From: a virus
Length of the DNA stretch: 53,320 bases
Strand: one strand, 5' to 3'
Virus record (IMG/VR): IMGVR_UViG_3300021963_000165
Location: 1 to 53,320 of that record
This document shows, piece after piece, positions 1 through 53,320 of the stretch; the stretch's first letter is position 1, and each line of letters starts with the position of its first letter. The translations under genes and the position numbers were made by a program. The notes beneath the pieces were generated by a model that did no database searches, had not been told where the DNA came from, and saw only the letters and a program-made list of their open reading frames with translations.

Positions 1-126
1 TGCACGATCGGCGGCAAGGGAAGCCGTCACGTCGAAACCGGCGGCCCGTTGCGCTTCAAGCCCGGTTCGGCCGTGGGTCGGTGCTTTGCTGTATTCATAC
101 AGCTTGACGGATCCCTCGGCGCGGGC
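1..126. repeat. Terminal direct repeat, left copy
   Basis: These bases are identical to 53181-53306 in the same orientation. Joining the two copies keeps a leftward reading frame open through the junction, so the molecule is circular, circularly permuted or terminally redundant. A repeat of about 127 bases is also what some short-read assemblers leave at the ends of a circular contig, so the repeat need not exist twice in the real molecule. Confidence 0.95.
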
Positions 127-813
127 CGCTTGCAACGCATCCGCAACGTTTACGCTTTCGCCCGCGTCAACCACAAGCCCGAACCGGCGCCGGATTGTTT
201 GCGCTTCAAGCGGTGAAGCCGGGAAGCGGCGCAAGTGCCATGCCACATCGTCGGTGCCGCGCAAGCGCACGGCAAGCGGCAAGCCATCGGCGGCCGCTTT
301 CGCCCATTGCCGGGCGATCGCCCATAGGATCGCCCGCGAATAGGTTTCAGGTTCGGCGATCATCGCCAGAGTCCGGCGGCCGCGGGCGGTTGCAACGGCC
401 GCGGAAAGCCCGCCGTGTCCCGCCCAAACGAGACAAGCGTTAGAGCAACCGGCCGTTGCCCACGGGCAGGCATTGTGACGGCGGGCGAGCTCGGCCGTTC
501 CGGTTTTGGCGGCAAGGGCGGCAAGGGCGGGAAGGAAAGCCCGCGGCGCAACCGCGGCATCGTTGCCGGGATCGATCGCCGCGGCAAGTGCACGGCCCGG
601 CAACGTGTGATGAATAACGGCCCGAGCGATCGCCGAACCTTTAACTAGTTTGGCGTTGTTGTCAGTTAGCAAGCCGTCAAGCGAAAGCCCGAAACGGGAA
701 AGCATGGCGGAAACATCCGCGGGAAGGGAAACGCGGGAACGGGAAGCGGAAAGCATGGCGTCAGGATCGAAAGGGAAAGCGCCGGTAAGGGCGGCGGGTG
801 AAACGTGAAACAT
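1..813 (-). CDS. gp88-like Cys-cluster protein, N-terminal part (gene wraps round the ends)
   Basis: Leftward gene starting at ATG 811-813, with an AGGAAAGG ribosome-binding site about ten bases upstream. It runs off the left end and continues at 53180 down to 52878 once the terminal repeat is joined, giving about 371 residues. Residues 116-127 hold CPWATAGCSNAC (Cys116, Cys123, Cys127), followed by an R-T segment, and residues about 181-193 hold AVRLRGTDDVAWH. This pattern resembles the phage Gene product 88 family as I know it, whose biochemical function is not established. The Cys spacing (CX6CX3C) is not the radical-SAM CX3CX2C. It is the last gene of the left operon and is preceded by a strong inverted repeat. 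Family assignment is from motif memory only. Confidence 0.7.
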   Translation of the reverse strand, partial: MFHVSPAALTGAFPFDPDAMLSASRSRVSLPADVSAMLSRFGLSLDGLLTDNNAKLVKGSAIARAVIHHTLPGRALAAAIDPGNDAAVAPRAFLPALAALAAKTGTAELARRHNACPWATAGCSNACLVWAGHGGLSAAVATARGRRTLAMIAEPETYSRAILWAIARQWAKAAADGLPLAVRLRGTDDVAWHLRRFPASPLEAQTIRRRFGLVVDAGESVNVADALQAARAEGSVKLYEYSKAPTHGRTGLEAQRAAGFDVTASLAADRA

Positions 814-832
814 CGAAAGGCCTTTCCTAGTT

Positions 833-866
833 GCCAATGGTTACAAGATGTGATGTAACCATTGGC
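833..866. promoter_or_regulatory. Perfect 13-bp inverted repeat upstream of the gp88-like gene
   Basis: GCCAATGGTTACA (833-845) and TGTAACCATTGGC (854-866) are exact reverse complements separated by eight bases. The element lies about 20 bases before the gp88-like start codon and just after the stop of the previous gene. No T-tract follows it on the minus strand, so it is more likely an operator or an RNA stem controlling translation than a terminator. Confidence 0.75.
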
Positions 867-888
867 GACATAAAAGGCAAGGGGAAAT

Positions 889-1077
889 TTAGTCCCGATC
901 GGAAACAATCCAGCGAACCGGCGCCGGTGCCGGTGAGATCAAACCGGCCCGGATTGCGTCGCTACGGGCGGCCGCGGCCTTTTCGGTTTCAAGGTATCGG
1001 GAAAGCACGGCCGAAAGCATGGCGGCCGTATCGGGATCAGTTGCGGCAATCCAGCCGCCCGGAACGCGGGAAAGCAT
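889..1077 (-). CDS. Small hypothetical protein, left operon
   Basis: 62 residues starting MLSRVPGGW and ending PVRWIVSDRD. The start overlaps the tail region of the upstream gene (stop at 1082), so translation is probably coupled; no clear ribosome-binding site is visible. The middle is Ala-rich and probably helical. The frame is open further upstream, so a longer form cannot be excluded. I do not recognise the family. Confidence 0.5.
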   Translation of the reverse strand: MLSRVPGGWIAATDPDTAAMLSAVLSRYLETEKAAAARSDAIRAGLISPAPAPVRWIVSDRD

Positions 1078-1081
1078 GGCG

Positions 1082-1267
1082 TTAAGAGATGAGATCGGCA
1101 AAGTCGCCCGCTTCAAGGTGACAGGCAAAGTCGGAAAGGAAAGCGTTAAGAGTCGCGGCGGGAAGCCATGAGACAAGCTCGCCGAGCACAAGCTCGGCGC
1201 CGAGATGCTCGGCGAAATCATGCGCGACGACACGCGGCGCCGCGGCGGGCAGAGTGTAGGAAAGCAC
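1082..1267 (-). CDS. Small hypothetical protein, left operon
   Basis: 61 residues from a GTG start, beginning MLSYTLPAAAPRVVAHDF and ending GDFADLIS. It lies six bases after the stop of the preceding gene and five bases before the next start, as expected for a tight operon. The protein is acidic and hydrophobic, with no motif I recognise. Confidence 0.5.
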   Translation of the reverse strand: MLSYTLPAAAPRVVAHDFAEHLGAELVLGELVSWLPAATLNAFLSDFACHLEAGDFADLIS

Positions 1268-1273
1268 GACGGA

Positions 1274-1489
1274 TCAAACGAAAGAAATAGGAGAGTCTGA
1301 AAAGCTGCCGGATGAAAATTCTTCTACGGCGTCAATAATGGAATCATCTACCGTTTCGCAATCGCCCGCAAAATAGAGTGAAGCTATTTCATCCATGATT
1401 GCGTCATGATTGCCGGCATGTTCGGCAAGGAAAGCACCATCAACGTCTACGGAAACAACGTGATTAACGTTAAGAAGGAAGCGTGCCAT
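1274..1489 (-). CDS. Small acidic hypothetical protein, left operon
   Basis: 71 residues from ATG at 1487-1489 (MARFLLNVNHVVSVDV). A TTG at 1511-1513 would add eight residues and overlap the upstream stop. The C-terminal half is strongly acidic (GDCETVDDSIIDAVEEF), a composition seen in DNA-mimic and adaptor proteins, though that is only a composition argument. The end of this gene and the end of the upstream gene carry the same TTTCGTTTGATCC sequence around their stop codons. Family unknown. Confidence 0.55.
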   Translation of the reverse strand: MARFLLNVNHVVSVDVDGAFLAEHAGNHDAIMDEIASLYFAGDCETVDDSIIDAVEEFSSGSFSDSPISFV

Positions 1490-1509
1490 AAGAGAGGAAA
1501 GCGAAAGGA

Positions 1510-2058
1510 TCAAACGAAAGCGGGAAGGGCGGCGCCGGTTGCCTGGCAGGCGGGAAGGGCGGCAACGGCCGCGGGATCCTCACCGGGAAGCGTCACGGGC
1601 GCGATGCGATACAGGCGGGCATCGCCGCGGCAAGCGCGATAAAGGCGCAACCGGCGGGCGGCCGTTTCAGCAGTCACAACGGCGGGCGACGCGGGAAGCC
1701 AGCCGGCCGCGGTGCCGCGAAAGGTTTCGATGCGAAAGGAAAGCATGGCGGAAAGATAAAAGCGTTTCGATCGGGCCGTTTCGCCCGTTGGTGGAATCAT
1801 GCCGAACCGGCGGCCAGGATCCCGGCACATGTAGACGGTTTCCCAACCGGCCCGCTTGTGCGGTGCTTTCGGGCGGTTGCGAGGGTACGGGCGAACCGAT
1901 CCCGGAAGGGAAAGGAAACGGGCGCCCGCGTGAAACCACACGGCCGGGCGATCCGTCAACCCGTTGTGGCAATCCGAAAGGATCGCCGCGGGCGGCCGAT
2001 AGTGTGCCAAACCGTACGCGGCGAAAGCATACGAAACCGAGCACCAGAGTTGGCACAC
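1510..2058 (-). CDS. Hypothetical protein, first gene of the left operon
   Basis: 182 residues from a GTG that lies inside the first CACCTAAC iteron, so binding there would affect both transcription and translation. Recognisable blocks are LAHYRPPAAILSDCHNG, RPAVWFHAGARF, RAGWETVYMCRDPGRRFG and a C-terminal Ala/Arg-rich part with RLYRACRGDARLYRIAP. The opposite strand also has long open frames because of the high GC content, but the leftward frame fits the overlapping operon to its left. A later start is possible. No family is recognised. Confidence 0.5.
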   Translation of the reverse strand: MCQLWCSVSYAFAAYGLAHYRPPAAILSDCHNGLTDRPAVWFHAGARFLSLPGSVRPYPRNRPKAPHKRAGWETVYMCRDPGRRFGMIPPTGETARSKRFYLSAMLSFRIETFRGTAAGWLPASPAVVTAETAARRLRLYRACRGDARLYRIAPVTLPGEDPAAVAALPACQATGAALPAFV

Positions 2059-2140
2059 CTAACTAGCTTGCACGGTTGGCACACCTAACCGTGCGCCGCG
2101 CCTAGTGCACCTAACCGTGCACAGGGTAAGTGCACCTAAC
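2056..2140. repeat. Four iterons with core CACCTAAC at 25-26 bp spacing
   Basis: CACCTAAC occurs at 2056-2063, 2082-2089, 2108-2115 and 2133-2140, all in the same direction, spaced 26, 26 and 25 bases. The two copies nearest the gene share TTGGCACACCTAAC; the other two share GTGCACCTAACCGT. The second copy lies in a hairpin (GCACGGTT, nine bases, AACCGTGC). Regular spacing of about 2.5 helical turns suggests a protein that binds in phase, either a regulator of the left operon or a replication initiator. Confidence 0.8.
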
Positions 2141-2164
2141 CGTTGGAGGTTTGTATAAAGAATA

Positions 2165-2203
2165 AAACAGCACGGTTTGTATTAGTTACAAACAGCACTG
2201 TTT
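2165..2203. promoter_or_regulatory. Pair of operator-like palindromes, AAACAGCACTGTTT type
   Basis: AAACAGCACTGTTT (2190-2203) is a perfect dyad around a CA centre. AAACAGCACGGTTT (2165-2178) is the same site with one change, 25 bases away. They sit between the iterons and the LexA-type boxes, in an AT-rich stretch with TATAAA-like sequence on the minus strand. They are good candidates for the operator of a phage regulator such as the Xre-type protein at 4105-4293, but nothing in the sequence ties them to it. Confidence 0.6.
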
Positions 2204-2220
2204 GAGATCTTTATACAAAT

Positions 2221-2267
2221 AGTACAAATGTACGAATAGTACAAATGTACTATAGTACAAATGTACT
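2221..2267. promoter_or_regulatory. Three tandem LexA-type (SOS) boxes
   Basis: AGTACAAATGTACT occurs exactly at 2238-2251 and 2254-2267, and with a last-base change at 2221-2234. Each site has 6-base arms (AGTACA/TGTACT; five in the first copy) and fits the cyanobacterial LexA consensus as I know it (RGTAC-N3-D-GTWC-B). The boxes flank a TATAAA-like minus-strand element. Occupation by host LexA should silence the leftward operon and DNA damage should release it. They could alternatively be iterons for another protein. Confidence 0.65.
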
Positions 2268-2344
2268 ATAGTAGATATATACTAATTACGAAATCAGCGT
2301 GTAATAGGGCGGGCTAAAAACCGCCCCATGCCGTGTGTGAAAAA

Positions 2345-2412
2345 GGGCCTTAAGAACCGACCCCTTGCAAGTCCCCCGGCCCTTAAAAACCGGCCGGCCG
2401 CGAGTCCCCCGG
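2345..2412. repeat. GC-rich 35-bp imperfect tandem repeat
   Basis: Two copies (2345-2379 and 2378-2412) share 27 of 35 bases, with the constant parts CTTAA-AACCG and AGTCCCCCGG. The second copy includes the stop codon and last codons of the gene ending at 2383. A GGGCGG/CCGCCC hairpin lies just upstream near 2310-2326. The stretch 2268-2344 contains no gene that I can support. Confidence 0.6.
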
Positions 2413-2589
2413 CATTTCAATCCCGAGCTCCTCAGCCGCCTCGAGCAAGTCTTCGTCGCTGGCGGCCATCAGATCGTTGCGGGTCTCGATCATCTGGTCT
2501 TCGAACACATCGCCCCGCTTCACCATGGCGGCCACCATGGCGGCGATCAGGTCAATGCGCTGGTCTTCGGTGAGTGTGGTCTGGGTCAT
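2383..2589 (-). CDS. Small acidic helical protein, accessory cluster
   Basis: 68 residues from the ATG of an ATGA overlap with the preceding gene (MTQTTLTEDQRIDLIAAM). An upstream in-frame ATG would add five residues but lies inside the neighbour. The protein is helical and acidic (EDQMIETRNDLMAASDEDLLEAAEE). Its architecture parallels the upstream 64-residue protein (both have an ...IDxMxxxM... start followed by a D-x-I/M-x-D/E-T segment), which suggests a tandem duplication. Function unknown. Confidence 0.7.
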   Translation of the reverse strand: MTQTTLTEDQRIDLIAAMVAAMVKRGDVFEDQMIETRNDLMAASDEDLLEAAEELGIEMPGDSRPAGF

Positions 2590-2780
2590 GAGAGGCGGTT
2601 CCATTCTTCAGGGCATCGGTCGTCGCATTCGCGGCGCAGCTCGCTGTTGCTCAAGCCGGCCAGCCAGGCCTCGGTGTCTGCGATCTGGCTGTCGGTGATC
2701 TCGCCAATCTCGAGCATGGCGTCGAGCATGCTGTCAATGATCCGCACGCGGGCGGCGCGGGTGATGTAGGTGCCGGCCAT
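2586..2780 (-). CDS. Small acidic helical protein, possible paralogue of its neighbour
   Basis: 64 residues, MAGTYITRAARVRIIDSMLDAM at the start and CPEEWNRLS at the end. It is linked by ATGA overlaps on both sides, so it is translated with its neighbours. The D-S-Q-I-A-D-T-E segment resembles E-D-Q-M-I-E-T-R in the next gene. No known domain is recognised. Confidence 0.7.
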   Translation of the reverse strand: MAGTYITRAARVRIIDSMLDAMLEIGEITDSQIADTEAWLAGLSNSELRRECDDRCPEEWNRLS

Positions 2781-3109
2781 CAGATCAGCCCCAGCAGGCG
2801 CAGCCAGGAGCCATCGGCGTCTGACTCAACGGTGTCGCCATCGGGTGTCTCGCAGCAGGTGTCGAACGTCCAGCGCTCAACGTCCTCCATCGAGGGCACG
2901 GGCCACCAGCGGTTCTGCCAGCGCAGCTTCAGCACCTTGGTGCCGTCCTTGCGGCTGAAGCGGCCGATGGCGCCATCACGCAGGAACTTCTCAACCGTGC
3001 CATCGGGCAGGGTTACGGCATTGATCAGGCGCTTGGGCACGAGGATGTCGTCGCCTTTGCGGCGCACGTTGACCGTGGCCGGGAACTGCAGGTCTTCGGT
3101 GATTTTCAC
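2780..3109 (-). CDS. Hypothetical protein, accessory cluster
   Basis: 109 residues from a GTG (VKITEDLQFPATVNVRRKG). An upstream TTG would add nine residues, but these translate a tandem TTTTGAGTCCC repeat and look non-coding. The middle has strands and a Trp-rich segment (LRWQNRWWPVPSMEDVERW). The end overlaps the next gene by ATGA. Function unknown. Confidence 0.65.
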   Translation of the reverse strand: MKITEDLQFPATVNVRRKGDDILVPKRLINAVTLPDGTVEKFLRDGAIGRFSRKDGTKVLKLRWQNRWWPVPSMEDVERWTFDTCCETPDGDTVESDADGSWLRLLGLI

Positions 3110-3157
3110 GGGACTCAAAAGGTAAAGGGGACTCAAAAGCTCGGGGGACTCCCCGAG

Positions 3158-3376
3158 TCAGCGCATCGGGTGGACAGGGGCGGCGCAGCCATTGGCCAGC
3201 AGTTGATCAGCAAGGCGCTCGGCGCTGTCGAACACCATCAGCCAATCCTTAGGCAGCGGCCGATAGCCGATGCTGAGCAGCTCGTTGCGGAGCTCAAAGG
3301 CCTCGCGGTCCCAGCCGGCCAGATGCAAGGCGTCGATGACCTGCTGGGTGTAATTGCGGGTGAGGTACTGGTTCAT
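3158..3376 (-). CDS. Small hypothetical protein
   Basis: 72 residues from ATG 3374-3376 (MNQYLTRNYTQQVIDALHL). A GTG at 3421 preceded by GAGGGG is an alternative start adding 15 residues. It is a mainly helical protein with AGWDREAFELRNELLS and DSAERLADQLLANGC. The family is not recognised. The run of overlapping small genes continues on both sides. Confidence 0.6.
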   Translation of the reverse strand: MNQYLTRNYTQQVIDALHLAGWDREAFELRNELLSIGYRPLPKDWLMVFDSAERLADQLLANGCAAPVHPMR

Positions 3377-3452
3377 GGGATAAGTGGCGCTTGCCTGAGG
3401 GAACAGTAAGCCGCCACCCACCCCTCGACTCCCGGAACGTTACAAACTGAAA

Positions 3453-3674
3453 CTATCGGCGGGTGCGGGTGCAGTAGCCGCCCTGCGGATACCAGCCAAC
3501 AGGGCAGCTGTTGCCAACCTTTGCGATCGCTTCCTGCCGGTTCTGGCTGAATGGCACGCAGTAGGCGCCTTGCGGGTAATAACCCACCGGGCAGCTGCCG
3601 CGCTTCACCACAGGCTGCTGAGCCATGGCGACAGACGAGACAAACACAAACGCAAGAGACAGCAGTCGGATCAT
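3453..3674 (-). CDS. Exported small protein with duplicated Cys motif
   Basis: 73 residues. Residues 1-18 form a signal peptide (MIRLLSLAFVFVSSVAMA, likely cleaved before QQ). The mature part carries two near-copies of SCPVGYYPQGAYC (about residues 27-39 and 56-68), each with a Cys at both ends, so two disulphide-closed loops are likely. I recall short CPxGYYxxGxYC proteins from picocyanobacteria. The start overlaps the upstream stop by ATGA. In a phage it could be a lysogenic-conversion or periplasmic protein; the role is unknown. Confidence 0.75.
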   Translation of the reverse strand: MIRLLSLAFVFVSSVAMAQQPVVKRGSCPVGYYPQGAYCVPFSQNRQEAIAKVGNSCPVGWYPQGGYCTRTRR

Positions 3675-4015
3675 GGCTTCACGCTCAGGCTGATGTAGGA
3701 CTTCGGGCGATCGGTGGCGACACCGAGCGACTGCTCGTCGAGCTGCATCTGCCGCAGCTGCAGGGCCAGGTGGTCACACACGGCGCTGTAGCTCCAGTTG
3801 TGCCGCTCCTTCTTCACCACCAGGAATCCCTCGGTGGCAATCCGGTCGAGCTGGTGGCGCTGCATGTGCCCCAGCAGAAATTCGCGATCTTTGCCTAGCT
3901 CGGCCTCGAGCTGCTGGATCTGCAACTGCAGGCGCTTGGCGCGGGCGAGGCGGCGGCCAATCGAGCCAGCAGGGCTGTAGGCCCGCTCACGGCGGGTGGT
4001 GGATGAGATGGTCAT
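3671..4015 (-). CDS. Hypothetical coiled-coil protein
   Basis: 114 residues from ATG 4013-4015 (MTISSTTRRERAY). The frame is open upstream to 4069. Residues about 20-50 (RLARAKRLQLQIQQLEAELGKDREF) form a coiled coil, and a second helical stretch (HLALQLRQMQLDEQ) follows. It probably acts through oligomerisation, but no family is recognised. It overlaps the exported-protein gene by ATGA. Confidence 0.6.
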   Translation of the reverse strand: MTISSTTRRERAYSPAGSIGRRLARAKRLQLQIQQLEAELGKDREFLLGHMQRHQLDRIATEGFLVVKKERHNWSYSAVCDHLALQLRQMQLDEQSLGVATDRPKSYISLSVKP

Positions 4016-4104
4016 GGTGCGCAGGTGAATTGCTGAACGCCCCACGAAATTACACGTCAACCAGCCCATGCTCCGCCCCGTGTAACAACCCGTAATAAGC
4101 CCGA

Positions 4105-4293
4105 CTACCGCCGGACCTTCCGCCCTAAATTCCGCTCCACGGTCTGCAGCGCCAGGCCCAGGAAAACCGGAATGGCGCGGGTGCCCGTCTCCCAGCGAGC
4201 GATCGTCACCCGGTCGACACCGAGCTTCTCCGCCAGCTGCTGCTGGGTCAGTTCGAGGCGCTCCCGGAGTGCAGCGAGTTCTTCTTTGGTCAT
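4105..4293 (-). CDS. Xre-family helix-turn-helix regulator
   Basis: 62 residues starting MTKEELAALRERLELTQQQLAEKLG; a GTG at 4317 would add eight. Residues about 13-38 match the HTH_3 pattern (LTQQQLAEKLGVDRVTIARWETG), including the recognition helix. There is no dimerisation or peptidase domain beyond the HTH, so it is closer in size to Cro or a plasmid regulator than to CI. It is the only obvious Xre-type regulator in the genome and may bind the palindromes near 2165-2203. That pairing is inference. Confidence 0.8.
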   Translation of the reverse strand: MTKEELAALRERLELTQQQLAEKLGVDRVTIARWETGTRAIPVFLGLALQTVERNLGRKVRR

Positions 4294-4324
4294 GACAGAT
4301 GTGTAGCCGCTGGCCACAATACTG

Positions 4325-5098
4325 TCAACCGCCCATCACGTCCTTCAGCTTGCCGAACACCAGTTTCGGGAACTCCTGCCCGGCCACCCGGTCGGTGAGT
4401 CCGTAGAAGTCGTAGCGAGTCGCCACGCTCGGCGGGCTGGGGAAATACTTGAACAGCATGCTGATGTCCCGGCCCGAGCGCCGGTAGATGCCGGGCTTCA
4501 AACCCGAGCGGTTGCCAGGCCGCGCCATGAAGTACTCCTTCTTCGGCAACCGCTTCGCCGTGCCATAGCGCCGGTCGACAAAATCGGTCATCGCGCCGAT
4601 CGAATACAGCACCTGGGTGTACTGCCCCGGCGAGATGTTTCCGTATGAATTAAGCCGCGCCGCATCGCTCTGGCGGATCGGCAACATGTACGACCCAGAA
4701 GGTGTGAAACCTCGCCGGGCGAGCGCCTTGCTGAAGCGCGTGTCATAAACCTGCTTGGCGCCAGCCCCCGGCTCCTTCACCTGCGGGAAAAGGTATTTCG
4801 ATGCCGGGTTGCCCTTTGCACCGAACTCCTTGACGCCGATATACGAATACAGCTTCTGTTTGTCGGACTTCGTATAAAAAATCGAGTTCAACGTGAACGG
4901 CACCGGGTTACGAAACACCCGCTGCATTTCGCTTCGGTGCGCAGCCTGCAGGACCGGGCCGAGCTTGTTGAGCGCGTAGCTCATCACAAAGGGCATCTGC
5001 ACCCGGCGCACGATGTCCAGGTTCTTCACCACCGCGTCGGCGTCGAACGTGATCGAGCCCTGGCGGTAGACGCCACTCCCGGAGAAGGTGATCGCCAT
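4325..5098 (-). CDS. Virion-like protein of the minor tail Z / neck type, outside the structural block
   Basis: 257 residues. The blocks VMSYALNKLGPVLQAAHRSEMQRVF, NPASKYLFPQV, F-S-KALARRGFTPSGSYMLPI and LNSYGNISPGQYTQVLYSIG follow a pattern I know from uncharacterised phage virion proteins related in layout to lambda gpZ-like tail completion proteins. No signal peptide is seen. It sits among accessory genes, far from the head-tail cluster at 31-52 kb, so it may be a displaced structural gene or an exported effector. The family call is tentative. Confidence 0.5.
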   Translation of the reverse strand: MAITFSGSGVYRQGSITFDADAVVKNLDIVRRVQMPFVMSYALNKLGPVLQAAHRSEMQRVFRNPVPFTLNSIFYTKSDKQKLYSYIGVKEFGAKGNPASKYLFPQVKEPGAGAKQVYDTRFSKALARRGFTPSGSYMLPIRQSDAARLNSYGNISPGQYTQVLYSIGAMTDFVDRRYGTAKRLPKKEYFMARPGNRSGLKPGIYRRSGRDISMLFKYFPSPPSVATRYDFYGLTDRVAGQEFPKLVFGKLKDVMGG

Positions 5099-5165
5099 CG
5101 GCGGCTCCTACGAAAAGACCCCGCCATGCAATCGGGGTCCGGTGGTCCTCTCATCCAGGGCGAGT

Positions 5166-5375
5166 CTAAGCGGTTCTGACGTTCCGCGCATCCCCGCAGA
5201 GCACCAGTCGCTGCTCCTTGCCCACCCAGACGGCCCCACGATCGCCCTGGAGGCCCTGCCAGGTGCCTGAGGCCCACTGAGAGCCCATGTAGACCTTCAC
5301 GGCCGCTCCACGGGGCAGGGACGGCCACCTGGTGGGGCTGGCGGCGAGGCGCTGGTAGTCAGAAGGGCTCGGCAT
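5166..5375 (-). CDS. Small hypothetical protein
   Basis: 69 residues from ATG 5373-5375 (MPSPSDYQRLAASPTRWPSLPRG). The middle looks like a small beta barrel (AAVKVYMGSQWASGTWQGLQ, then GAVWVGKEQRLVLCG), similar in feel to SH3-like folds, but no family is identified. It lies ten bases after the gene ending at 5385. Confidence 0.55.
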   Translation of the reverse strand: MPSPSDYQRLAASPTRWPSLPRGAAVKVYMGSQWASGTWQGLQGDRGAVWVGKEQRLVLCGDARNVRTA

Positions 5376-5384
5376 GGGCTTGGC

Positions 5385-5630
5385 TTAAGCCGTGCGCGAA
5401 ACTTTCACGCCACCGTCGATGACATTGACGCTGAACGCACAGCCCAGTCTTTGGCCAAAGCGGTTAGCGGTCACACGGATCGAAGAAAGACAACGGCCGT
5501 CTTTGTCTCGCCCATTGCTCATCGGGACAACAAAGGCATCGCCGACGCCGAGCTGCTCAAGCGGCCAGTCGATCACCTTCCGGCGGGATCTGGTGGGGAT
5601 CGAGTCAGCTCGGATGATCTGGTAATCCAT
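5385..5630 (-). CDS. Small hypothetical protein, first gene of the accessory cluster
   Basis: 81 residues from ATG 5628-5630 (MDYQIIRADSIPTRSRRKVIDWPLEQLGVGDAF). The frame is open upstream, but the earlier part looks non-coding. The pattern (PLEQLGVGDAFVVP, then SIRVTANRFGQRLG) resembles small DNA-associated beta proteins in phages, without a named family. The upstream 313-base gap probably carries its promoter. Confidence 0.6.
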   Translation of the reverse strand: MDYQIIRADSIPTRSRRKVIDWPLEQLGVGDAFVVPMSNGRDKDGRCLSSIRVTANRFGQRLGCAFSVNVIDGGVKVSRTA

Positions 5631-5943
5631 GAGACGCTTCAAGAAACAGGATGAAGCGTAGCGGAAATGCGGCAACCGGGCGCCATGAGGGGCCTGTAAC
5701 AGCTGTGACGCTTTGTGACGGTCACCGTTACACCCAAACCCCTTGCAGGACAAGGGTTGTAACGCTGTAACAACTAATCCTACTCTTAAAGATAGTAGTA
5801 GTAGGGGTTCAGGGGGTCTGTAGGGCTATATATCTCTATGGGGCTTTCCTGGAAAAAAGCGTTACAAGCGTCACAAACGTCACAACCGTTGCGCCGCAAG
5901 GGTTTTCAGCGAAACGCTCACTGTTTCACGGAGCCCCAAACCG
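5631..5943. promoter_or_regulatory. Intergenic control region with TGTNACG half-sites
   Basis: No gene is supported here. The region contains many TGTAAC/TGTGAC half-sites on both strands: a cluster near 5696-5730 (including the dyad GTGACGGTCAC), two more near 5758-5772, and three 9-base tandem units CGTTACAAG, CGTCACAAA, CGTCACAAC near 5860-5886. A hairpin CCCTTG/CAAGGG lies near 5740-5757. An AT-rich stretch (TATATATC near 5828) could hold a leftward promoter for the gene at 5630. This looks like a multi-site operator or a replication origin next to the primase gene. Confidence 0.5.
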
Positions 5944-8532
5944 TTACACAGTCTCAAGCGTCTCAAGTGGGACCAACGTTGCGCGTGCGACGCCGCTGCC
6001 CTTGAACCGGACCGTTCCGTTACTGACCGAGGCACCAGTTAGCCGCCTCAAGGACTGCCGATAGGCGTTACCGGCCCACGGCGTGTCTTTGAGCAGGGCC
6101 TGCAGGTTGGTGCTGTTGTTGGCGACCGCCAGGGCACCACCGGCCACCTTCAGGCCGTAACGGCCGAGGATCGTCTCGATCTCGTCCGAGGGGTGATCAC
6201 GGCCGGGGATGGCGAAGATCACGCCGCGCTGGGCCATCTGCACCAGCTCGAGCACCGACATCTTCCGGGAGCCGTCCACCTGGATCAGGGACTGGAGGAT
6301 GTGGTTGATGCACTTCATCTCATCCGCGTCGGTGGCATCCACCTCGCGGCTTTCCCAGTCCATCATGTTGATCCACTCGATGGCCTGCTGCAGCGAAAGT
6401 TCGCCACCGCCACCGGGCTCGAGCGTCCAGGCACCGGCCAGCAACGTGCCGTGCTGATCGCCAAATCGCTGCCCGAAGCGCCGTGCAAGTGCAGCTGCGA
6501 GCGTCTTGGCATTCTTGCGAATGACGGGGATCTGCTGAATGGTTCTGGCGACAAGTTGCCGGCCGTTCTCTTCAGTGCAGGCGTTAAGAATCTCCTGCTC
6601 GAACTCGTTCCAGTCGTCCTTGTCCATGTGGTCTTTGCGTAGACCAAGGATGCAAAAACGATCGAGGTCAGCCCGCTGAATGAGGGCGACGTTGATGGAA
6701 CTGACGCAGAACATCGAGCGGATCTCAAAGGTGTTGGATCCGCCGTTGGTGGTGCCCTTGTAGATCTTGCCGCCTTCGGATGATGCGATCCGGGCAAGGG
6801 CGAGGATGTTCTGGACGACCTGCTTGTCCTTCTGTTCGTTCTGCTCGAGCTCGTCGAAAACGACCGGGATGGCGTCTGAGCGCAACTGACCGCGGAGGCC
6901 GGCTTCGGTAGTGCCACCGGTTGCACCCTCGAACATGCCGCCCAGCAGGGGCTTCATGAAGTGTTTGAGGATGGTGGTCTTGCCGGTGCCGGCACCGCCG
7001 GTGATCCAGACGTGCGGCCGCCAATCAAGAGAACCGCAGACGGGTGCCAGGACGATCCAGCCGAGCAGCAGGTTGGCTGAGGCGGGTGTTTCCCAGCGGA
7101 AGCGCTCTGCGATCAGGCGCACCTTGGCGCAGAGGTCATCAGAGAGCACCTGGCCGCCGGGGCCGTCGATCGCTTTGGCGTTCTCGTAGAAGTAGTAGCT
7201 CTTGAAGCCGGCCGGCAGCTTGGTGATGGGGTGCGAGCGCCCGTCGATCACGAGGCGGTTGCCGAGGTGCAGGATGACGCGGGAGGCATCAGCCCAGGCG
7301 CCGCGCCCCCGCACCCGGGAGGGGTCATAGACACCCTGGGAGATGCAGGAACCGAGGATGGCATTGACGGCCGAATCCCAGTCGATGCGGCCTTTGTCGT
7401 CGCCGAAACCGTTCGCCCACCACTCGAGGGGAGCGAGTGTCAGGAAGTGGCTCTTGTTGTGCTGAGCCGCGGTGAGTGCCACGACCTGGCAGGCCGCTGC
7501 GGGCAGGTAGTAGTAGATGCCGTGATCGAAGCCGAGGGGGCGGAAGGGCAGGCTGCTGGCGGGCTCGGGCTCGGGCTGCGGATCGATGGGGGCCGGTCGC
7601 GGTGGGAGCTGTCGCAGCTCCGGCGGCCCCGGCATGATCCGCCGTGGTGCCCGGTAGCCGTGCTCCTTGGCCCAGTACCAGAAGGTGCCGGCGGTGACTT
7701 CTGCGCCACCGGAGCCGGCCACCTGATCGATGCCGCGCCATTGCGGAGAGTGACTGGCCATCATCGAGATGGCGGTCTCAGCCGATGACCCGGTTTCCTG
7801 ACAGGCCCTGATCAGCCCCCAGAGAATGTTGCGGTACATCGGGTAGGTGTTGCCACCTGGCACCCGAGGCGGGATGCAGGAGAGGGCTTTCTGGATCTCG
7901 TCGAGCCCTTGGGTTTCGTAATCGGTAAAGGTCCGGGCCGCGACGTGACGCTGCACGATCTCTGGCTCGGGCAGCCGGGCGGCTAGATCAGCAAGGGTGT
8001 AGCGGGCGTCGGATTGGTGGATGATCGCAGCCTGCTCGCCGGTCTCGGGGTGTGGCGTGCCTGGCAGCCGCATGACCCTCGATGGGTTCTTGAGCTGGCG
8101 ATCGGCGTCGGCGTAATCGAGCAGTCGGGTTTGAACGGGTTTCCACTGCTCGGGCGATACCGGCTCGGAGAGGATCCAGTAGTTGTGGATGGACTTGCCA
8201 CCGGTGTCGACCTGCAGGCTGGGCTCCGGGAGTCCAAGGTCTTGCCAGGCGGTTACCTGCCAGTCCTTGGGTTTGTCATCCCACTCACAGAACAGGGCGA
8301 TGCACTCGGTGATGTCGGCATCCTTATCACCGCCGTTGTTGACGACGACATAGACGCCGCGCTTGTCGGCCACCCAGGACTCGACCAGCTGCTTGGTGGG
8401 CTCACCTTTGGCGCCGTGATCGTCGGCTTTGCGTGGATCGGTCTTGGCGTAGAAGCCACGCAGGCGGATGGCGCCTTTGGGCTTACCGAGAGCAGCTAGG
8501 AACTGGCGAGCGGCGTCGAAATCAGCGTGCAT
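5944..8532 (-). CDS. Replicative primase-helicase
   Basis: 862 residues. The N-terminal third resembles archaeo-eukaryotic-type (RepB/PrimPol-like) primases: FCEWDD at about 81-86 supplies acidic residues, GGKSIHNYW at 111-119, and NPSRVMRLPGTPH at 149-161. A proline-rich linker (about 300-330) precedes a P-loop helicase domain of the DUF927/virulence-associated E type, with Walker A GGAGTGKTT near residue 510 and Walker B PVVFDELEQ near 554. It should lay primers and unwind DNA at the phage fork. It follows the nuclease and SF2 helicase genes leftward and overlaps a tiny upstream gene by about ten bases. Catalysis is inferred from motifs. Confidence 0.85.
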   Translation of the reverse strand: MHADFDAARQFLAALGKPKGAIRLRGFYAKTDPRKADDHGAKGEPTKQLVESWVADKRGVYVVVNNGGDKDADITECIALFCEWDDKPKDWQVTAWQDLGLPEPSLQVDTGGKSIHNYWILSEPVSPEQWKPVQTRLLDYADADRQLKNPSRVMRLPGTPHPETGEQAAIIHQSDARYTLADLAARLPEPEIVQRHVAARTFTDYETQGLDEIQKALSCIPPRVPGGNTYPMYRNILWGLIRACQETGSSAETAISMMASHSPQWRGIDQVAGSGGAEVTAGTFWYWAKEHGYRAPRRIMPGPPELRQLPPRPAPIDPQPEPEPASSLPFRPLGFDHGIYYYLPAAACQVVALTAAQHNKSHFLTLAPLEWWANGFGDDKGRIDWDSAVNAILGSCISQGVYDPSRVRGRGAWADASRVILHLGNRLVIDGRSHPITKLPAGFKSYYFYENAKAIDGPGGQVLSDDLCAKVRLIAERFRWETPASANLLLGWIVLAPVCGSLDWRPHVWITGGAGTGKTTILKHFMKPLLGGMFEGATGGTTEAGLRGQLRSDAIPVVFDELEQNEQKDKQVVQNILALARIASSEGGKIYKGTTNGGSNTFEIRSMFCVSSINVALIQRADLDRFCILGLRKDHMDKDDWNEFEQEILNACTEENGRQLVARTIQQIPVIRKNAKTLAAALARRFGQRFGDQHGTLLAGAWTLEPGGGGELSLQQAIEWINMMDWESREVDATDADEMKCINHILQSLIQVDGSRKMSVLELVQMAQRGVIFAIPGRDHPSDEIETILGRYGLKVAGGALAVANNSTNLQALLKDTPWAGNAYRQSLRRLTGASVSNGTVRFKGSGVARATLVPLETLETV

Positions 8533-8635
8533 GCTTGCGTTGTGGTGAGTTGAGAGCGCGATTCATCTCGTCGTCGGTTGGCTCAGGAAACCAGACGGCG
8601 AGTTGGTGGAAGAAGCGTCGCAGCTGCTCAGACAC
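8522..8635 (-). CDS. Tiny coupled gene between nuclease and primase
   Basis: 37 residues from a GTG whose codon overlaps the stop of the VRR-NUC gene (sequence GTGTCTGA); its own stop overlaps the primase start. The product (MSEQLRRFFHQLAVWFPEP, then DDEMNRALNSPQRKHAR) is helical and basic at the end. The double overlap is what supports it. It fills the only gap in the replication operon. Function unknown. Confidence 0.45.
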   Translation of the reverse strand: MSEQLRRFFHQLAVWFPEPTDDEMNRALNSPQRKHAR

Positions 8636-9080
8636 CTCGGAAGGGCTCTGTCGCAATTCGCAACGCTTCGGCTGTGGTGCGGACGATGGCGGCGATACCA
8701 CCGGCGCGTCGGATGTGATCGATGAAGTTGCGCTGGGCTGGTGTGGCCCGGCCTGTGGCGGTTTTGATCTCGACGGCTGTGAAGACAGCGACGGTGCGTC
8801 CGACCATGTCGGGTGTGATGACGATCGACCGGTAACCGATGAGATCGGAGCCACCGGGTGAGGCGACACCGAACTGCACCCAGCGGCCAGTGCGTGGGTC
8901 GGGGAGTTTGCCGGAGTTGTTGCGCCAGAGGCGGAAACCGGAAAGAGACCCAACTGCGAGGCGGATTCGCTGCTGAAGGTCTGTTTCCTGGTTGGCCAAG
9001 GATCTGGGCAGGGCGCTGGGTCCATCATGCTGCGCGTTGCTTGCGCTGTCTGGCCGCCAGCACATGCCGCGCCCAGCCAT
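8628..9080 (-). CDS. VRR-NUC-type nuclease
   Basis: Up to 150 residues. The conserved part begins near SLANQETDLQQRIRLAVG, so a start downstream of 9080 is likely because the first 18 codons overlap the helicase gene. Motifs are GSDLIGYRSIVIT (the catalytic Asp of the PDDEXK fold), VFTAVEIKTATGRATPAQRNF (E-x-K) and a C-terminal GGIAAIVRT. VRR-NUC proteins in phages are junction-type or structure-specific nucleases associated with replication and repair. Its neighbours are the SF2 helicase and primase, as in many siphoviruses. Confidence 0.85.
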   Translation of the reverse strand: MAGRGMCWRPDSASNAQHDGPSALPRSLANQETDLQQRIRLAVGSLSGFRLWRNNSGKLPDPRTGRWVQFGVASPGGSDLIGYRSIVITPDMVGRTVAVFTAVEIKTATGRATPAQRNFIDHIRRAGGIAAIVRTTAEALRIATEPFRGV

Positions 9081-10392
9081 GTGGTGATTTCATTCCGCGG
9101 CGCCGGCCGATCTCGATGAGCTGCTCGAGGGTTTGCGCTTTGCCCTGCTCCTGGCGCTGCTGCCGGCGAAGGGTGTCGGGATCGAGCTCCACCAGCTCGC
9201 CATCACGCTCCTCAGGGCCTGATGCCACCGCCTCGCGTCGGTATTCATGCCCGCAACAGGGGCAGACGGGTGCTGGTGGGTGGCAGGCGTAGCAGCTGGG
9301 GCATTCTGTGACGGCTGGGGCCTTGCCGCCCTTCTTGGGTTTCGCGTCGAGGGTCCACTCGCGGGGATCTTGCGGAAAGCCGTGGGTGAACACACAGGAG
9401 GCGTGATCGAGAACGATGAGGTCGGGTTTACCGGGTGCGATGCGAAGGCCGCGGCCGACCGACTGCAGGTACATCGTGAGCGACTTGGTGGGTCGCAGCA
9501 GGATGACGCAGCCGATCTCGGGGCAGTCCACACCGGCGACCCAGAGGGCGCAGTTGCAGACGATGTCGATAGTTCCGCGGCGCAGACCGGTCAGCGCGGC
9601 CTGGCGCTCTTCACGGGTGGAGTTGCCGGAGATTGCAACAGCGCGGTAGCCGGCCTGGGTAAAGGCAGCAGCTGTGTGTTCTGCGTGCTTGATGTTGACG
9701 CAGAAGGCGACTGCACGGCGACCGTGGGCGTATTTGCGGTAGTGAGCAACGGCGTCACCAATGATGGAGGGCTTGTCGACGGCCTCGGCGAGCTGGTTGA
9801 GGGCGAAGTCACCCGCTTGGGTGCGGATGCCGGTTAAGTCTGGCTTGGTGGGGGCGTAGTAGCGGATGGGTGCGAGCAGGCCCTCGGCGATCAGGTCACC
9901 GGTGGAGCAGGTGGGGATGATGGTGTCGAACAGCTCCCCGAGGCCGCGGCCATCGAGACGCGCCGGTGAGCCAGACAAGCCCAGCAGCGGCGGATTGCCA
10001 GCGGCTTCGATGACCTTCTTATAGGTCTCAGCCACGGCCAGGTGGCACTCGTCGACGATGATCAGCCCCGGCGGCTTCACCACCGGCCTGCGCACTGCGG
10101 TCTGCACCGAAACCACCTGCACCGGCTTGAACGGGTTGCGGGGCATGCCGGCCATGATGAAGCCGTGCGGGATTTCGGCCTGCTCGAGGCGCCGGGCGGT
10201 GTCGTCGAGAATCTCGCGCAGGTGAGCGAGGAACCAAACATCGTTACCGCGTTGGACGGCGGATTTGATGATTTCTGCTGCTGTGTGGGTTTTGCCGAAA
10301 CCGGTTGCTGCGCACAGCAGCGGCGCTCGATAGCCCGCTCTGTAAGCTGCCCGGACATCTTCGATTGCCTTGATCTGACGTGGTCTAAGCAT
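9025..10392 (-). CDS. SF2 DEAD/DEAH-type helicase
   Basis: 455 residues. Motif I is CAATGFGKTHTA (about 27-38), motif II is IIVDECH (near 109-115), motif III LSGSPARLDG, motif V near GVDCPEI, and motif VI QSVGRGLR. Near the C-terminus lies a four-Cys zinc ribbon (CPSCYACHPPAPVCPCCG). It resembles the RecG/Res-like phage helicases found beside VRR-NUC genes. It is first in the leftward replication operon and faces the rightward recombination operon across a 111-base gap. Confidence 0.9.
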   Translation of the reverse strand: MLRPRQIKAIEDVRAAYRAGYRAPLLCAATGFGKTHTAAEIIKSAVQRGNDVWFLAHLREILDDTARRLEQAEIPHGFIMAGMPRNPFKPVQVVSVQTAVRRPVVKPPGLIIVDECHLAVAETYKKVIEAAGNPPLLGLSGSPARLDGRGLGELFDTIIPTCSTGDLIAEGLLAPIRYYAPTKPDLTGIRTQAGDFALNQLAEAVDKPSIIGDAVAHYRKYAHGRRAVAFCVNIKHAEHTAAAFTQAGYRAVAISGNSTREERQAALTGLRRGTIDIVCNCALWVAGVDCPEIGCVILLRPTKSLTMYLQSVGRGLRIAPGKPDLIVLDHASCVFTHGFPQDPREWTLDAKPKKGGKAPAVTECPSCYACHPPAPVCPCCGHEYRREAVASGPEERDGELVELDPDTLRRQQRQEQGKAQTLEQLIEIGRRRGMKSPHGWARHVLAARQRKQRAA

Positions 10393-10397
10393 GGGTC

Positions 10398-10426
10398 TTG
10401 ACCGCTGTGGTCAGCAATGGATAAAT
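10398..10426 (+). promoter_or_regulatory. Putative rightward promoter in the divergent gap
   Basis: TTGACC (10398-10403), 17 bases, then ATAAAT (10421-10426) fits a sigma70-type promoter of moderate strength for the recombination operon. The dyad GACC-gctgt-GGTC lies between the two boxes and could be an operator affecting both divergent operons. No experiment or comparison supports it here. Confidence 0.35.
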
Positions 10427-10503
10427 CAAAAAGTCGAGCAATCATAAACACTTAGCCGGTAAATGGCGTGAAGTGCGAAGAAATGCGACAAGGGAGATCG
10501 AAG

Positions 10504-11373
10504 GTGGATGAACTAGCGGTAAAGTCTGATCCACAGACACAAGACCAGCCTATGGGGCTGACCAATGCGGAGTACCACGCGAGGCCCGAAGTCTCGAAAA
10601 GTGGGCTCGATCTAGCGCGGCGTTCACCGCTGCATTTCTGGAACCGCTATCTGAATCCCGATCGTGCGGTTGAGCCACCGACCGATGCGATGGTGCTGGG
10701 TTCTGCCCTGCATGCGCGGGTGCTGGAACCGCATCTGTACGAGGACGAGTACATCGCCGCACCGGAGGGCATCGACCGCCGCACCAAAGAGGGCAAGCTG
10801 CGGTGGGCGGATTTCGAGGCCGAAGCTGACGGCAAGATCGTGCTGAAGGCTGAGGATGCTGCCCGGATCGAGGCCATGGCCCAGGCGGTGCATCGCCACC
10901 CGGCGGCGCGGATGATCCTGCGGCTGCCGGGCAAGTGCGAGCAGTCTTACTTTTGGACTGATGAGACCAGCGGCGAGAACTGCAAATGCCGGCCTGACTG
11001 GCACAGCGACGACCGGCGGCTGATCGCTGACGTGAAGACCACCGAGGATGCGAGTCCCCGTGGATTCATCCGTTCAGTGATGAAATATCGGTATCACGTT
11101 CAGGCGTCGTTTTACAGTCAAGGCATTGGAGCCGATCAATTTTTGTTTATCGCAGTCGAGAAGAAGCCTCCTTTCGCAGTTGCGGTATACGCAACCCCGC
11201 CTGAGCTCTTGGAGCGAGGATTCAAAGAGGCTGTGGAAGATCTGCGACTCATCGCCACATGCCGGGTCGAAAATCGATGGCCCGGCTACGGCGACGAAAT
11301 CCAATCTTTGACTGTCCCAAATTGGCTCTCAGACGAGCCGTCCGAAAACATTGCCGAGATCGAAGGTTTCTAA
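10504..11373 (+). CDS. RecE-like PDDEXK exonuclease
   Basis: 289 residues from GTG 10504, chosen because GGGAG lies seven bases upstream; an in-frame GTG at 10468 lacks this. The product matches the exodeoxyribonuclease VIII PDDEXK-like domain: SGLDLARRSPLHFW near the start, GSALHARVLEP, and a core of CKCRPDWHSDDRRLIADVKTT containing the D and D-x-K residues, then YHVQASFYSQGI. RecE-type enzymes resect one strand of a DNA end to feed an annealase. The next gene overlaps by TAATG and encodes a RecT-like protein, which supports the call. Confidence 0.85.
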   Translation: MDELAVKSDPQTQDQPMGLTNAEYHARPEVSKSGLDLARRSPLHFWNRYLNPDRAVEPPTDAMVLGSALHARVLEPHLYEDEYIAAPEGIDRRTKEGKLRWADFEAEADGKIVLKAEDAARIEAMAQAVHRHPAARMILRLPGKCEQSYFWTDETSGENCKCRPDWHSDDRRLIADVKTTEDASPRGFIRSVMKYRYHVQASFYSQGIGADQFLFIAVEKKPPFAVAVYATPPELLERGFKEAVEDLRLIATCRVENRWPGYGDEIQSLTVPNWLSDEPSENIAEIEGF

Positions 11374-12038
11374 TGACCGAACAAACATCTGCCAGCAACG
11401 CGCTTGCCGTGAGTCAAGACTCAGGCGGCGTTTTCACTGGGATTCAACAATTTGAAAATGCACAAAGGATAGGGAAGGCGCTCGCCAGCAGCGCTTTGGT
11501 GCCGAAAGAATACCAAGGGCAACAGGGGCTTGCGAATGTCCTAGTGGCGATGGAGATCGCCAACCGCATGAACCTGTCACCCTTGCAGGTGATGCAGAAC
11601 CTTCACATTATCCACGGGCGGCCTAGTTGGTCGTCACAATTCATTATCGCCATGATCAATGGCTGCGGTCGTTTTACACCGCTTGATTACAATGTAACCG
11701 GGGAAGGAGACACTCTCAGCTGCTTCGCGTACGCAACTGAGTTGGCCACCGGTAAAGAACTGCGCGGTCCGGTCGTCACGATGGCTATGGCCAAACGTGA
11801 GGGCTGGGCGACTAAGTCGGGTTCTAAGTGGCAAACGATGCCGGACCTGATGTGTCGGTATCGGGCGGCTGCCTTTTGGGGCCGTCTCTACGTGCCCGAG
11901 TTTCTAGTGGGCATGAAAACACAAGAGGAGGTCATCGATATTGAGACAGTAGAGGTGCAAGAAGCGCCTTCGATTGTTGCTGACCTAAATGAAAAGATTA
12001 AGACCGAGGGGGATTCCCAAGATGACGCAGTCTGGTGA
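11373..12038 (+). CDS. RecT-like single-strand annealing protein
   Basis: 221 residues starting MTEQTSASNALAV in a TAATG overlap with the nuclease. The conserved stretches ALVPKEYQ, NVLVAMEIANRMNLSPLQVMQNL, IIHGRPSWSSQFIIAMI and a later MCRYRAAAFWGR are those I know from RecT/Redbeta-superfamily phage annealases. It would anneal complementary strands produced by the RecE-like enzyme. The C-terminus is acidic. An upstream in-frame ATG lies inside the nuclease gene and is not used here. Confidence 0.8.
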   Translation: MTEQTSASNALAVSQDSGGVFTGIQQFENAQRIGKALASSALVPKEYQGQQGLANVLVAMEIANRMNLSPLQVMQNLHIIHGRPSWSSQFIIAMINGCGRFTPLDYNVTGEGDTLSCFAYATELATGKELRGPVVTMAMAKREGWATKSGSKWQTMPDLMCRYRAAAFWGRLYVPEFLVGMKTQEEVIDIETVEVQEAPSIVADLNEKIKTEGDSQDDAVW

Positions 12039-12237
12039 CTACCTGACACCCCGTGAGCTTGCTGAGCGATGGCGTAATGTCGTTGCGCTCAGCACGCTCG
12101 ACAACTGGAGGTCGCAGCAACGCGGCCCCCGGTGGTTCAAGGCTGGTGGTCGGGTGCTCTACCCGATTAACGAAGTCGTTCAATTCGAGCAGCGCAACAT
12201 GCGCGGCTTTCCCAACAACATCAACGGAGACCGATGA
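12022..12237 (+). CDS. Excisionase-like helix-turn-helix protein
   Basis: 71 residues from ATG 12022, with a purine-rich GAGGGGGA 10-17 bases upstream. The sequence LTPRELAERWRNVVALSTLDNWRSQQRGPRWFKAGGRVLYPINEVVQFEQ is the MerR-like winged HTH_17 fold of AlpA/Xis proteins. It may direct excision by the integrase at 19999 or regulate early genes. It overlaps the annealase by 17 bases. Other phage HTH_17 proteins are terminase-like or regulators, so the excisionase role is inference. Confidence 0.75.
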   Translation: MTQSGDYLTPRELAERWRNVVALSTLDNWRSQQRGPRWFKAGGRVLYPINEVVQFEQRNMRGFPNNINGDR

Positions 12238-12485
12238 ATCGCATCACCGCCGAGCAGGCACTCGCCCAGGTTGGCCGTCGATCGAAGACTGCACCACTGC
12301 GCAGTGAAATTCTCGATCTCGAGCCAGGCGAAGCGATTGAGGTCGGGTTTGACGAATACAAGCCCGGCACCATCACTCAGGTGGTCGGCAACCTGAGCCG
12401 TCGCGAAGCAGGCCGCCGTTATTCGGTGCGCAAGCGTCGCGATGGCCTGGGCTGCTTCATCATCTGCCAACCCAAAGCAAACTGA
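12234..12485 (+). CDS. Small basic hypothetical protein
   Basis: 83 residues starting in an ATGA overlap. The product has a basic C-terminal half (GNLSRREAGRRYSVRKRRDGLGCF), suggesting nucleic-acid contact. Its place between the Xis-like gene and ssb suggests a part in recombination. The family is unknown. Confidence 0.7.
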   Translation: MNRITAEQALAQVGRRSKTAPLRSEILDLEPGEAIEVGFDEYKPGTITQVVGNLSRREAGRRYSVRKRRDGLGCFIICQPKAN

Positions 12486-12487
12486 TC

Positions 12488-12955
12488 ATGTTTAACGGAA
12501 CCCTTACCGGCAATCTCGGCCGCGACCCTGAGTTTCAGACCACGCAGTCTGGCCAGATGGTGGCGAAGTTCTCCCTTGCGGTGCGCCAGCCCAAGAAGCA
12601 GGGCCAGGACCAGCCTGCCTTCTGGGTGAAGGTGGAGGTTTGGGGCAAGCAGGCCGAGTATGTCGCCAACTACCTGAAGAAGGGCAACAGCGTCTGCGTC
12701 ACCGGTCAGGTGGCAGAAGAGAGCTGGAACGACAAGAACACCGGCGAGCTCAAGAAGGCCGTGGTGATCCGCAACGCCTCGGTGGAGAGCTGGCAAGCCC
12801 GCGGTGATGAGGCAGCGCCGGCTCCGGTGCAACAGCAGAGCTACGCGCAGGCCAGCCAGGCCTACGCGGCACCTGCACCTGCACCTGCTCCGGCGCCTGT
12901 GCCCCAGCAGGCCCCGCCTGCACCGGTGTACGACGACTCCGAGATCCCCTTCTGA
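12488..12955 (+). CDS. Single-stranded DNA-binding protein
   Basis: 155 residues. Residues 1-105 form an OB fold (MFNGTLTGNLGRDPEF, FSLAVRQPKK, FWVKVEVWGKQAEYVANYLKKG). A Gln/Pro/Ala linker with a repeated AP segment (about 112-147) follows, ending in the acidic tip DDSEIPF, the partner-binding tail of bacterial SSB. It should coat single strands during replication and recruit the RecT-like protein and helicases. Full length and intact. Confidence 0.95.
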   Translation: MFNGTLTGNLGRDPEFQTTQSGQMVAKFSLAVRQPKKQGQDQPAFWVKVEVWGKQAEYVANYLKKGNSVCVTGQVAEESWNDKNTGELKKAVVIRNASVESWQARGDEAAPAPVQQQSYAQASQAYAAPAPAPAPAPVPQQAPPAPVYDDSEIPF

Positions 12956-13422
12956 TGCGCGAGAGGCTGGCATGGATCGCTGATCTGCGCCGCCGCCACC
13001 GGCCTGAGACTGTCCTAACGCTCTTGCAGCTGCAGGCACTCGGGCCGGGCCTCTACACGAGCGAGCAGCTGATCGAGCTGACGGGCATGAGCGAAAGTGC
13101 TCTGGTCACGTCATTCGCCCGGCTGCAGTGCCTCGGGCTAATCCGCTACGAAGGCTGGCCGAAGAAAGGCCGGCTGGTCTGGTGGATCGCCGACTGGGAT
13201 GCTCCACCACCGAACCCGGCTGCGCAGTTTCCCCGGTGGGTGCTGCAGGCCAATGCCATACGGACATTGGAGGTCTTGCTCGGCAAAGAGGCAGAGGCGG
13301 CCAACCGGCTCGGCGTCGACTTGAAGACATTCAGGAACTTTCTGGGCCGGCGGACCGGGTGTTACCGGCTGCTGGGCCAGTGGCAAATCCAACTCGACCC
13401 TGAACAATTCATTACCCAATGA
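12955..13422 (+). CDS. Winged-helix-like hypothetical protein
   Basis: 155 residues, ATG sharing its A with the end of ssb. Residues about 18-65 (TLLQLQALGPGLYTSEQLIELTGMSESALVTSFARLQCLGLIRYEGWPKKGR) have the helix-turn-helix plus wing pattern of DNA-binding modules. A second HTH-like segment is NRLGVDLKTFRNFLGRRTG. It could be a replication initiator or loader, or a regulator. No named family was recognised. Confidence 0.65.
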   Translation: MRERLAWIADLRRRHRPETVLTLLQLQALGPGLYTSEQLIELTGMSESALVTSFARLQCLGLIRYEGWPKKGRLVWWIADWDAPPPNPAAQFPRWVLQANAIRTLEVLLGKEAEAANRLGVDLKTFRNFLGRRTGCYRLLGQWQIQLDPEQFITQ

Positions 13423-13898
13423 CACTGATTTTCCCTAGCCGCGAACTCGATCGCCAGATCCCACTCCGGGAGGTGTGGGGTCTTGAGCTGGAAGACGCCC
13501 GGCAGCTGCACGTGGAGCTGACGATGGCTGTCCAGGGGCTTGATGACTCCATCCAGGAGGCGCAGCGGCTCGAGCACGACGCCGGGATCCCGTTCGATCG
13601 GGACTGGATGCACAAGGCGCGGAAGAAGCGCCGGATAACGATCATGTTTGCCAGCGAGACCAGGCGCCGGCTGTTCAAGCTGGAGGGCATCGAGGACATC
13701 AAGACCCGGAAGTCGCTGTACGAGAAGCAGCGGGACAGGTTCCACCAGATGCGCCACGACCGGCTGCGGGAGGCGCTTAAGGAAGAACTAGGGCCGGGTG
13801 TGCTCGAGGAGATCGAGGACGAGGCGCACGAGGCGGCCGAGGGTGACTTTGCGGCCTGGTTGAAGCGCGAAAAGTTTGAGCAGGTTTACCAGCCGTGA
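13419..13898 (+). CDS. Hypothetical helical protein
   Basis: 159 residues, translated from an ATGA overlap. Almost entirely helical and highly charged, with coiled-coil stretches (ELEDARQLHVELTMAVQGLDDSIQEAQRL, and KSLYEKQRDRFHQMRHDRLREALKEEL) and an acidic region near the end. It is the last gene before a 72-base gap and a new ribosome-binding site. Function unknown. Confidence 0.7.
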   Translation: MTLIFPSRELDRQIPLREVWGLELEDARQLHVELTMAVQGLDDSIQEAQRLEHDAGIPFDRDWMHKARKKRRITIMFASETRRRLFKLEGIEDIKTRKSLYEKQRDRFHQMRHDRLREALKEELGPGVLEEIEDEAHEAAEGDFAAWLKREKFEQVYQP

Positions 13899-13970
13899 AG
13901 GTTTGTAACAGCGGCCGAGCGCGTTTGTGCCCGGCTTGCTTTGATAGGCCGGTCCACCACAGGAGGGACC

Positions 13971-14225
13971 ATGACACCCCTTGAAATCGTGGGCGTGGTT
14001 GCGCTTAGCGCGATCGCCCTACGGATCATCTACCGAACCTTCAAGCCGGCTTCCGGGCTGGTGAGCATCGATGTCGCCAGCAAGGCAGTCGACGCATCGG
14101 TGCGGGACGCCTTTGAGGCCGGCATGCTGTGCGCAGCCGACATGGTGACGCATTACGGCCAGGAGGAGGTCGCTGGCCGGATCCGCAAGGTCGTTGAGCA
14201 TACGAGAGCAGCCAATGACAACTGA
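13971..14225 (+). CDS. Small membrane-anchored protein
   Basis: 84 residues. ATG 13971 has a textbook AGGAGGG six bases upstream, the strongest ribosome-binding site seen in this half of the genome. Residues 3-22 form a transmembrane helix (PLEIVGVVALSAIALRIIY), followed by a cytoplasmic helical part (FEAGMLCAADMVTHYGQEEVAGRIRKVVEH). It opens the train of tiny overlapping genes. Function unknown. Confidence 0.75.
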   Translation: MTPLEIVGVVALSAIALRIIYRTFKPASGLVSIDVASKAVDASVRDAFEAGMLCAADMVTHYGQEEVAGRIRKVVEHTRAANDN

Positions 14226-14352
14226 TCAGCAGCTGGCGACACTGCGCCAGATCACGCAGGTGAAGCGGATGCTTCGCCGTCACGAGCTGATGCTGATGGC
14301 GATCATCGCGATCCAGCTCATCAATCTCATCCTTGGACTCACGAGACTATGA
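14215..14352 (+). CDS. 45-residue membrane protein
   Basis: MTTDQQLATLRQITQVKRML is followed by a transmembrane helix (MLMAIIAIQLINLILGL). It overlaps the gene before it by 11 bases and the next by ATGA. The N-terminal helix is amphipathic, so the layout is coil plus anchor. It resembles tiny phage membrane proteins of unknown role. Confidence 0.6.
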   Translation: MTTDQQLATLRQITQVKRMLRRHELMLMAIIAIQLINLILGLTRL

Positions 14353-14576
14353 AAGGCGAACCGATCACATTCCAGTGGCACGAGCACCCCACCAGCAGCC
14401 ATGGTCCGGGTGTGAGCAGGCCGTCTGCACCAGAGCGTGCCAAGCCTGTGGCGTTGCTGGTGAAGCAGGGCAGGGGCCGGCCGATGAAGGTCACCCTGAT
14501 GGCTGAGAGCAACAACCTGGCGGTGCGCTATGCGGAGAACCGCTGGCCTGGCGCTGAGGTGGAGGTGGCAGCCTGA
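14349..14576 (+). CDS. Hypothetical protein
   Basis: 75 residues starting in an ATGA overlap (MKGEPITFQWHEHPTSSHGPG). The second half (VALLVKQGRGRPMKVTLMAESNNLAVRYAENRWPGAEVEVAA) looks like a small alpha-beta domain. Its stop overlaps the next start as TGATG. No family recognised. Confidence 0.65.
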   Translation: MKGEPITFQWHEHPTSSHGPGVSRPSAPERAKPVALLVKQGRGRPMKVTLMAESNNLAVRYAENRWPGAEVEVAA

Positions 14577-14719
14577 TGGAACCACCTCTCGAGCTGATCG
14601 AGCACTGGGTCGAAGATGCAATCGACATGGTGCATGAAGGCGTGATCGACGCCGAGACCATCCCATTCCATGTCGCCTTCCAGGCTGCGGAGTGGGGCTA
14701 CAACCAAGCCAAGCAATGA
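14576..14719 (+). CDS. 47-residue acidic helical protein
   Basis: The start lies in a TGATG overlap and the end in an ATGA overlap, so both neighbours force coupled translation. The sequence (MEPPLELIEHWVEDAIDMVH, ending AEWGYNQAKQ) is acidic and helical. Support is positional only; function unknown. Confidence 0.55.
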   Translation: MEPPLELIEHWVEDAIDMVHEGVIDAETIPFHVAFQAAEWGYNQAKQ

Positions 14720-14922
14720 AAGTCCCCGAAAAGCTTTGCCAACCCTGCGGCCGCAAGCTGGGTGGCTTCTATATCGACGAGCGCTTCGTCGGCCCGGCCA
14801 CCCACATCGCCACCTACACGCTGCGCTGCTGTGATGTGTGCGGCAAGAAGACCGCGGTGGGTGACCTGAAGGAATTCGGCGGTCTGAAGAAGGACTGGAC
14901 CTATTACCTGAAGGGCCGATGA
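14716..14922 (+). CDS. Small zinc-ribbon protein
   Basis: 68 residues starting MKVPEKLCQPCGRKLG in an ATGA overlap. CQPC and CDVCGKK form a likely four-Cys zinc site about 30 residues apart. Short zinc-ribbon proteins of phages often bind nucleic acid or host RNA polymerase, but nothing here specifies the partner. Confidence 0.7.
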   Translation: MKVPEKLCQPCGRKLGGFYIDERFVGPATHIATYTLRCCDVCGKKTAVGDLKEFGGLKKDWTYYLKGR

Positions 14923-15227
14923 CCTATCCCGAAAACCGCCTGCGGGAGATCTACCGCGAGCAGATGTCGCCACCGGTGACGCCGGATGCTGTGACGCTGA
15001 TCCGCTGGTGTGATCGCATCGAGACGCTGGCGCACTTCAATGTCGCCCGGCGCAACTGGAGCTATGAACAAGCCGGCACGCTGGTGGATGAGGTCAACGA
15101 GCTGATGCGCCTTTGGCGCGAGGAGCTGCCCACCTTCGTGGTGGAGATCCCGCAGCCCGATGGCACGGTGCTTAGCCGGCATGTGCAGGCACCGACCTAC
15201 GAGCAGGCCGTTCAGTTGTTTGAGTAG
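14919..15227 (+). CDS. Hypothetical helical protein
   Basis: 102 residues, ATGA-coupled (MTYPENRLREIYREQMSPPVT). Helical, with RRNWSYEQAGTLVDEVNELMRLWREELP in the middle and a small beta hairpin (FVVEIPQPDGTVLSRHVQAP) near the end. The tail overlaps the end of the opposite-strand gene at 15212. Confidence 0.65.
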   Translation: MTYPENRLREIYREQMSPPVTPDAVTLIRWCDRIETLAHFNVARRNWSYEQAGTLVDEVNELMRLWREELPTFVVEIPQPDGTVLSRHVQAPTYEQAVQLFE

Positions 15228-15406
15228 TCCATCAGCAGGAGCTCCAGCCTGGCAATCTCGTTGACGGCCTGCTGGAGCTGAAACTGCTGCTGACAGCACA
15301 GCCTGTAGAGCATTGCAGTACGAGGATCCTCCCTGCGTGCAACGGTTTCAACTGCCCATTTTTCTTCTGTCGTCATTTCAGCTTGAAGCCACTCGCCGAA
15401 CGTCAT
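15212..15406 (-). CDS. Antisense small gene inside the rightward train
   Basis: 64 residues on the opposite strand (MTFGEWLQAEMTTEEKWAVE, ending ELLLMDYSNN). The C-terminal half is a Gln-rich coiled coil (QQQFQLQQAVNEIARLELLL). It fills a 178-base gap between rightward genes, overlapping the end of one and the start codon of the next. Composition and codon choice look coding. No ribosome-binding site is visible. It would produce RNA antisense to its neighbours. Confidence 0.55.
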   Translation of the reverse strand: MTFGEWLQAEMTTEEKWAVETVARREDPRTAMLYRLCCQQQFQLQQAVNEIARLELLLMDYSNN

Positions 15407-15884
15407 GGAGTTCAACAGCGATGATTTATCAACGCTAGGCACGCCTGTCTGTGAGCACAACAACCGATTTATCCGTGAATCGCGACCTCGCACTGATGGC
15501 CTGATCCGCCGCCGGTGGGAGTGCCGCGACTGCGGCGAGCGCTGGACGGTGTTCGGGCCTGATCGCAAGAAACGCCGCCGGCGCCGCAAGCCAGGCAAGC
15601 CACACCCGAAGCTGAAGCTCGAACACGTCCGCCGTGCGCTGATCGATCGGGAAACCTCGGATGTGAAGCTGGCGGCCGAGCTCGGTGTGTCGCGCCAGGC
15701 AATCCAGCAGATTCGTGCTGGCAAGACCTGGACGAAAGTGTTTCCGAACCTGAAGCGGCGGCCGCAGTGGCGCGATTGCACCGAATGCCGCCACTGGGAA
15801 GGCGATGGCTGCGGCCTGGGCTTCCCGGACCCGCTCGAGGAGGGCGTCGGTTTCGCCGTCGATTGCGATCTTTACGAAGTGTGA
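15405..15884 (+). CDS. Zinc-ribbon and HTH protein with CxxCxHW C-terminal domain
   Basis: 159 residues. An N-terminal zinc ribbon (C-E-H near 16-18, WECRDCGERW near 38-47) is like the NrdR ribbon. A basic linker follows, then an HTH (DVKLAAELGVSRQAIQQIRAGKTW, about 85-109). The C-terminus (CTECRHWEGDGCGLGFPDP, then FAVDCDLYEV) holds four to five Cys and matches a motif in the gene at 18536. It is probably a sequence-specific regulator. The combination is not one I know by name. Confidence 0.7.
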   Translation: MEFNSDDLSTLGTPVCEHNNRFIRESRPRTDGLIRRRWECRDCGERWTVFGPDRKKRRRRRKPGKPHPKLKLEHVRRALIDRETSDVKLAAELGVSRQAIQQIRAGKTWTKVFPNLKRRPQWRDCTECRHWEGDGCGLGFPDPLEEGVGFAVDCDLYEV

Positions 15885-15943
15885 CAACCCGCGTGCCCGG
15901 TGCCGGACCGCCCGGCATCATTGACCTGTCCACCCCACCTCAA

Positions 15944-16066
15944 ATGAAGCGCCTTCTGATTTTTTTGATCCCTGTGGCCACGATCGCCCTGATCGTCCAC
16001 GAGCACGCCACCAGCTGCAAAGTCGCCCATCACCCTGCTGCTGGATCTTTCCCTGTTTGCGAATGA
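15944..16066 (+). CDS. 40-residue membrane or exported peptide
   Basis: MKRLLIFLIPVATIALIVHE is a signal-anchor or signal peptide, followed by a short tail with two Cys and several His (HATSCKVAHHPAAGSFPVCE). It ends four bases before the next start. It could be a small periplasmic peptide; no family is known. Confidence 0.55.
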   Translation: MKRLLIFLIPVATIALIVHEHATSCKVAHHPAAGSFPVCE

Positions 16067-16069
16067 CCC

Positions 16070-16228
16070 ATGGAATCCAAGCAAAGTATTGATCTGATCA
16101 CGGCGGTCTACAGCCTCACCGACCAGTTGGTGGCGATGAACGGCACACTTGGGCTCATCGAGTCACGGCTGATGGAAATCGCAAACAGCGTCGACGTTTT
16201 GTCCGATGAGCTGACCAACGATGACTGA
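16070..16228 (+). CDS. 52-residue helical protein
   Basis: MESKQSIDLITAVYSLTDQL opens a continuous amphipathic helix with heptad spacing (coiled coil). It overlaps the next gene by eight bases (ATGACTGA). Function unknown. Confidence 0.6.
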   Translation: MESKQSIDLITAVYSLTDQLVAMNGTLGLIESRLMEIANSVDVLSDELTNDD

Positions 16229-16409
16229 ACGCCACTACCACTTCACCATCCCCCAGTCGAACGTCTACGACTTCGTCACCGCCGTGAGCTTCACCGATGC
16301 CAAATCCAAAGCCTTCGCCGAATACGGACCCTTCTGGAACCTCATCGAGTGGCTCGACCCGGAGGATGACGCTGAACGAAGCGCTGAGCCCATGGATGAG
16401 CGTGCGTGA
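16221..16409 (+). CDS. Hypothetical protein
   Basis: 62 residues (MTERHYHFTIPQSNVYDFVTAVSFTDAKSKAFAEYG). The N-terminal strand-helix pattern resembles small ferredoxin-like phage proteins, without a named family. The C-terminus is acidic. The next gene starts inside it. Confidence 0.6.
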   Translation: MTERHYHFTIPQSNVYDFVTAVSFTDAKSKAFAEYGPFWNLIEWLDPEDDAERSAEPMDERA

Positions 16410-16617
16410 CGACATCGACTGGGACAGCTGCCCGGACAAGATCTGGGATCAGCTGCTCGAGCAGGCGCCCAAGGTGGCAGCCATCAGCCGGTTCTGGTTC
16501 CTGAAGGGGATCCACCGCGCTGTCACCGAGATGGAGCGCAAGATCGACGGCCGGCCGATGTGGCCCACCCGTCAAGACCTCATCGATCATCTCAACTCAA
16601 TCAATGCACCCAACTGA
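16366..16617 (+). CDS. Hypothetical protein
   Basis: 83 residues from ATG 16366 (MTLNEALSPWMSVRDDIDWD). An internal ATG at the MSVRDD segment is an alternative that would avoid most of the overlap with the upstream gene. The product is Trp-rich (DWDSCPDKIW, FWFLKGIHRAV). Function unknown. Confidence 0.55.
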   Translation: MTLNEALSPWMSVRDDIDWDSCPDKIWDQLLEQAPKVAAISRFWFLKGIHRAVTEMERKIDGRPMWPTRQDLIDHLNSINAPN

Positions 16618-16993
16618 AGACGATTTTCGGCTGATCCCGGAAACTGCCAAGTACATGTCAGTCCGCACGCAGAACGCCCTGCTGCGGGGTGGCTTCTTTA
16701 CCGCTGAGCAGATCATGCTGGCCAGCACCGCCGACCTGATGAAGCTCAGGAGCTTCGGCATGCAGGCACTGGGCGAGGTCGCTGCCTGGCGCGATGCGCT
16801 GATGAAGCCCGACCCGACGCTCTACCGCGAGACCCACGAGGCCGTCACCAAGGCACTGAACGAGTGCGGCAGCTGCATGGCCGACCAGGAGGCCGTGGTG
16901 GCGATGAAGGTGATCTGGAATCGGATCGCCCGGGGGCCGTTCACTGCTGCCCGGATCCGTCAGATGCTGATGCCGGCAGAGGTGGAGGCGTGA
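16604..16993 (+). CDS. RNA polymerase alpha-CTD-like protein
   Basis: 129 residues. Residues about 14-65 (AKYMSVRTQNALLRGGFFTAEQIMLASTADLMKLRSFGMQALGEVAAWRDAL) follow the bacterial alpha C-terminal domain: the VR-x-x-N-x-L helix, the T-x-x-(E/D)-L turn and the fG-x-x-(A/S)-L-x-E helix-hairpin-helix match E. coli RpoA by eye. In RpoA this fold contacts UP-element DNA and activators. A second helical domain with two Cys follows (about 85-128). A phage copy could redirect host polymerase or act as a plain HhH DNA-binding protein. Confidence 0.65.
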   Translation: MHPTEDDFRLIPETAKYMSVRTQNALLRGGFFTAEQIMLASTADLMKLRSFGMQALGEVAAWRDALMKPDPTLYRETHEAVTKALNECGSCMADQEAVVAMKVIWNRIARGPFTAARIRQMLMPAEVEA

Positions 16994-17187
16994 GCACTAT
17001 CCACCTAATTGGCGGCCCGGCTGATGGCCGTGAAGTGACCTGGAACTACGAAGGCTCGCAGCGGCTGCAGATGCCGATCTTTGGGCCAGATGGTCTGAGC
17101 TTCGGCAATTACCTGCAGGATCCAGACAACCCCAGCCGCTTTGTGTACGGCGGCATGGAGAAGCCGGAATGGAGCGCCGCTGAATGA
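16990..17187 (+). CDS. Hypothetical protein
   Basis: 65 residues from a GTG that overlaps the previous stop (GTGA). MSTIHLIGGPADGREVTWN resembles the N-terminus of small phage proteins with an IxLIGGPxDG motif that I have seen annotated only as hypothetical. It is beta-rich, with Y and F near the end (RFVYGGMEKPEW). Confidence 0.65.
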   Translation: MSTIHLIGGPADGREVTWNYEGSQRLQMPIFGPDGLSFGNYLQDPDNPSRFVYGGMEKPEWSAAE

Positions 17188-17273
17188 CTCTTGCCACCGC
17201 CCTCTACTTCGCCGGTGCCTACTGGCTGATCTGTATCGCCTTCATCCTGATCTGCAGAAAGATCCTGCCATGA
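17184..17273 (+). CDS. 29-residue membrane peptide
   Basis: The whole product is one transmembrane helix with a short tail (MTLATALYFAGAYWLICIAF, then ILICRKILP). It overlaps both neighbours by ATGA, which is the main support for its being translated. Confidence 0.5.
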   Translation: MTLATALYFAGAYWLICIAFILICRKILP

Positions 17274-17425
17274 ACACGTTGCTTGCCGTCCTGGTGCTGG
17301 GCGGCTGCATAGTCTTTTACCTGCTGATCCTCGTCATGCTGGCGCTGATCACCTGCCACATCTGGCTTGAGCTCAAGGAAAGGCTCGAGGAGCGCCGTCG
17401 TCTTCGCTCCGGAGGTAAGCCATGA
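17270..17425 (+). CDS. 51-residue membrane protein
   Basis: Residues 3-29 form one transmembrane helix (TLLAVLVLGGCIVFYLLILV and onward), followed by a charged helix (LELKERLEERRRLRSGGKP). The layout is like small phage inner-membrane proteins. It overlaps the genes on both sides by ATGA. Confidence 0.6.
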   Translation: MNTLLAVLVLGGCIVFYLLILVMLALITCHIWLELKERLEERRRLRSGGKP

Positions 17426-17580
17426 CCATCGGCTACTACCGGATCCGCCTCACTCGCCAAGACGGCAGCGTCTGGATCTGGCTGACCTATGCCGTCTCTG
17501 CCACCAATGCCCATTGGATGGCGACCGAGCTCCACCCGACCTGCCAGGTCGAAGTGCTTGGCTTGGAAGGGCAATGGTGA
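17422..17580 (+). CDS. 52-residue hypothetical protein
   Basis: MTIGYYRIRLTRQDGSVWIW begins a small beta-alpha-beta protein; VSATNAHWMATELHPTCQVEVLGLEG completes the pattern typical of phage single-domain proteins. GGAGG lies ten bases upstream. Function unknown. Confidence 0.65.
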   Translation: MTIGYYRIRLTRQDGSVWIWLTYAVSATNAHWMATELHPTCQVEVLGLEGQW

Positions 17581-17771
17581 TTCACTCCGAGCAGGGCACC
17601 TGGAAGGGCCAGAACCACCCCTGCTACGGCGTTCATCCCGTCGACCGCGGGCTGGGGCTAGCGTTCCAGCCGTGGTGTTTCGACGGCGCCACGGTCACCT
17701 GGGGTCCGTCCTTCGAGACACACTCGGAGGCGATGACCTATGCACGCTCACTTGCTGGACACCATGTTTGA
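17574..17771 (+). CDS. Hypothetical protein
   Basis: 65 residues (MVIHSEQGTWKGQNHPCYGVHPVDRGLGLAF). It is beta-rich with several aromatic residues; THSEAMTYARSLAG near the end is a helix. It overlaps the genes on both sides. No family recognised. Confidence 0.6.
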   Translation: MVIHSEQGTWKGQNHPCYGVHPVDRGLGLAFQPWCFDGATVTWGPSFETHSEAMTYARSLAGHHV

Positions 17772-17976
17772 CTGCCACCCCCGCGAAGAACAGAAGAAGG
17801 CCGAATTTATCGACTTTCTTTATGAACAGAGCGGTCGCGATGAACTGCCTTATGGCCACCCGCTGCGCATGACCTACACCGGCCTCTGGCAGGAATTCAT
17901 GCAACGCAGTGCTGAAGAAGCGCGTGACGCTTGGTGGGACGTGCGTCAGATTGATGCAGAAGCATTCGATCGATGA
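17740..17976 (+). CDS. Hypothetical acidic protein
   Basis: 78 residues from ATG 17740, which has GGAGG nine bases upstream; an internal ATG at 17764 is the alternative. The sequence (EEQKKAEFIDFLYEQSGRDE, then YTGLWQEFMQRSAEEARDAWW) is helical and acidic. It ends in an ATGA overlap with the dNMP kinase gene. Function unknown. Confidence 0.6.
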   Translation: MHAHLLDTMFDCHPREEQKKAEFIDFLYEQSGRDELPYGHPLRMTYTGLWQEFMQRSAEEARDAWWDVRQIDAEAFDR

Positions 17977-18539
17977 ACAACGACTACGACCGCGACCGAC
18001 CACAACAGCTGATCGGGATCTATAGCCCGGCGCCGCAATCCGGCAAGACGTTCACCGCCACCGTGCTGACCCACCAAGGGTTCCAGCCGGTGTCATTTGC
18101 CGAGCCACTGAAGCGCATGGCGGTGACGTTTTTGATGGATTTCGGCTACCGCGAGGACGAAGCCTTGAAGCTGGTGTGGGTCGACAAGCACCGCCAGGTG
18201 CCTGAAATCGGCTGCACGGCTCGCGAGCTGCTGCAGCGCCTCGGCACTGAATTCGGCCGCCAGTGCATCGCTGACGACATCTGGATTCGGTGCTGGGAGA
18301 CACGGGTTCGGCGCTTCGACACGGTTGTCACCGACGACGTGCGTTTCCTCAACGAAGCAGAAGCGGTCAAGGCGCTCGGCGGCCAGATGTGGAAGGTTGT
18401 GCGGCCGTCGGCTGTTCGCAACACCGATCACGCATCTGAAGGCGGACTGGACAATTGGGACGGATTCGATGTCATCATTCAAAATGACGGCAGCCTTGAA
18501 CAATTCCGTCGCAAGATCGACGCGGCCTTATGGGGATGA
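17973..18539 (+). CDS. Deoxynucleoside monophosphate kinase-like protein
   Basis: 188 residues. IYSPAPQSGKTFTA (about 16-29) is a P-loop. SFAEPLKRMAVTFL and ELLQRLGTEFGRQCIADDIWIRCW (about 84-107) are typical of the T4 gp1-type dNMP kinase/AAA family found in phages. VVTDDVRFLNEAEAVKALGGQMWKVVRP is the LID and nucleotide-binding segment. It would phosphorylate dNMPs, feeding the dTMP made by ThyX into dTTP. The P-loop has SGKT where many relatives have GKS/T, so it appears functional. Confidence 0.8.
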   Translation: MNNDYDRDRPQQLIGIYSPAPQSGKTFTATVLTHQGFQPVSFAEPLKRMAVTFLMDFGYREDEALKLVWVDKHRQVPEIGCTARELLQRLGTEFGRQCIADDIWIRCWETRVRRFDTVVTDDVRFLNEAEAVKALGGQMWKVVRPSAVRNTDHASEGGLDNWDGFDVIIQNDGSLEQFRRKIDAALWG

Positions 18540-18868
18540 TGCGGTTTCATGCTGGACGGATGGTGCTCTATCTAGAGCACTCCGTCTGGTGTGTTCGCGT
18601 CAAACTTGGCACGCGCCCTGATCAGCAGATCGATACAGCGCTGCAGACGGGTGAGGCAGAAGAGGCGATCTTCAGAGCGGAGCGAATCTACGCCGAACTG
18701 AAGCGCAGGCTGAACAAGAAAGCGGACGACAAGCCATTGTGCTGGCAGTGCATCCATTGGGAGGGCCTGAACGCACGATGTAGCTTCGGCTGGCCTGAGG
18801 CCCGCCAGACTGGTGGAAGATTCGCCGCGCAGTGCTCGGTTTTTAAGGCATGTCCGACCCGGAAGTGA
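18536..18868 (+). CDS. Protein with CxxCxHW C-terminal domain
   Basis: 110 residues from ATG 18536; ATG 18530 would add two. A beta-rich N-terminus (MVLYLEHSVWCVRVKLGT) is followed by a helix, then CWQCIHWEGLNARCSFGWPE and FAAQCSVFKACPTRK. The C-W-Q-C-I-H-W-E-G and late FA-x-x-C match the C-terminus of the gene at 15405 position for position. This is probably a metal-binding module shared by two proteins of the same phage. Function unknown. Confidence 0.65.
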   Translation: MMRFHAGRMVLYLEHSVWCVRVKLGTRPDQQIDTALQTGEAEEAIFRAERIYAELKRRLNKKADDKPLCWQCIHWEGLNARCSFGWPEARQTGGRFAAQCSVFKACPTRK

Positions 18869-19020
18869 TCAGCCGCATGGACCGCGACGGCGGCTACATC
18901 GAGACGCTCGATCGGCCGGGCTTTGAGATCTACTACCGCAGCTGCGCTCACGGCTACTGCCGGTACTCGAGCGACATGTGGCAGGCCGAGATCTACCTCG
19001 ACCACTTGCTGGCGCAATAG
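18850..19020 (+). CDS. 56-residue hypothetical protein, last gene of the rightward operon
   Basis: MSDPEVISRMDRDGGYIETL followed by YYRSCAHGYCRYSSDMWQAEIYLDHLL. C-A-H-G-Y-C could bind metal. It overlaps the previous gene by 19 bases and is followed directly by a hairpin that ends the operon. Confidence 0.6.
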   Translation: MSDPEVISRMDRDGGYIETLDRPGFEIYYRSCAHGYCRYSSDMWQAEIYLDHLLAQ

Positions 19021-19023
19021 GTT

Positions 19024-19070
19024 GCCCGGTAGCCAGTCCTCCCGAGGTGCTGGCCTCACCGCTGCCGGGC
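19024..19070. terminator. Hairpin between convergent operons
   Basis: GCCCGGTAGC (19024-19033) pairs with GCTGCCGGGC (19061-19070) apart from one G-U, and an inner GCCAG/CTGGC stem nests inside. It lies between the stop of the rightward operon and the end of the leftward HNH gene. There is no long T-tract, so termination may be Rho-independent in neither direction or only weakly so. Confidence 0.5.
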
Positions 19071-19120
19071 GCAGCGGACGACTGAGATCCGAGATCAACA
19101 GAACCGTCAGGGTAGCAGGA

Positions 19121-19477
19121 TCACGACGCCAGGTGATCGTGCCTGCCCATGATCCAGTGAGTGATCGCCCATTCGTTCATCGCCGACCAAAAGGGCTGTT
19201 TCCTGTACCAGTCGACCCACGGGGACTTGCCCTTGGAAATGTTGCAGTTCCAGCAGGAGCTGACGAGGTTTTCCTTTACCGTCAGGCCGCCGTGGGCTTT
19301 GGGTACGACGTGATCCAGCGTCGGGCTACGGCCGAGCGGATCGTTGCAGTAGGCGCACCGATAGTCCCAGGCCAGGTGGATCTGGTCACGGAACCGAAGC
19401 CTCGCCTCCTTCCTCGTGATCAGCTCCGTCTCCGAGATCTGATGATCCACCTGATTCCGGGGGTAGGGGAAAGGCAT
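19121..19477 (-). CDS. HNH endonuclease
   Basis: 118 residues from ATG 19475-19477, overlapping the upstream gene by 92 bases in another frame; a GTG about 24 bases further in (VDHQISETEL) is an alternative. YRCAYCNDPLG and SCWNCN provide a four-Cys zinc site, and TLDHVVPKAHGGLTVKENLVSSC carries the DH and N/H residues of the HNH beta-beta-alpha fold. The C-terminal part is Trp-rich. HNH proteins are common near packaging genes; here it lies next to attP, so it may be a homing nuclease or a defence/exclusion nuclease. Confidence 0.85.
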   Translation of the reverse strand: MPFPYPRNQVDHQISETELITRKEARLRFRDQIHLAWDYRCAYCNDPLGRSPTLDHVVPKAHGGLTVKENLVSSCWNCNISKGKSPWVDWYRKQPFWSAMNEWAITHWIMGRHDHLAS

Positions 19478-19619
19478 CCAGCTCGATGTGGACGATGTGC
19501 TCGTCCGACGGGATGAACTCGGCGATGCGGGCGTAGGTGTTCTTGATGAACTCCTCAACGGAGTCTTCGTCCGCATGCACGACGACCTTGGCCGACACCT
19601 CAAGCAGGTAGCTCGCCAT
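19386..19619 (-). CDS. Small acidic hypothetical protein upstream of HNH
   Basis: 77 residues (MASYLLEVSAKVVVHADEDSVEEFIKNTYARIAEF). The N-terminal two-thirds looks like a compact alpha-beta domain, and the tail is Gly/Asp/Glu-rich. Its 3' end overlaps the HNH gene, so both frames of 19386-19477 may be used. It may be a partner of the nuclease. No family recognised. Confidence 0.55.
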   Translation of the reverse strand: MASYLLEVSAKVVVHADEDSVEEFIKNTYARIAEFIPSDEHIVHIELDAFPLPPESGGSSDLGDGADHEEGGEASVP

Positions 19620-19704
19620 CGGCGGAACCGGGCCAAGTCTTCATAGACGGTAGCCAGACGCACTGCGCGGCAAGGTTTTCTTTGGGATCACTGCGGGATT
19701 GGGG

Positions 19705-19988
19705 CTGCGCCAATAGTGCGCCAATGGCGTCGGCGGGCTTATTTCACACCCGCCGTCTGGAGTTCTAGGTGTCTGATTTCTTTGAGGAAAATGGTGCCCA
19801 GGGGCGGAATCGAACCACCGACACTGCGATTTTCAGTCGTACGTTTAGGACTTCACTCCTATTATTTCAGGTTCACGGAAATTACCGATTCCTAGCTAAA
19901 TCAATGCTTTACCTCGATTCGCTCTTCCCGTAAATTCACGCTCATTGGCGCAACTTTTTGCGATTCTGCGCCAATAGTGCGCCAATGG
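19705..19988. other. attP region with integrase arm sites
   Basis: A 23-base sequence containing two TGCGCCAA octamers 11 bases apart occurs at 19705-19727 and identically at 19966-19988. A fifth, inverted octamer lies at 19945-19952. They flank a tRNA 3' end (19792-19838) and end ten bases before the integrase start. This is the arrangement of arm-type integrase sites around a core. A hairpin GGCGGG/CCCGCC lies near 19731-19754. The rest of the gap is AT-rich, with no gene. Confidence 0.75.
19792..19838 (-). other. tRNA-Phe 3' end (attachment core)
   Basis: Read on the minus strand, the 47 bases run from the anticodon loop CTGAAAA (GAA anticodon) through the variable loop, the T arm (GGTGG-TTCGATT-CCGCC) and the acceptor end to CCA. 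Upstream of the anticodon stem the match to a tRNA stops, so this is not a functional gene. A phage carrying this fragment rebuilds the host tRNA-Phe on integration. The exact crossover point cannot be seen. Confidence 0.8.
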
Positions 19989-19998
19989 GAGAGCCTGA

Positions 19999-21150
19999 AT
20001 GGCACTGCGGAAGGAAGACATCAAGGCCGCTGTCAAGAGCAAATCGGAGGGCTGGCTGAAGGATGAGAAGGTGGCCGGCCTCGGCGTGCTGATCACCGCC
20101 AAGGGCGCCGCGACCTGGTATCTGCGCTACCGCCTGCCGGACGGAAAGCAGGAGAAGCACAAGATCGGCCCAGCGCTATCCATCCCGCCGGAGATGGCCC
20201 GCGACGAAGCGCACAAGGTGCTCGGTGGGGTGGCTAAAGGCGAAACACCTACCAAGGATCGCCGCACGGTGCGCCGCGGCAAGACCGTCGCTGAGCTCTG
20301 CGAGATGGTGAAGGCCGAGCACTACGCCAAGCGCCGCAAGAACACCGTCGTCGGCTACATGGTGCTCTGGAACAACTGGATCCTGCCTGAGATCGGCTCC
20401 ACCAAGGTCGCGAGCCTCGAGACGCTGCAGGTGGTCGACCTGCTCAAGAAGATGCCGAAGACCCAGGCCAACCGGGCGCTGGCGGTGCTGCGCAAGGCGC
20501 TGAACCTGGCCGAGCTGTGGGGGCTGCGGCCGAAGTTCTCCAACCCCTGCAAGGGCATCGAGGGCAATGGCGAGCGCAAGATCAAGCGCTACCTAACCCG
20601 CGACGAGCTGGACCGGCTTCTCAAAGCACTGGATACGTTCGGCACGACCCCAGTGCGCTGGCGTTTTGCCCAACTGGTGCGGCTGCTGCTTCTGACGGGG
20701 TGCCGGGTGGGCGAGATCAAGAATGCTCGCTGGGAATGGCTCGACGACGAAGCAATGGTGCTGACTGTTCCCGCTGAGGAACATAAGACCGGCCAGGACG
20801 GTAACCCACGGATAGTTCATATCCCGCCCGAAGCGTGTCTCATCTTAAAAGAAATGAGACGCAAGTCGAATTCTGACTGGATTATTCAGGGCGATGGTGA
20901 TCACCCATTGGTGGGATATGCCCGCCTGTGGAGCAAATTGCTGGTCGCCGCGCAGATCAAGAACCTGCGCATTCACGACACGCGACATTCCTACGCCAGC
21001 TACGCCATCAGCAAGGCGAAGCTGACCCTCCCGGAGGTTGGTGGGCTGCTGGGCCACGCCAGCCCGCAGACAACGCAGCGCTACGCACACCTGATCGACG
21101 AGGCTGCCGCCAAGGCTGCTGCGATGGTGGCGGCGCAGCTGCGGCGCTAA
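19999..21150 (+). CDS. Tyrosine-family integrase
   Basis: 383 residues. The N-terminal domain (about 1-75) is the arm-binding type (GLGVLITAKGAATWYLRYRLPDGKQ, DUF4102-like). A core-binding helical domain spans about 95-190. The catalytic domain holds Arg in LLLLTGCRVGEI, H-D-T-R in IHDTRHSYAS, His in LLGHASPQTT and the nucleophile Tyr in QRYAHL, all present. It should join attP to the host tRNA-Phe gene. Start chosen at ATG with GGGAG about nine bases upstream. It ends overlapping the convergent gene by four bases. Confidence 0.95.
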   Translation: MALRKEDIKAAVKSKSEGWLKDEKVAGLGVLITAKGAATWYLRYRLPDGKQEKHKIGPALSIPPEMARDEAHKVLGGVAKGETPTKDRRTVRRGKTVAELCEMVKAEHYAKRRKNTVVGYMVLWNNWILPEIGSTKVASLETLQVVDLLKKMPKTQANRALAVLRKALNLAELWGLRPKFSNPCKGIEGNGERKIKRYLTRDELDRLLKALDTFGTTPVRWRFAQLVRLLLLTGCRVGEIKNARWEWLDDEAMVLTVPAEEHKTGQDGNPRIVHIPPEACLILKEMRRKSNSDWIIQGDGDHPLVGYARLWSKLLVAAQIKNLRIHDTRHSYASYAISKAKLTLPEVGGLLGHASPQTTQRYAHLIDEAAAKAAAMVAAQLRR

Positions 21151-21449
21151 TCCTCCTCGGTGTACCAGGGGCTCGGCTTGTAGCCGGGCTCCAGTTCATC
21201 GGTGAGCACCGGCTGCACCTGGCGCTGGATGATCATCTCGTAGAGGGTCGCGTAGGCGATCACCTCCTTCAAATGCTTGGACAGCGCCTCATATTCGCTC
21301 TGGCCGACCACGCCGATGTCGTTCTCCTGGTCGGCGTAGCAGAGAAACATCATGGCCGCCTCCTTTGGGCGGCCGTCTGCAAACAGCTCGTAGGCCATGG
21401 CCAGCCCCTCGCGTGGGCTCAGTTCGCCGTTGCGAGAGGCAAATCTCAT
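21147..21449 (-). CDS. Hypothetical protein downstream of thyX
   Basis: 100 residues (MRFASRNGELSPREGLAMAYELFADGRPKEAAMMFLCYAD). Helical, with a TPR-like single repeat in ELFADGRPKEAAMMFLCYA. It is ATGA-coupled to thyX and ends tail-to-tail with the integrase. Function unknown. Confidence 0.65.
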   Translation of the reverse strand: MRFASRNGELSPREGLAMAYELFADGRPKEAAMMFLCYADQENDIGVVGQSEYEALSKHLKEVIAYATLYEMIIQRQVQPVLTDELEPGYKPSPWYTEED

Positions 21450-22177
21450 GGCGCTAGGCGTGCTCGGTGCAGCCTAGTCCGCTCATACCAGCCTGCGATC
21501 TCGGGCGCCCACACCTGGAACCGCGGCATCATGCCGTCACACAGCGCCTGGATTTCAGGCTGGGCATCGGCCTTGGCCCGCAGGTCAAGGAAGTGCATCA
21601 GCGCCCGCATACTGAACGACACGACGAAGTTCTGCCGGAAGTCGAACGGGATCATGCCGCGGGCATGCTCCTCAGCCCAGCCGGCGTTGATCTTCTCCTG
21701 GTAGCGGCCGGCCGCCATGAAGCACTCCTCAATGTCGCGCTCACGCTGCTCGGCGGTGTAGGTGTAGCGCTTGCCCTGCCGGTCGCGGTAGTTGCCCACC
21801 GGGCGCAGGTAGAACACGTCCTCGATGTTGAGCTCACCCGCCGCGGCCGCAATGATGCGCTTGCCGGTGTAGCGGCCAGACTGCACGTCGAAGCTGATGC
21901 CCACGCGATGCGTGCGTGCCTGCTGCATCACCGAGTGCGGAAAGCCTGCAGTGGCCAGCGTGATGCTCGGGTGCTCTAGCGGACCGTAGTGGCCGCGCTC
22001 ACCAGCTAGTAGGTGTTTGATCACCAGCTCGCCAGCGGTGCGCTCTTCGGGCGCCTCGCAGTCCAGCACCGAGCCCTCGTGGTAGTCGGTGTGCATGGCC
22101 CGCCAGATGGTGGTCTGCGGTTCAAAGGTCCAGCTCAAGATTCCGACGCGGAACCGGTCGTCGATCAGGCTTCCCAT
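21446..22177 (-). CDS. Flavin-dependent thymidylate synthase
   Basis: 243 residues. THRVGISFDVQSGRYTG is the ThyX signature region (THR-x7-S where many enzymes have RHR-x7-S). HYGPLEHPSITLATAGFPHSVMQQ and a late FVVSFSMRALMHFLDLR are the other conserved parts. It makes dTMP from dUMP using FAD and methylenetetrahydrofolate. Cyanobacteria and cyanophages often use ThyX. It lies downstream of dcd, overlapping by 13 bases, so dUMP supply and dTMP synthesis are co-translated. Confidence 0.9.
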   Translation of the reverse strand: MGSLIDDRFRVGILSWTFEPQTTIWRAMHTDYHEGSVLDCEAPEERTAGELVIKHLLAGERGHYGPLEHPSITLATAGFPHSVMQQARTHRVGISFDVQSGRYTGKRIIAAAAGELNIEDVFYLRPVGNYRDRQGKRYTYTAEQRERDIEECFMAAGRYQEKINAGWAEEHARGMIPFDFRQNFVVSFSMRALMHFLDLRAKADAQPEIQALCDGMMPRFQVWAPEIAGWYERTRLHRARLAP

Positions 22178-22683
22178 GACGGCATGACGTGGTTGTGCTT
22201 GTTGTAATGCCCAACGGCGGCATAGGAGATGTCCGGCACCCCAGCCATCAGGTGGAACACCATCTGTCCGACCTTCAGCCCGGGCCAGAGCTTCAGCGGC
22301 CGCAGCTGGCGGGCGTTGGTGAGCTCAAGAGTGAGCTTGGATCCGTTCCATTGTGGATCCGCGAAACCGGCATGGCTGTGCTCGAGGCCTTCGCGGGCGC
22401 GGCTGGACTTCAGGAAGAACAGCCCGGCAATGTCGTCGGGCATGTTGAACGTCTCCCAGGTCTCCGCGAGGATCCACTGGCCGGGCTTCAGCAGGTAGGG
22501 ATTCTCCTTGTTGTGCTCACTGATGTCGACACGCACCAGCTCATCGGTGGTGGCGCTTTCGATCATGATCTCGTTGCCCAGTAGCAGGTCATAGCTGGCC
22601 GGGTTGAGCTGCTCGACATCAAACGGGACGATCATGCGCTCCACTTCGCAGAGGCGCTTGATCTCTCGATCATGCAAAATCAC
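22165..22683 (-). CDS. dCTP deaminase
   Basis: 172 residues from GTG at 22683 (MILHDREIKRLCE, the usual family start); upstream codons to 22713 look non-coding. Motifs: QLNPASYDLLLG, FFLKSSRAREGLEHSHAGFADPQWNGSKLTLELTN containing the catalytic Ser-Ser-Arg and the family core, and a C-terminal HYNKHNHVMPS. It converts dCTP to dUTP (or dUMP in bifunctional types), feeding ThyX. Neighbours and overlap support the pathway. Confidence 0.85.
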   Translation of the reverse strand: MILHDREIKRLCEVERMIVPFDVEQLNPASYDLLLGNEIMIESATTDELVRVDISEHNKENPYLLKPGQWILAETWETFNMPDDIAGLFFLKSSRAREGLEHSHAGFADPQWNGSKLTLELTNARQLRPLKLWPGLKVGQMVFHLMAGVPDISYAAVGHYNKHNHVMPSWEA

Positions 22684-22757
22684 GGTCGCAGCAGGTCGCA
22701 GGGGATGCCCCAAGCTACCGGCAGCTCCAGCGGCGGTCCCGGATCAGTCGCAAAACG

Positions 22758-23933
22758 TCACTGTGAGACCAGCACCGCCCAGCCTGAGCCGGGGCCTTCA
22801 ACCTCCCAGCGCCGAAGCCAGTTCTTGCGGCTGTAGCCGATTGCGGCGCCCTTGCTGTTGACGTAGCCGCCGTTGACCATGTCGCACTCGCCGAACGGGT
22901 CGTTGTGGACGATCTGCAGCGGGTTATGGCCCACCACGACGCTCCAGTGGCCGCCACCGCTCGGTGCCGAGGCTGGACCCTTGTGCAGCCAGCCGACCGC
23001 CACCGGCCGCCCGGCGTTGATCTCGCGCTCGAGTATCGCCACGTTGCAGGACTGAATGAACTGCGCCTTCAGGCCGAGCGATTGCAGGGTCTTCACCTGC
23101 GCCCCGGCTTCGGTGGTGTCGCCGTACTGGGCGCGGATCTTGTTGTATTCGTCGTCGGTCTTCACCTTGCCGTAGAAGGCCGCGATCATGGCGCAGGACG
23201 ACGAGAAACACTCGCGGTAGCCCTCACCGGACTGGTTGTCGCGCTGGCTGAAGTAGGGCACGGTGAGCCGCACGGCATCAGCCGGCATCTCCTCCATGTC
23301 CTCCATCCAGAGCTTGCCTTCAGCGGTGCGCCGGCGCTTCAGGCCGGCCTCCACCGAGCTGCCCGGATTCCGGTACAGCAGCATCGCCGCCGGCACATCC
23401 TTCCACCGGCGCTCGTTCAGCGCAGCGGTGATGGTCATGAACCCGGAAGAGCCGTAGAAGCCCGAGCCGAGGTTGTAGGCGAACGAGATCAGCGCTGACT
23501 TCTGACAGTCGCCCATCTCCTTCCAGTGCGGAATGGTGCTGCCCAGCTTGGTCGCAATCCGATCGACCTCCTGACGCAGGAGCATGTCGGCCTCGATCGC
23601 GTTGATCTTGTCGCCCTTCTGCACCTTGCGGCCGTCGTTGTAGCGGGTGGTGCCGTAGCCGATCGTGGCCACGTCCCACCCGTGCAACGGATCGGGGTAA
23701 GCCTCGAGATGGCAACCCTCGAACTCCTTGATCAGCTTCAGCGCCGGCGCCAGGTCAGCCTGCTTGCCGTCTTGGCTCCAGGTGCTGAACCACGGCCGAT
23801 CGCGACGCATCGCAGCGGCGTAGCCGTTTTCGCGCAGATCGTTCTGCAACTCGACGATGGCCGCGGCCTGGTGGGGCAGGGCCTTGTAGTAGCGGAACAG
23901 CTGCTCGAGGCTAATCGGGGAGGCGTTGCTCAC
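22758..23933 (-). CDS. Lysin: GH24 lysozyme fused to a C39-like peptidase domain
   Basis: 391 residues from a GTG. Residues about 60-215 match T4-type lysozyme (IKEFEGCHLEAYPDPLHGWDVATIGYGTT, with catalytic Glu followed by Asp/Thr; then KMNA-like and QKSALISFAYNLGSG). Residues about 220-391 (VPYFSQRDNQSGEGYRECFSSSCAMIAAFYG, GGGHWSVVVGH, VHNDPFGE) have Cys, His and Asp in the order of C39-like peptidases. The first domain cuts glycan, and the second may cut peptide cross-links. No signal peptide, so it needs the holin-like gene upstream. The fusion is known from cyanobacterial phages and hosts. Confidence 0.9.
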   Translation of the reverse strand: MSNASPISLEQLFRYYKALPHQAAAIVELQNDLRENGYAAAMRRDRPWFSTWSQDGKQADLAPALKLIKEFEGCHLEAYPDPLHGWDVATIGYGTTRYNDGRKVQKGDKINAIEADMLLRQEVDRIATKLGSTIPHWKEMGDCQKSALISFAYNLGSGFYGSSGFMTITAALNERRWKDVPAAMLLYRNPGSSVEAGLKRRRTAEGKLWMEDMEEMPADAVRLTVPYFSQRDNQSGEGYRECFSSSCAMIAAFYGKVKTDDEYNKIRAQYGDTTEAGAQVKTLQSLGLKAQFIQSCNVAILEREINAGRPVAVGWLHKGPASAPSGGGHWSVVVGHNPLQIVHNDPFGECDMVNGGYVNSKGAAIGYSRKNWLRRWEVEGPGSGWAVLVSQ

Positions 23934-24103
23934 TCGCGACTCCAGGGCGACTTGATTTCCATGGCACCACCAAGCAGCCGGCTGTCACCGGTCTGCAGCT
24001 CTTCGTCGATCGGGTGATGCTCGATCACTGGGGCTGGCACGCTTTGTGGCTGTGTGGCGTGCCAGTCCTCGATAGCGCGATCAAGCCGCGGCCCGATCGT
24101 CAG
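23930..24103 (-). CDS. Small protein with uncertain start before the lysin
   Basis: About 57 residues ending GGAMEIKSPWSRE, with a stop that overlaps the lysin GTG. No ATG, GTG or TTG lies near the expected start; the most upstream plausible codon is a CTG overlapping the previous gene's TGA (product LTIGPRLDRAIEDWHATQPQ). It may be a rare CTG start coupled to the previous stop. A shorter product from an internal GTG is possible. Confidence 0.4.
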   Translation of the reverse strand: MTIGPRLDRAIEDWHATQPQSVPAPVIEHHPIDEELQTGDSRLLGGAMEIKSPWSRE

Positions 24104-24249
24104 CGTTTTGGGAAGGCAAGCCGCAGGAACTGCAGGATCAGCTGGATGATGCTGTTGGCACGCAGCGGGCTGAGCGCAATGGCCTCAGATGCAGCTGCGA
24201 CGATGATCGCGATAATGGCGGCGGTGGTGGGGTCCATGCCGAGGATCAC
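24100..24249 (-). CDS. 49-residue membrane protein, lysis module
   Basis: GTG start with GGAG seven bases upstream (MILGMDPTTAAIIAIIVAAA). A hydrophobic N-terminal helix is followed by SPLRANSIIQLILQFLRLAF, an amphipathic helix ending in basic residues. The length and place suggest a holin/antiholin or a lysis accessory. No confident family. Confidence 0.6.
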   Translation of the reverse strand: MILGMDPTTAAIIAIIVAAASEAIALSPLRANSIIQLILQFLRLAFPKR

Positions 24250-24276
24250 TAGGGGACTCCTTAAAGGCTAGCCCGA

Positions 24277-24537
24277 TCAGCGCGGCTGGGCATTGACCGG
24301 CTGCAGGTCAAGACGAAGGTGCCCCGTAATGAATGACGCAAACGGCGGCAGGATCAGGCTGGCGAGCACTGCGGCCAACACCACCTGCGCCATGCGTGTT
24401 TCCAGCTTTCCGATGCGCTGGAAGATGTCTTTCTTCTCGTCGTCATCTCGCGTCTGGCTCAGCAGGATGGCGTCCATCTTGCCTTGGAGCACGCCGAGCT
24501 CCCTATAGATTTCGGCGTGAGACACCTCGCGCTCCAT
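24277..24537 (-). CDS. Holin-like protein
   Basis: 86 residues. An N-terminal coiled coil (SHAEIYRELGVLQGKMDAILL, and KKDIFQRIGKLETRM) is followed by one transmembrane helix (VVLAAVLASLILPPFASFI) and a short tail. This coil-plus-one-TM layout is that of XhlA/class III-type phage holins. It sits two genes upstream of the lysin. It could alternatively be a spanin-like anchor. Confidence 0.65.
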   Translation of the reverse strand: MEREVSHAEIYRELGVLQGKMDAILLSQTRDDDEKKDIFQRIGKLETRMAQVVLAAVLASLILPPFASFITGHLRLDLQPVNAQPR

Positions 24538-24561
24538 AGGTCTCCTCTCGACTGGGTAATC

Positions 24562-24714
24562 CTAGTCAGTGGGGATGGACGGACCATCACCGAGAGGATC
24601 AGGCCGGCCGGCGAGGATCGCAACAGCCCGCTTGTAGTACCAGTTGTCGGTTTTGCCCGCTGCCTCGAGAGCGTCCCTGACTTTTCGCCAGTTTTCGCGC
24701 TCGTAGGCGTCCAT
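24562..24714 (-). CDS. 50-residue hypothetical protein
   Basis: MDAYERENWRKVRDALEAAG, then DNWYYKRAVAILAGRPDPLGDGPSIPTD. Helical with a proline-rich tail. The start overlaps the upstream stop (TTA/ATG overlap), so it is coupled to the basic protein before it. Function unknown. Confidence 0.6.
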   Translation of the reverse strand: MDAYERENWRKVRDALEAAGKTDNWYYKRAVAILAGRPDPLGDGPSIPTD

Positions 24715-24851
24715 TACCGGCCTTGCCCTCTGAGGGGCTTCTTGCCGCGCCGCCGAGGGCGGGACTGCTGCCCGAAACCCTGGCGGGTTGTCTTTGGCGG
24801 GCCAGCCTGGTGCTCGATGCGAGCGGTGCCGGTCTTGGACTTAACGGCCAT
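24714..24851 (-). CDS. 45-residue basic protein of a cyanophage type
   Basis: MAVKSKTGTARIEHQAGPPK, ending RGKKPLRGQGR. I recall short proteins with the same KSKTGTxRIEHxxGPPKxTRQG pattern from marine cyanophage genomes, where they are unannotated. ATGA-coupled to the tail-chaperone-like gene. The basic charge suggests RNA or DNA contact. It is one of the better host hints in the window. Confidence 0.65.
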   Translation of the reverse strand: MAVKSKTGTARIEHQAGPPKTTRQGFGQQSRPRRRGKKPLRGQGR

Positions 24852-25369
24852 CAGGCTGCCTCGCCATCGACAACAGGCTGAACCCCATCAGCAGGAGCAG
24901 GCTCAGCAGGAGCATAGGGATCACGAGGCCAAACCGGATAGTCGGCGCCTGTAATGTATCCGGCCAGTTCAGCTGTGTCAGTGGTTTGTGCGATTGCGCT
25001 GATCTTGGTGCCGGTGGCTAGGCGGATGTCTTCGCGCCAGGTCTTGATGGCGGGATCCGCGGGTTTGCCGTTATCAGCCTCGCGGATGATAGTCCAGTCA
25101 GTTGGGGTGAGCAGACTGTTGGCGGTGGCGCGTGTCTGCTGGGTCCACTGCTCGACCAGTTGTGCGTGATCTTTCCAGATTGGGTTGCCGCCTTCGGTCC
25201 AGCCCCACTGAAAACGCTGATCGTATGGCTGAGGGTCCGGCACTTCGGTGATGCCGATGGCGGTGCGCTCCTCAGGGGTTGCAAGCCGGAGCCAGTTGGC
25301 GGGGTATTGCACGCCATTGTGGGTGAACGCCACGTCTGGGCTCAGTGGCTTGCCGTCGAGGAGAAACAT
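24851..25369 (-). CDS. Tail-fibre assembly / chaperone-like protein
   Basis: 172 residues. LLTPTDWTIIREADNGKPADPAIKTWREDIR (about 85-116) is the L-x-x-(T/S)-D-W ... R signature of phage tail assembly chaperone/DUF4376-type proteins. The N-terminus (MFLLDGKPLSPDVAFTHNGVQYPANWLRLATPEER) is typical of proteins encoded next to tail fibres. The Pro/Ala-rich tail is disordered. It likely helps fold the adjacent fibre proteins. Confidence 0.65.
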   Translation of the reverse strand: MFLLDGKPLSPDVAFTHNGVQYPANWLRLATPEERTAIGITEVPDPQPYDQRFQWGWTEGGNPIWKDHAQLVEQWTQQTRATANSLLTPTDWTIIREADNGKPADPAIKTWREDIRLATGTKISAIAQTTDTAELAGYITGADYPVWPRDPYAPAEPAPADGVQPVVDGEAA

Positions 25370-25418
25370 GGCTAGGCGGGCTCTTGTTTGAGGTTAGCGG
25401 GACTGGTAGTCGTGTTCA

Positions 25419-25625
25419 CTAAGAGGGCAGCTCAGGATAATTAAAGAGCTTTTCGATTCGACTCACTTCTTGCTCGTAGAACTGGATCGCGTCGAACGGG
25501 TCAAGATCCTCGCCAGTGCGTAGCTTCACGGAGTCGGAAAGCGTATCCAGCCGATAGCGAACATCCTCGTTGCCCAGAAGTTCGACGATAAAGGCCCGAA
25601 TGAATTGTTTGTGGCTGGTTTTCAT
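25419..25625 (-). CDS. Small hypothetical protein near the fibres
   Basis: 68 residues (MKTSHKQFIRAFIVELLGNED, then DPFDAIQFYEQEVSRIEKLFNYPELPS). Helical and acidic. Placed between the fibre gene and the chaperone-like gene. No family recognised. Confidence 0.6.
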   Translation of the reverse strand: MKTSHKQFIRAFIVELLGNEDVRYRLDTLSDSVKLRTGEDLDPFDAIQFYEQEVSRIEKLFNYPELPS

Positions 25626-25683
25626 GAGTTGCCTAGCGGGTAGAACAGGTCAATGCAGTAAAAGCGGAACATCGGATGCAGGT

Positions 25684-28074
25684 TTAGCGTGCGCGGGCGT
25701 ATTGGAAGGGATTTTCGGCTACGGCGTAGTAGATGTAAGTGGCGCTGCTGATATTTTTGCCGCTGCCAGCTCCTCGAATTTTGAAGCCGTTTGAAAGAAT
25801 ATCAACACCCTGGCCAGTTCCAAGATTGTACGAACCTTCAGCATCACTGAGATCAGCAGCAAGGGTGTTGTCCCTAGCAGTATCAATTATTTCCCAGAAT
25901 GTGTAACCGTTATTAGTGCTGGAACACTTAAACATAATCCACCTCGGCCTAAACCCGGTATAAACAAACGGCCCATCTGCGCTGCCATTGCCGGTGTAGC
26001 TGCCGAAAGAAGAGTACCCGGCTACTGGGGCGAAGCAGTAGGCAACGTAAGTGCCGCCGCTTGCATTAACCGTCGCGTCAGTGCCAACGCTGAACACGGT
26101 CGAAGATGGCGCCGTGCTGTTCCAAACTGTTGTTGCAGATGCAGCGGCGTTTGTCAGGTTCAGTTGGATGCTGTTGGCTGCTGCGATGGAGGTGTGACGC
26201 ACCTGCCAGTTGCCGGTGGAGTTGCGGTGTTTGACGATGACCATGCCTGGCGCGACACCAAGGCCGTGGCCCACGGTGGCATTGGCGCCTGTTCCTGTGT
26301 AGGTGACGACGCTAAACCCCGCACTCGCATTAGCCCTCACCTGACTAGAGATGGAGCCTTGTGTGTTGGTAACTGTTGATGATCCGGCGTCCCAGGTCCA
26401 GGCGACGTAGGAATTGCTAGACGCATTTACACCAGGACTATTGCCAACCGTAAATCCGTCAGACGTAAATGCAGTCAACTTATCGACATCAGTAGATTCT
26501 GCATCGGTAAGATTACTATTAAGCTGTTTAGTGGCACCTCGAATTGTGTCAAACAGGCTGTGACTATTAGCCCCTGATCTGTTTTTATTCCACACCAAAT
26601 CCGGGCTAAACCCCAACCCGCTGATCGTCTGCGTGCTGCCATTACCGGTGTAGAGCTTCACGTCAAACGCCGTCGAAGGCTTGGCGACTACTGGGGCGGG
26701 GAGGTTGGTATCGCACAGTGCCTTGAAGCCACTTACGGGATAGGCGAAGGGGCGTTGGCCGAAGTTGGTGGCAAAAGAATCACCGGCAGCACCCGATCCA
26801 TCAGTCAGGGACGGGAAAAGTTCGGAGACAGTTCCAGAGATTGCGCCTTGTGATGCACCGTTTTTGTAAAAAGTAATCGTCCCTGCATCGACATCTACTG
26901 CAATACCGATTACATCGTTGGTTGTGTAAGAGGCTCCGTAGGTTGTTCCGGTTCCAGAAATGAACTTGCGCCCGTCCGTGTAGTAGAAAATTGCGCCAGT
27001 AACAGTCTGATTATTTGCTGTTGGGCTATAAGGAGATATGCCAATCATCGCGGTATTACCCGAGATGTATAAAACCTCCCAGTACCATTTGCCTGACGAT
27101 GGAAGCGCAAAAGTACCAAAAACATTTCCACCACCCGATGACGGCGTAGTAATGTCTAAATTGCCATTGGTGAATGTTGAAGCGGTAGAACTTTTGGCAA
27201 CAGGATTCCAAGTGCAATAGTTTCCCCTCACCTCCCCACCAGCGCCTGTATCGGTGCCGTAGCTCGTGGGCGTGTCCGTTAGGGAATCGTTGCCTGCACC
27301 AGCGGTGACGCTGAGGTTATTCGGCGTCCAGTTGTTGGAATTCCCGCTGTAATCCTTGCCAAGGGTGGTAGCAGTGGCGGCTGAGTTATCGGAGAATTTC
27401 AGCCAGAAACCATTTGTACCGAAACTTCCCGAATAAGCTTTAGGAACGAGTTGCCCAGTAGTGGCACTGACTTCTGTGAAGCTGGATGGTGTTAGGGCTT
27501 GGCCGTCGATGAAGTGGATGTCGGCGAGGTAGGCGTCTAAGAGTCGAGAAGAAAATTGCGATTCGCCTCCAATCCGGTGCTCAACATTATTATTGCAATA
27601 CGAGTCGGCATTGCTGGATGGATATACTACTGAGTAAGTGCCGCTGGCAAATTGAGTAATCCTCGACCCGTTTACATATAATCGAATTCTTTCTGTGCTG
27701 GTAGCGTTGGTTGAATCATACGCAAATACTACGTGCATCCAAGCCGAGTAGTCCCTGTAAACTGCCGCCGTCTGCAGGGTGGAGTTAAATGAAGATCCGT
27801 TGTAGTCGTAGTAAGTTAGCGCATCATTCTCAAATCTAAAAATAAAATTATTGCTAGTAGTAGTGAACAGCGATTGGTAAGTCTGTTGCGCCGCACTCCG
27901 CTTCACCCACCCCGCCCAAGTCCACGTCTTGCGGTTGCCGGCTGATGCGGGGGTGCGGGACAAGTAGGCACTGTCACTACTGTTGAATCGCAGGCTGCGT
28001 TCAATTTGATAGGCAGCAGCGGCTCCCCCCTGGCCAGAGGAGCCGATCAGCATGTTCTCGTGGAAGACTGACAT
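25684..28074 (-). CDS. Tail-fibre receptor-binding protein (LamG and SPRY-like domains)
   Basis: 796 residues. Residues about 30-190 form a concanavalin-type LamG fold (KTWTWAGWVKRSAAQQTYQS, HVVFAYDSTNATSTERIRLYVNGSRI). About 325-440 is SPRY-like (GKWYWEVLYISG, GIAVDVDAGTITFYKNGASQG). The C-terminus repeats a module (Y-x-G-N-G-S, GLGFSPDLVWNKNRSG / GLGVAPGMVIVKHRNSTG) twice or more. Such proteins bind host surface sugars. The base composition is visibly more AT-rich than the neighbours, consistent with exchange. Confidence 0.8.
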   Translation of the reverse strand: MSVFHENMLIGSSGQGGAAAAYQIERSLRFNSSDSAYLSRTPASAGNRKTWTWAGWVKRSAAQQTYQSLFTTTSNNFIFRFENDALTYYDYNGSSFNSTLQTAAVYRDYSAWMHVVFAYDSTNATSTERIRLYVNGSRITQFASGTYSVVYPSSNADSYCNNNVEHRIGGESQFSSRLLDAYLADIHFIDGQALTPSSFTEVSATTGQLVPKAYSGSFGTNGFWLKFSDNSAATATTLGKDYSGNSNNWTPNNLSVTAGAGNDSLTDTPTSYGTDTGAGGEVRGNYCTWNPVAKSSTASTFTNGNLDITTPSSGGGNVFGTFALPSSGKWYWEVLYISGNTAMIGISPYSPTANNQTVTGAIFYYTDGRKFISGTGTTYGASYTTNDVIGIAVDVDAGTITFYKNGASQGAISGTVSELFPSLTDGSGAAGDSFATNFGQRPFAYPVSGFKALCDTNLPAPVVAKPSTAFDVKLYTGNGSTQTISGLGFSPDLVWNKNRSGANSHSLFDTIRGATKQLNSNLTDAESTDVDKLTAFTSDGFTVGNSPGVNASSNSYVAWTWDAGSSTVTNTQGSISSQVRANASAGFSVVTYTGTGANATVGHGLGVAPGMVIVKHRNSTGNWQVRHTSIAAANSIQLNLTNAAASATTVWNSTAPSSTVFSVGTDATVNASGGTYVAYCFAPVAGYSSFGSYTGNGSADGPFVYTGFRPRWIMFKCSSTNNGYTFWEIIDTARDNTLAADLSDAEGSYNLGTGQGVDILSNGFKIRGAGSGKNISSATYIYYAVAENPFQYARAR

Positions 28075-30398
28075 CAGGCGAAGGCTTTGGTGAGGACTGC
28101 GTGGATGCTGCCGCTTGCGCGGACGATGTAATCAATACGATCCACGGCACTGGCTGCCGTGCTTAGCGTAGGTGCCGTTCCCCCCGCAAACTCCCAATCC
28201 GACGAATACGCAAGTGTTCGTGATCCAGTGCCGTCTTGCGTCACAAAAATGGACCCGGACTGCCCAGCTACCTGATTGGTGGGGTTGCCCAGTGTGCGGT
28301 TGCCGCCGAGCGTGACGCTGAAGTTGTTGCTATCGGCAAAGTCCACAGCAATCGTCGCCGCATCGGTCAACGCCGTCACCTCAGCACGCTGGCCCTTTGT
28401 CCAGGTCTGCGCGGTGTCGATTGCGCCGTAACCGGAAATCGTCTGGCCAGCAGCGAAGGTAATCGTGCCGGTCATCGTGCCACCGGCTTTCGGCAGCGCA
28501 GCATTAGCTAGGTCATAGGCCGACTTCACCGCGTTGGGTGTTGCCGCTGTTGTTGTGCTGGTGCTGCTGGTGGAGTCGGTGAGCTGCACCACGCCCACCA
28601 CGCTGGTGGTGCCAGCAACGATCTTGCTGCCGCTGATCGCCGCGCTGGCATTGATGTCAGCATCAACGATCGTGCCATCAGCGATCATCGTGCTGGTGAC
28701 TGTGCCGCTGTCACCGGTGGTGATTACAGTGCCGCTGACATTGGGCAGCAGGATCGACCGGTCACCAGTCGGATCCACCACATTCAGGGTGGTCTCAAAG
28801 GCGTTGTCATTTGTGCCTTCAAATGCCAGTGAACCAGTGGTGCCGATCAGCAACTCACCAGTGACGGTGCCGCCAGCTTTGGGCAGTTTTTCAGTATCTA
28901 CCTCTTCGATTGCAGCCTGAACATTTGTGGCGCTAACTCCACCGGCGGGAGTAAACGACACGTTCGCAGCCACCTGCGAGGTGATCGTCTGCGAAACGTC
29001 GATTTCGGTCCAGGCAGCGCCGTTCGACAGAATGATGTCCGGCGGGCTGAGTGCAACGGTGGGAGCAGGTGCAACACCAGTGCCAGCCTCAGCAACCACC
29101 AAGTAATAACGATTGTTGGCAGCAGCGGCAGCAGGCAGTGCCTGGCCAACCACCAAACCAACAGCGGTGCCATCACTGGTAACGGACGCCACGAGGTTGG
29201 TGCTGGCGTCATAGGTGCCGGCGAAGACGATTTCACCCACCGAGATGCCGATGGGCTGCCAGACGTTGCCGTCCCAGATGTAGATGTCGCGGGACAGCGA
29301 GTTGAAGTACAGCTGCCCGGTGTATTCCGCGGTCGGTTGGCTTGCACCAAACTGCGCGGTCGAGCTGTTGGCCAGCTTCACACCGGTAATCGTGTTGCTG
29401 GCGATCCGAGCGATGTCGAGCGTGCCAGAAGTCAGCTTGGCAGCGCTGTGGTTGGGTACGTCGGTATCGGCCAACGTGTCGCCAGTGGTAACGTGCCCCT
29501 GAGCATCAACCGTCACCTTCGTGTAGGTGCCAGGTGTGGCTGAGCTGCTGTGATTCAGGTTGCCTGAGCCATCGACGGCAAGGCCGCTGCCGGGGATGAC
29601 TGCGCCCAGCACCGAGCTCGTAGCAGGCGGCAGATCAGCGCCGGTGATTGCCCGGCCAGCGGTGACCAGACCCTTGGCGTTGTAAGTGACGACGTGGTGC
29701 GTAGCGCTGAGCGTTACGTCGTTGTCCACCTCGAGGGTGTCGCCGTCTAGGCGTAGACCCTCGCCGTTGACGATCACGCCACCTTTTGCACTGGTGGTTG
29801 CGGTCGGCAGGTCGGCGCCGGTGATGGTCCGATAGGCCACAGCGCCAGCGTTGGCAGCTGGGCCAGCCAAGAACTGTGCTGCGGCCGCAGTGTTATCCAG
29901 CGATGTGGTGATCGTGACCTGATCGCCGCTGGTGGTGATCGTCAGGTTGACGATGCCGGCGGTGTCGCCCACCACTGTGTTGACCGAGCCAGCAGCCTTG
30001 ATGGACTGCCACGCAGAGCCATCCCAGCAGTAGATCTTCAGGTCGTCGGTATCGAGCGCCAGCTGGCCTATGTAGGCGCCAGAGCCGGGCAGGTTGGTGA
30101 CCAGGTCAACAGTGGATTGATCTGCCAGCTTGTCGGCGGTCACGCCGTCATTCGCCAGCTGTGTCGTGCCGATGCCGCCAGTGGCGATCGAGCTGCCGAC
30201 AATCTGGCCAGCGCTGAACAGAATCTTGGCGCCAGGGATGGTCGCGTCAGCGATCAGTGTGGTGGCATTGCCCACCAGATCGGTGACGGTGATCTTCTTG
30301 GTCTCGCTCGCAGAGACATCAACAACGGGCAGAAGGTCGCCCGCTGCTAGGTTGGCGCCGGCTAGTGCGGCTAGTTCACTGATCTTCAGGTCCGCCAT
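28074..30398 (-). CDS. Long repeat-containing tail fibre
   Basis: 774 residues. The N-terminal segment (ISELAALAGANLAAGDLLPVVDVSASETKKIT) is the usual attachment module of siphovirus fibres. The middle is built of beta-repeats with paired turns (ITGADLPTATTSAKGGVIV, GADLPPATSSVLGAVIPGSG; DGTIVDADINASAAISGSKI). There are many Ala/Thr/Ser and no catalytic motif. It ends four bases into the next fibre gene, so the two are co-translated. It likely links the tail tip to the receptor-binding protein. Confidence 0.8.
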   Translation of the reverse strand: MADLKISELAALAGANLAAGDLLPVVDVSASETKKITVTDLVGNATTLIADATIPGAKILFSAGQIVGSSIATGGIGTTQLANDGVTADKLADQSTVDLVTNLPGSGAYIGQLALDTDDLKIYCWDGSAWQSIKAAGSVNTVVGDTAGIVNLTITTSGDQVTITTSLDNTAAAAQFLAGPAANAGAVAYRTITGADLPTATTSAKGGVIVNGEGLRLDGDTLEVDNDVTLSATHHVVTYNAKGLVTAGRAITGADLPPATSSVLGAVIPGSGLAVDGSGNLNHSSSATPGTYTKVTVDAQGHVTTGDTLADTDVPNHSAAKLTSGTLDIARIASNTITGVKLANSSTAQFGASQPTAEYTGQLYFNSLSRDIYIWDGNVWQPIGISVGEIVFAGTYDASTNLVASVTSDGTAVGLVVGQALPAAAAANNRYYLVVAEAGTGVAPAPTVALSPPDIILSNGAAWTEIDVSQTITSQVAANVSFTPAGGVSATNVQAAIEEVDTEKLPKAGGTVTGELLIGTTGSLAFEGTNDNAFETTLNVVDPTGDRSILLPNVSGTVITTGDSGTVTSTMIADGTIVDADINASAAISGSKIVAGTTSVVGVVQLTDSTSSTSTTTAATPNAVKSAYDLANAALPKAGGTMTGTITFAAGQTISGYGAIDTAQTWTKGQRAEVTALTDAATIAVDFADSNNFSVTLGGNRTLGNPTNQVAGQSGSIFVTQDGTGSRTLAYSSDWEFAGGTAPTLSTAASAVDRIDYIVRASGSIHAVLTKAFA

Positions 30399-30413
30399 GC
30401 CAGCAACAGCGAG

Positions 30414-31310
30414 TTAGCCGTCAACCTCTTGAAGCAGGCTAGCAGTGGCATCCTGATCCAGAAGGATGTCATCGGTGTTCTCCTGCAGAATTTTGTCGTA
30501 TGTAACGGTCTGGGTCTTGAGCCTGATCGGTCCAGTGGTGATGAACTCAATCGTGCTTTCCACGATCGTGCCGGGCGTGAACTGCACGGCCGAGCCGGTG
30601 ATCACACCGCTGACCTCGTACCAAATTTGATCATCAGCCTGGCCCGCGACGCCGCTCGGGTTGTATTCATTGGTCTTCAGGAACAGTTGCGCGTTGAACT
30701 CACTGCCGACTTCAGTGCGAACAGCGAGCTGCAGCAGATACTGCGCTGTCTCGTACTCACCATTGCCGCAGCAGTCCTTGTAGTCCCACTGGCAGCTGAT
30801 GCGGCCAGAGCCTGACATGAGCGAAGACCACTGAGAGCGAAACTGATCCGACAGCGAAGTGATGTCCACTGACTCGCGCTGCGTGCTCAGCTCGTAACCC
30901 GTTATCGCGCCCAGGATTCGCCTCTGCTGGTTGGCGATCACCACCTTGATGGGGATGTTGGTGTTGATGGTATCCAGCGCGATCGCGTTTGCGCTACCGC
31001 CATTCAGCGCATTGGCAAAGCTGGAATACAGCCTGATTCCGCCTAGCTCATCGACATTCACAAACCATTTGCCGTTTGACTGCTTCGTACTGTTGCTCCA
31101 TCCGGCTGTGCTGATCCACGACAGCGTGGAGCCGTCGGTGCTGGTGATCTCAATCTGATCGCCAGTGATCAGGTAGCCCTGGTCGAAATCAAATGAGAAC
31201 CGTTTCCGCGTGGTGTTCACGTCGGACGGGTTCACAATCGACTCCAGTGCGCCGTGGTCTGACTTGCGCTGAAGCGTGACTCTGCCGAATGTCCCGAGGT
31301 AGACAGCCAT
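30414..31310 (-). CDS. Tail-tip associated structural protein
   Basis: 298 residues. Residues 1-80 (MAVYLGTFGRVTLQRKSDHG, FDFDQGYLITGDQIEIT) recall tail proteins encoded between the tail-tube-like protein and fibres. The middle holds ISGQ-type strands and a Cys pair (CQWDYKDCCGNGEY). The last part resembles a tail-tube fold. Probable tail-tip or fibre-base component; no exact family is known to me. Confidence 0.6.
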   Translation of the reverse strand: MAVYLGTFGRVTLQRKSDHGALESIVNPSDVNTTRKRFSFDFDQGYLITGDQIEITSTDGSTLSWISTAGWSNSTKQSNGKWFVNVDELGGIRLYSSFANALNGGSANAIALDTINTNIPIKVVIANQQRRILGAITGYELSTQRESVDITSLSDQFRSQWSSLMSGSGRISCQWDYKDCCGNGEYETAQYLLQLAVRTEVGSEFNAQLFLKTNEYNPSGVAGQADDQIWYEVSGVITGSAVQFTPGTIVESTIEFITTGPIRLKTQTVTYDKILQENTDDILLDQDATASLLQEVDG

Positions 31311-31741
31311 CAGATGCTCGCGGTGGTTAGCGCTCCAGTGCCCTGGAAGCTGACCTGTGCTGTGACGATCTCGCCCACCGCGGCGCCGATCGTGGCGCTG
31401 GTGATGTAGGCCGTCAGCGTGACATCGTTGAGATCGCTGCCATCAGCAAGCCGCAGAGTCAGAGTCACGTCATCGGAGACGGCAACGCCACTGTTGCCGG
31501 TCTTCACCAGCCTGGTCAGCAGGTTGCTTGCGTCGATCTTGTTGTCGTCGGACTTGTAATAGATCAGGGCTGCAGTGCCGCTGAAAGACTGCACGCCGGG
31601 GGTGAAGCTGCGCACCCCATCGCCCAGCGTGGTGGTCTCGAGCATCTCTACGTCTGCCTGAAGGCTCCAACTGGTCACCTTGACCAGCGTGCTGGTGCCC
31701 AGCAGAAGCCGGCCATCGCGTCCGGTGTAAGCCTTAGCCAT
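31310..31741 (-). CDS. Tail-tube-like structural protein
   Basis: 143 residues. MAKAYTGRDGRLLLGTSTLVKVTSWSL, then ETTTLGDGVRSFTPGVQSFSGTAALIYYKSDD, is the pattern of phage major tail (tube) proteins of the TP901-1/lambda V fold. Because a second, larger tube candidate lies at 42212, this copy is more likely a tip or tube-terminating variant. It overlaps the next gene by one base. Confidence 0.7.
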   Translation of the reverse strand: MAKAYTGRDGRLLLGTSTLVKVTSWSLQADVEMLETTTLGDGVRSFTPGVQSFSGTAALIYYKSDDNKIDASNLLTRLVKTGNSGVAVSDDVTLTLRLADGSDLNDVTLTAYITSATIGAAVGEIVTAQVSFQGTGALTTASI

Positions 31742-31764
31742 CGGTCAGCCTCCCTGCCAGCAGT

Positions 31765-32142
31765 CTAGAGAACACCAACAAGCTTTATCTGCACCGAGCT
31801 GATGCCCGGCTTGACGCTTTGCACTTGCGGGGCGTCCGCATAGCGCCAGGTGTTGCCAGAAGCGGCTGCACCCAGCGCATCTGTGTTGCCGGCCCATCCA
31901 CTTCTCACTCCGGTGCTCAGAGTGAACGTGCCGTAGGTGCCCTGTACCTCGTTGTAGTGATCGAGAAACAGCTCAGCGTCGGCGTCCGCGATGTTGTTGT
32001 AGGACAGCTGCAGGCTCATGCCGGTCCTGTTGCTGCCGTAGAGGATGCGAGTCTCAGAACCGTTCTGCGAGCGAAAGGTCTTGACCGGCCAATCACCGGC
32101 GTCAAACGTCCTGCTGCTGGGTTTGAGGGTCGGGAAAGCCAT
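31765..32142 (-). CDS. Tail-tip protein
   Basis: 125 residues (MAFPTLKPSSRTFDAGDWPVKTFRSQNGSE). FLDHYNEVQGTYGTFTLSTG matches a small tail component that I have seen next to J-like hubs. ATG overlaps the J-like stop region by one base. The exact name is uncertain. Confidence 0.65.
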   Translation of the reverse strand: MAFPTLKPSSRTFDAGDWPVKTFRSQNGSETRILYGSNRTGMSLQLSYNNIADADAELFLDHYNEVQGTYGTFTLSTGVRSGWAGNTDALGAAASGNTWRYADAPQVQSVKPGISSVQIKLVGVL

Positions 32143-35100
32143 TAGCTGTCAAAGGTGAAGCGGGATCGATTGTTCGAGATCAAGTCCTGCGCAATCAGGC
32201 TAGACAGCTTGCTGTCACAAGGGAACTCGGAAGCCGTGACTTGCACGGTGCCATCCTCGCTCAACGTGATCTGTTCGACCATGTAGACGTTCTCGGAGGA
32301 CGTTGCCTCAACAACCGTGAACAGCGAGCCGTAGAGAGTGGAATCGGTGACGCGGCCGTTGGAGACGGTCATCGTGCCGCTGCTGACATCGTCGGAACCA
32401 GGCTTGTAGTACAGGATGCTGTACTGCTCATCGGTAAGCGGCGTCACGCTGGTGATGACGCCGGTGTCGCTGATCACGCCGTTACGCGCTGAAGAATAAG
32501 GACTGGCTTCGGTCACTACCCGGATGTAGCTACCCGGCGCAAGGTCCATGCCATAGGGCAGGGTGCTGAATCGAACCGTGTGCGTGATGCGCTTACGGAT
32601 TGACAGGAAATAACGGCCGACCAGCTCAGCGTGGTCGCGGTTGGTGCAGTAGCTAATCAGATCAAAGGACTCAATGGGCGCATACTCGCTGGCATCGGCC
32701 CAGTTGACCACCACGTTGCGCTCCTGTGGGAGCTCGTTCGGGCGCTCCTCGCGGTAGCGCACCACCGCCTGCATCGGCTTGCGCTCCTCGGCGCCGAGGT
32801 ACTCAACCTGGAAGGTGTCCTCGATGATGTTGCCCGAGGTGAAGAGCTGGCTGATCTTCACCGGGCTGGTGCTGATGCTGCCGCCACTGGTGGTCGGCAA
32901 TGCCGGCACCAGGCTGAACTTGCCCTCGCTAATCACGAAGTTGCACAGGAAGTTTGGCGCTGTATCAGCGATGAACTGCCGGACGTTGATCGCCTCACCA
33001 ATCACGCCATTGAAGAACAGCTTGTTTCGCTTGAGGAACTTCGCCGTGCGCACCAGGTCGTCGGTGTTGATCATCTCGGATGCCGTTGAGGCGTCGATGT
33101 TCAGCACCTTGCCCAGACCCGCGACATCATCGGTCAGCAGGTGAAACACCAGATCGCAGAACAGATTGCTCGGACCATAGGCGTCGTCATCGTCAGGGTG
33201 GAACCGCTTGACGTGCAGCCCGCTTGCCAGCCAAACCCGCAGCTGATCAAGGTTGTTGAAGTTGCGCGATGCCTTCAGCGCCAAACCGCAAATGCTCATC
33301 CGGTCGTACTCCGGCTTCACATCGTTGGCCACCATCTGATTGACATAGGTGATGGCGTGCTCAGGCGAGTTCTGGTTCGACTTCTCGACCAACGCGCTGT
33401 AGTAGCTCACGTCTCCGTACTGGCTGCTGCCATCAAACTGGCGGTCGGCATTGAGCTCGGATGTTCTAAATATGCTTTTCTCAATACCAAAGACGATGAG
33501 CTGCAATCCCACCTCAGCGCCGTCTTTGTAGAACGGATTGCCCGAGCTGACGGTGTAATTTTTGCTAACGAGATCGCCAGCGGACCAGTTAGTGGTGCTG
33601 GCACTGGTTTTGACAGGCGTGATGGTCATCGTCTTGGTGTCCCAGATCTTGGTGCGCCCAGAGAAGTGATCTGTGACGGCGATGACCGAAAGGCTGAAAG
33701 ACGCACGCAGTTTGCGCCCGCTCTTTTCAAAGTCCACCGCGACAGTTCTGCGGTGACCGACTTGGTATGAGGTGGCCTTACCGAGTATCTCTTCAAACAC
33801 CGCCTGACTACGGCCGCCTGTTGATCCACCATTGCGCACCTGGCTGACCCTGAGCAAAACGCCAACAGCGGTCATGCTCGGCTGTGCCGGTGGATTGCGG
33901 AATGGGTTGGTGGAGTCGACTGTGCGCTTGACCACAAACTGCTGCAGGATGTTGAAATCACCGCTGCTGCCGGTGACATCAAACTGGTCAACGACAAATA
34001 TTGAAGACTTGCCGCTGAAGTGACCAGACGCCAGCGCAGTTTTGGTGGCTCGATAGTTGATCGTGATCCATTGGCCATTGGGCAATGCTTCACGAACGAA
34101 GCTGTAAACGGCGGCACCGAGGGGTAGTTTTGATGCGTCGGCGTCACCGAAAAGCTCGTATCCAAAGGCGGCAATGCGGCCGCTTGTGATGTTGCTGGGC
34201 TCGCTATAGGAGCCGAGCAGCTCAACAGCTGAGGCGGTTGTCTTGTCCGGGTCTATGTCAGGCAGAAAAGAGTTAATGCCGACAGCGCTGGGGTAGCCAT
34301 CTGCCTCAGTGCCACCTGTAAGTTTGCCGCTGGTTGTTAACTCGACGTTGTAGCGAATCTCGCTTTTTTGCACTTTCTTGCCCACGGTCAGTACCGTGAA
34401 CGATCCATAGCGCGTGCTTAACGTGTCGCTCAGGATGTTGCTGTTTGCGGCACTGTCCAGCGATGCGTTAGCGTTTAGCTGCCAGTACACTGTGTCGGCC
34501 GCGTCTCCACGCAGAGAGGCGCTGTTGCGGGGCACAAATCTGTATTCATACTGCTTTTGGTCTGGGTGCTTGAAGCGGATAAAGTTGTACTGATCGACCG
34601 GGTTGTTGCCAACAACAACGAAGTGAACGCCGATGCGGCTCCACTTGTATTCACCGCCAGAAGATGTCAGGCCAGCCGGCCGTACATACACGTCGAACGC
34701 TGACGCCCTGCGGGTGTAGGCCGTAATAGTGCCGTTGGTGATTGAAATGCTTTGGTTGTCTGAGCTGCGCAGCTGAGCAGGTGAGGGGATCGTGCGGAAA
34801 TTGCAGAGGCCATTCAGTCGCTGGTAAACCCGGCTGCGAATACCGATTTCAGTTACATCGCACGGCCGCGTGTTGCGAGCCAAGGCGACTGACATGCGCA
34901 GCAACGGATAGAAGGCTGTGCCAGCGTGCAGCTTGTTGGTTTCGCCGTTGTCGTCGCTCAGATAGCTGCGCTTAAGCATGGCGTCTGAAACGACGCCGAT
35001 CTGATCGGACCCAATAACCTCGACGCATTTCAGCGTGATGATCTGATCTTTCTTGTCTTCAGGCCGCCACGCCGCTAGCTCACGTCCCGTGACCTGCCAG

Positions 35101-36443
35101 ACGGTCTTGCGGATCATGAACAAGCTGCCAATCTGCAACGCATCATCGGCTGCAATTCGCTGCTCATTTAGCTCATCATTGATGTCATCAACGGTTACAT
35201 TGCTGTCTTTTACTTTGCCTGTTCTTTTGTCTTTGTAATCGTAAAAGTCGTCTGGGATTTGAGTTGCTGAGATCTTAAAGCTGATAACATCTCCAACTGC
35301 AGCGGTGCGCTCTGCCACGCCGTCGCTGGTGCTGACGCTTTGATTGTTGAGCTTGATGACGCCCATCCGGCGGCTGTAGTTGCGGCCGGTGCCCTCCATG
35401 CCAAGCTTCCACTCGCCGCCCTCGGCCATGTCGACCGTGCCGTTTTTGTCGCCAGCAATCTTGCGGCGTTCACGGGTTTGCACAAAGTCCTTGTCATCAT
35501 TCCAGGCGTTGTCGCCGGATGTCTTAGGAATAGAAATGACACGCCAGTTCAGGCGATATGGCGTACCGTTAGCAATGGGCGAGTAGCAGCCGAACTCGTA
35601 GTTATTGCTCAGTGAGTGCGCCGAGCTGAAGCCGGTATCAGTGACGCTGTTTGCAGTAGGGCAGGAGAAGATGTCGTCTGCTGTTTCGGGGTCTCCACTG
35701 GCCAGCTTGCCCCTTGTGCCATAAAACAGATTTGATGCCCTGATTCGCGTGGTGTTTGAGATCGTCGTATTGCGCTTCCAGTAGAACGCAAACGTTGTCT
35801 CGTAGATCGTGTCCAGCGCACCATTGCCTAAGAAAATGCCCCGCAGTGATGGCGGCGCAATGCCCTGCGGGCTCTGCGTGCCAGACGCGCCTTGCTCGCC
35901 AACGACGAACAGCATCTTGACGCCTTGTTCTCTGCCGTAGCTGAACATGCGCGACCACACCATCTTGGGCGCGTACAGCAGGCCGCCGGTGCCACTCTTC
36001 TCGTCGTAGCGGGCGAAAATGATCGGGATCGGCTCGCCGTAGTCCGCTAGCTCCGCCTGCGTGTCAAAGCCGAATGAAGGAGCAAACCGGTTAGAGCCGG
36101 TGACGCTGGCCAGCGTGCGGGAGCGTCCGCGTGAGCCCTCGGCTTTCGGCTTTGGAGTTAGAAAGTAGGAAGCAGCGCTAAGCGCAAGGCCGATTGCTAG
36201 GTTGATAAGTATCGGCACAAGCGGACCCATTCGGATCTCAGGGATGTGCTCATACCCCGCCGGGCGAATATGCCCGCGGCGGATCGCTTCAGCTTCAAGC
36301 TTTCGATAATCCTCTTCCGTGCAACCAATCAGCTCAATGATCTGCCTTTCGTACGGAAGCAGTGGTGTCTGCCAACGCTTTGCACCGAAGACCAGGCCAC
36401 TCTCTCCAGGTGCCGGTTGATGTAGAGAATCCCGGTCTGCCAT
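32142..36443 (-). CDS. Tail-hub / host-specificity protein of the J type
   Basis: 1433 residues from ATG 36441-36443; the frame is open further upstream. The N-terminus has LPYERQIIELIGCTEEDYRKLEAEA and RPAGYEHIPEI, typical of cyanophage hub proteins, then a hydrophobic segment (VPILINLAIGLALSAASYFL). GEPIPIIFARY and later VWLASGLHVKRF are other J-like blocks. It forms the central tail spike that contacts the receptor. The start overlaps the NlpC/P60-like gene by 115 bases in another frame. Confidence 0.8.
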   Translation of the reverse strand: MADRDSLHQPAPGESGLVFGAKRWQTPLLPYERQIIELIGCTEEDYRKLEAEAIRRGHIRPAGYEHIPEIRMGPLVPILINLAIGLALSAASYFLTPKPKAEGSRGRSRTLASVTGSNRFAPSFGFDTQAELADYGEPIPIIFARYDEKSGTGGLLYAPKMVWSRMFSYGREQGVKMLFVVGEQGASGTQSPQGIAPPSLRGIFLGNGALDTIYETTFAFYWKRNTTISNTTRIRASNLFYGTRGKLASGDPETADDIFSCPTANSVTDTGFSSAHSLSNNYEFGCYSPIANGTPYRLNWRVISIPKTSGDNAWNDDKDFVQTRERRKIAGDKNGTVDMAEGGEWKLGMEGTGRNYSRRMGVIKLNNQSVSTSDGVAERTAAVGDVISFKISATQIPDDFYDYKDKRTGKVKDSNVTVDDINDELNEQRIAADDALQIGSLFMIRKTVWQVTGRELAAWRPEDKKDQIITLKCVEVIGSDQIGVVSDAMLKRSYLSDDNGETNKLHAGTAFYPLLRMSVALARNTRPCDVTEIGIRSRVYQRLNGLCNFRTIPSPAQLRSSDNQSISITNGTITAYTRRASAFDVYVRPAGLTSSGGEYKWSRIGVHFVVVGNNPVDQYNFIRFKHPDQKQYEYRFVPRNSASLRGDAADTVYWQLNANASLDSAANSNILSDTLSTRYGSFTVLTVGKKVQKSEIRYNVELTTSGKLTGGTEADGYPSAVGINSFLPDIDPDKTTASAVELLGSYSEPSNITSGRIAAFGYELFGDADASKLPLGAAVYSFVREALPNGQWITINYRATKTALASGHFSGKSSIFVVDQFDVTGSSGDFNILQQFVVKRTVDSTNPFRNPPAQPSMTAVGVLLRVSQVRNGGSTGGRSQAVFEEILGKATSYQVGHRRTVAVDFEKSGRKLRASFSLSVIAVTDHFSGRTKIWDTKTMTITPVKTSASTTNWSAGDLVSKNYTVSSGNPFYKDGAEVGLQLIVFGIEKSIFRTSELNADRQFDGSSQYGDVSYYSALVEKSNQNSPEHAITYVNQMVANDVKPEYDRMSICGLALKASRNFNNLDQLRVWLASGLHVKRFHPDDDDAYGPSNLFCDLVFHLLTDDVAGLGKVLNIDASTASEMINTDDLVRTAKFLKRNKLFFNGVIGEAINVRQFIADTAPNFLCNFVISEGKFSLVPALPTTSGGSISTSPVKISQLFTSGNIIEDTFQVEYLGAEERKPMQAVVRYREERPNELPQERNVVVNWADASEYAPIESFDLISYCTNRDHAELVGRYFLSIRKRITHTVRFSTLPYGMDLAPGSYIRVVTEASPYSSARNGVISDTGVITSVTPLTDEQYSILYYKPGSDDVSSGTMTVSNGRVTDSTLYGSLFTVVEATSSENVYMVEQITLSEDGTVQVTASEFPCDSKLSSLIAQDLISNNRSRFTFDS

Positions 36444-36709
36444 GTCACCGCGAAAGCCCAGCTGTCCTGAGCCAACAGCAAGATGTCTCCATCGTACAGG
36501 GGCTCGACTGCCCGATCCCCCCATGCCATCAGATCCCTGACCACCTGCCATTTGCTTGCCTCGTACCAGCTCGGATTGAACGGTGGCGTGTCGATGCCGA
36601 GGTGATCGAGCACCGCGTAAACCATGTGGATGCAGTCGATTTCGCCATTGGTGCCGTCAGCACCAAGGCGGTAACGCATCCCAATCAGATCACTGCAGGT
36701 TGACAGCAC
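36329..36709 (-). CDS. NlpC/P60-like tail protein, K type
   Basis: 126 residues from a GTG (or 116 from ATG 36679). YRLGADGTNGEIDCIHMVYAVLDHLGI contains the D-C motif of NlpC/P60 peptidases with the catalytic Cys. At the usual catalytic-His position the sequence reads DSWAFAV, so a His is missing or displaced. Lambda K at this spot is a tail-tip peptidase needed for infection. The 3' third overlaps the J-like gene in a different frame. Confidence 0.75.
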   Translation of the reverse strand: MLSTCSDLIGMRYRLGADGTNGEIDCIHMVYAVLDHLGIDTPPFNPSWYEASKWQVVRDLMAWGDRAVEPLYDGDILLLAQDSWAFAVTWQTGILYINRHLERVAWSSVQSVGRHHCFRTKGRSLS

Positions 36710-37154
36710 TGGTCACCGGAATCGCGCCAATCAGCTTCTGCGTCAGCCGGCGCACCGGTGCATCGCCGCCGACAGCATCCAGCACGGTGTTCAGCACCAG
36801 CTTGAGCGCCGTCTCGTCCCAATCGCCCTGCGCCACCTGTCCTGAATACTGGTGCAGCAAAGTGACGGTGCTTGAGTCGGAAGGATCGAGCAGCATTACT
36901 TTGATATTCGCCAGCCAACGATCCTGGATGGCCTCAACGCCCCACGGCCTGCTCAGCTTGTTGTTGGGGAAGACCAGGCTGGCTTCGGTGTTGTCGCCGG
37001 TGCGGTTCACCGTGACGCCAGAAAAGCCAAACGGCATGAAGCCGTAGCTGTTGCTGTCATAGGTGACGGTCTTGCCTATGAAGAAGTTCTGGAACCGATA
37101 GGTGGTGCCCTTGGCAGCGGTCAGGGTCAGGTAGTTGCCGACTGCGTAATCCAT
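36690..37154 (-). CDS. Minor tail protein, L/DUF1833 type
   Basis: 154 residues (MDYAVGNYLTLTAAKGTTYRFQNFFIGKTV, GFMPFGFSGVTVNRTGDNTEASLVFPNNKLSR). Position between tape measure and the NlpC-like gene fits lambda L/M-type tail-tip proteins. ATG overlaps the upstream stop by one base. Confidence 0.65.
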   Translation of the reverse strand: MDYAVGNYLTLTAAKGTTYRFQNFFIGKTVTYDSNSYGFMPFGFSGVTVNRTGDNTEASLVFPNNKLSRPWGVEAIQDRWLANIKVMLLDPSDSSTVTLLHQYSGQVAQGDWDETALKLVLNTVLDAVGGDAPVRRLTQKLIGAIPVTSAVNLQ

Positions 37155-40100
37155 CAGACGCCAATCCTCTTGCGGGTGCTCACGCTTGTCTGCAGACGCC
37201 GCAGAGTGCGCTGCTCACCTTGAGCTGCACCGCGTGCTGCGGCCTCCCTCATGCCCATCTGAAACTGCTCTGCGGTCACATACTCGACGTTGTTGATCCG
37301 CTCGACGGTATAGCGCACGTCGATTGCGCCACCCGTGGCCGCACCGCCGGCCGACATGGCGCCGCCGCTTTCGTTGTCGCCAGCCACGGTGCCCATTGCG
37401 CTGATCGGCCGGTAACGATTCAGGGCATCGCTGCGCTGCTGGACCTTCACCGGGATGGTGCGGCCATCGGGTAGGGGCACAAATGCTTCGGGGCCGCGCT
37501 CGCCGTAGAGCGCCACCTGGGGCTCGCGAGCGATGCCGCCAGCCGCGTAGCGCTTCATAGGCACCACGTTGTTCGACATGACGCCGCCAGTGGCGAACTT
37601 CTTCAGTGGCGCCGAGCTGTTGGGGCCGGTAGCGCCACCGGTGGCTGCCATGCCGATTTTCAGGCCAGGGAAGGCAGCGAACAGCGCCTTGAACAGCGCG
37701 TACTTGATGAAGATCGCACCGAGCTCCTTGAGGATGCTGGCGGCCAATTCCTTGAACGCCGCCTTGCCGCCGGAGGCCATCTCCACAAGGGCATTGGAGA
37801 TGCCGTCGATTGCGCCCACGACGACGTTGCCCAACTGGCCGCCAAGGTCAGTGGCCGACTTGTAGGCATCCTGCAGGGTCTGCTTAAAGCGCTCGCCGAA
37901 GTCCTTGGCCTTGTCCGCAGCGGCGGCCTGAGCTCTGGCGTTGTCCTCCATTGCCTTGGACAGCTGTGGGTACAGCTTCACCAGCGCCTCGATGGCCTCT
38001 CGCAGCCTGTTCGCCTGATCGCTGTTGCCTTCCCCTTTCTCCTCAAGGATCTTGAGCGCTTCGCCAGCGGCGTTGACCTGAGCAGTGAGCTGACGAGCGG
38101 CTTCGGCCTTCTTGAGCTGATACTCAATAAGCTCGGGCCGCATGCCTGCCGCCTCGAGCTTGTTGCGGTACTCGAGCATGAAGTTTTGATCTTCCTGCGC
38201 CTTGATCTGCTCGCGAATCTGCTCAGTGAAGTCGGAAACGAAGCCGGTGCCGATCGCGGACTTCAGCTTTTCGATCTGCTGCGTCGTCATCTGCGCGATC
38301 TGCTCGGCAGTCTGCAGATCAACGCCCTCGGCGCCAGCAGTGCCAGCTGCACGAACAGCACGGCGTTCTTGAGCGGCCGCACCCGTCGCGCCGTTACCCT
38401 TCATCGCGCTGTTGGCCATCAGGTGCAGGGCACGCATGGTGCCCTCGGGCGTCATCACCTCGATCGCGTAGCCGCCGGCACCGGTGTTCCCAAGGTCGCG
38501 GCCGAAGGTGGCGCCGCCCTTGAGGCTGATCTGCGAGCCGGCCGGAGTGCCAAAGTCGATGCCCTTGTGGAAGTTGCGGCCAAACAGGCTGCGGGGGCCG
38601 TACTCGCTGGTGACGCCAAACGAGCTGGGCGCCTTGCCGTTGACTAGGAAATACTTGTCGGCGTCAGCTCTGGTGATCGGCCGCCCATCGCCCCAGCGCA
38701 GGTCGAGGTGAGCGCCAGTGCTTTGGCCGGTGTTGCCCGTGCGAGCCACGATACCGGTGGACGCGCCCCCGGCAGTGACCGTCGCCATCGACTGAGCCGA
38801 CCGCAGCTGCTGCTGGGCGTTCTGCACTCCGATGCTGGCGTCCAGCGACCGGGTGCGCAGGTCGCCGATCTGCTTCAGGAAGCCGGCGATCATGCCAGCG
38901 GCAGACTTGCCGGCGCCGGTGAAGCCCTTCACCCAGTTGTCGAGCTCGATGTTTTGCAGCTCGCGCTGATACTCGTGCCGGCGACGGATCAGCTCCATCG
39001 CATTGCGGTGGACCGCGTCCTGCAGCGCGATCTCGGCGCGGGCGGTGGATTCGTTGAGCTGCTGCTGGAGAGCGGCTTCGCGCTCGGCGTCGTCGGCGGC
39101 CTTCTTGGCGCTCTTCCCGTCGTCGTCTTTCGGGTTGGCAAAGTTAGTGAGCCCCTTGCCGGTCTTGTCCTGCGTGTCCTTCAGGCGCTCCAGCGAGGCG
39201 CGAGTTTCGTCAATCCGGCCCTGGATGCGCTTCTGGTCGGCCTCAAACGCATCAATCTGCTTGGCGCTCAGGCTGTCAGCCGGCACCTTGCGCAGAACTT
39301 CCTGCACCTCTTGCAGATAGCGCAGGTTCTGCTCAAGCCCGGCCTTGTTGCTCTGCGGCGTGATCGCCTTCTCCAACGCCAGCGCACGCTTGCGGAACTC
39401 GGTGATCTCAGCAGCACTGAAGCCCTGCCGTTTCAGCGGACCTATGCCTTGCAGCCCGAGCGGCTGGTTTGCGTCCTTCAATCGCTGCGCTAGGTCCGCA
39501 TCGCGGCCGGCGGCGTTCATCTCGTTGAGCGCGTCCTTCACCAGGCCCAGCGACTTCAGCGTCCGGGTGGCGAGCTCAGCGACCTTGGCGATAATTGTGG
39601 CGATCGAGCTGGTGATCGGCATCACCGCGCTACCAAAAGCCGCCTGCAGGTCGGTCAGCGCGACCTTCATACGAGCGGTCGAGTCCTCCTGCGACTTGGC
39701 CATCTTGAGCGCCGTGCCGGCGTTCTGCTCGCTCAATGCCATGGAGAACTTCATGACATCGTTGAGGCCGACCGTGCCTTCTTTCAACGCTTCGCTGAGC
39801 TGGGCACCGGTGCGGCCGGTTGCAGCTGCAAAGCGGGTGAAAGCACCCGGCAGACGCTCACCGAGCTGGCCAGAGAGTTCTTCCGCAGAGACCTTGCCCT
39901 TGGAGAACACCTGACTCATGGCGGTCAGAGCGCCCGCCACGTCCTCTGATGTGCCGCCGGTAGCCTTGATCGCCTCAGTGACGCCGCGGAACACGACCTC
40001 GGCATCACGCACATTGCCGCCCGCACCCTGTACCGAGGCCAGCAGCTTGGTGAAGCCCTGGGTTGCCTCGAGTGTCGGGACATTGAGTTCGGTGGTGACG

Positions 40101-41551
40101 CTGCGGATGACACGCTGCGCCTCGGCGTAGTCCTGCTGAGTGCTAGTGAGTTCCTTGAGCGCGATATTGAGCCGGCCGATCGTGGCGGCGTACTCAGCCG
40201 ATGCAGTGACCTGCTGGCGTACCAGGCTGATCTGGGCACCAATAGCCGCACCAGCAAACGCGCCGCCAACGGTTCCAATGCCGGGAATGGCTGAGCCGAC
40301 CACCGCGCCGATCGTGCCGCCGACAGCGCCTTCAACGCCGCCAAAGATGCCGCCCGATGCAATTGCGCCGGCGGCCTGCAGCCGCTGACCCAGCTTGTTG
40401 CCACCGCCCTGGGTCTTCTCCAGCTGGCGGTCGATCTTGGCCAGCTCGCGGCTGGCCTCCTTGAATTCAGCGCTGCTGCTGTTGACCGCGTTGCGCAGCG
40501 ATTCCCACGCCGAGCGCTGCGACCGCAGGCTGTTGATGCTGCCGTCCGAGGCGGCCGTCGCACCGCGGATGTCCTGGGCGACCTGCTTGTAGCTGTTGCC
40601 CATCAGCTCGTTTTGCTGGGCAATGCGGCTCAGACCAACCGCTTGGATTGAGCGATACAGCTCGCTCGTCTCCATCATCGGCAGCTCGATGGCTGCCTGG
40701 CCTTGCTTGCGCTGGTTGCGAGCGATCGACTTCTCGATCGCGATCCGGTCGCCAATCGTGCTGGCGCTTTGCGAGAACGCCAGGAAACCGCTGCTGGTGT
40801 TGCGGCTGGCCTCGAGGCGCCGACGAGCTGCCTCGACGGCCGGGTTGGCGAATTCCTGATTGAGCTGGCGCTGGACGTTTGCGATTTCACGCGATACCCG
40901 GATCCAGTCCGTGCCACCGCGACTCAGGTTGACAAATTCCTCGTTGAGCTCGCTCAGCCGCTGCTGCAGCCCGGCCGTGGTGTTCGGCAGCTCCGGCAGC
41001 GCTGCTCCACCCTTGCCGCCCTCCCTGAACGTTTCAAAGCCAGCGATGACGTTCTGCCGACCCAGCGCCGTGTTGAACGGCAGCTGGCGGCGCTGGATTT
41101 CGGTGAGGGCGTCGGTGTACTGCCGCGAGTAGACGCTGAGATCCTGCAGACCGCGGCGCAGCGCAGCGATCTGTTTGTCAAATGTGCCCGGCTTGGAGCC
41201 GACAATCTGCGCCTTGAGTTGCGCGTCGGTGAACTGCTTGACGCCCGTCGACGCTTCCTTGTAGGCGCCGCCAAGGTCTTTGATGTCCTTGCCGAGCTTC
41301 TTATAGACAGTGCCGCTGATGGACGCCTGCCCCTGCAGCGCCTTGAGCGCCTCGATCTGGCCGCGCAGTGACTGCTCGGTCTGCTCGCCGGCCTTGCCGA
41401 AGGCCAGGATTTCCTTCCGCGCCTTGCTCAGCTGCTGGTCGCTCGGACCGATCGCCTGCTGAAGACCCTTAAACGCGCCCTTGAGTTTGTCGAAGCCTTC
41501 TAGGCCTTCGATCTGGGCGAGGATCTTAAGCCGTGCGACCTGTTCAGCCAT
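37154..41551 (-). CDS. Tape measure protein with M23-like domain
   Basis: 1465 residues, the longest frame but one. Residues about 435-600 hold the tape-measure core ([55 protein letters not shown]). Long Gln/Glu/Lys coiled coils surround it, with a Gly-Ala hydrophobic stretch near 405-440. About 1000-1090 is an LytM/M23 fold ([28 protein letters not shown]), but the HxH partner reads A-L-H, so catalytic competence is doubtful. The C-terminal Gly/Ala helices likely insert in the membrane. Length sets the tail length. Confidence 0.9.
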   Translation of the reverse strand: [1465 protein letters not shown]

Positions 41552-41831
41552 TGTCGTTCAGCACCTGAAGAGCGGCCGCTTCCATGACCTGGATGCCCTC
41601 CAGCATGGCCTTGTGGTCCTCAACTGAGTATAGGTCGCACATCCAGCGCAGGGCTTCGTACTTCAGTCCGGTGAAGCCGCCCATTGTGGTGTTCCACTGA
41701 GTCTGGAGACGCAGAAACATCATCACGATGTCCCAGTTCTCGTCCCAAACCTCGAAATCTGTTTCAGCCGGCTCAGGATTAGGCAGGACGACGCCCATTA
41801 AGCGAGCGTCGTCCTCCGTCTCATCCTTCAC
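41544..41831 (-). CDS. T domain of the tail chaperone (DUF1799-like)
   Basis: 95 residues if translated from its own ATG (MKDETEDDARLMG). The family (DUF1799) is normally made only as the frameshifted C-terminal part of GT. LRLQTQWNTTMGGFTGLKYEALRWMCDLY is the typical core. The ATG is internal to the open frame that begins at the slippery site, so a free T may not be made. It overlaps the tape-measure start by eight bases. Confidence 0.7.
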   Translation of the reverse strand: MKDETEDDARLMGVVLPNPEPAETDFEVWDENWDIVMMFLRLQTQWNTTMGGFTGLKYEALRWMCDLYSVEDHKAMLEGIQVMEAAALQVLNDNG

Positions 41832-42193
41832 CGCACCCGCTGCGGCCCAGTATTGAGCCGCGTCCTCTAGTTTTTTGCTTTGCCGCCTTCCAGGCTTGCC
41901 AGGTAGGCGGCGATGATCCCACGGGTGAAATAGGGATCATCCAGCAACTCCTTGAGGTTCGCCTTGTTGAAGGGAACATCCTTGCCGGCTTCGTCCGCAA
42001 TGCCTTCCCAACCAGTGAGGACGGTCTCGACTAACTCGAGGTCGCCCTTGTCGATCAGCTTCTGAAATTCAGCGCGACCGATCCGCTTGAAGATTGCGTC
42101 GAAGGTCTCGCTTTCAAACCGGCCGCCGTCGACAGGGGATTCAACGGTGACCGGCCACTTGAAAGTCGAAGACTTCTTGCGGACGAATGCCAT
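41544..42193 (-). CDS. Tail assembly chaperone fusion (G-T) by -1 frameshift
   Basis: The first 108 codons are those of the G-like gene. At the end of it, an A AAA AAC heptamer followed immediately by a TAG lets ribosomes slip back one base. The new frame continues KKLEDAAQYWAAAGAVKDETE into the downstream frame (stop at 41544), with no stop between. Lambda and many siphoviruses make gpGT this way to coat the tape measure. The resulting fusion is about 216 residues. Frame and motif are seen directly; use is inferred from the family. Confidence 0.85.
41867..42193 (-). CDS. Tail assembly chaperone G
   Basis: 108 residues (MAFVRKKSSTFKWPVTVESP, then FDAIFKRIGRAEFQKLIDKGD). Charged and helical, lying between tail tube and tape measure, as in lambda G. 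It stops at TAG after KAKN; the last codons form the slippery site. Ends with a Lys/Asn tail. Confidence 0.8.
   Translation of the reverse strand: MAFVRKKSSTFKWPVTVESPVDGGRFESETFDAIFKRIGRAEFQKLIDKGDLELVETVLTGWEGIADEAGKDVPFNKANLKELLDDPYFTRGIIAAYLASLEGGKAKN
41870..41876 (-). promoter_or_regulatory. Slippery heptamer A AAA AAC
   Basis: Zero frame reads GCA AAA AAC TAG; a one-base slip gives GCA AAA AAA CTA. X-XXY-YYZ form, six A followed by C, with the zero-frame stop directly behind it. No obvious stem was searched for downstream; the stop itself may stimulate slippage. Confidence 0.85.
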
Positions 42194-42211
42194 GCAGGTG
42201 TTCTCCCAGGA

Positions 42212-43144
42212 TCAGGTGAAGGCGAGGCTGACCTCGTCGTTACCGGCAGAGGTCGGAATTGCCACGTAGGGCAGGTTCAGCATTTGGATGCCGTCGCTGT
42301 CACTATACGTGGGGTTGCCAATGTCGACCTTCTGTGCAGTGAAGGTGACAATGTTGCCTGCGGTAGTGCCGTGGGCAAAAGTCAGGCTGCCGGTGGTGTT
42401 GTTGTTGGCGATCGTGAAGTAATCCTTCTGAGCGATCGTCGGGGCTTCAATCACGACCTCGCCAGCGGGGGCGCGGTTGGTGATCAGGGTCTGCTTGGTG
42501 CAGCCGATCAGCTCGCGGTACACAACCTCGTTCGCCACATCGAAGCTGACGTTCATCAGACAGCCGCTGTAAGACAGCAGGCTGAAGTTGGAGGTGTTGC
42601 CCTCCTTGAAGATCAGCGGGGTGGCCTGGTTGCTGTAGGTGGTGGTCGGAGCCGCAGTGTCGGTCGGGGCGTTGTAGATGCCGGTCATCGTGAACGAGAT
42701 CACCGGGATCTCATTCAGGTTGCAGGTCATCGTGAAGGTGCCGCGGCAGCCAGTGGCCTTGTGCAGCACACCATCATTGTTGAAATAGATGGTGGCCGAG
42801 CTGAAGCTGCTCGAGACCGGCGCGTAGGTCACGCTGGTGGAAGCCACTACGGTCTCAGAGAAGCCGCACGCCTTCAGCAGTGCGCCGTAGCGAGGAGCGG
42901 TGCCAGCGGTGCCGGAGCCAGCCAGTTCCACCTCAAAGGTGATGCCCACGCGGGTGTTGCCGAGCAGCTGCTCGGAGTTGCCAAGGTAGGGACGGATCAA
43001 GTCCCGGCTGACAACGTCGGCCTCCAGCGGGGTGATGTCGAGATTACGGACAAGAACGGCATCAGCGCCGACAGGGGTGCTGTCAGTGCCGTAAGTCGTC
43101 TCAGCCTTCGCCAGAATCAGGCGCTTGCGAGTCAGCAGAGCCAT
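42212..43144 (-). CDS. Major tail tube protein
   Basis: 310 residues (MALLTRKRLILAKAETTYGTDSTPVGADAVLVRN). The opening and the beta-rich continuation match Phage_tube_2-type tail tube proteins. Position upstream of the chaperones and the tape measure is as expected. Overlaps the upstream small gene by 44 bases. Two tube-like proteins in one phage (see 31310) is worth noting. Confidence 0.8.
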   Translation of the reverse strand: MALLTRKRLILAKAETTYGTDSTPVGADAVLVRNLDITPLEADVVSRDLIRPYLGNSEQLLGNTRVGITFEVELAGSGTAGTAPRYGALLKACGFSETVVASTSVTYAPVSSSFSSATIYFNNDGVLHKATGCRGTFTMTCNLNEIPVISFTMTGIYNAPTDTAAPTTTYSNQATPLIFKEGNTSNFSLLSYSGCLMNVSFDVANEVVYRELIGCTKQTLITNRAPAGEVVIEAPTIAQKDYFTIANNNTTGSLTFAHGTTAGNIVTFTAQKVDIGNPTYSDSDGIQMLNLPYVAIPTSAGNDEVSLAFT

Positions 43145-43280
43145 CGGTGGTTACCTCAGGAGTTGCGTGAGCAGGGGTGTAGGCCGGCTCAGTACGCTCG
43201 ATGAGCTTCCGCTTGCCGGTTTTGGGGTCCAGGAGGTAAGACCCTCCCTGCCCATGGTATTCATCGACCGTGATAGCCAT
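43101..43280 (-). CDS. Small tail-connector protein
   Basis: 59 residues from ATG 43278-43280 (MAITVDEYHGQGGSYLLDPKTGKRKLIERTEPAYTP), Pro/Asp/Thr-rich at the end. The GGSYLLDPKTGKR pattern recurs in phages between tail terminator and tail tube. Overlaps the tail tube start by 44 bases. Function unknown. Confidence 0.6.
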   Translation of the reverse strand: MAITVDEYHGQGGSYLLDPKTGKRKLIERTEPAYTPAHATPEVTTDGSADSQAPDSGEG

Positions 43281-43282
43281 CG

Positions 43283-43705
43283 TCAGGCGCTCAAGTTGGT
43301 GATGGAGGTTCTGTACCTGACAAGGTAGTCGCACATGACAACACCTGCAGGTTGATCGGCCTCAACTGTTTGGAACTCTACTCGCAGTGGCTGAATGTCC
43401 ATGGATAGGCCACCAAGGGTGAGGTCGTTCATCACCTTGGCGTGCAGACTTTCGACAATCGGATCAGCAGCTTGATCCGGCACGTTTGCACGCACCACAA
43501 CAGCAATCCTGACGGTCAGCGACCAATCAAGTGTCGGCAGGCTGGTGTTCTGCTGGGCGGTGTCCTCGAGCGGCTCAACAACGATGGCCGGGCTTTCCTG
43601 CCGCGCCATCGGCTCCACCCTGCTGCGATAGATCCGAGTGCCAACACCGGTGGTGCTGGTCAATGCGCTGCGGATAGCAGCGAGGATCTGTTCGCGCTTG
43701 CTCAT
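43283..43705 (-). CDS. Tail terminator-like protein (U type)
   Basis: 140 residues (MSKREQILAAIRSALTSTTGVGTRIYRSRVEPMARQESPAI). The I-x-R-S-R-V-E-P segment and the alpha-beta layout fit the lambda U/tail terminator family, and the gene lies just ahead of the tail tube genes. It would cap the tail at its head-proximal end. Confidence 0.7.
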   Translation of the reverse strand: MSKREQILAAIRSALTSTTGVGTRIYRSRVEPMARQESPAIVVEPLEDTAQQNTSLPTLDWSLTVRIAVVVRANVPDQAADPIVESLHAKVMNDLTLGGLSMDIQPLRVEFQTVEADQPAGVVMCDYLVRYRTSITNLSA

Positions 43706-43767
43706 GGGTTCAGATTAGCCGGGTTGCGTGATGTGGGCGCGGGCAAACGCGGGACATTCCTAGAAGA

Positions 43768-44160
43768 TCAGCACGTTGCGGCGGCGTACATCACCCCAGT
43801 GCCTTCGGTAATGGTGCTGGCCGAGTCGTTGTAGACAAGGAACGCAGTCTCCTGGCCGACCTGCAGCACTGTTCCGCCGCCCTTGGCGATGTCCAGTGTC
43901 TGCTCGTCCTCGTTCCACGCCAGCTCGCCAGCGGTGTCTGCGTTGCCGCCAGTCGTCAGCAGCTGGATCGACTGCAACGTCGGGTTGCGATTCCACGGCG
44001 CATACTCCAGCGCCGACCACACCGAACTGCCGTTGCCAACCTTGGCCTGCTTAGTGTCGGTCTCGTAGCCGATCTCACCCGCCGCAAGCACAGGATTGGC
44101 TGCCGTCCAGTTGGCTGCCGTGTCTCGGCGAAGCTTGATTCGCTGGCGAGTAGTAGCCAT
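43768..44160 (-). CDS. Tail adaptor with Mtd N-terminal-like domain
   Basis: 130 residues. MATTRQRIKLRRDTAANWTAANPVLAAGEIGYETDTKQAKVGNGSSVWSAL matches the N-terminal domain of major tropism determinant-type and other fibre-attachment proteins. The rest (DEQTLDIAKGGGTVLQVGQETAFLVYND) is a short beta domain of capsid-decoration or fibre type. It lies in the head-tail connector block. Diversity-generating elements were looked for and not found. Confidence 0.65.
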   Translation of the reverse strand: MATTRQRIKLRRDTAANWTAANPVLAAGEIGYETDTKQAKVGNGSSVWSALEYAPWNRNPTLQSIQLLTTGGNADTAGELAWNEDEQTLDIAKGGGTVLQVGQETAFLVYNDSASTITEGTGVMYAAATC

Positions 44161-44591
44161 CAGCTCGCGCCTCCGCCGTCGATCTCGTTGGTATCAACCC
44201 ATTCTGATCCGTTGTAGATCAGGGCATCGCCCTGCTGAGCGCTGGTGATGTTCACGTCGGTGAGATCAGCAAGGCCAAAGTCACGCGGATCCTGGCCAGG
44301 GGCAGAGCTTTCGGGTGCCAGCCTCGTCAGCATCAGATCGGTGAACATGCCGTCATCGATCTTCATCGCTTCCCGTACCTGATAATTCACGCCATCGACC
44401 GTGATCGGCGAGCCGTATAGCAAACCGCCAAAATCGGCAGTCCGCACGGTCAGTTTGTAGTCGGTGGTCAGCACCATGCCATCGGCCACCACCTGCGACG
44501 GCATGTCCAAGATTCCCTTGGCGGTCACGGCGCCACTGGTGCAGGTGACGCCGAAGTCCTCGAGGAACAGATTCAGATCTTCCGTGATCAC
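44160..44591 (-). CDS. Head-tail joining protein with fibre-like tail
   Basis: 143 residues. Residues 1-85 (MITEDLNLFLEDFGVTCTSGAVTAKGILDMPSQ) resemble the lambda FII/head-tail joining type that is encoded here. The last 50 (GLADLTDVNITSAQQGDALIYNGSEWVDT) are a typical fibre motif added at the C-terminus. It overlaps the next gene by one base. The fused fibre repeat suggests decoration of the neck. Confidence 0.65.
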   Translation of the reverse strand: MITEDLNLFLEDFGVTCTSGAVTAKGILDMPSQVVADGMVLTTDYKLTVRTADFGGLLYGSPITVDGVNYQVREAMKIDDGMFTDLMLTRLAPESSAPGQDPRDFGLADLTDVNITSAQQGDALIYNGSEWVDTNEIDGGGAS

Positions 44592-45598
44592 AGCGCCACC
44601 GCCTTGCCGCGTGCAATCAGGCTAGCCGCATCGGCTGCCAGCACTGAAACCTCGGTTCCAGCCCAAGTCTGCCGGCCGCCCAGCATCACGTTGCCCAGCA
44701 GACGGATGCGCTGCTCGCGGCCGATTGGACGCCGTGGCATCACCTGCTTAAGTCGCTCGATTCGAAACACACCCGTCGCGCAATCCAAGTCATTGCGCCC
44801 ATAGCTCACCAGCGCCTTGCTGCCATACACCTCCAGCCCGCCGGGAAAGACGCACATTGGCTGCCAGCCTTGAGCGTGTTCCGGTGCCCCCCAGTCGTCC
44901 TGCGCCGTCACGACCGGCGATTGCGAAATCATCCGCGGAGCATGTGGTGATGCCGCGTCAAACGTCAGGAATCCCATGTGGTACAGACGATGCCGCCGAG
45001 GATGCTTCTCCCAGCTGTGCATCATCATGATCTTCTGGCCCTCCCAGTCGACCGCCGGCGAGCCACCGCTCAGCCGGCCCCACTGCCAGCTCACCGGCGC
45101 ATGGCGCCATTCCTGAACCACCTCATCGCCATCGAGCTCCAGCACCACCCAGCCAGCTGTGCCCATGTCGTAGATGCACCGCAGCGCACCCTCCGCCTCA
45201 AAAAACGTCCAGTTCTTTTCCTTGCCTGACCAATCATTGGCGCCGTACTTCGGCACGATCACACTGGCCAGCGTCCAGGTCTTGCCTTTCTTTACCCGCC
45301 CATAGGCTTGCACACACTTCCAGCCCTTCTCGTCGCCATAGCGGGCGATTGAAAACGCAATCCAAACATCGCCGCCGAACCAGAACAGCCTTGGATCTTC
45401 AAAGGAGCACCCGGCGTAGCCCGCGACCTTCAAGCGCTGGTTTTTCAGCACCTTCATGTCGCGATCCATCTCAGCGAGCACGATCTCACTGACCTTGAAA
45501 TCCTCAGGCTCAGAACGGTACGCCAACAGAAAGCCCTCCCCAGTCGAAACCAGGGAGGGGTTGTAGTTCCGCTTGGCCTGGATCAGACCAGCGATCAT
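44588..45598 (-). CDS. GH130-like five-bladed propeller fused to a small head-type domain
   Basis: 336 residues. Residues about 1-285 follow the GH130/glycoside-phosphorylase superfamily: RNYNPSLVSTGEGFLLAYRSE, FEDPRLF (67-72), EKNWTFFEAEGALRCIYDM (127-145), and a late FPGGLEVYGSKALVSYGRND (251-270). Residues about 293-336 (REQRIRLLGNVMLGGRQTWAGTEVSVLAADAASLIARGKAVAL) match a small protein usually encoded alone between capsid and connector. The gene is ATGA-linked downstream and starts two bases after the capsid stop. Whether the propeller is catalytic or a sugar-binding decoration is unknown. Confidence 0.7.
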   Translation of the reverse strand: MIAGLIQAKRNYNPSLVSTGEGFLLAYRSEPEDFKVSEIVLAEMDRDMKVLKNQRLKVAGYAGCSFEDPRLFWFGGDVWIAFSIARYGDEKGWKCVQAYGRVKKGKTWTLASVIVPKYGANDWSGKEKNWTFFEAEGALRCIYDMGTAGWVVLELDGDEVVQEWRHAPVSWQWGRLSGGSPAVDWEGQKIMMMHSWEKHPRRHRLYHMGFLTFDAASPHAPRMISQSPVVTAQDDWGAPEHAQGWQPMCVFPGGLEVYGSKALVSYGRNDLDCATGVFRIERLKQVMPRRPIGREQRIRLLGNVMLGGRQTWAGTEVSVLAADAASLIARGKAVAL

Positions 45599-45600
45599 GC

Positions 45601-47850
45601 TCAGGACAGAGCGCCGGTGCCGTAGCAGAAGGCGCCGGCCTGCTTCACAGCGAAGTCGACATCCTGCAGAGCAATGATGCGCACGGTGCCGCTGGTGGCG
45701 CCGGCGTAGGGATCGAGGGTCAGGTCAAGACCGGACCACATGCCCATGATCATCTGGTTGAAAGCACCGAACACGATGTCATCCAGCAGCAGCTGGTTGG
45801 ACAGCACCACGGGGTAGCCGTTCACTTCGTCGTTCTCGTAGACGAACTTGGCTTCCGTGCCAGCCACGCTGGTGGTCTTCAGAGCGCCGCGAGCAGAGGC
45901 GTTCATCAGATAGCGCATGGCGCCGATGTCGGCGTTGTCCTTGGCGACCTCGGTCTCCATCTGCACCAGCTGGGCGAAAGTGCCGTAGCCGGTCAGGTTG
46001 ACGGTGTTGATGCCAGCGGTGTTAATCAGGCCCAGGGGCTGGTTGCTGTTACCGGAGCCATACAGGCCAGCGCGGTCGATCTCGAGAGCGATCACGCGAG
46101 CCAGGTCGTTGCGCACCATCTGCTCCACATCGATGGAGCTCTGGAGCAGCAGGCGACGGCTGTAGTCGACGAAGGCGCCCACGGTCTTGGGCGACATGGT
46201 CACCTGACCCAGGGTCTGCTCGGACTCGGTCGGAGCGTTGCCTTCACCCACCCAGTAAGCAGTGGCAGCGCCGGTCTGCTTGGGAATAGCGACGTTGCCC
46301 TGCAGGCCGTTCAGCACGGTGGCGCCGACTTGAGCCAGAGCGAGGCGGTTGCGAAGCAGCTCGATGAAGGAGCCAGCCAGCAGATCGGTGGCAACAAGGT
46401 TGCCGCCAGCGGTAGCGGGGGAGGTGGCCAGGTCACGGCGCAGCACCTCGTTGGGCACCATCAGGCCGTTGGCAGGCTTGCCGTAGGCCTTGGTGGCAGC
46501 GTCAGAAACTTCGCGCTCGAAAGCGGCAGCTTCAGCGGCCTGCTTGTCGCCAGGGTTGGCGAGGTAGTTCAGGGCGCGGAGGAAGGAGTAGCTGCGGGTC
46601 TCCTTCTCGTTCAGGCCGACCTCATTGGTCGATTCGATGCGGTGCTCCACTTTGGTGCTGCGGGTGTCGATTTTTTCGAGGAAGGCAGCACGGGCCTCGT
46701 CGAGGCTGCGGCCACCGTCGATGAGCTCACGTGCAAGCTCGGTCATGCCGTGCTTGTCGCCGAGGGCGGTGATGGAAGCGATACGGCTACGCTCGGCCTC
46801 GACGGCCTTGGACCGGATCACCTCCACGTCAGGGGTGGTGTTCTCCATTTGAACCTCAGGTTCTTGAGGGGTTGGTGATGCGGCGGTGGCCGCAGAGTCG
46901 ATCGCAAGCGACCGGCCTACACCCACAGTGGGGTCTGCCGGGATGCTAACAACCGACACTTCGTACGGACTCCACTGAGTGGCTACGAAGTTGTCGCCTC
47001 GCTCCTCCATCTTGTCGATGGCATAGCCAAAGCTGACGCCCCGAAGAACGCCGTCTTTAACATCAGCCATCACCTCCTTGGCGAAGCTATTGCGAGAGAA
47101 GCGGACTTTGACGTAGCCACGCTTCTTTTTGCCGTCGACCCATGCACGCTCGACGACACCCACCACCTTGTCAGGGTTGTGGTTGAAGAGCAGAGGTGCG
47201 CCCGAATTGAGTCGGGTCAGGTCAGCGGCTTCACCCTCGTGGCTCAGCACTTCGTTGCCGAAGTATCGAGCTACGGGGTATTCGGAGCTGAAGGGAAACT
47301 CGAAAGTCCGATCCTCCACCTCCGCGAAGACGGTGGCTTCGGTGCGCTGATATTTTCCTTCCATCGAGCGAAGGGCGTCGATCTTGGTCAGGGTGCTGAA
47401 GCGATGACCAACCATCGTCTCAGTTGCCTGCCAACCTTCTGCACCTTCGCGGAAAATGCGGATCAGCGCAGCGGGATCCTCTTCTGAGGCCTCGATGCTG
47501 AACTCGCTGTCGGGAACACCTAGTGTTCCCTCGCGCATGATGTGCTCGATCTGGCCACGGGCGCGGCCGCCAGAGCTATTCCAGCTGACGAAATCGCCAG
47601 TCTTAAGGTCGCCAGGCTTGGCTCGCTCGATGACCATCGGCATCACCTCTTCCTCGGCTGCTTCTTCAGCTTCGGTTTCGGCCTCGGGGTCTTCGCCAGA
47701 GAGGGTCTCGATCACATCCTCGACCACTTCGGCCATGTGCTCAGCCACGACCTCGGCCACGGTTTCACCAATAGCCGCTACTTGTTCTTCGGAAAGATCG
47801 TGCATTGCACGCTCTTTCTGCTCGTTGGTTTGTTCTTTGAGTTCGTCCAT
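45601..47850 (-). CDS. Tudor-like, S78 protease and HK97-type major capsid fusion
   Basis: 749 residues. Residues about 20-70 are acidic and helical. About 83-157 (LKTGDFVSWNSSGGRARGQI, VGHRFSTLTKI) is the HVA1/DUF2945 tudor-like fold. About 165-315 is prohead protease (LFNHNPDKVVGVVERA with the catalytic His; VLRGVSFGY with the Ser). About 335-749 is the HK97-type capsid (GGNLVATDLLAGSFIELLRNRLA, DLARVIALEIDRAGLYGSG). Protease-capsid fusions are known, but with a tudor-like domain in front I know of none. ATGA overlap with the portal gene. Confidence 0.85.
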   Translation of the reverse strand: MDELKEQTNEQKERAMHDLSEEQVAAIGETVAEVVAEHMAEVVEDVIETLSGEDPEAETEAEEAAEEEVMPMVIERAKPGDLKTGDFVSWNSSGGRARGQIEHIMREGTLGVPDSEFSIEASEEDPAALIRIFREGAEGWQATETMVGHRFSTLTKIDALRSMEGKYQRTEATVFAEVEDRTFEFPFSSEYPVARYFGNEVLSHEGEAADLTRLNSGAPLLFNHNPDKVVGVVERAWVDGKKKRGYVKVRFSRNSFAKEVMADVKDGVLRGVSFGYAIDKMEERGDNFVATQWSPYEVSVVSIPADPTVGVGRSLAIDSAATAASPTPQEPEVQMENTTPDVEVIRSKAVEAERSRIASITALGDKHGMTELARELIDGGRSLDEARAAFLEKIDTRSTKVEHRIESTNEVGLNEKETRSYSFLRALNYLANPGDKQAAEAAAFEREVSDAATKAYGKPANGLMVPNEVLRRDLATSPATAGGNLVATDLLAGSFIELLRNRLALAQVGATVLNGLQGNVAIPKQTGAATAYWVGEGNAPTESEQTLGQVTMSPKTVGAFVDYSRRLLLQSSIDVEQMVRNDLARVIALEIDRAGLYGSGNSNQPLGLINTAGINTVNLTGYGTFAQLVQMETEVAKDNADIGAMRYLMNASARGALKTTSVAGTEAKFVYENDEVNGYPVVLSNQLLLDDIVFGAFNQMIMGMWSGLDLTLDPYAGATSGTVRIIALQDVDFAVKQAGAFCYGTGALS
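46846..46865 (-). promoter_or_regulatory. Internal ribosome-binding site and start within the capsid fusion
   Basis: ATG 46846-46848 (Met335, MENTTPDVEV) has GAGG five to eight bases upstream on the minus strand, at the exact boundary between protease and capsid. Independent initiation here would make free 415-residue capsid protein, giving many capsid copies per protease, as with nested genes in lambda C/Nu3. It is a candidate only. Confidence 0.5.
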
Positions 47851-49484
47851 CAGTTAAGCGGTCCTTCTGGACGCTCAGATTGAACTTCATCCACCTTAGT
47901 CGCTTTCTTGCGACGCGATCTTGTCGGGCGGCGGGGAGGCTCCGGGGCAACAGACGCCTCCCCGCCGTCGACCACCGGCTCCTCGGGAGTTGAAGGAGCA
48001 GGCGATGCTGGTGCTGCAGCCATGTCTACATCGAGCTGGACGCCAAGGTCGGCGGCCGTCTTCCGCTCGCGAGCGATCTGCTGCAGGTTCTCGTCTAGAT
48101 CACCACCCAGCTGGGCGCAGATCTGGGCCTTGGTCATGTAGCCAGCGGCTTCCATCTCCCGGTAGGCCTTCACCTCCTTGAGCGGATCCACCCAGCTCCA
48201 GCCGCGGGCAAGCCATTTCGGGCTGTCGTAGCGCTCCGGCCGCAGTTCGTAGTCGGGCAGTGCCAGCTCGCCGCTGAGCACAGCCACGTCGAGCCACTCG
48301 CGGAACACCCGCATGTGGAAGTTTTCGATCAGGTAGGACTGCACCACCTTCCAGTGGTCGCGATCCTCGAGCAGCGACAGGCGGCTGCTGCTGTAGTTCG
48401 TCTCCGAGAAGTCGCGGCTCAGGGTTTCATAGGAGCAGCCGAAGCCAGACGCGAACCGGCGCGTCTTGGCACGCACGAAGTCCTCGTACTGGTCGTCCGG
48501 CGACGAGATGTTCGGCACAGTCACCTGCTGGCCGGGGTCTAGGTACTTGAACACCCCAGGCTCAAACTCGCTGATCCGCTGTTCGCCCTCAACGTCATCC
48601 GCCTCGAGCTCGCCCTCGGGGCTGGTGACGAAGCCCATCAGCGATGCCGCCGAGCGGGCACGCACAACCGCAGCCTCTTCGTAGCCCGCCAACTGGTGCG
48701 CATCGGTGATCACTGGGGCAAACCAGGGCACGCCTCGGTGCTGGTTGGGGCGCTCGGGCACAAACAGGTGGATCACGTCCCGCGCCGGCAGGAAGACGTG
48801 CTTCACCGTCGACTTGTCCGGCGCACCTTGGAACCAGTAATCGCCGGGGTGGCGGGTCAGGAACGCATACTGCACCGGGCGGCCGTAGCGGTCGATCTCG
48901 ACCCCCATGCGCCACTCGTTGCCCTTGGCGCTCACCGCACCGTTGTACTCATCGTCGAGCAGATCGCTTTCGATGATCTCCAGCGCCAGCGGAATCTTGC
49001 TGCCGCCAAACGGCTTGCGGTGGATACGAAACAGCACCTCGCCGCTCTCGGGTAGGGCGCCCGCGGCCAGCCACTCAAACATGTGGAAGCTGCTCTTGCC
49101 CGCCACATCGCAGTGATCTTTCCGGCACCACCGCTCCCACTTGGTCTCGGTTGCCGCGTTGATCCGCTCGTCGCGCTTGTTGCCGCGCAGGGTCATCACC
49201 TGCGACTGCAGCTTGATGCCCTGACCCACCACGTTGATCTGGGTGGTGCGCTTTGCCTGCTTTGCGTACGGGTTGTCCCGCACCATCTGGCGGCTGCGGT
49301 CACGCAGCTTGCGCAGGCTGGTCTTGATCTCGGCGTCGGCGCTGGTGCCGTTGCTGATCCAGTCGCTCGTCAGCCGGTTGATGATCGCGCCCGCATAGGT
49401 GCGCCGCCTGCGCCGAGCCGGTTCCGGCGCCGCAGGCTTCGGCCCAAATCCGAGGGCCGTCATGACTCGAGTGCGGATGCCCAT
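47850..49484 (-). CDS. Portal protein, lambda gpB family
   Basis: 544 residues. MGIRTRVMTALGFGPKP and a charged N-terminus, then the lambda-portal core (RQMVRDNPYAKQAKRTTQINVVGQGI, ALEIIESDLLDDEYNG, DVIHLFVPERPNQHRGVPWFAPVI, SCYETLSRDFSETNYSSSRLS-like segment). The C-terminal 60 residues are Pro/Arg-rich and disordered. It forms the dodecameric DNA gate. Confidence 0.95.
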   Translation of the reverse strand: MGIRTRVMTALGFGPKPAAPEPARRRRRTYAGAIINRLTSDWISNGTSADAEIKTSLRKLRDRSRQMVRDNPYAKQAKRTTQINVVGQGIKLQSQVMTLRGNKRDERINAATETKWERWCRKDHCDVAGKSSFHMFEWLAAGALPESGEVLFRIHRKPFGGSKIPLALEIIESDLLDDEYNGAVSAKGNEWRMGVEIDRYGRPVQYAFLTRHPGDYWFQGAPDKSTVKHVFLPARDVIHLFVPERPNQHRGVPWFAPVITDAHQLAGYEEAAVVRARSAASLMGFVTSPEGELEADDVEGEQRISEFEPGVFKYLDPGQQVTVPNISSPDDQYEDFVRAKTRRFASGFGCSYETLSRDFSETNYSSSRLSLLEDRDHWKVVQSYLIENFHMRVFREWLDVAVLSGELALPDYELRPERYDSPKWLARGWSWVDPLKEVKAYREMEAAGYMTKAQICAQLGGDLDENLQQIARERKTAADLGVQLDVDMAAAPASPAPSTPEEPVVDGGEASVAPEPPRRPTRSRRKKATKVDEVQSERPEGPLN

Positions 49485-50092
49485 CAGCGGTTACCGAAGC
49501 GGACGAACAGGTTGTGGGGGTTACCCAGGCCGTTGGCGATCATCGCCGCCTTGTTCTCGCGGGCGACCGCAGCCTTCAGGCGGGACTCCAGAGCGAGCAG
49601 CTCAGCCAGGTCGTAACGCTTCAGGCTACGGGTGCCGATCCGGTACTCCTGCACCGCACCGCCACTCATCAGCGCACGGATCGCGGCCTGCACAGAGTCC
49701 AGATCCTTTTGCGCCTGGCTGCGACCGTCAACGGCGGCAGGTGTTCCGGTGTAGGCGAGATTGGGGTCAACCTCGAACGTGCCTGAACCCAGCGTCGTCT
49801 TTGCGCCGCCAACCAGTGCTGTTGCAGTTGCCTGCCAGTAGCCGGTGTCGTCCTCGTGAAACCCAGCCGTGGTATTGGCGCTCAGCGTGAACTTCCACCC
49901 ACTGCCTTCAGCCACGCCCACTGCAGTGGCGCCGTGGTTGTTGCGGTTGAACCGGACGAAATAGGTGAGGCTGTGAGTGGCACTCGTAATCGGCGCACCG
50001 AAAACGTCCACCGTGGGATCGTCCACCCACACAACCGTGTCGCCGGCCCGGATTTTCGAGGGGATCTTCACGGCCTCACCACTGACGGACAA
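49484..50092 (-). CDS. gpW-like head-tail joining protein with Ig-like N-terminus
   Basis: 202 residues. Residues about 1-115 are a beta-rich Ig-like domain (DDPTVDVFGAPITSATHSLTYFVRFNRNNHG). About 120-202 (SQAQKDLDSVQAAIRALMSGGAVQEYRIGTRSLKRYDLAELLALESRL) match lambda gpW in size, helix pattern and place between terminase and portal. gpW alone is 68 residues; the Ig-like extension would project from the connector. Overlaps the terminase stop by 17 bases. Confidence 0.75.
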   Translation of the reverse strand: MSVSGEAVKIPSKIRAGDTVVWVDDPTVDVFGAPITSATHSLTYFVRFNRNNHGATAVGVAEGSGWKFTLSANTTAGFHEDDTGYWQATATALVGGAKTTLGSGTFEVDPNLAYTGTPAAVDGRSQAQKDLDSVQAAIRALMSGGAVQEYRIGTRSLKRYDLAELLALESRLKAAVARENKAAMIANGLGNPHNLFVRFGNR

Positions 50093-51929
50093 AACTCCGT
50101 TTCGGAGCCTTGTTCGATCTTAGCGGCGCCTTTCGCTCCCTTTCTACGGGCTTTTCGAGCCGTTTCTCCAGCTGATCCCAGATTGTTCTGCGGTCATACC
50201 GCTGATACAGCCGATTTAATCCTGCATACGCATAAACAAGCTCGTCTAACGCTTCATTTCGCTGGCTTGATTTCTTTACCCATACCCTTTCGGGGTAACC
50301 GCGAACGAATCGAGTGATCTGCTTTTCTGCAGTCAATTCCTCGAAATACTCTTTCCCGGCCTCAGCGTAGAAGTGCAAATAGCCCGGCCCGGGCTCGTTG
50401 TGCTTCAACCTGCCGAACAGCAGGCTCTTCACGGTGTCCGAGCCCACCGGATACACCTCGGCGCCTTTCTTCAGCGCCCGGCCCTTGTGGTTCAGGTCGA
50501 CCTTGGTGGGCTTACCAATCGGCGGCTTGCCCTTCTGGCTCTGGCCCTTCACCGCGATCACGCCCAGGTTCTGGCGCTCGCGGGCGTACTGGTACACCTC
50601 CATCGTGTGGTGACCGCCGGAGTCAATGCACACCACGTCCGGCCGCAGCTCGCCGCCGAGCGCATGCTTGAACGGCCTCAGGATGATCTCGTCGAGCTGC
50701 TTCCACGGCTCCGGCCGGCTCGGGTCGCCATAGATCACCGACCGATCCACCAGCCATCCCTCTTCCTCGCGCCCCCAGGCCCAGATCGACAGGCTGAGCC
50801 TGTTGTCCTGCACGTCGCAGCCGATCGTCACCGCTGACGCCTCGGCCGGGATCATCTTCGCCTCGTAGAACTCCGCACGCTCGAGCAGGCTGTCGGCGCC
50901 AACCTTCGCCGCGTAATCGTCCTCCCAGCTCTCGCCGAGCACCGTGTTGACGAACGTCTTCAGCGCCTCGGGATCACTCTTCGCCTCGAGAAACTCATCC
51001 CTGAGGTTTTCCCAGCTCGCATTTGGTGAGTAGCTGTAGGCCGCCCAGATGTGGAACGAGGCGTGCTTGCCGTTGCCCGGTGCAGTCGGCCGCCATTCGC
51101 CGCGCTCCACCATCCAGCGCTTCTTGGAATGCGGGATCAGAACACCGCACTGCTCGCACACGTAATGCACCGGGGAGTAGGGATCCTCCCAGCGCATGTT
51201 TGCCCACTTGAGGTACTGCATGTGCCCGCAATCGGGACACGGGCAGAAATACCGCCGCTGGTCGCCCTGGCTGAACAGCCGCTCGATCCGGCTCGCATCC
51301 TTCAGGGTCGGTGTCGACCCCGCCACGATCTTGCGGTTCCAGTAATACTCAGTCCGTCGGATGCCCAGCTTGATCTGGTCGCCCTCAGGGCCGGCACTCG
51401 GTGGGTAGCCGTCCGTCTCGTCAAACATCACCACCCGGCGGCTGACACGGCGGAAGCCACGCGGCGAGTTGGCGCCCACCAGGCCAAGCGTGCCGCCCGG
51501 GTACTGCTTTTGCAGGATGGTGTTCGCGCCGTCCTTTGCCTTGCTGTCGGACACCAGCCCCTTCAGCACCGGCACGTCGCGCAGCATCGGCGCGATCTCT
51601 TCCTTGGAATAGCCCTGCGCGTCCTCGATCGTGGGCTGCACCAGCATCATCGGGCAGGGATCCTGGTGGATGTGGAACGCGATGCAGGCGTTGAGGCACT
51701 TGGTGTAGCCAACCCGAGCGCTCTTCATCACCGAGATCTGCTCGATGCTCGGATCGGTGATCGCGTCCATGATCCCCTTCTGGTAGGGGAGCGTGTGCCA
51801 GCGGCCGGCCTCAGCGCTGCTTTCCGCTGATAAGTAGAAATGCCGATCTGCCCACTCGCTGAGGGTGAGCTTCTCCGGTGGCTTCCACGCCCGGAGCGCA
51901 GACGTAGCAAGCTCGCTAACTTCAGCCAT
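50076..51929 (-). CDS. Terminase large subunit, GpA type
   Basis: 617 residues. LTLSEWADRHFYLSAESSAEAGRWHTLPYQKGIMDA is the GpA opening. SVMKSARVGYTK is the Walker A variant, VVMFDETDGYP the Walker B, and QYPGGTLGLVGANSPRGFRRVSRR the coupling motif. CPCPDCGHMQYLKW with a later CEQCG is a zinc ribbon. The nuclease part begins near IGCDVQDNRLSLSIWAWG. It cuts and translocates DNA at the portal. Confidence 0.95.
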   Translation of the reverse strand: MAEVSELATSALRAWKPPEKLTLSEWADRHFYLSAESSAEAGRWHTLPYQKGIMDAITDPSIEQISVMKSARVGYTKCLNACIAFHIHQDPCPMMLVQPTIEDAQGYSKEEIAPMLRDVPVLKGLVSDSKAKDGANTILQKQYPGGTLGLVGANSPRGFRRVSRRVVMFDETDGYPPSAGPEGDQIKLGIRRTEYYWNRKIVAGSTPTLKDASRIERLFSQGDQRRYFCPCPDCGHMQYLKWANMRWEDPYSPVHYVCEQCGVLIPHSKKRWMVERGEWRPTAPGNGKHASFHIWAAYSYSPNASWENLRDEFLEAKSDPEALKTFVNTVLGESWEDDYAAKVGADSLLERAEFYEAKMIPAEASAVTIGCDVQDNRLSLSIWAWGREEEGWLVDRSVIYGDPSRPEPWKQLDEIILRPFKHALGGELRPDVVCIDSGGHHTMEVYQYARERQNLGVIAVKGQSQKGKPPIGKPTKVDLNHKGRALKKGAEVYPVGSDTVKSLLFGRLKHNEPGPGYLHFYAEAGKEYFEELTAEKQITRFVRGYPERVWVKKSSQRNEALDELVYAYAGLNRLYQRYDRRTIWDQLEKRLEKPVERERKAPLRSNKAPKRSFVRQW

Positions 51930-52497
51930 CGGCCTCCGCTAGCTCCTCCAGAGCTTCGCGCACGATGTCCTCGAGGATCGCGATCTGGTCCTGAGTGAGA
52001 TCAGGGATCCGCTGCTTGGCTTTCGACGGCACGCCCAGCACCTTGGTGCGGCTGATCGTAATCACCTCCACCCACTTCGCTTCGACATCGGCCGCCCGCA
52101 CCAACAGGCCTTCCTTCTCCTTGCGCTCGAGCTCGAGCAGCTCGGCCTTAAGGAACTCAGTGCGGGCACGGCTCTCGTTGTACTCAGGGACGATCTCGCC
52201 AGCCTCGGGCGAGGCTAGGCGCTCGGGCTCTGGTGCCTGGCGCTTCGGCCGCGGCTCCGGCCAGGCGGTCTCACCCATCGCGGGCTTGGGACCGACGCCG
52301 ACCTTCTTCATTGTCGTGGCGAACCAGTCCTCGCGCAGCGTCTCCGACTTGATCAGCTCGCGGCCGTCAGCAGTCCGCACGACCGGCAGGCGGCCCTGCT
52401 TGATCGCTTTGTAAACCGCCGTCCGGGACACCCCGAGCGCGTCGGCTGCTTCTGATTTCGTGATCAGCGGCAAGGTGTTGCCGGAGTTGTAAACCAA
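51922..52497 (-). CDS. Terminase small subunit, Nu1-like
   Basis: 191 residues. Residues about 10-50 (PLITKSEAADALGVSRTAVYKAIKQGRLPVVRTADGRELI) are a winged HTH of the lambda Nu1/excisionase type. A disordered middle and a C-terminal helical part (ARTEFLKAELLELERKEKEGLLVRAADVEAKW) complete the family pattern. It recognises the packaging site, expected just upstream at 52498-52720. It overlaps the large-subunit start by eight bases. Confidence 0.8.
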   Translation of the reverse strand: MVYNSGNTLPLITKSEAADALGVSRTAVYKAIKQGRLPVVRTADGRELIKSETLREDWFATTMKKVGVGPKPAMGETAWPEPRPKRQAPEPERLASPEAGEIVPEYNESRARTEFLKAELLELERKEKEGLLVRAADVEAKWVEVITISRTKVLGVPSKAKQRIPDLTQDQIAILEDIVREALEELAEADG

Positions 52498-52762
52498 GGT
52501 TACAGGTTTACAGTCTTGGTTGACGCTAGGACCACAAACCCAGTCTGGAAGGGTAGTCTGGTCGGTTGCCTCGTTCTCGGGGAAAGGGGTGTCTTTGCGT
52601 GAGACTCACAAGACCAGAACTAACTTGCAAAAATCGTGCCTAGGAAAATACTGGGATTCGAATCAACCCACGAGTGCTGCGGCCCAACAGGACCCAATTG
52701 CAGTATCACGCTAGCGTTATGCCGTGGGGCCAGGGGCCGGCCGGCCGCCGATCGGGCGCCGC

Positions 52763-52795
52763 AATCCGCCAGGCGATCGCCCGCGGATTGCCTGG
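52763..52795. repeat. Nested palindromes around a HIP1 octamer
   Basis: AATCCGC (52763-52769) pairs with GCGGATT (52783-52789), and CCAGG (52769-52773) with CCTGG (52791-52795), enclosing GGCGATCGCC. HIP1 (GCGATCGC) is a cyanobacterial signature word. Part of a 100-base stretch of consecutive hairpins marking the border of the left module. Confidence 0.5.
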
Positions 52796-52804
52796 CAAGC
52801 GAAA

Positions 52805-52851
52805 GCCCGCCGATAGGGCGGGCATGAAAAAGCCGCCCGGTTAAGGGCGGC
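52805..52851 (-). terminator. Two tandem hairpin terminators of the left operon
   Basis: On the minus strand, GCCGCCC-TTAACC-GGGCGGC (52832-52851) is followed by five T (52827-52831, minus sense) and then a second stem GCCCGCC/GGCGGGC (52805-52823) followed by TTT. They lie 27 bases after the gp88-like stop and end that operon before it can run into the terminases. Both hairpins are long and GC-rich. Confidence 0.75.
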
Positions 52852-52877
52852 CGTTTCGCTTTCGGCTTCGTCGCCTG

Positions 52878-53320
52878 TCAGTTCGGCAATAGCTGGATCA
52901 AGCCGTCAGGCAAGCGAACCGCGGGAGCATTGGGCAGGATGAAACCGGAAACCGCAGGATCGGCACCGCGGGAACGTTTCGCCCGCAAGATCACGGCAAC
53001 CTTTGCCGGATCGTTCCACCGATGATCGGTTTCGTCGCCCGGTACGGTTTGGAGGATCATCGTTTCGCCGTTGTAGGAGATTGCGACGCGGGCGGGAAGC
53101 GGGTCGGCTTTGCCTAGTTCGATCGGAATCGCAATCCGAAAGCCCGCCCTAGCAGCCGCGAAAGCGTCACGGGCGGCCGTTGCACGATCGGCGGCAAGGG
53201 AAGCCGTCACGTCGAAACCGGCGGCCCGTTGCGCTTCAAGCCCGGTTCGGCCGTGGGTCGGTGCTTTGCTGTATTCATACAGCTTGACGGATCCCTCGGC
53301 GCGGGCAGTTTGGAACGAAT
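52878..53320 (-). CDS. gp88-like protein, C-terminal part
   Basis: Continuation of the leftward gene that starts at 813. The segment reads KLYEYSKAPTHGRTG through to the C-terminal DGLIQLLPN and a stop at 52878. An apparent internal GTG near 53210 is not needed as a start, because the frame is open to the end of the window and joins the left end in phase. The stop is followed by two hairpins with T-tracts on the minus strand, which marks the end of the operon. Confidence 0.7.
   Translation of the reverse strand, partial: SFQTARAEGSVKLYEYSKAPTHGRTGLEAQRAAGFDVTASLAADRATAARDAFAAARAGFRIAIPIELGKADPLPARVAISYNGETMILQTVPGDETDHRWNDPAKVAVILRAKRSRGADPAVSGFILPNAPAVRLPDGLIQLLPN
53181..53306. repeat. Terminal direct repeat, right copy
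   Basis: Exact copy of the first 126 bases. The last 14 bases of the window (53307-53320) then differ from bases 127-140 at four positions. The leftward frame stays open in both versions (residues T-Q-F-S here, A-Q-L-A at the left end). That fits a strain variant of the same gene at least as well as random sequence error. Confidence 0.95.

Follow-up and report, generated by a model that had tools for sequence, protein, structure and literature searches.

What does a tight cluster of LexA-type sites do in the genome of a cyanophage, and which genes does it govern? The question is raised by a control region in a 53.3 kb contig of a freshwater virus, IMG/VR record IMGVR_UViG_3300021963_000165, the whole of which (53,320 nucleotides, hereafter the window) was analysed. 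An earlier note on this DNA had seen there an SOS-controlled switch in which host LexA might stand in for a CI repressor. The reading favoured here keeps the regulator and changes the target: host LexA, bound at a tandem operator, would keep an accessory operon of this integrase-bearing cyanophage repressed until DNA damage releases it, a proposal based on sequence comparison to which a probability of roughly 0.6 can be given.

The three 14-base dyads announced by the earlier note are found, all on the plus strand, at 2221..2234 (box 1, AGTACAAATGTACG), 2238..2251 (box 2, AGTACAAATGTACT) and 2254..2267 (box 3, again AGTACAAATGTACT), with start-to-start spacings of 17 and 16. The pattern RGTACNNNDGTWCB matches the window at these three boxes only, giving five strand-hits vs 0.22 expected by chance and a maximum of three in 100 shuffles of the window. 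On a LexA matrix derived from 46 cyanobacterial sites in the literature (Li et al. 2010, PMC3091678), with a maximum of 24.0 bits, box 1 reaches 20.7 bits and boxes 2 and 3 both reach 23.5 bits, vs 17.6 bits for the best site in 40 simulated Markov genomes; under a local AT-rich null, the probability of at least three boxes was 0 in 100,000 trials. GTAC is mildly avoided genome-wide (86 seen vs 123 expected), an avoidance that was rejected as an explanation of the array. The boxes fit the 14-bp RGTACNNNDGTWCB as well as AGTACWNWTGTACT, the cyanobacterial LexA site described upstream of recA, lexA and umuD (Li et al. 2010, PMC3091678), and the cyanobacterial LexA-type consensus proposed for them is borne out by the matrix scan. 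A decayed fourth copy, AGTAGATATATACT (2270..2283, plus strand), corresponds to an intact or near-intact box in three relatives (G008, G016 and G015). A search at the array for a consensus sigma-70 promoter gave none.

The orientation of the surrounding genes determines what the array could control. The ends of the contig overlap, its start sequence recurring at 53181, and the same end junction is crossed by another contig (L033), so that the genome can be taken as circular, of about 53.18 kb. The replication operon runs leftward from 10392 (helicase) to 2383 and terminates at the array rather than beginning there, and the control region is the gap between its 3' end and a second leftward operon. 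In leftward order come the LexA boxes (2267-2221, with the decayed copy at 2283-2270), the dyads discussed below (2202-2166), tandem repeats (2143-2045) and the left genes. Because the replication operon ends at the array, the left operon that had been placed directly downstream of the boxes must be the minus-strand genes running from 2058 to 1 and circularly on to 52878; for these the placement holds, for the replication operon it does not. A motif, GGGACTTGCAAGGGGTCGGTTTTTAA, is repeated at the 3' end of the replication operon (window 2345-2410), and is conserved in array-bearing relatives and in G006.

Which host does this phage belong to? Its terminase is nearest to that of Synechococcus phage S-LBS1, no near DNA match to window 1-24000 was found among named phages, and relatives of the family lie within cyanobacterial genomes (Cyanobium Cruz-8D1 and cyanobacterial MAGs). 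An integrase is present in all near-complete array-bearing core relatives (G000, G002, G003, G004, G008 and G012). The family is cyanobacterium-linked and integrase-bearing, in agreement with the cyanobacterial host assumed in the earlier note. Contig L033, a MAG contig labelled Gammaproteobacteria, carries the phage at 100% identity and diverges at 16835-17041, just past the GP88 terminator; mis-binning, a chimera or a junction are options for this divergence, and L033, the closest genome holding the phage itself, is probably mis-binned.

The leftward unit, all on the minus strand, starts with an ORF of up to 182 aa (1510..2058) that has no family match and, as a 182-aa gene, no relatives in IMG/VR, its C-terminal part alone being conserved, from an internal ATG near 1746. 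Smaller ORFs follow at 1274..1513 and 1082..1267, whose function was not recognised (by family searches for the former), and at 889..1077, assigned to phrog_14769, of unknown function. Next comes a GP88-family gene (PF17338), whose N-terminal part (1..813, recognised via L033:15659-16774) continues across the circular junction into a C-terminal part at 52878..53180, identified from the junction and by family search. An intrinsic terminator-like hairpin (52831..52852, corresponding to L033 16800-16821) lies after GP88 and before the terminase. Family searches recognised none of the genes of this unit as serving replication, lysis, integration or antirepression, GP88 gave no meaningful match against the PDB, and PADLOC returned generic HTH matches only. 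Judged by its predicted content, the operon downstream of the boxes does not look like a lysis/lysogeny switch and would be an accessory module; should transcription pass the hairpin late in infection, late genes might come under the array as well. The left operon (window 1-2000) also displays a strong strand bias, with an AT skew of +0.23 on the plus strand, and repeated CCGCCATGCTTTCC start contexts.

The boxes are accompanied by other dyads, including the two further palindromes of the earlier note: AACAGCACGGTT at 2166..2177, conserved and a candidate operator of a phage XRE protein, which would bind it, and AACAGCACTGTT at 2191..2202, whose distance to LexA box 1 is constant across five phages. 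Together they give 3 strand-hits vs 0.31 expected. From the AAACAGTGCTGTTT dyad to box 1, the last of the LexA boxes, the spacing is identical in G000, G003, G008, G016 and G015, although the flanks diverge. A dyad GTTTGTA-N5-TACAAAC (2175..2193), read from the sequence, is conserved in the alignment that shows this spacing, and TTTGTATAAAGA (2150-2161) and TCTTTATACAAA (2208-2219) form an inverted pair. The XRE protein itself (70 aa, XRE/HTH_3 by family search; 4105..4317, minus strand) is a candidate Cro/repressor-like regulator; since it is present in four of the five fixed-spacing phages (G000, G003, G008 and G016), it is likely to be a second regulator and a candidate binder of the AACAG dyads. 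Between the array and the first left gene lie four tandem repeats of 25-26 bp (2045..2143). A repeat array of this kind, variable in copy number, occupies the same place in most family members, including G003 and G008, with or without LexA boxes, and the 26-bp repeat counts 11 copies in G005 and 7 in G006, both devoid of LexA boxes. These repeats are possibly iterons or a leader element. No Rfam match to a structured RNA was found.

To what extent is this arrangement conserved? Among relatives gathered by primase search, from 86% down to about 53% identity, 13 records carry 2-10 boxes each, in near-ideal forms, with every site above 16 bits falling in one cluster per record. The position is shared as well: each of the 13 has its boxes past the 3' end of the primase operon, in one and the same syntenic gap, so that the search of relatives suggested by the earlier note speaks for conserved boxes. 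Where the record is long enough, the array is followed by accessory genes, usually GP88, and then by the terminase; G025 has no recognised GP88 behind its array. G005 and G006 share the same architecture and the 26-bp repeats, with other dyads in place of the LexA boxes, which suggests that the promoter position stays fixed and that the LexA element in it can be exchanged as a module.

The sites can also be compared with those of the hosts. In three genomes of the host group, from the isolate Cyanobium Cruz-8D1 and two cyanobacterial MAGs, the best-scoring site lies directly upstream of lexA, recA and umuD-type genes, for example GGTACACCTGTATC and GGTACATCTGTATC at lexA, AGTACGCCCGTACT at recA, and AGTACATTCGTACT, among others, at umuD-type genes. 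Host LexA in L104 retains, as judged by eye, the Ala-Gly, Ser and Lys residues needed for self-cleavage, and mitomycin C induces recA, lexA and umuC in marine Synechococcus (PMC3744912). Most phage boxes outscore those of the host (23.5 vs 11-22 bits), and the AGTACRNNTGTACT form is rare in hosts, with 0-5 occurrences per genome of 1.3-4 Mb. None of 101 picocyanobacterial genomes contains a tandem (twin) array, hence no prophage copy of the array is present there, and on this count the idea that cyanobacterial genomes carry twin arrays was rejected. In picocyanobacterial loci L381, L377, L371, L372 and L383, a Cys-rich gene of 92-98 aa (CMTCEHF...CPIHQRLIxxGEH) adjoins single LexA boxes and is, by this position, a candidate SOS gene.

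Are such arrays restricted to one phage family? IMG/VR was scanned for twin GTACANNTGTAC dyads with the flanking letters left free, yielding 96 stretches, 80 of which were fetched. LexA-type flanks occur in 64 of these 80 contigs, and 166 of 224 dyads are flanked by A..T, A..C or G..T, a pattern that a control dyad does not display. A T7-like podovirus group (16 contigs), sharing up to 16 ORFs with P-SSP6/P-SSP7, carries up to 16 boxes in a noncoding stretch beside terL, upstream of DUF7178 genes. Uncultured marine T7-like cyanopodoviruses with arrays beside terL or at the early-gene start include L159, L160, L162, L164, L211, L220, L226 and L232. No boxes were found in cultured P-SSP6, P-SSP7 and S-LBS1, scanned whole, nor in the scanned parts of P-SSP10 and NATL2A-133, and blastn searches for the array in named phages gave chance-level matches only. 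GP88 lies downstream of the array in the unrelated contigs L158, L217, L182 and L229; the array is found with DUF7178 in L203 and L209 and with DUF7227 in L191, and in L192 terL is directly preceded by eight boxes spaced 17 bp apart.

A second type of host-regulator site is concentrated near these arrays. Fur/Zur-type 7-1-7 boxes (TGAGAATNATTCTCA, with at most two mismatches) number 52 in the 85.7 kb lying within 400 bp of LexA arrays, vs 20 in 1.296 Mb elsewhere on the same contigs, a ratio that does not count independent events, as there are contigs that enter twice and sites that relatives have in common. Such boxes are located in G004 (L127) at 8468 and 8676, in G012 (L135) at about 48144-48190 and in L166 at 11176, as well as in L191 (4488-4620), L229 (4003-4156) and about 20 more contigs; the window itself has none. 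In 13 host genomes few boxes of the exact form occur, and the Synechococcus Zur box has been published as NTNANAATGATNATCATTNTNAN (PMC9337993). It is tentatively proposed, at somewhat less than even odds, that many unrelated and mostly uncultured cyanophages, both siphovirus-like phages with an integrase and T7-like podoviruses, have convergently built promoters from host-regulator sites (tandem LexA, often Fur/Zur-type) before GP88, DUF7178 or DUF7227 operons, amounting to a widespread reading of host DNA damage and metal status for accessory or early genes.

Which factor binds the array, and to what end? The lysogeny switch of the earlier note, with host LexA replacing CI as the repressor as in CTXphi or GIL01, draws support from the LexA-type boxes, from the integrase of the core genomes and from the lack of an encoded S24 repressor: as claimed, no CI/LexA-like peptidase repressor was detected, Peptidase_S24 being absent from the window and from 27 of 27 related records, with positive controls. 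However, a missing S24 protein is not enough to cast LexA as the repressor. The leftward unit stops at the terminator-like hairpin after GP88 without any recognisable replication, lysis, integration or antirepressor gene. Replication begins with genes at 10392/10468, and the early divergent promoter region found there (10392-10468) is free of boxes; no LexA box was found at the promoter of lytic, replication or antirepressor genes. The XRE protein, with its candidate dyads beside the boxes, would be a second regulator, and arrays also occur in T7-like podoviruses, for which a role in replacing CI is not obvious. With no switch-type gene in the leftward unit and no box at 10392-10468, a direct LexA-run lysogeny switch is not supported and appears improbable; the XRE protein and a Zn-ribbon/HTH protein (15405-15884) are candidates for the lysogeny repressor. 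It is likewise unlikely, if a little less so, that the array is bound by a phage-encoded protein, be it an HTH_17 protein (82 aa, 11989-12237), the 70-aa XRE protein or a ribbon-helix-helix protein beside the primase. The HTH_17 protein does occur in every array-bearing family record covering its locus and is absent from the array-free G005 and G006, but RecT has a very similar pattern, so that this correlation is not specific. The XRE protein, present in 4 of the 13 array phages only, is rejected as the binder of the GTAC boxes, as is the ribbon-helix-helix protein, which does not track the array, being present in the array-free G005, G006 and G018 and absent from the array-bearing G000, G003 and G008. 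In the array contigs of the T7-like group, which are partial, none of the HTH_17, Zn-HTH, XRE and 155-aa proteins has a homologue, and the site matches the known host LexA consensus, flanks included. A phage MarR protein was also discarded, the paper describing it giving no GTAC site (PMC9692554). No recognised phage DNA-binding protein is common to the array-bearing groups, as far as their partial contigs extend, and this, together with the exact LexA consensus, suggests host LexA as the economical explanation.

Other functions would not require a repressor at all. The region could be a replication origin or a partition site, with the 26-bp repeats as iterons and the 16-bp array and its AT-rich stretch as an unwinding or centromere part; it is indeed the most AT-rich spot of the genome (GC minimum 0.23), with tandem repeats alongside, and repeats of similar look precede parA in Nostoc plasmids. 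Those plasmid repeats, however, are a different motif without GTACNNNNGTAC, and the cyanobacterial plasmid matches were rejected as relatives of the array, a different repeat lying upstream of parA. No ParA, ParB or Rep gene is adjacent and no repeats shared with a plasmid-type partition site (parC) were found, there is no clear GC skew switch, and the number of boxes varies from 2 to 10, each of them still LexA-like, all of which makes this explanation very unlikely, even if the 26-bp repeats themselves may be origin iterons. Least probable is a decoy function, in which many strong boxes would sequester host LexA and thereby turn on repair and nucleotide genes during infection. The strength of the phage boxes relative to those of the host, and their abundance in T7-like phages (up to 16), are in line with titration, but this phage has just three, and their constant spacing to a second dyad, at the position of a promoter, suggests local regulation.

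Repression of the accessory operon by host LexA is thus the preferred reading. What speaks against it is the presence pattern of the HTH_17 protein, the missing consensus promoter at the array, the likely mis-binning of L033, the named phages free of boxes, and the 101 picocyanobacterial genomes without twin arrays, which leave lysogeny of these phages in such hosts hypothetical. In an undamaged picocyanobacterial host, LexA dimers would sit on the tandem boxes and block the operon promoter, and upon DNA damage, RecA-stimulated cleavage of LexA would free it. In the sub-group to which the window belongs, a second input would act at the same promoter, probably the 70-aa XRE protein bound to AACAGCACTGTT dyads. 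Through the array the phage probably senses how damaged its host is, and part of the phage programme would respond to it. Near-ideal tandem LexA boxes in several unrelated cyanophage groups would connect UV and DNA damage with the infection of organisms that are major primary producers in aquatic systems, and the arrays would give a testable clue to the timing of GP88 and DUF7178 gene action.

Host LexA has been co-opted by phages in Vibrio, Bacillus and enterobacteria, and no report of LexA boxes in cyanophages was found in the open literature searched. The closest precedents are LexA-run phages, which include GIL01 (PMC4551915) and others (PMC9437464), and phages with arrays of host CtrA sites (PMC9437464). 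Like GIL01 (PMC4551915) and CTXphi, the present phage has a promoter with several host-LexA boxes and no self-cleaving phage repressor was found; in those phages, however, LexA controls transcription for lytic growth, whereas here the boxes precede an accessory GP88 operon with a terminator-like hairpin. The Gifsy antirepressors and 186 tum (compare PMC3121763) offer another parallel, since in these integrating phages too a LexA box precedes a small operon that lies away from the main repressor region, but no antirepressor is recognised here and GP88 has no known function. A likeness in layout may be drawn with the CtrA-site arrays of alphaproteobacterial LPEG phages, for which CtrA binding has been demonstrated (PMC9437464): in both cases dense, high-scoring sites for a host global regulator lie in one intergenic or terminal region before genes of unknown function, and the arrays were gained independently in unrelated phages. 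The regulator differs, LexA (DNA damage) instead of CtrA (cell cycle), as do the hosts, which are cyanobacteria, and binding by LexA is here predicted. Finally, the site itself is that of the cyanobacterial LexA regulon (PMC3091678), AGTACWNWTGTACT, but where the hosts have single degenerate sites, the phages have tandem, near-ideal copies.
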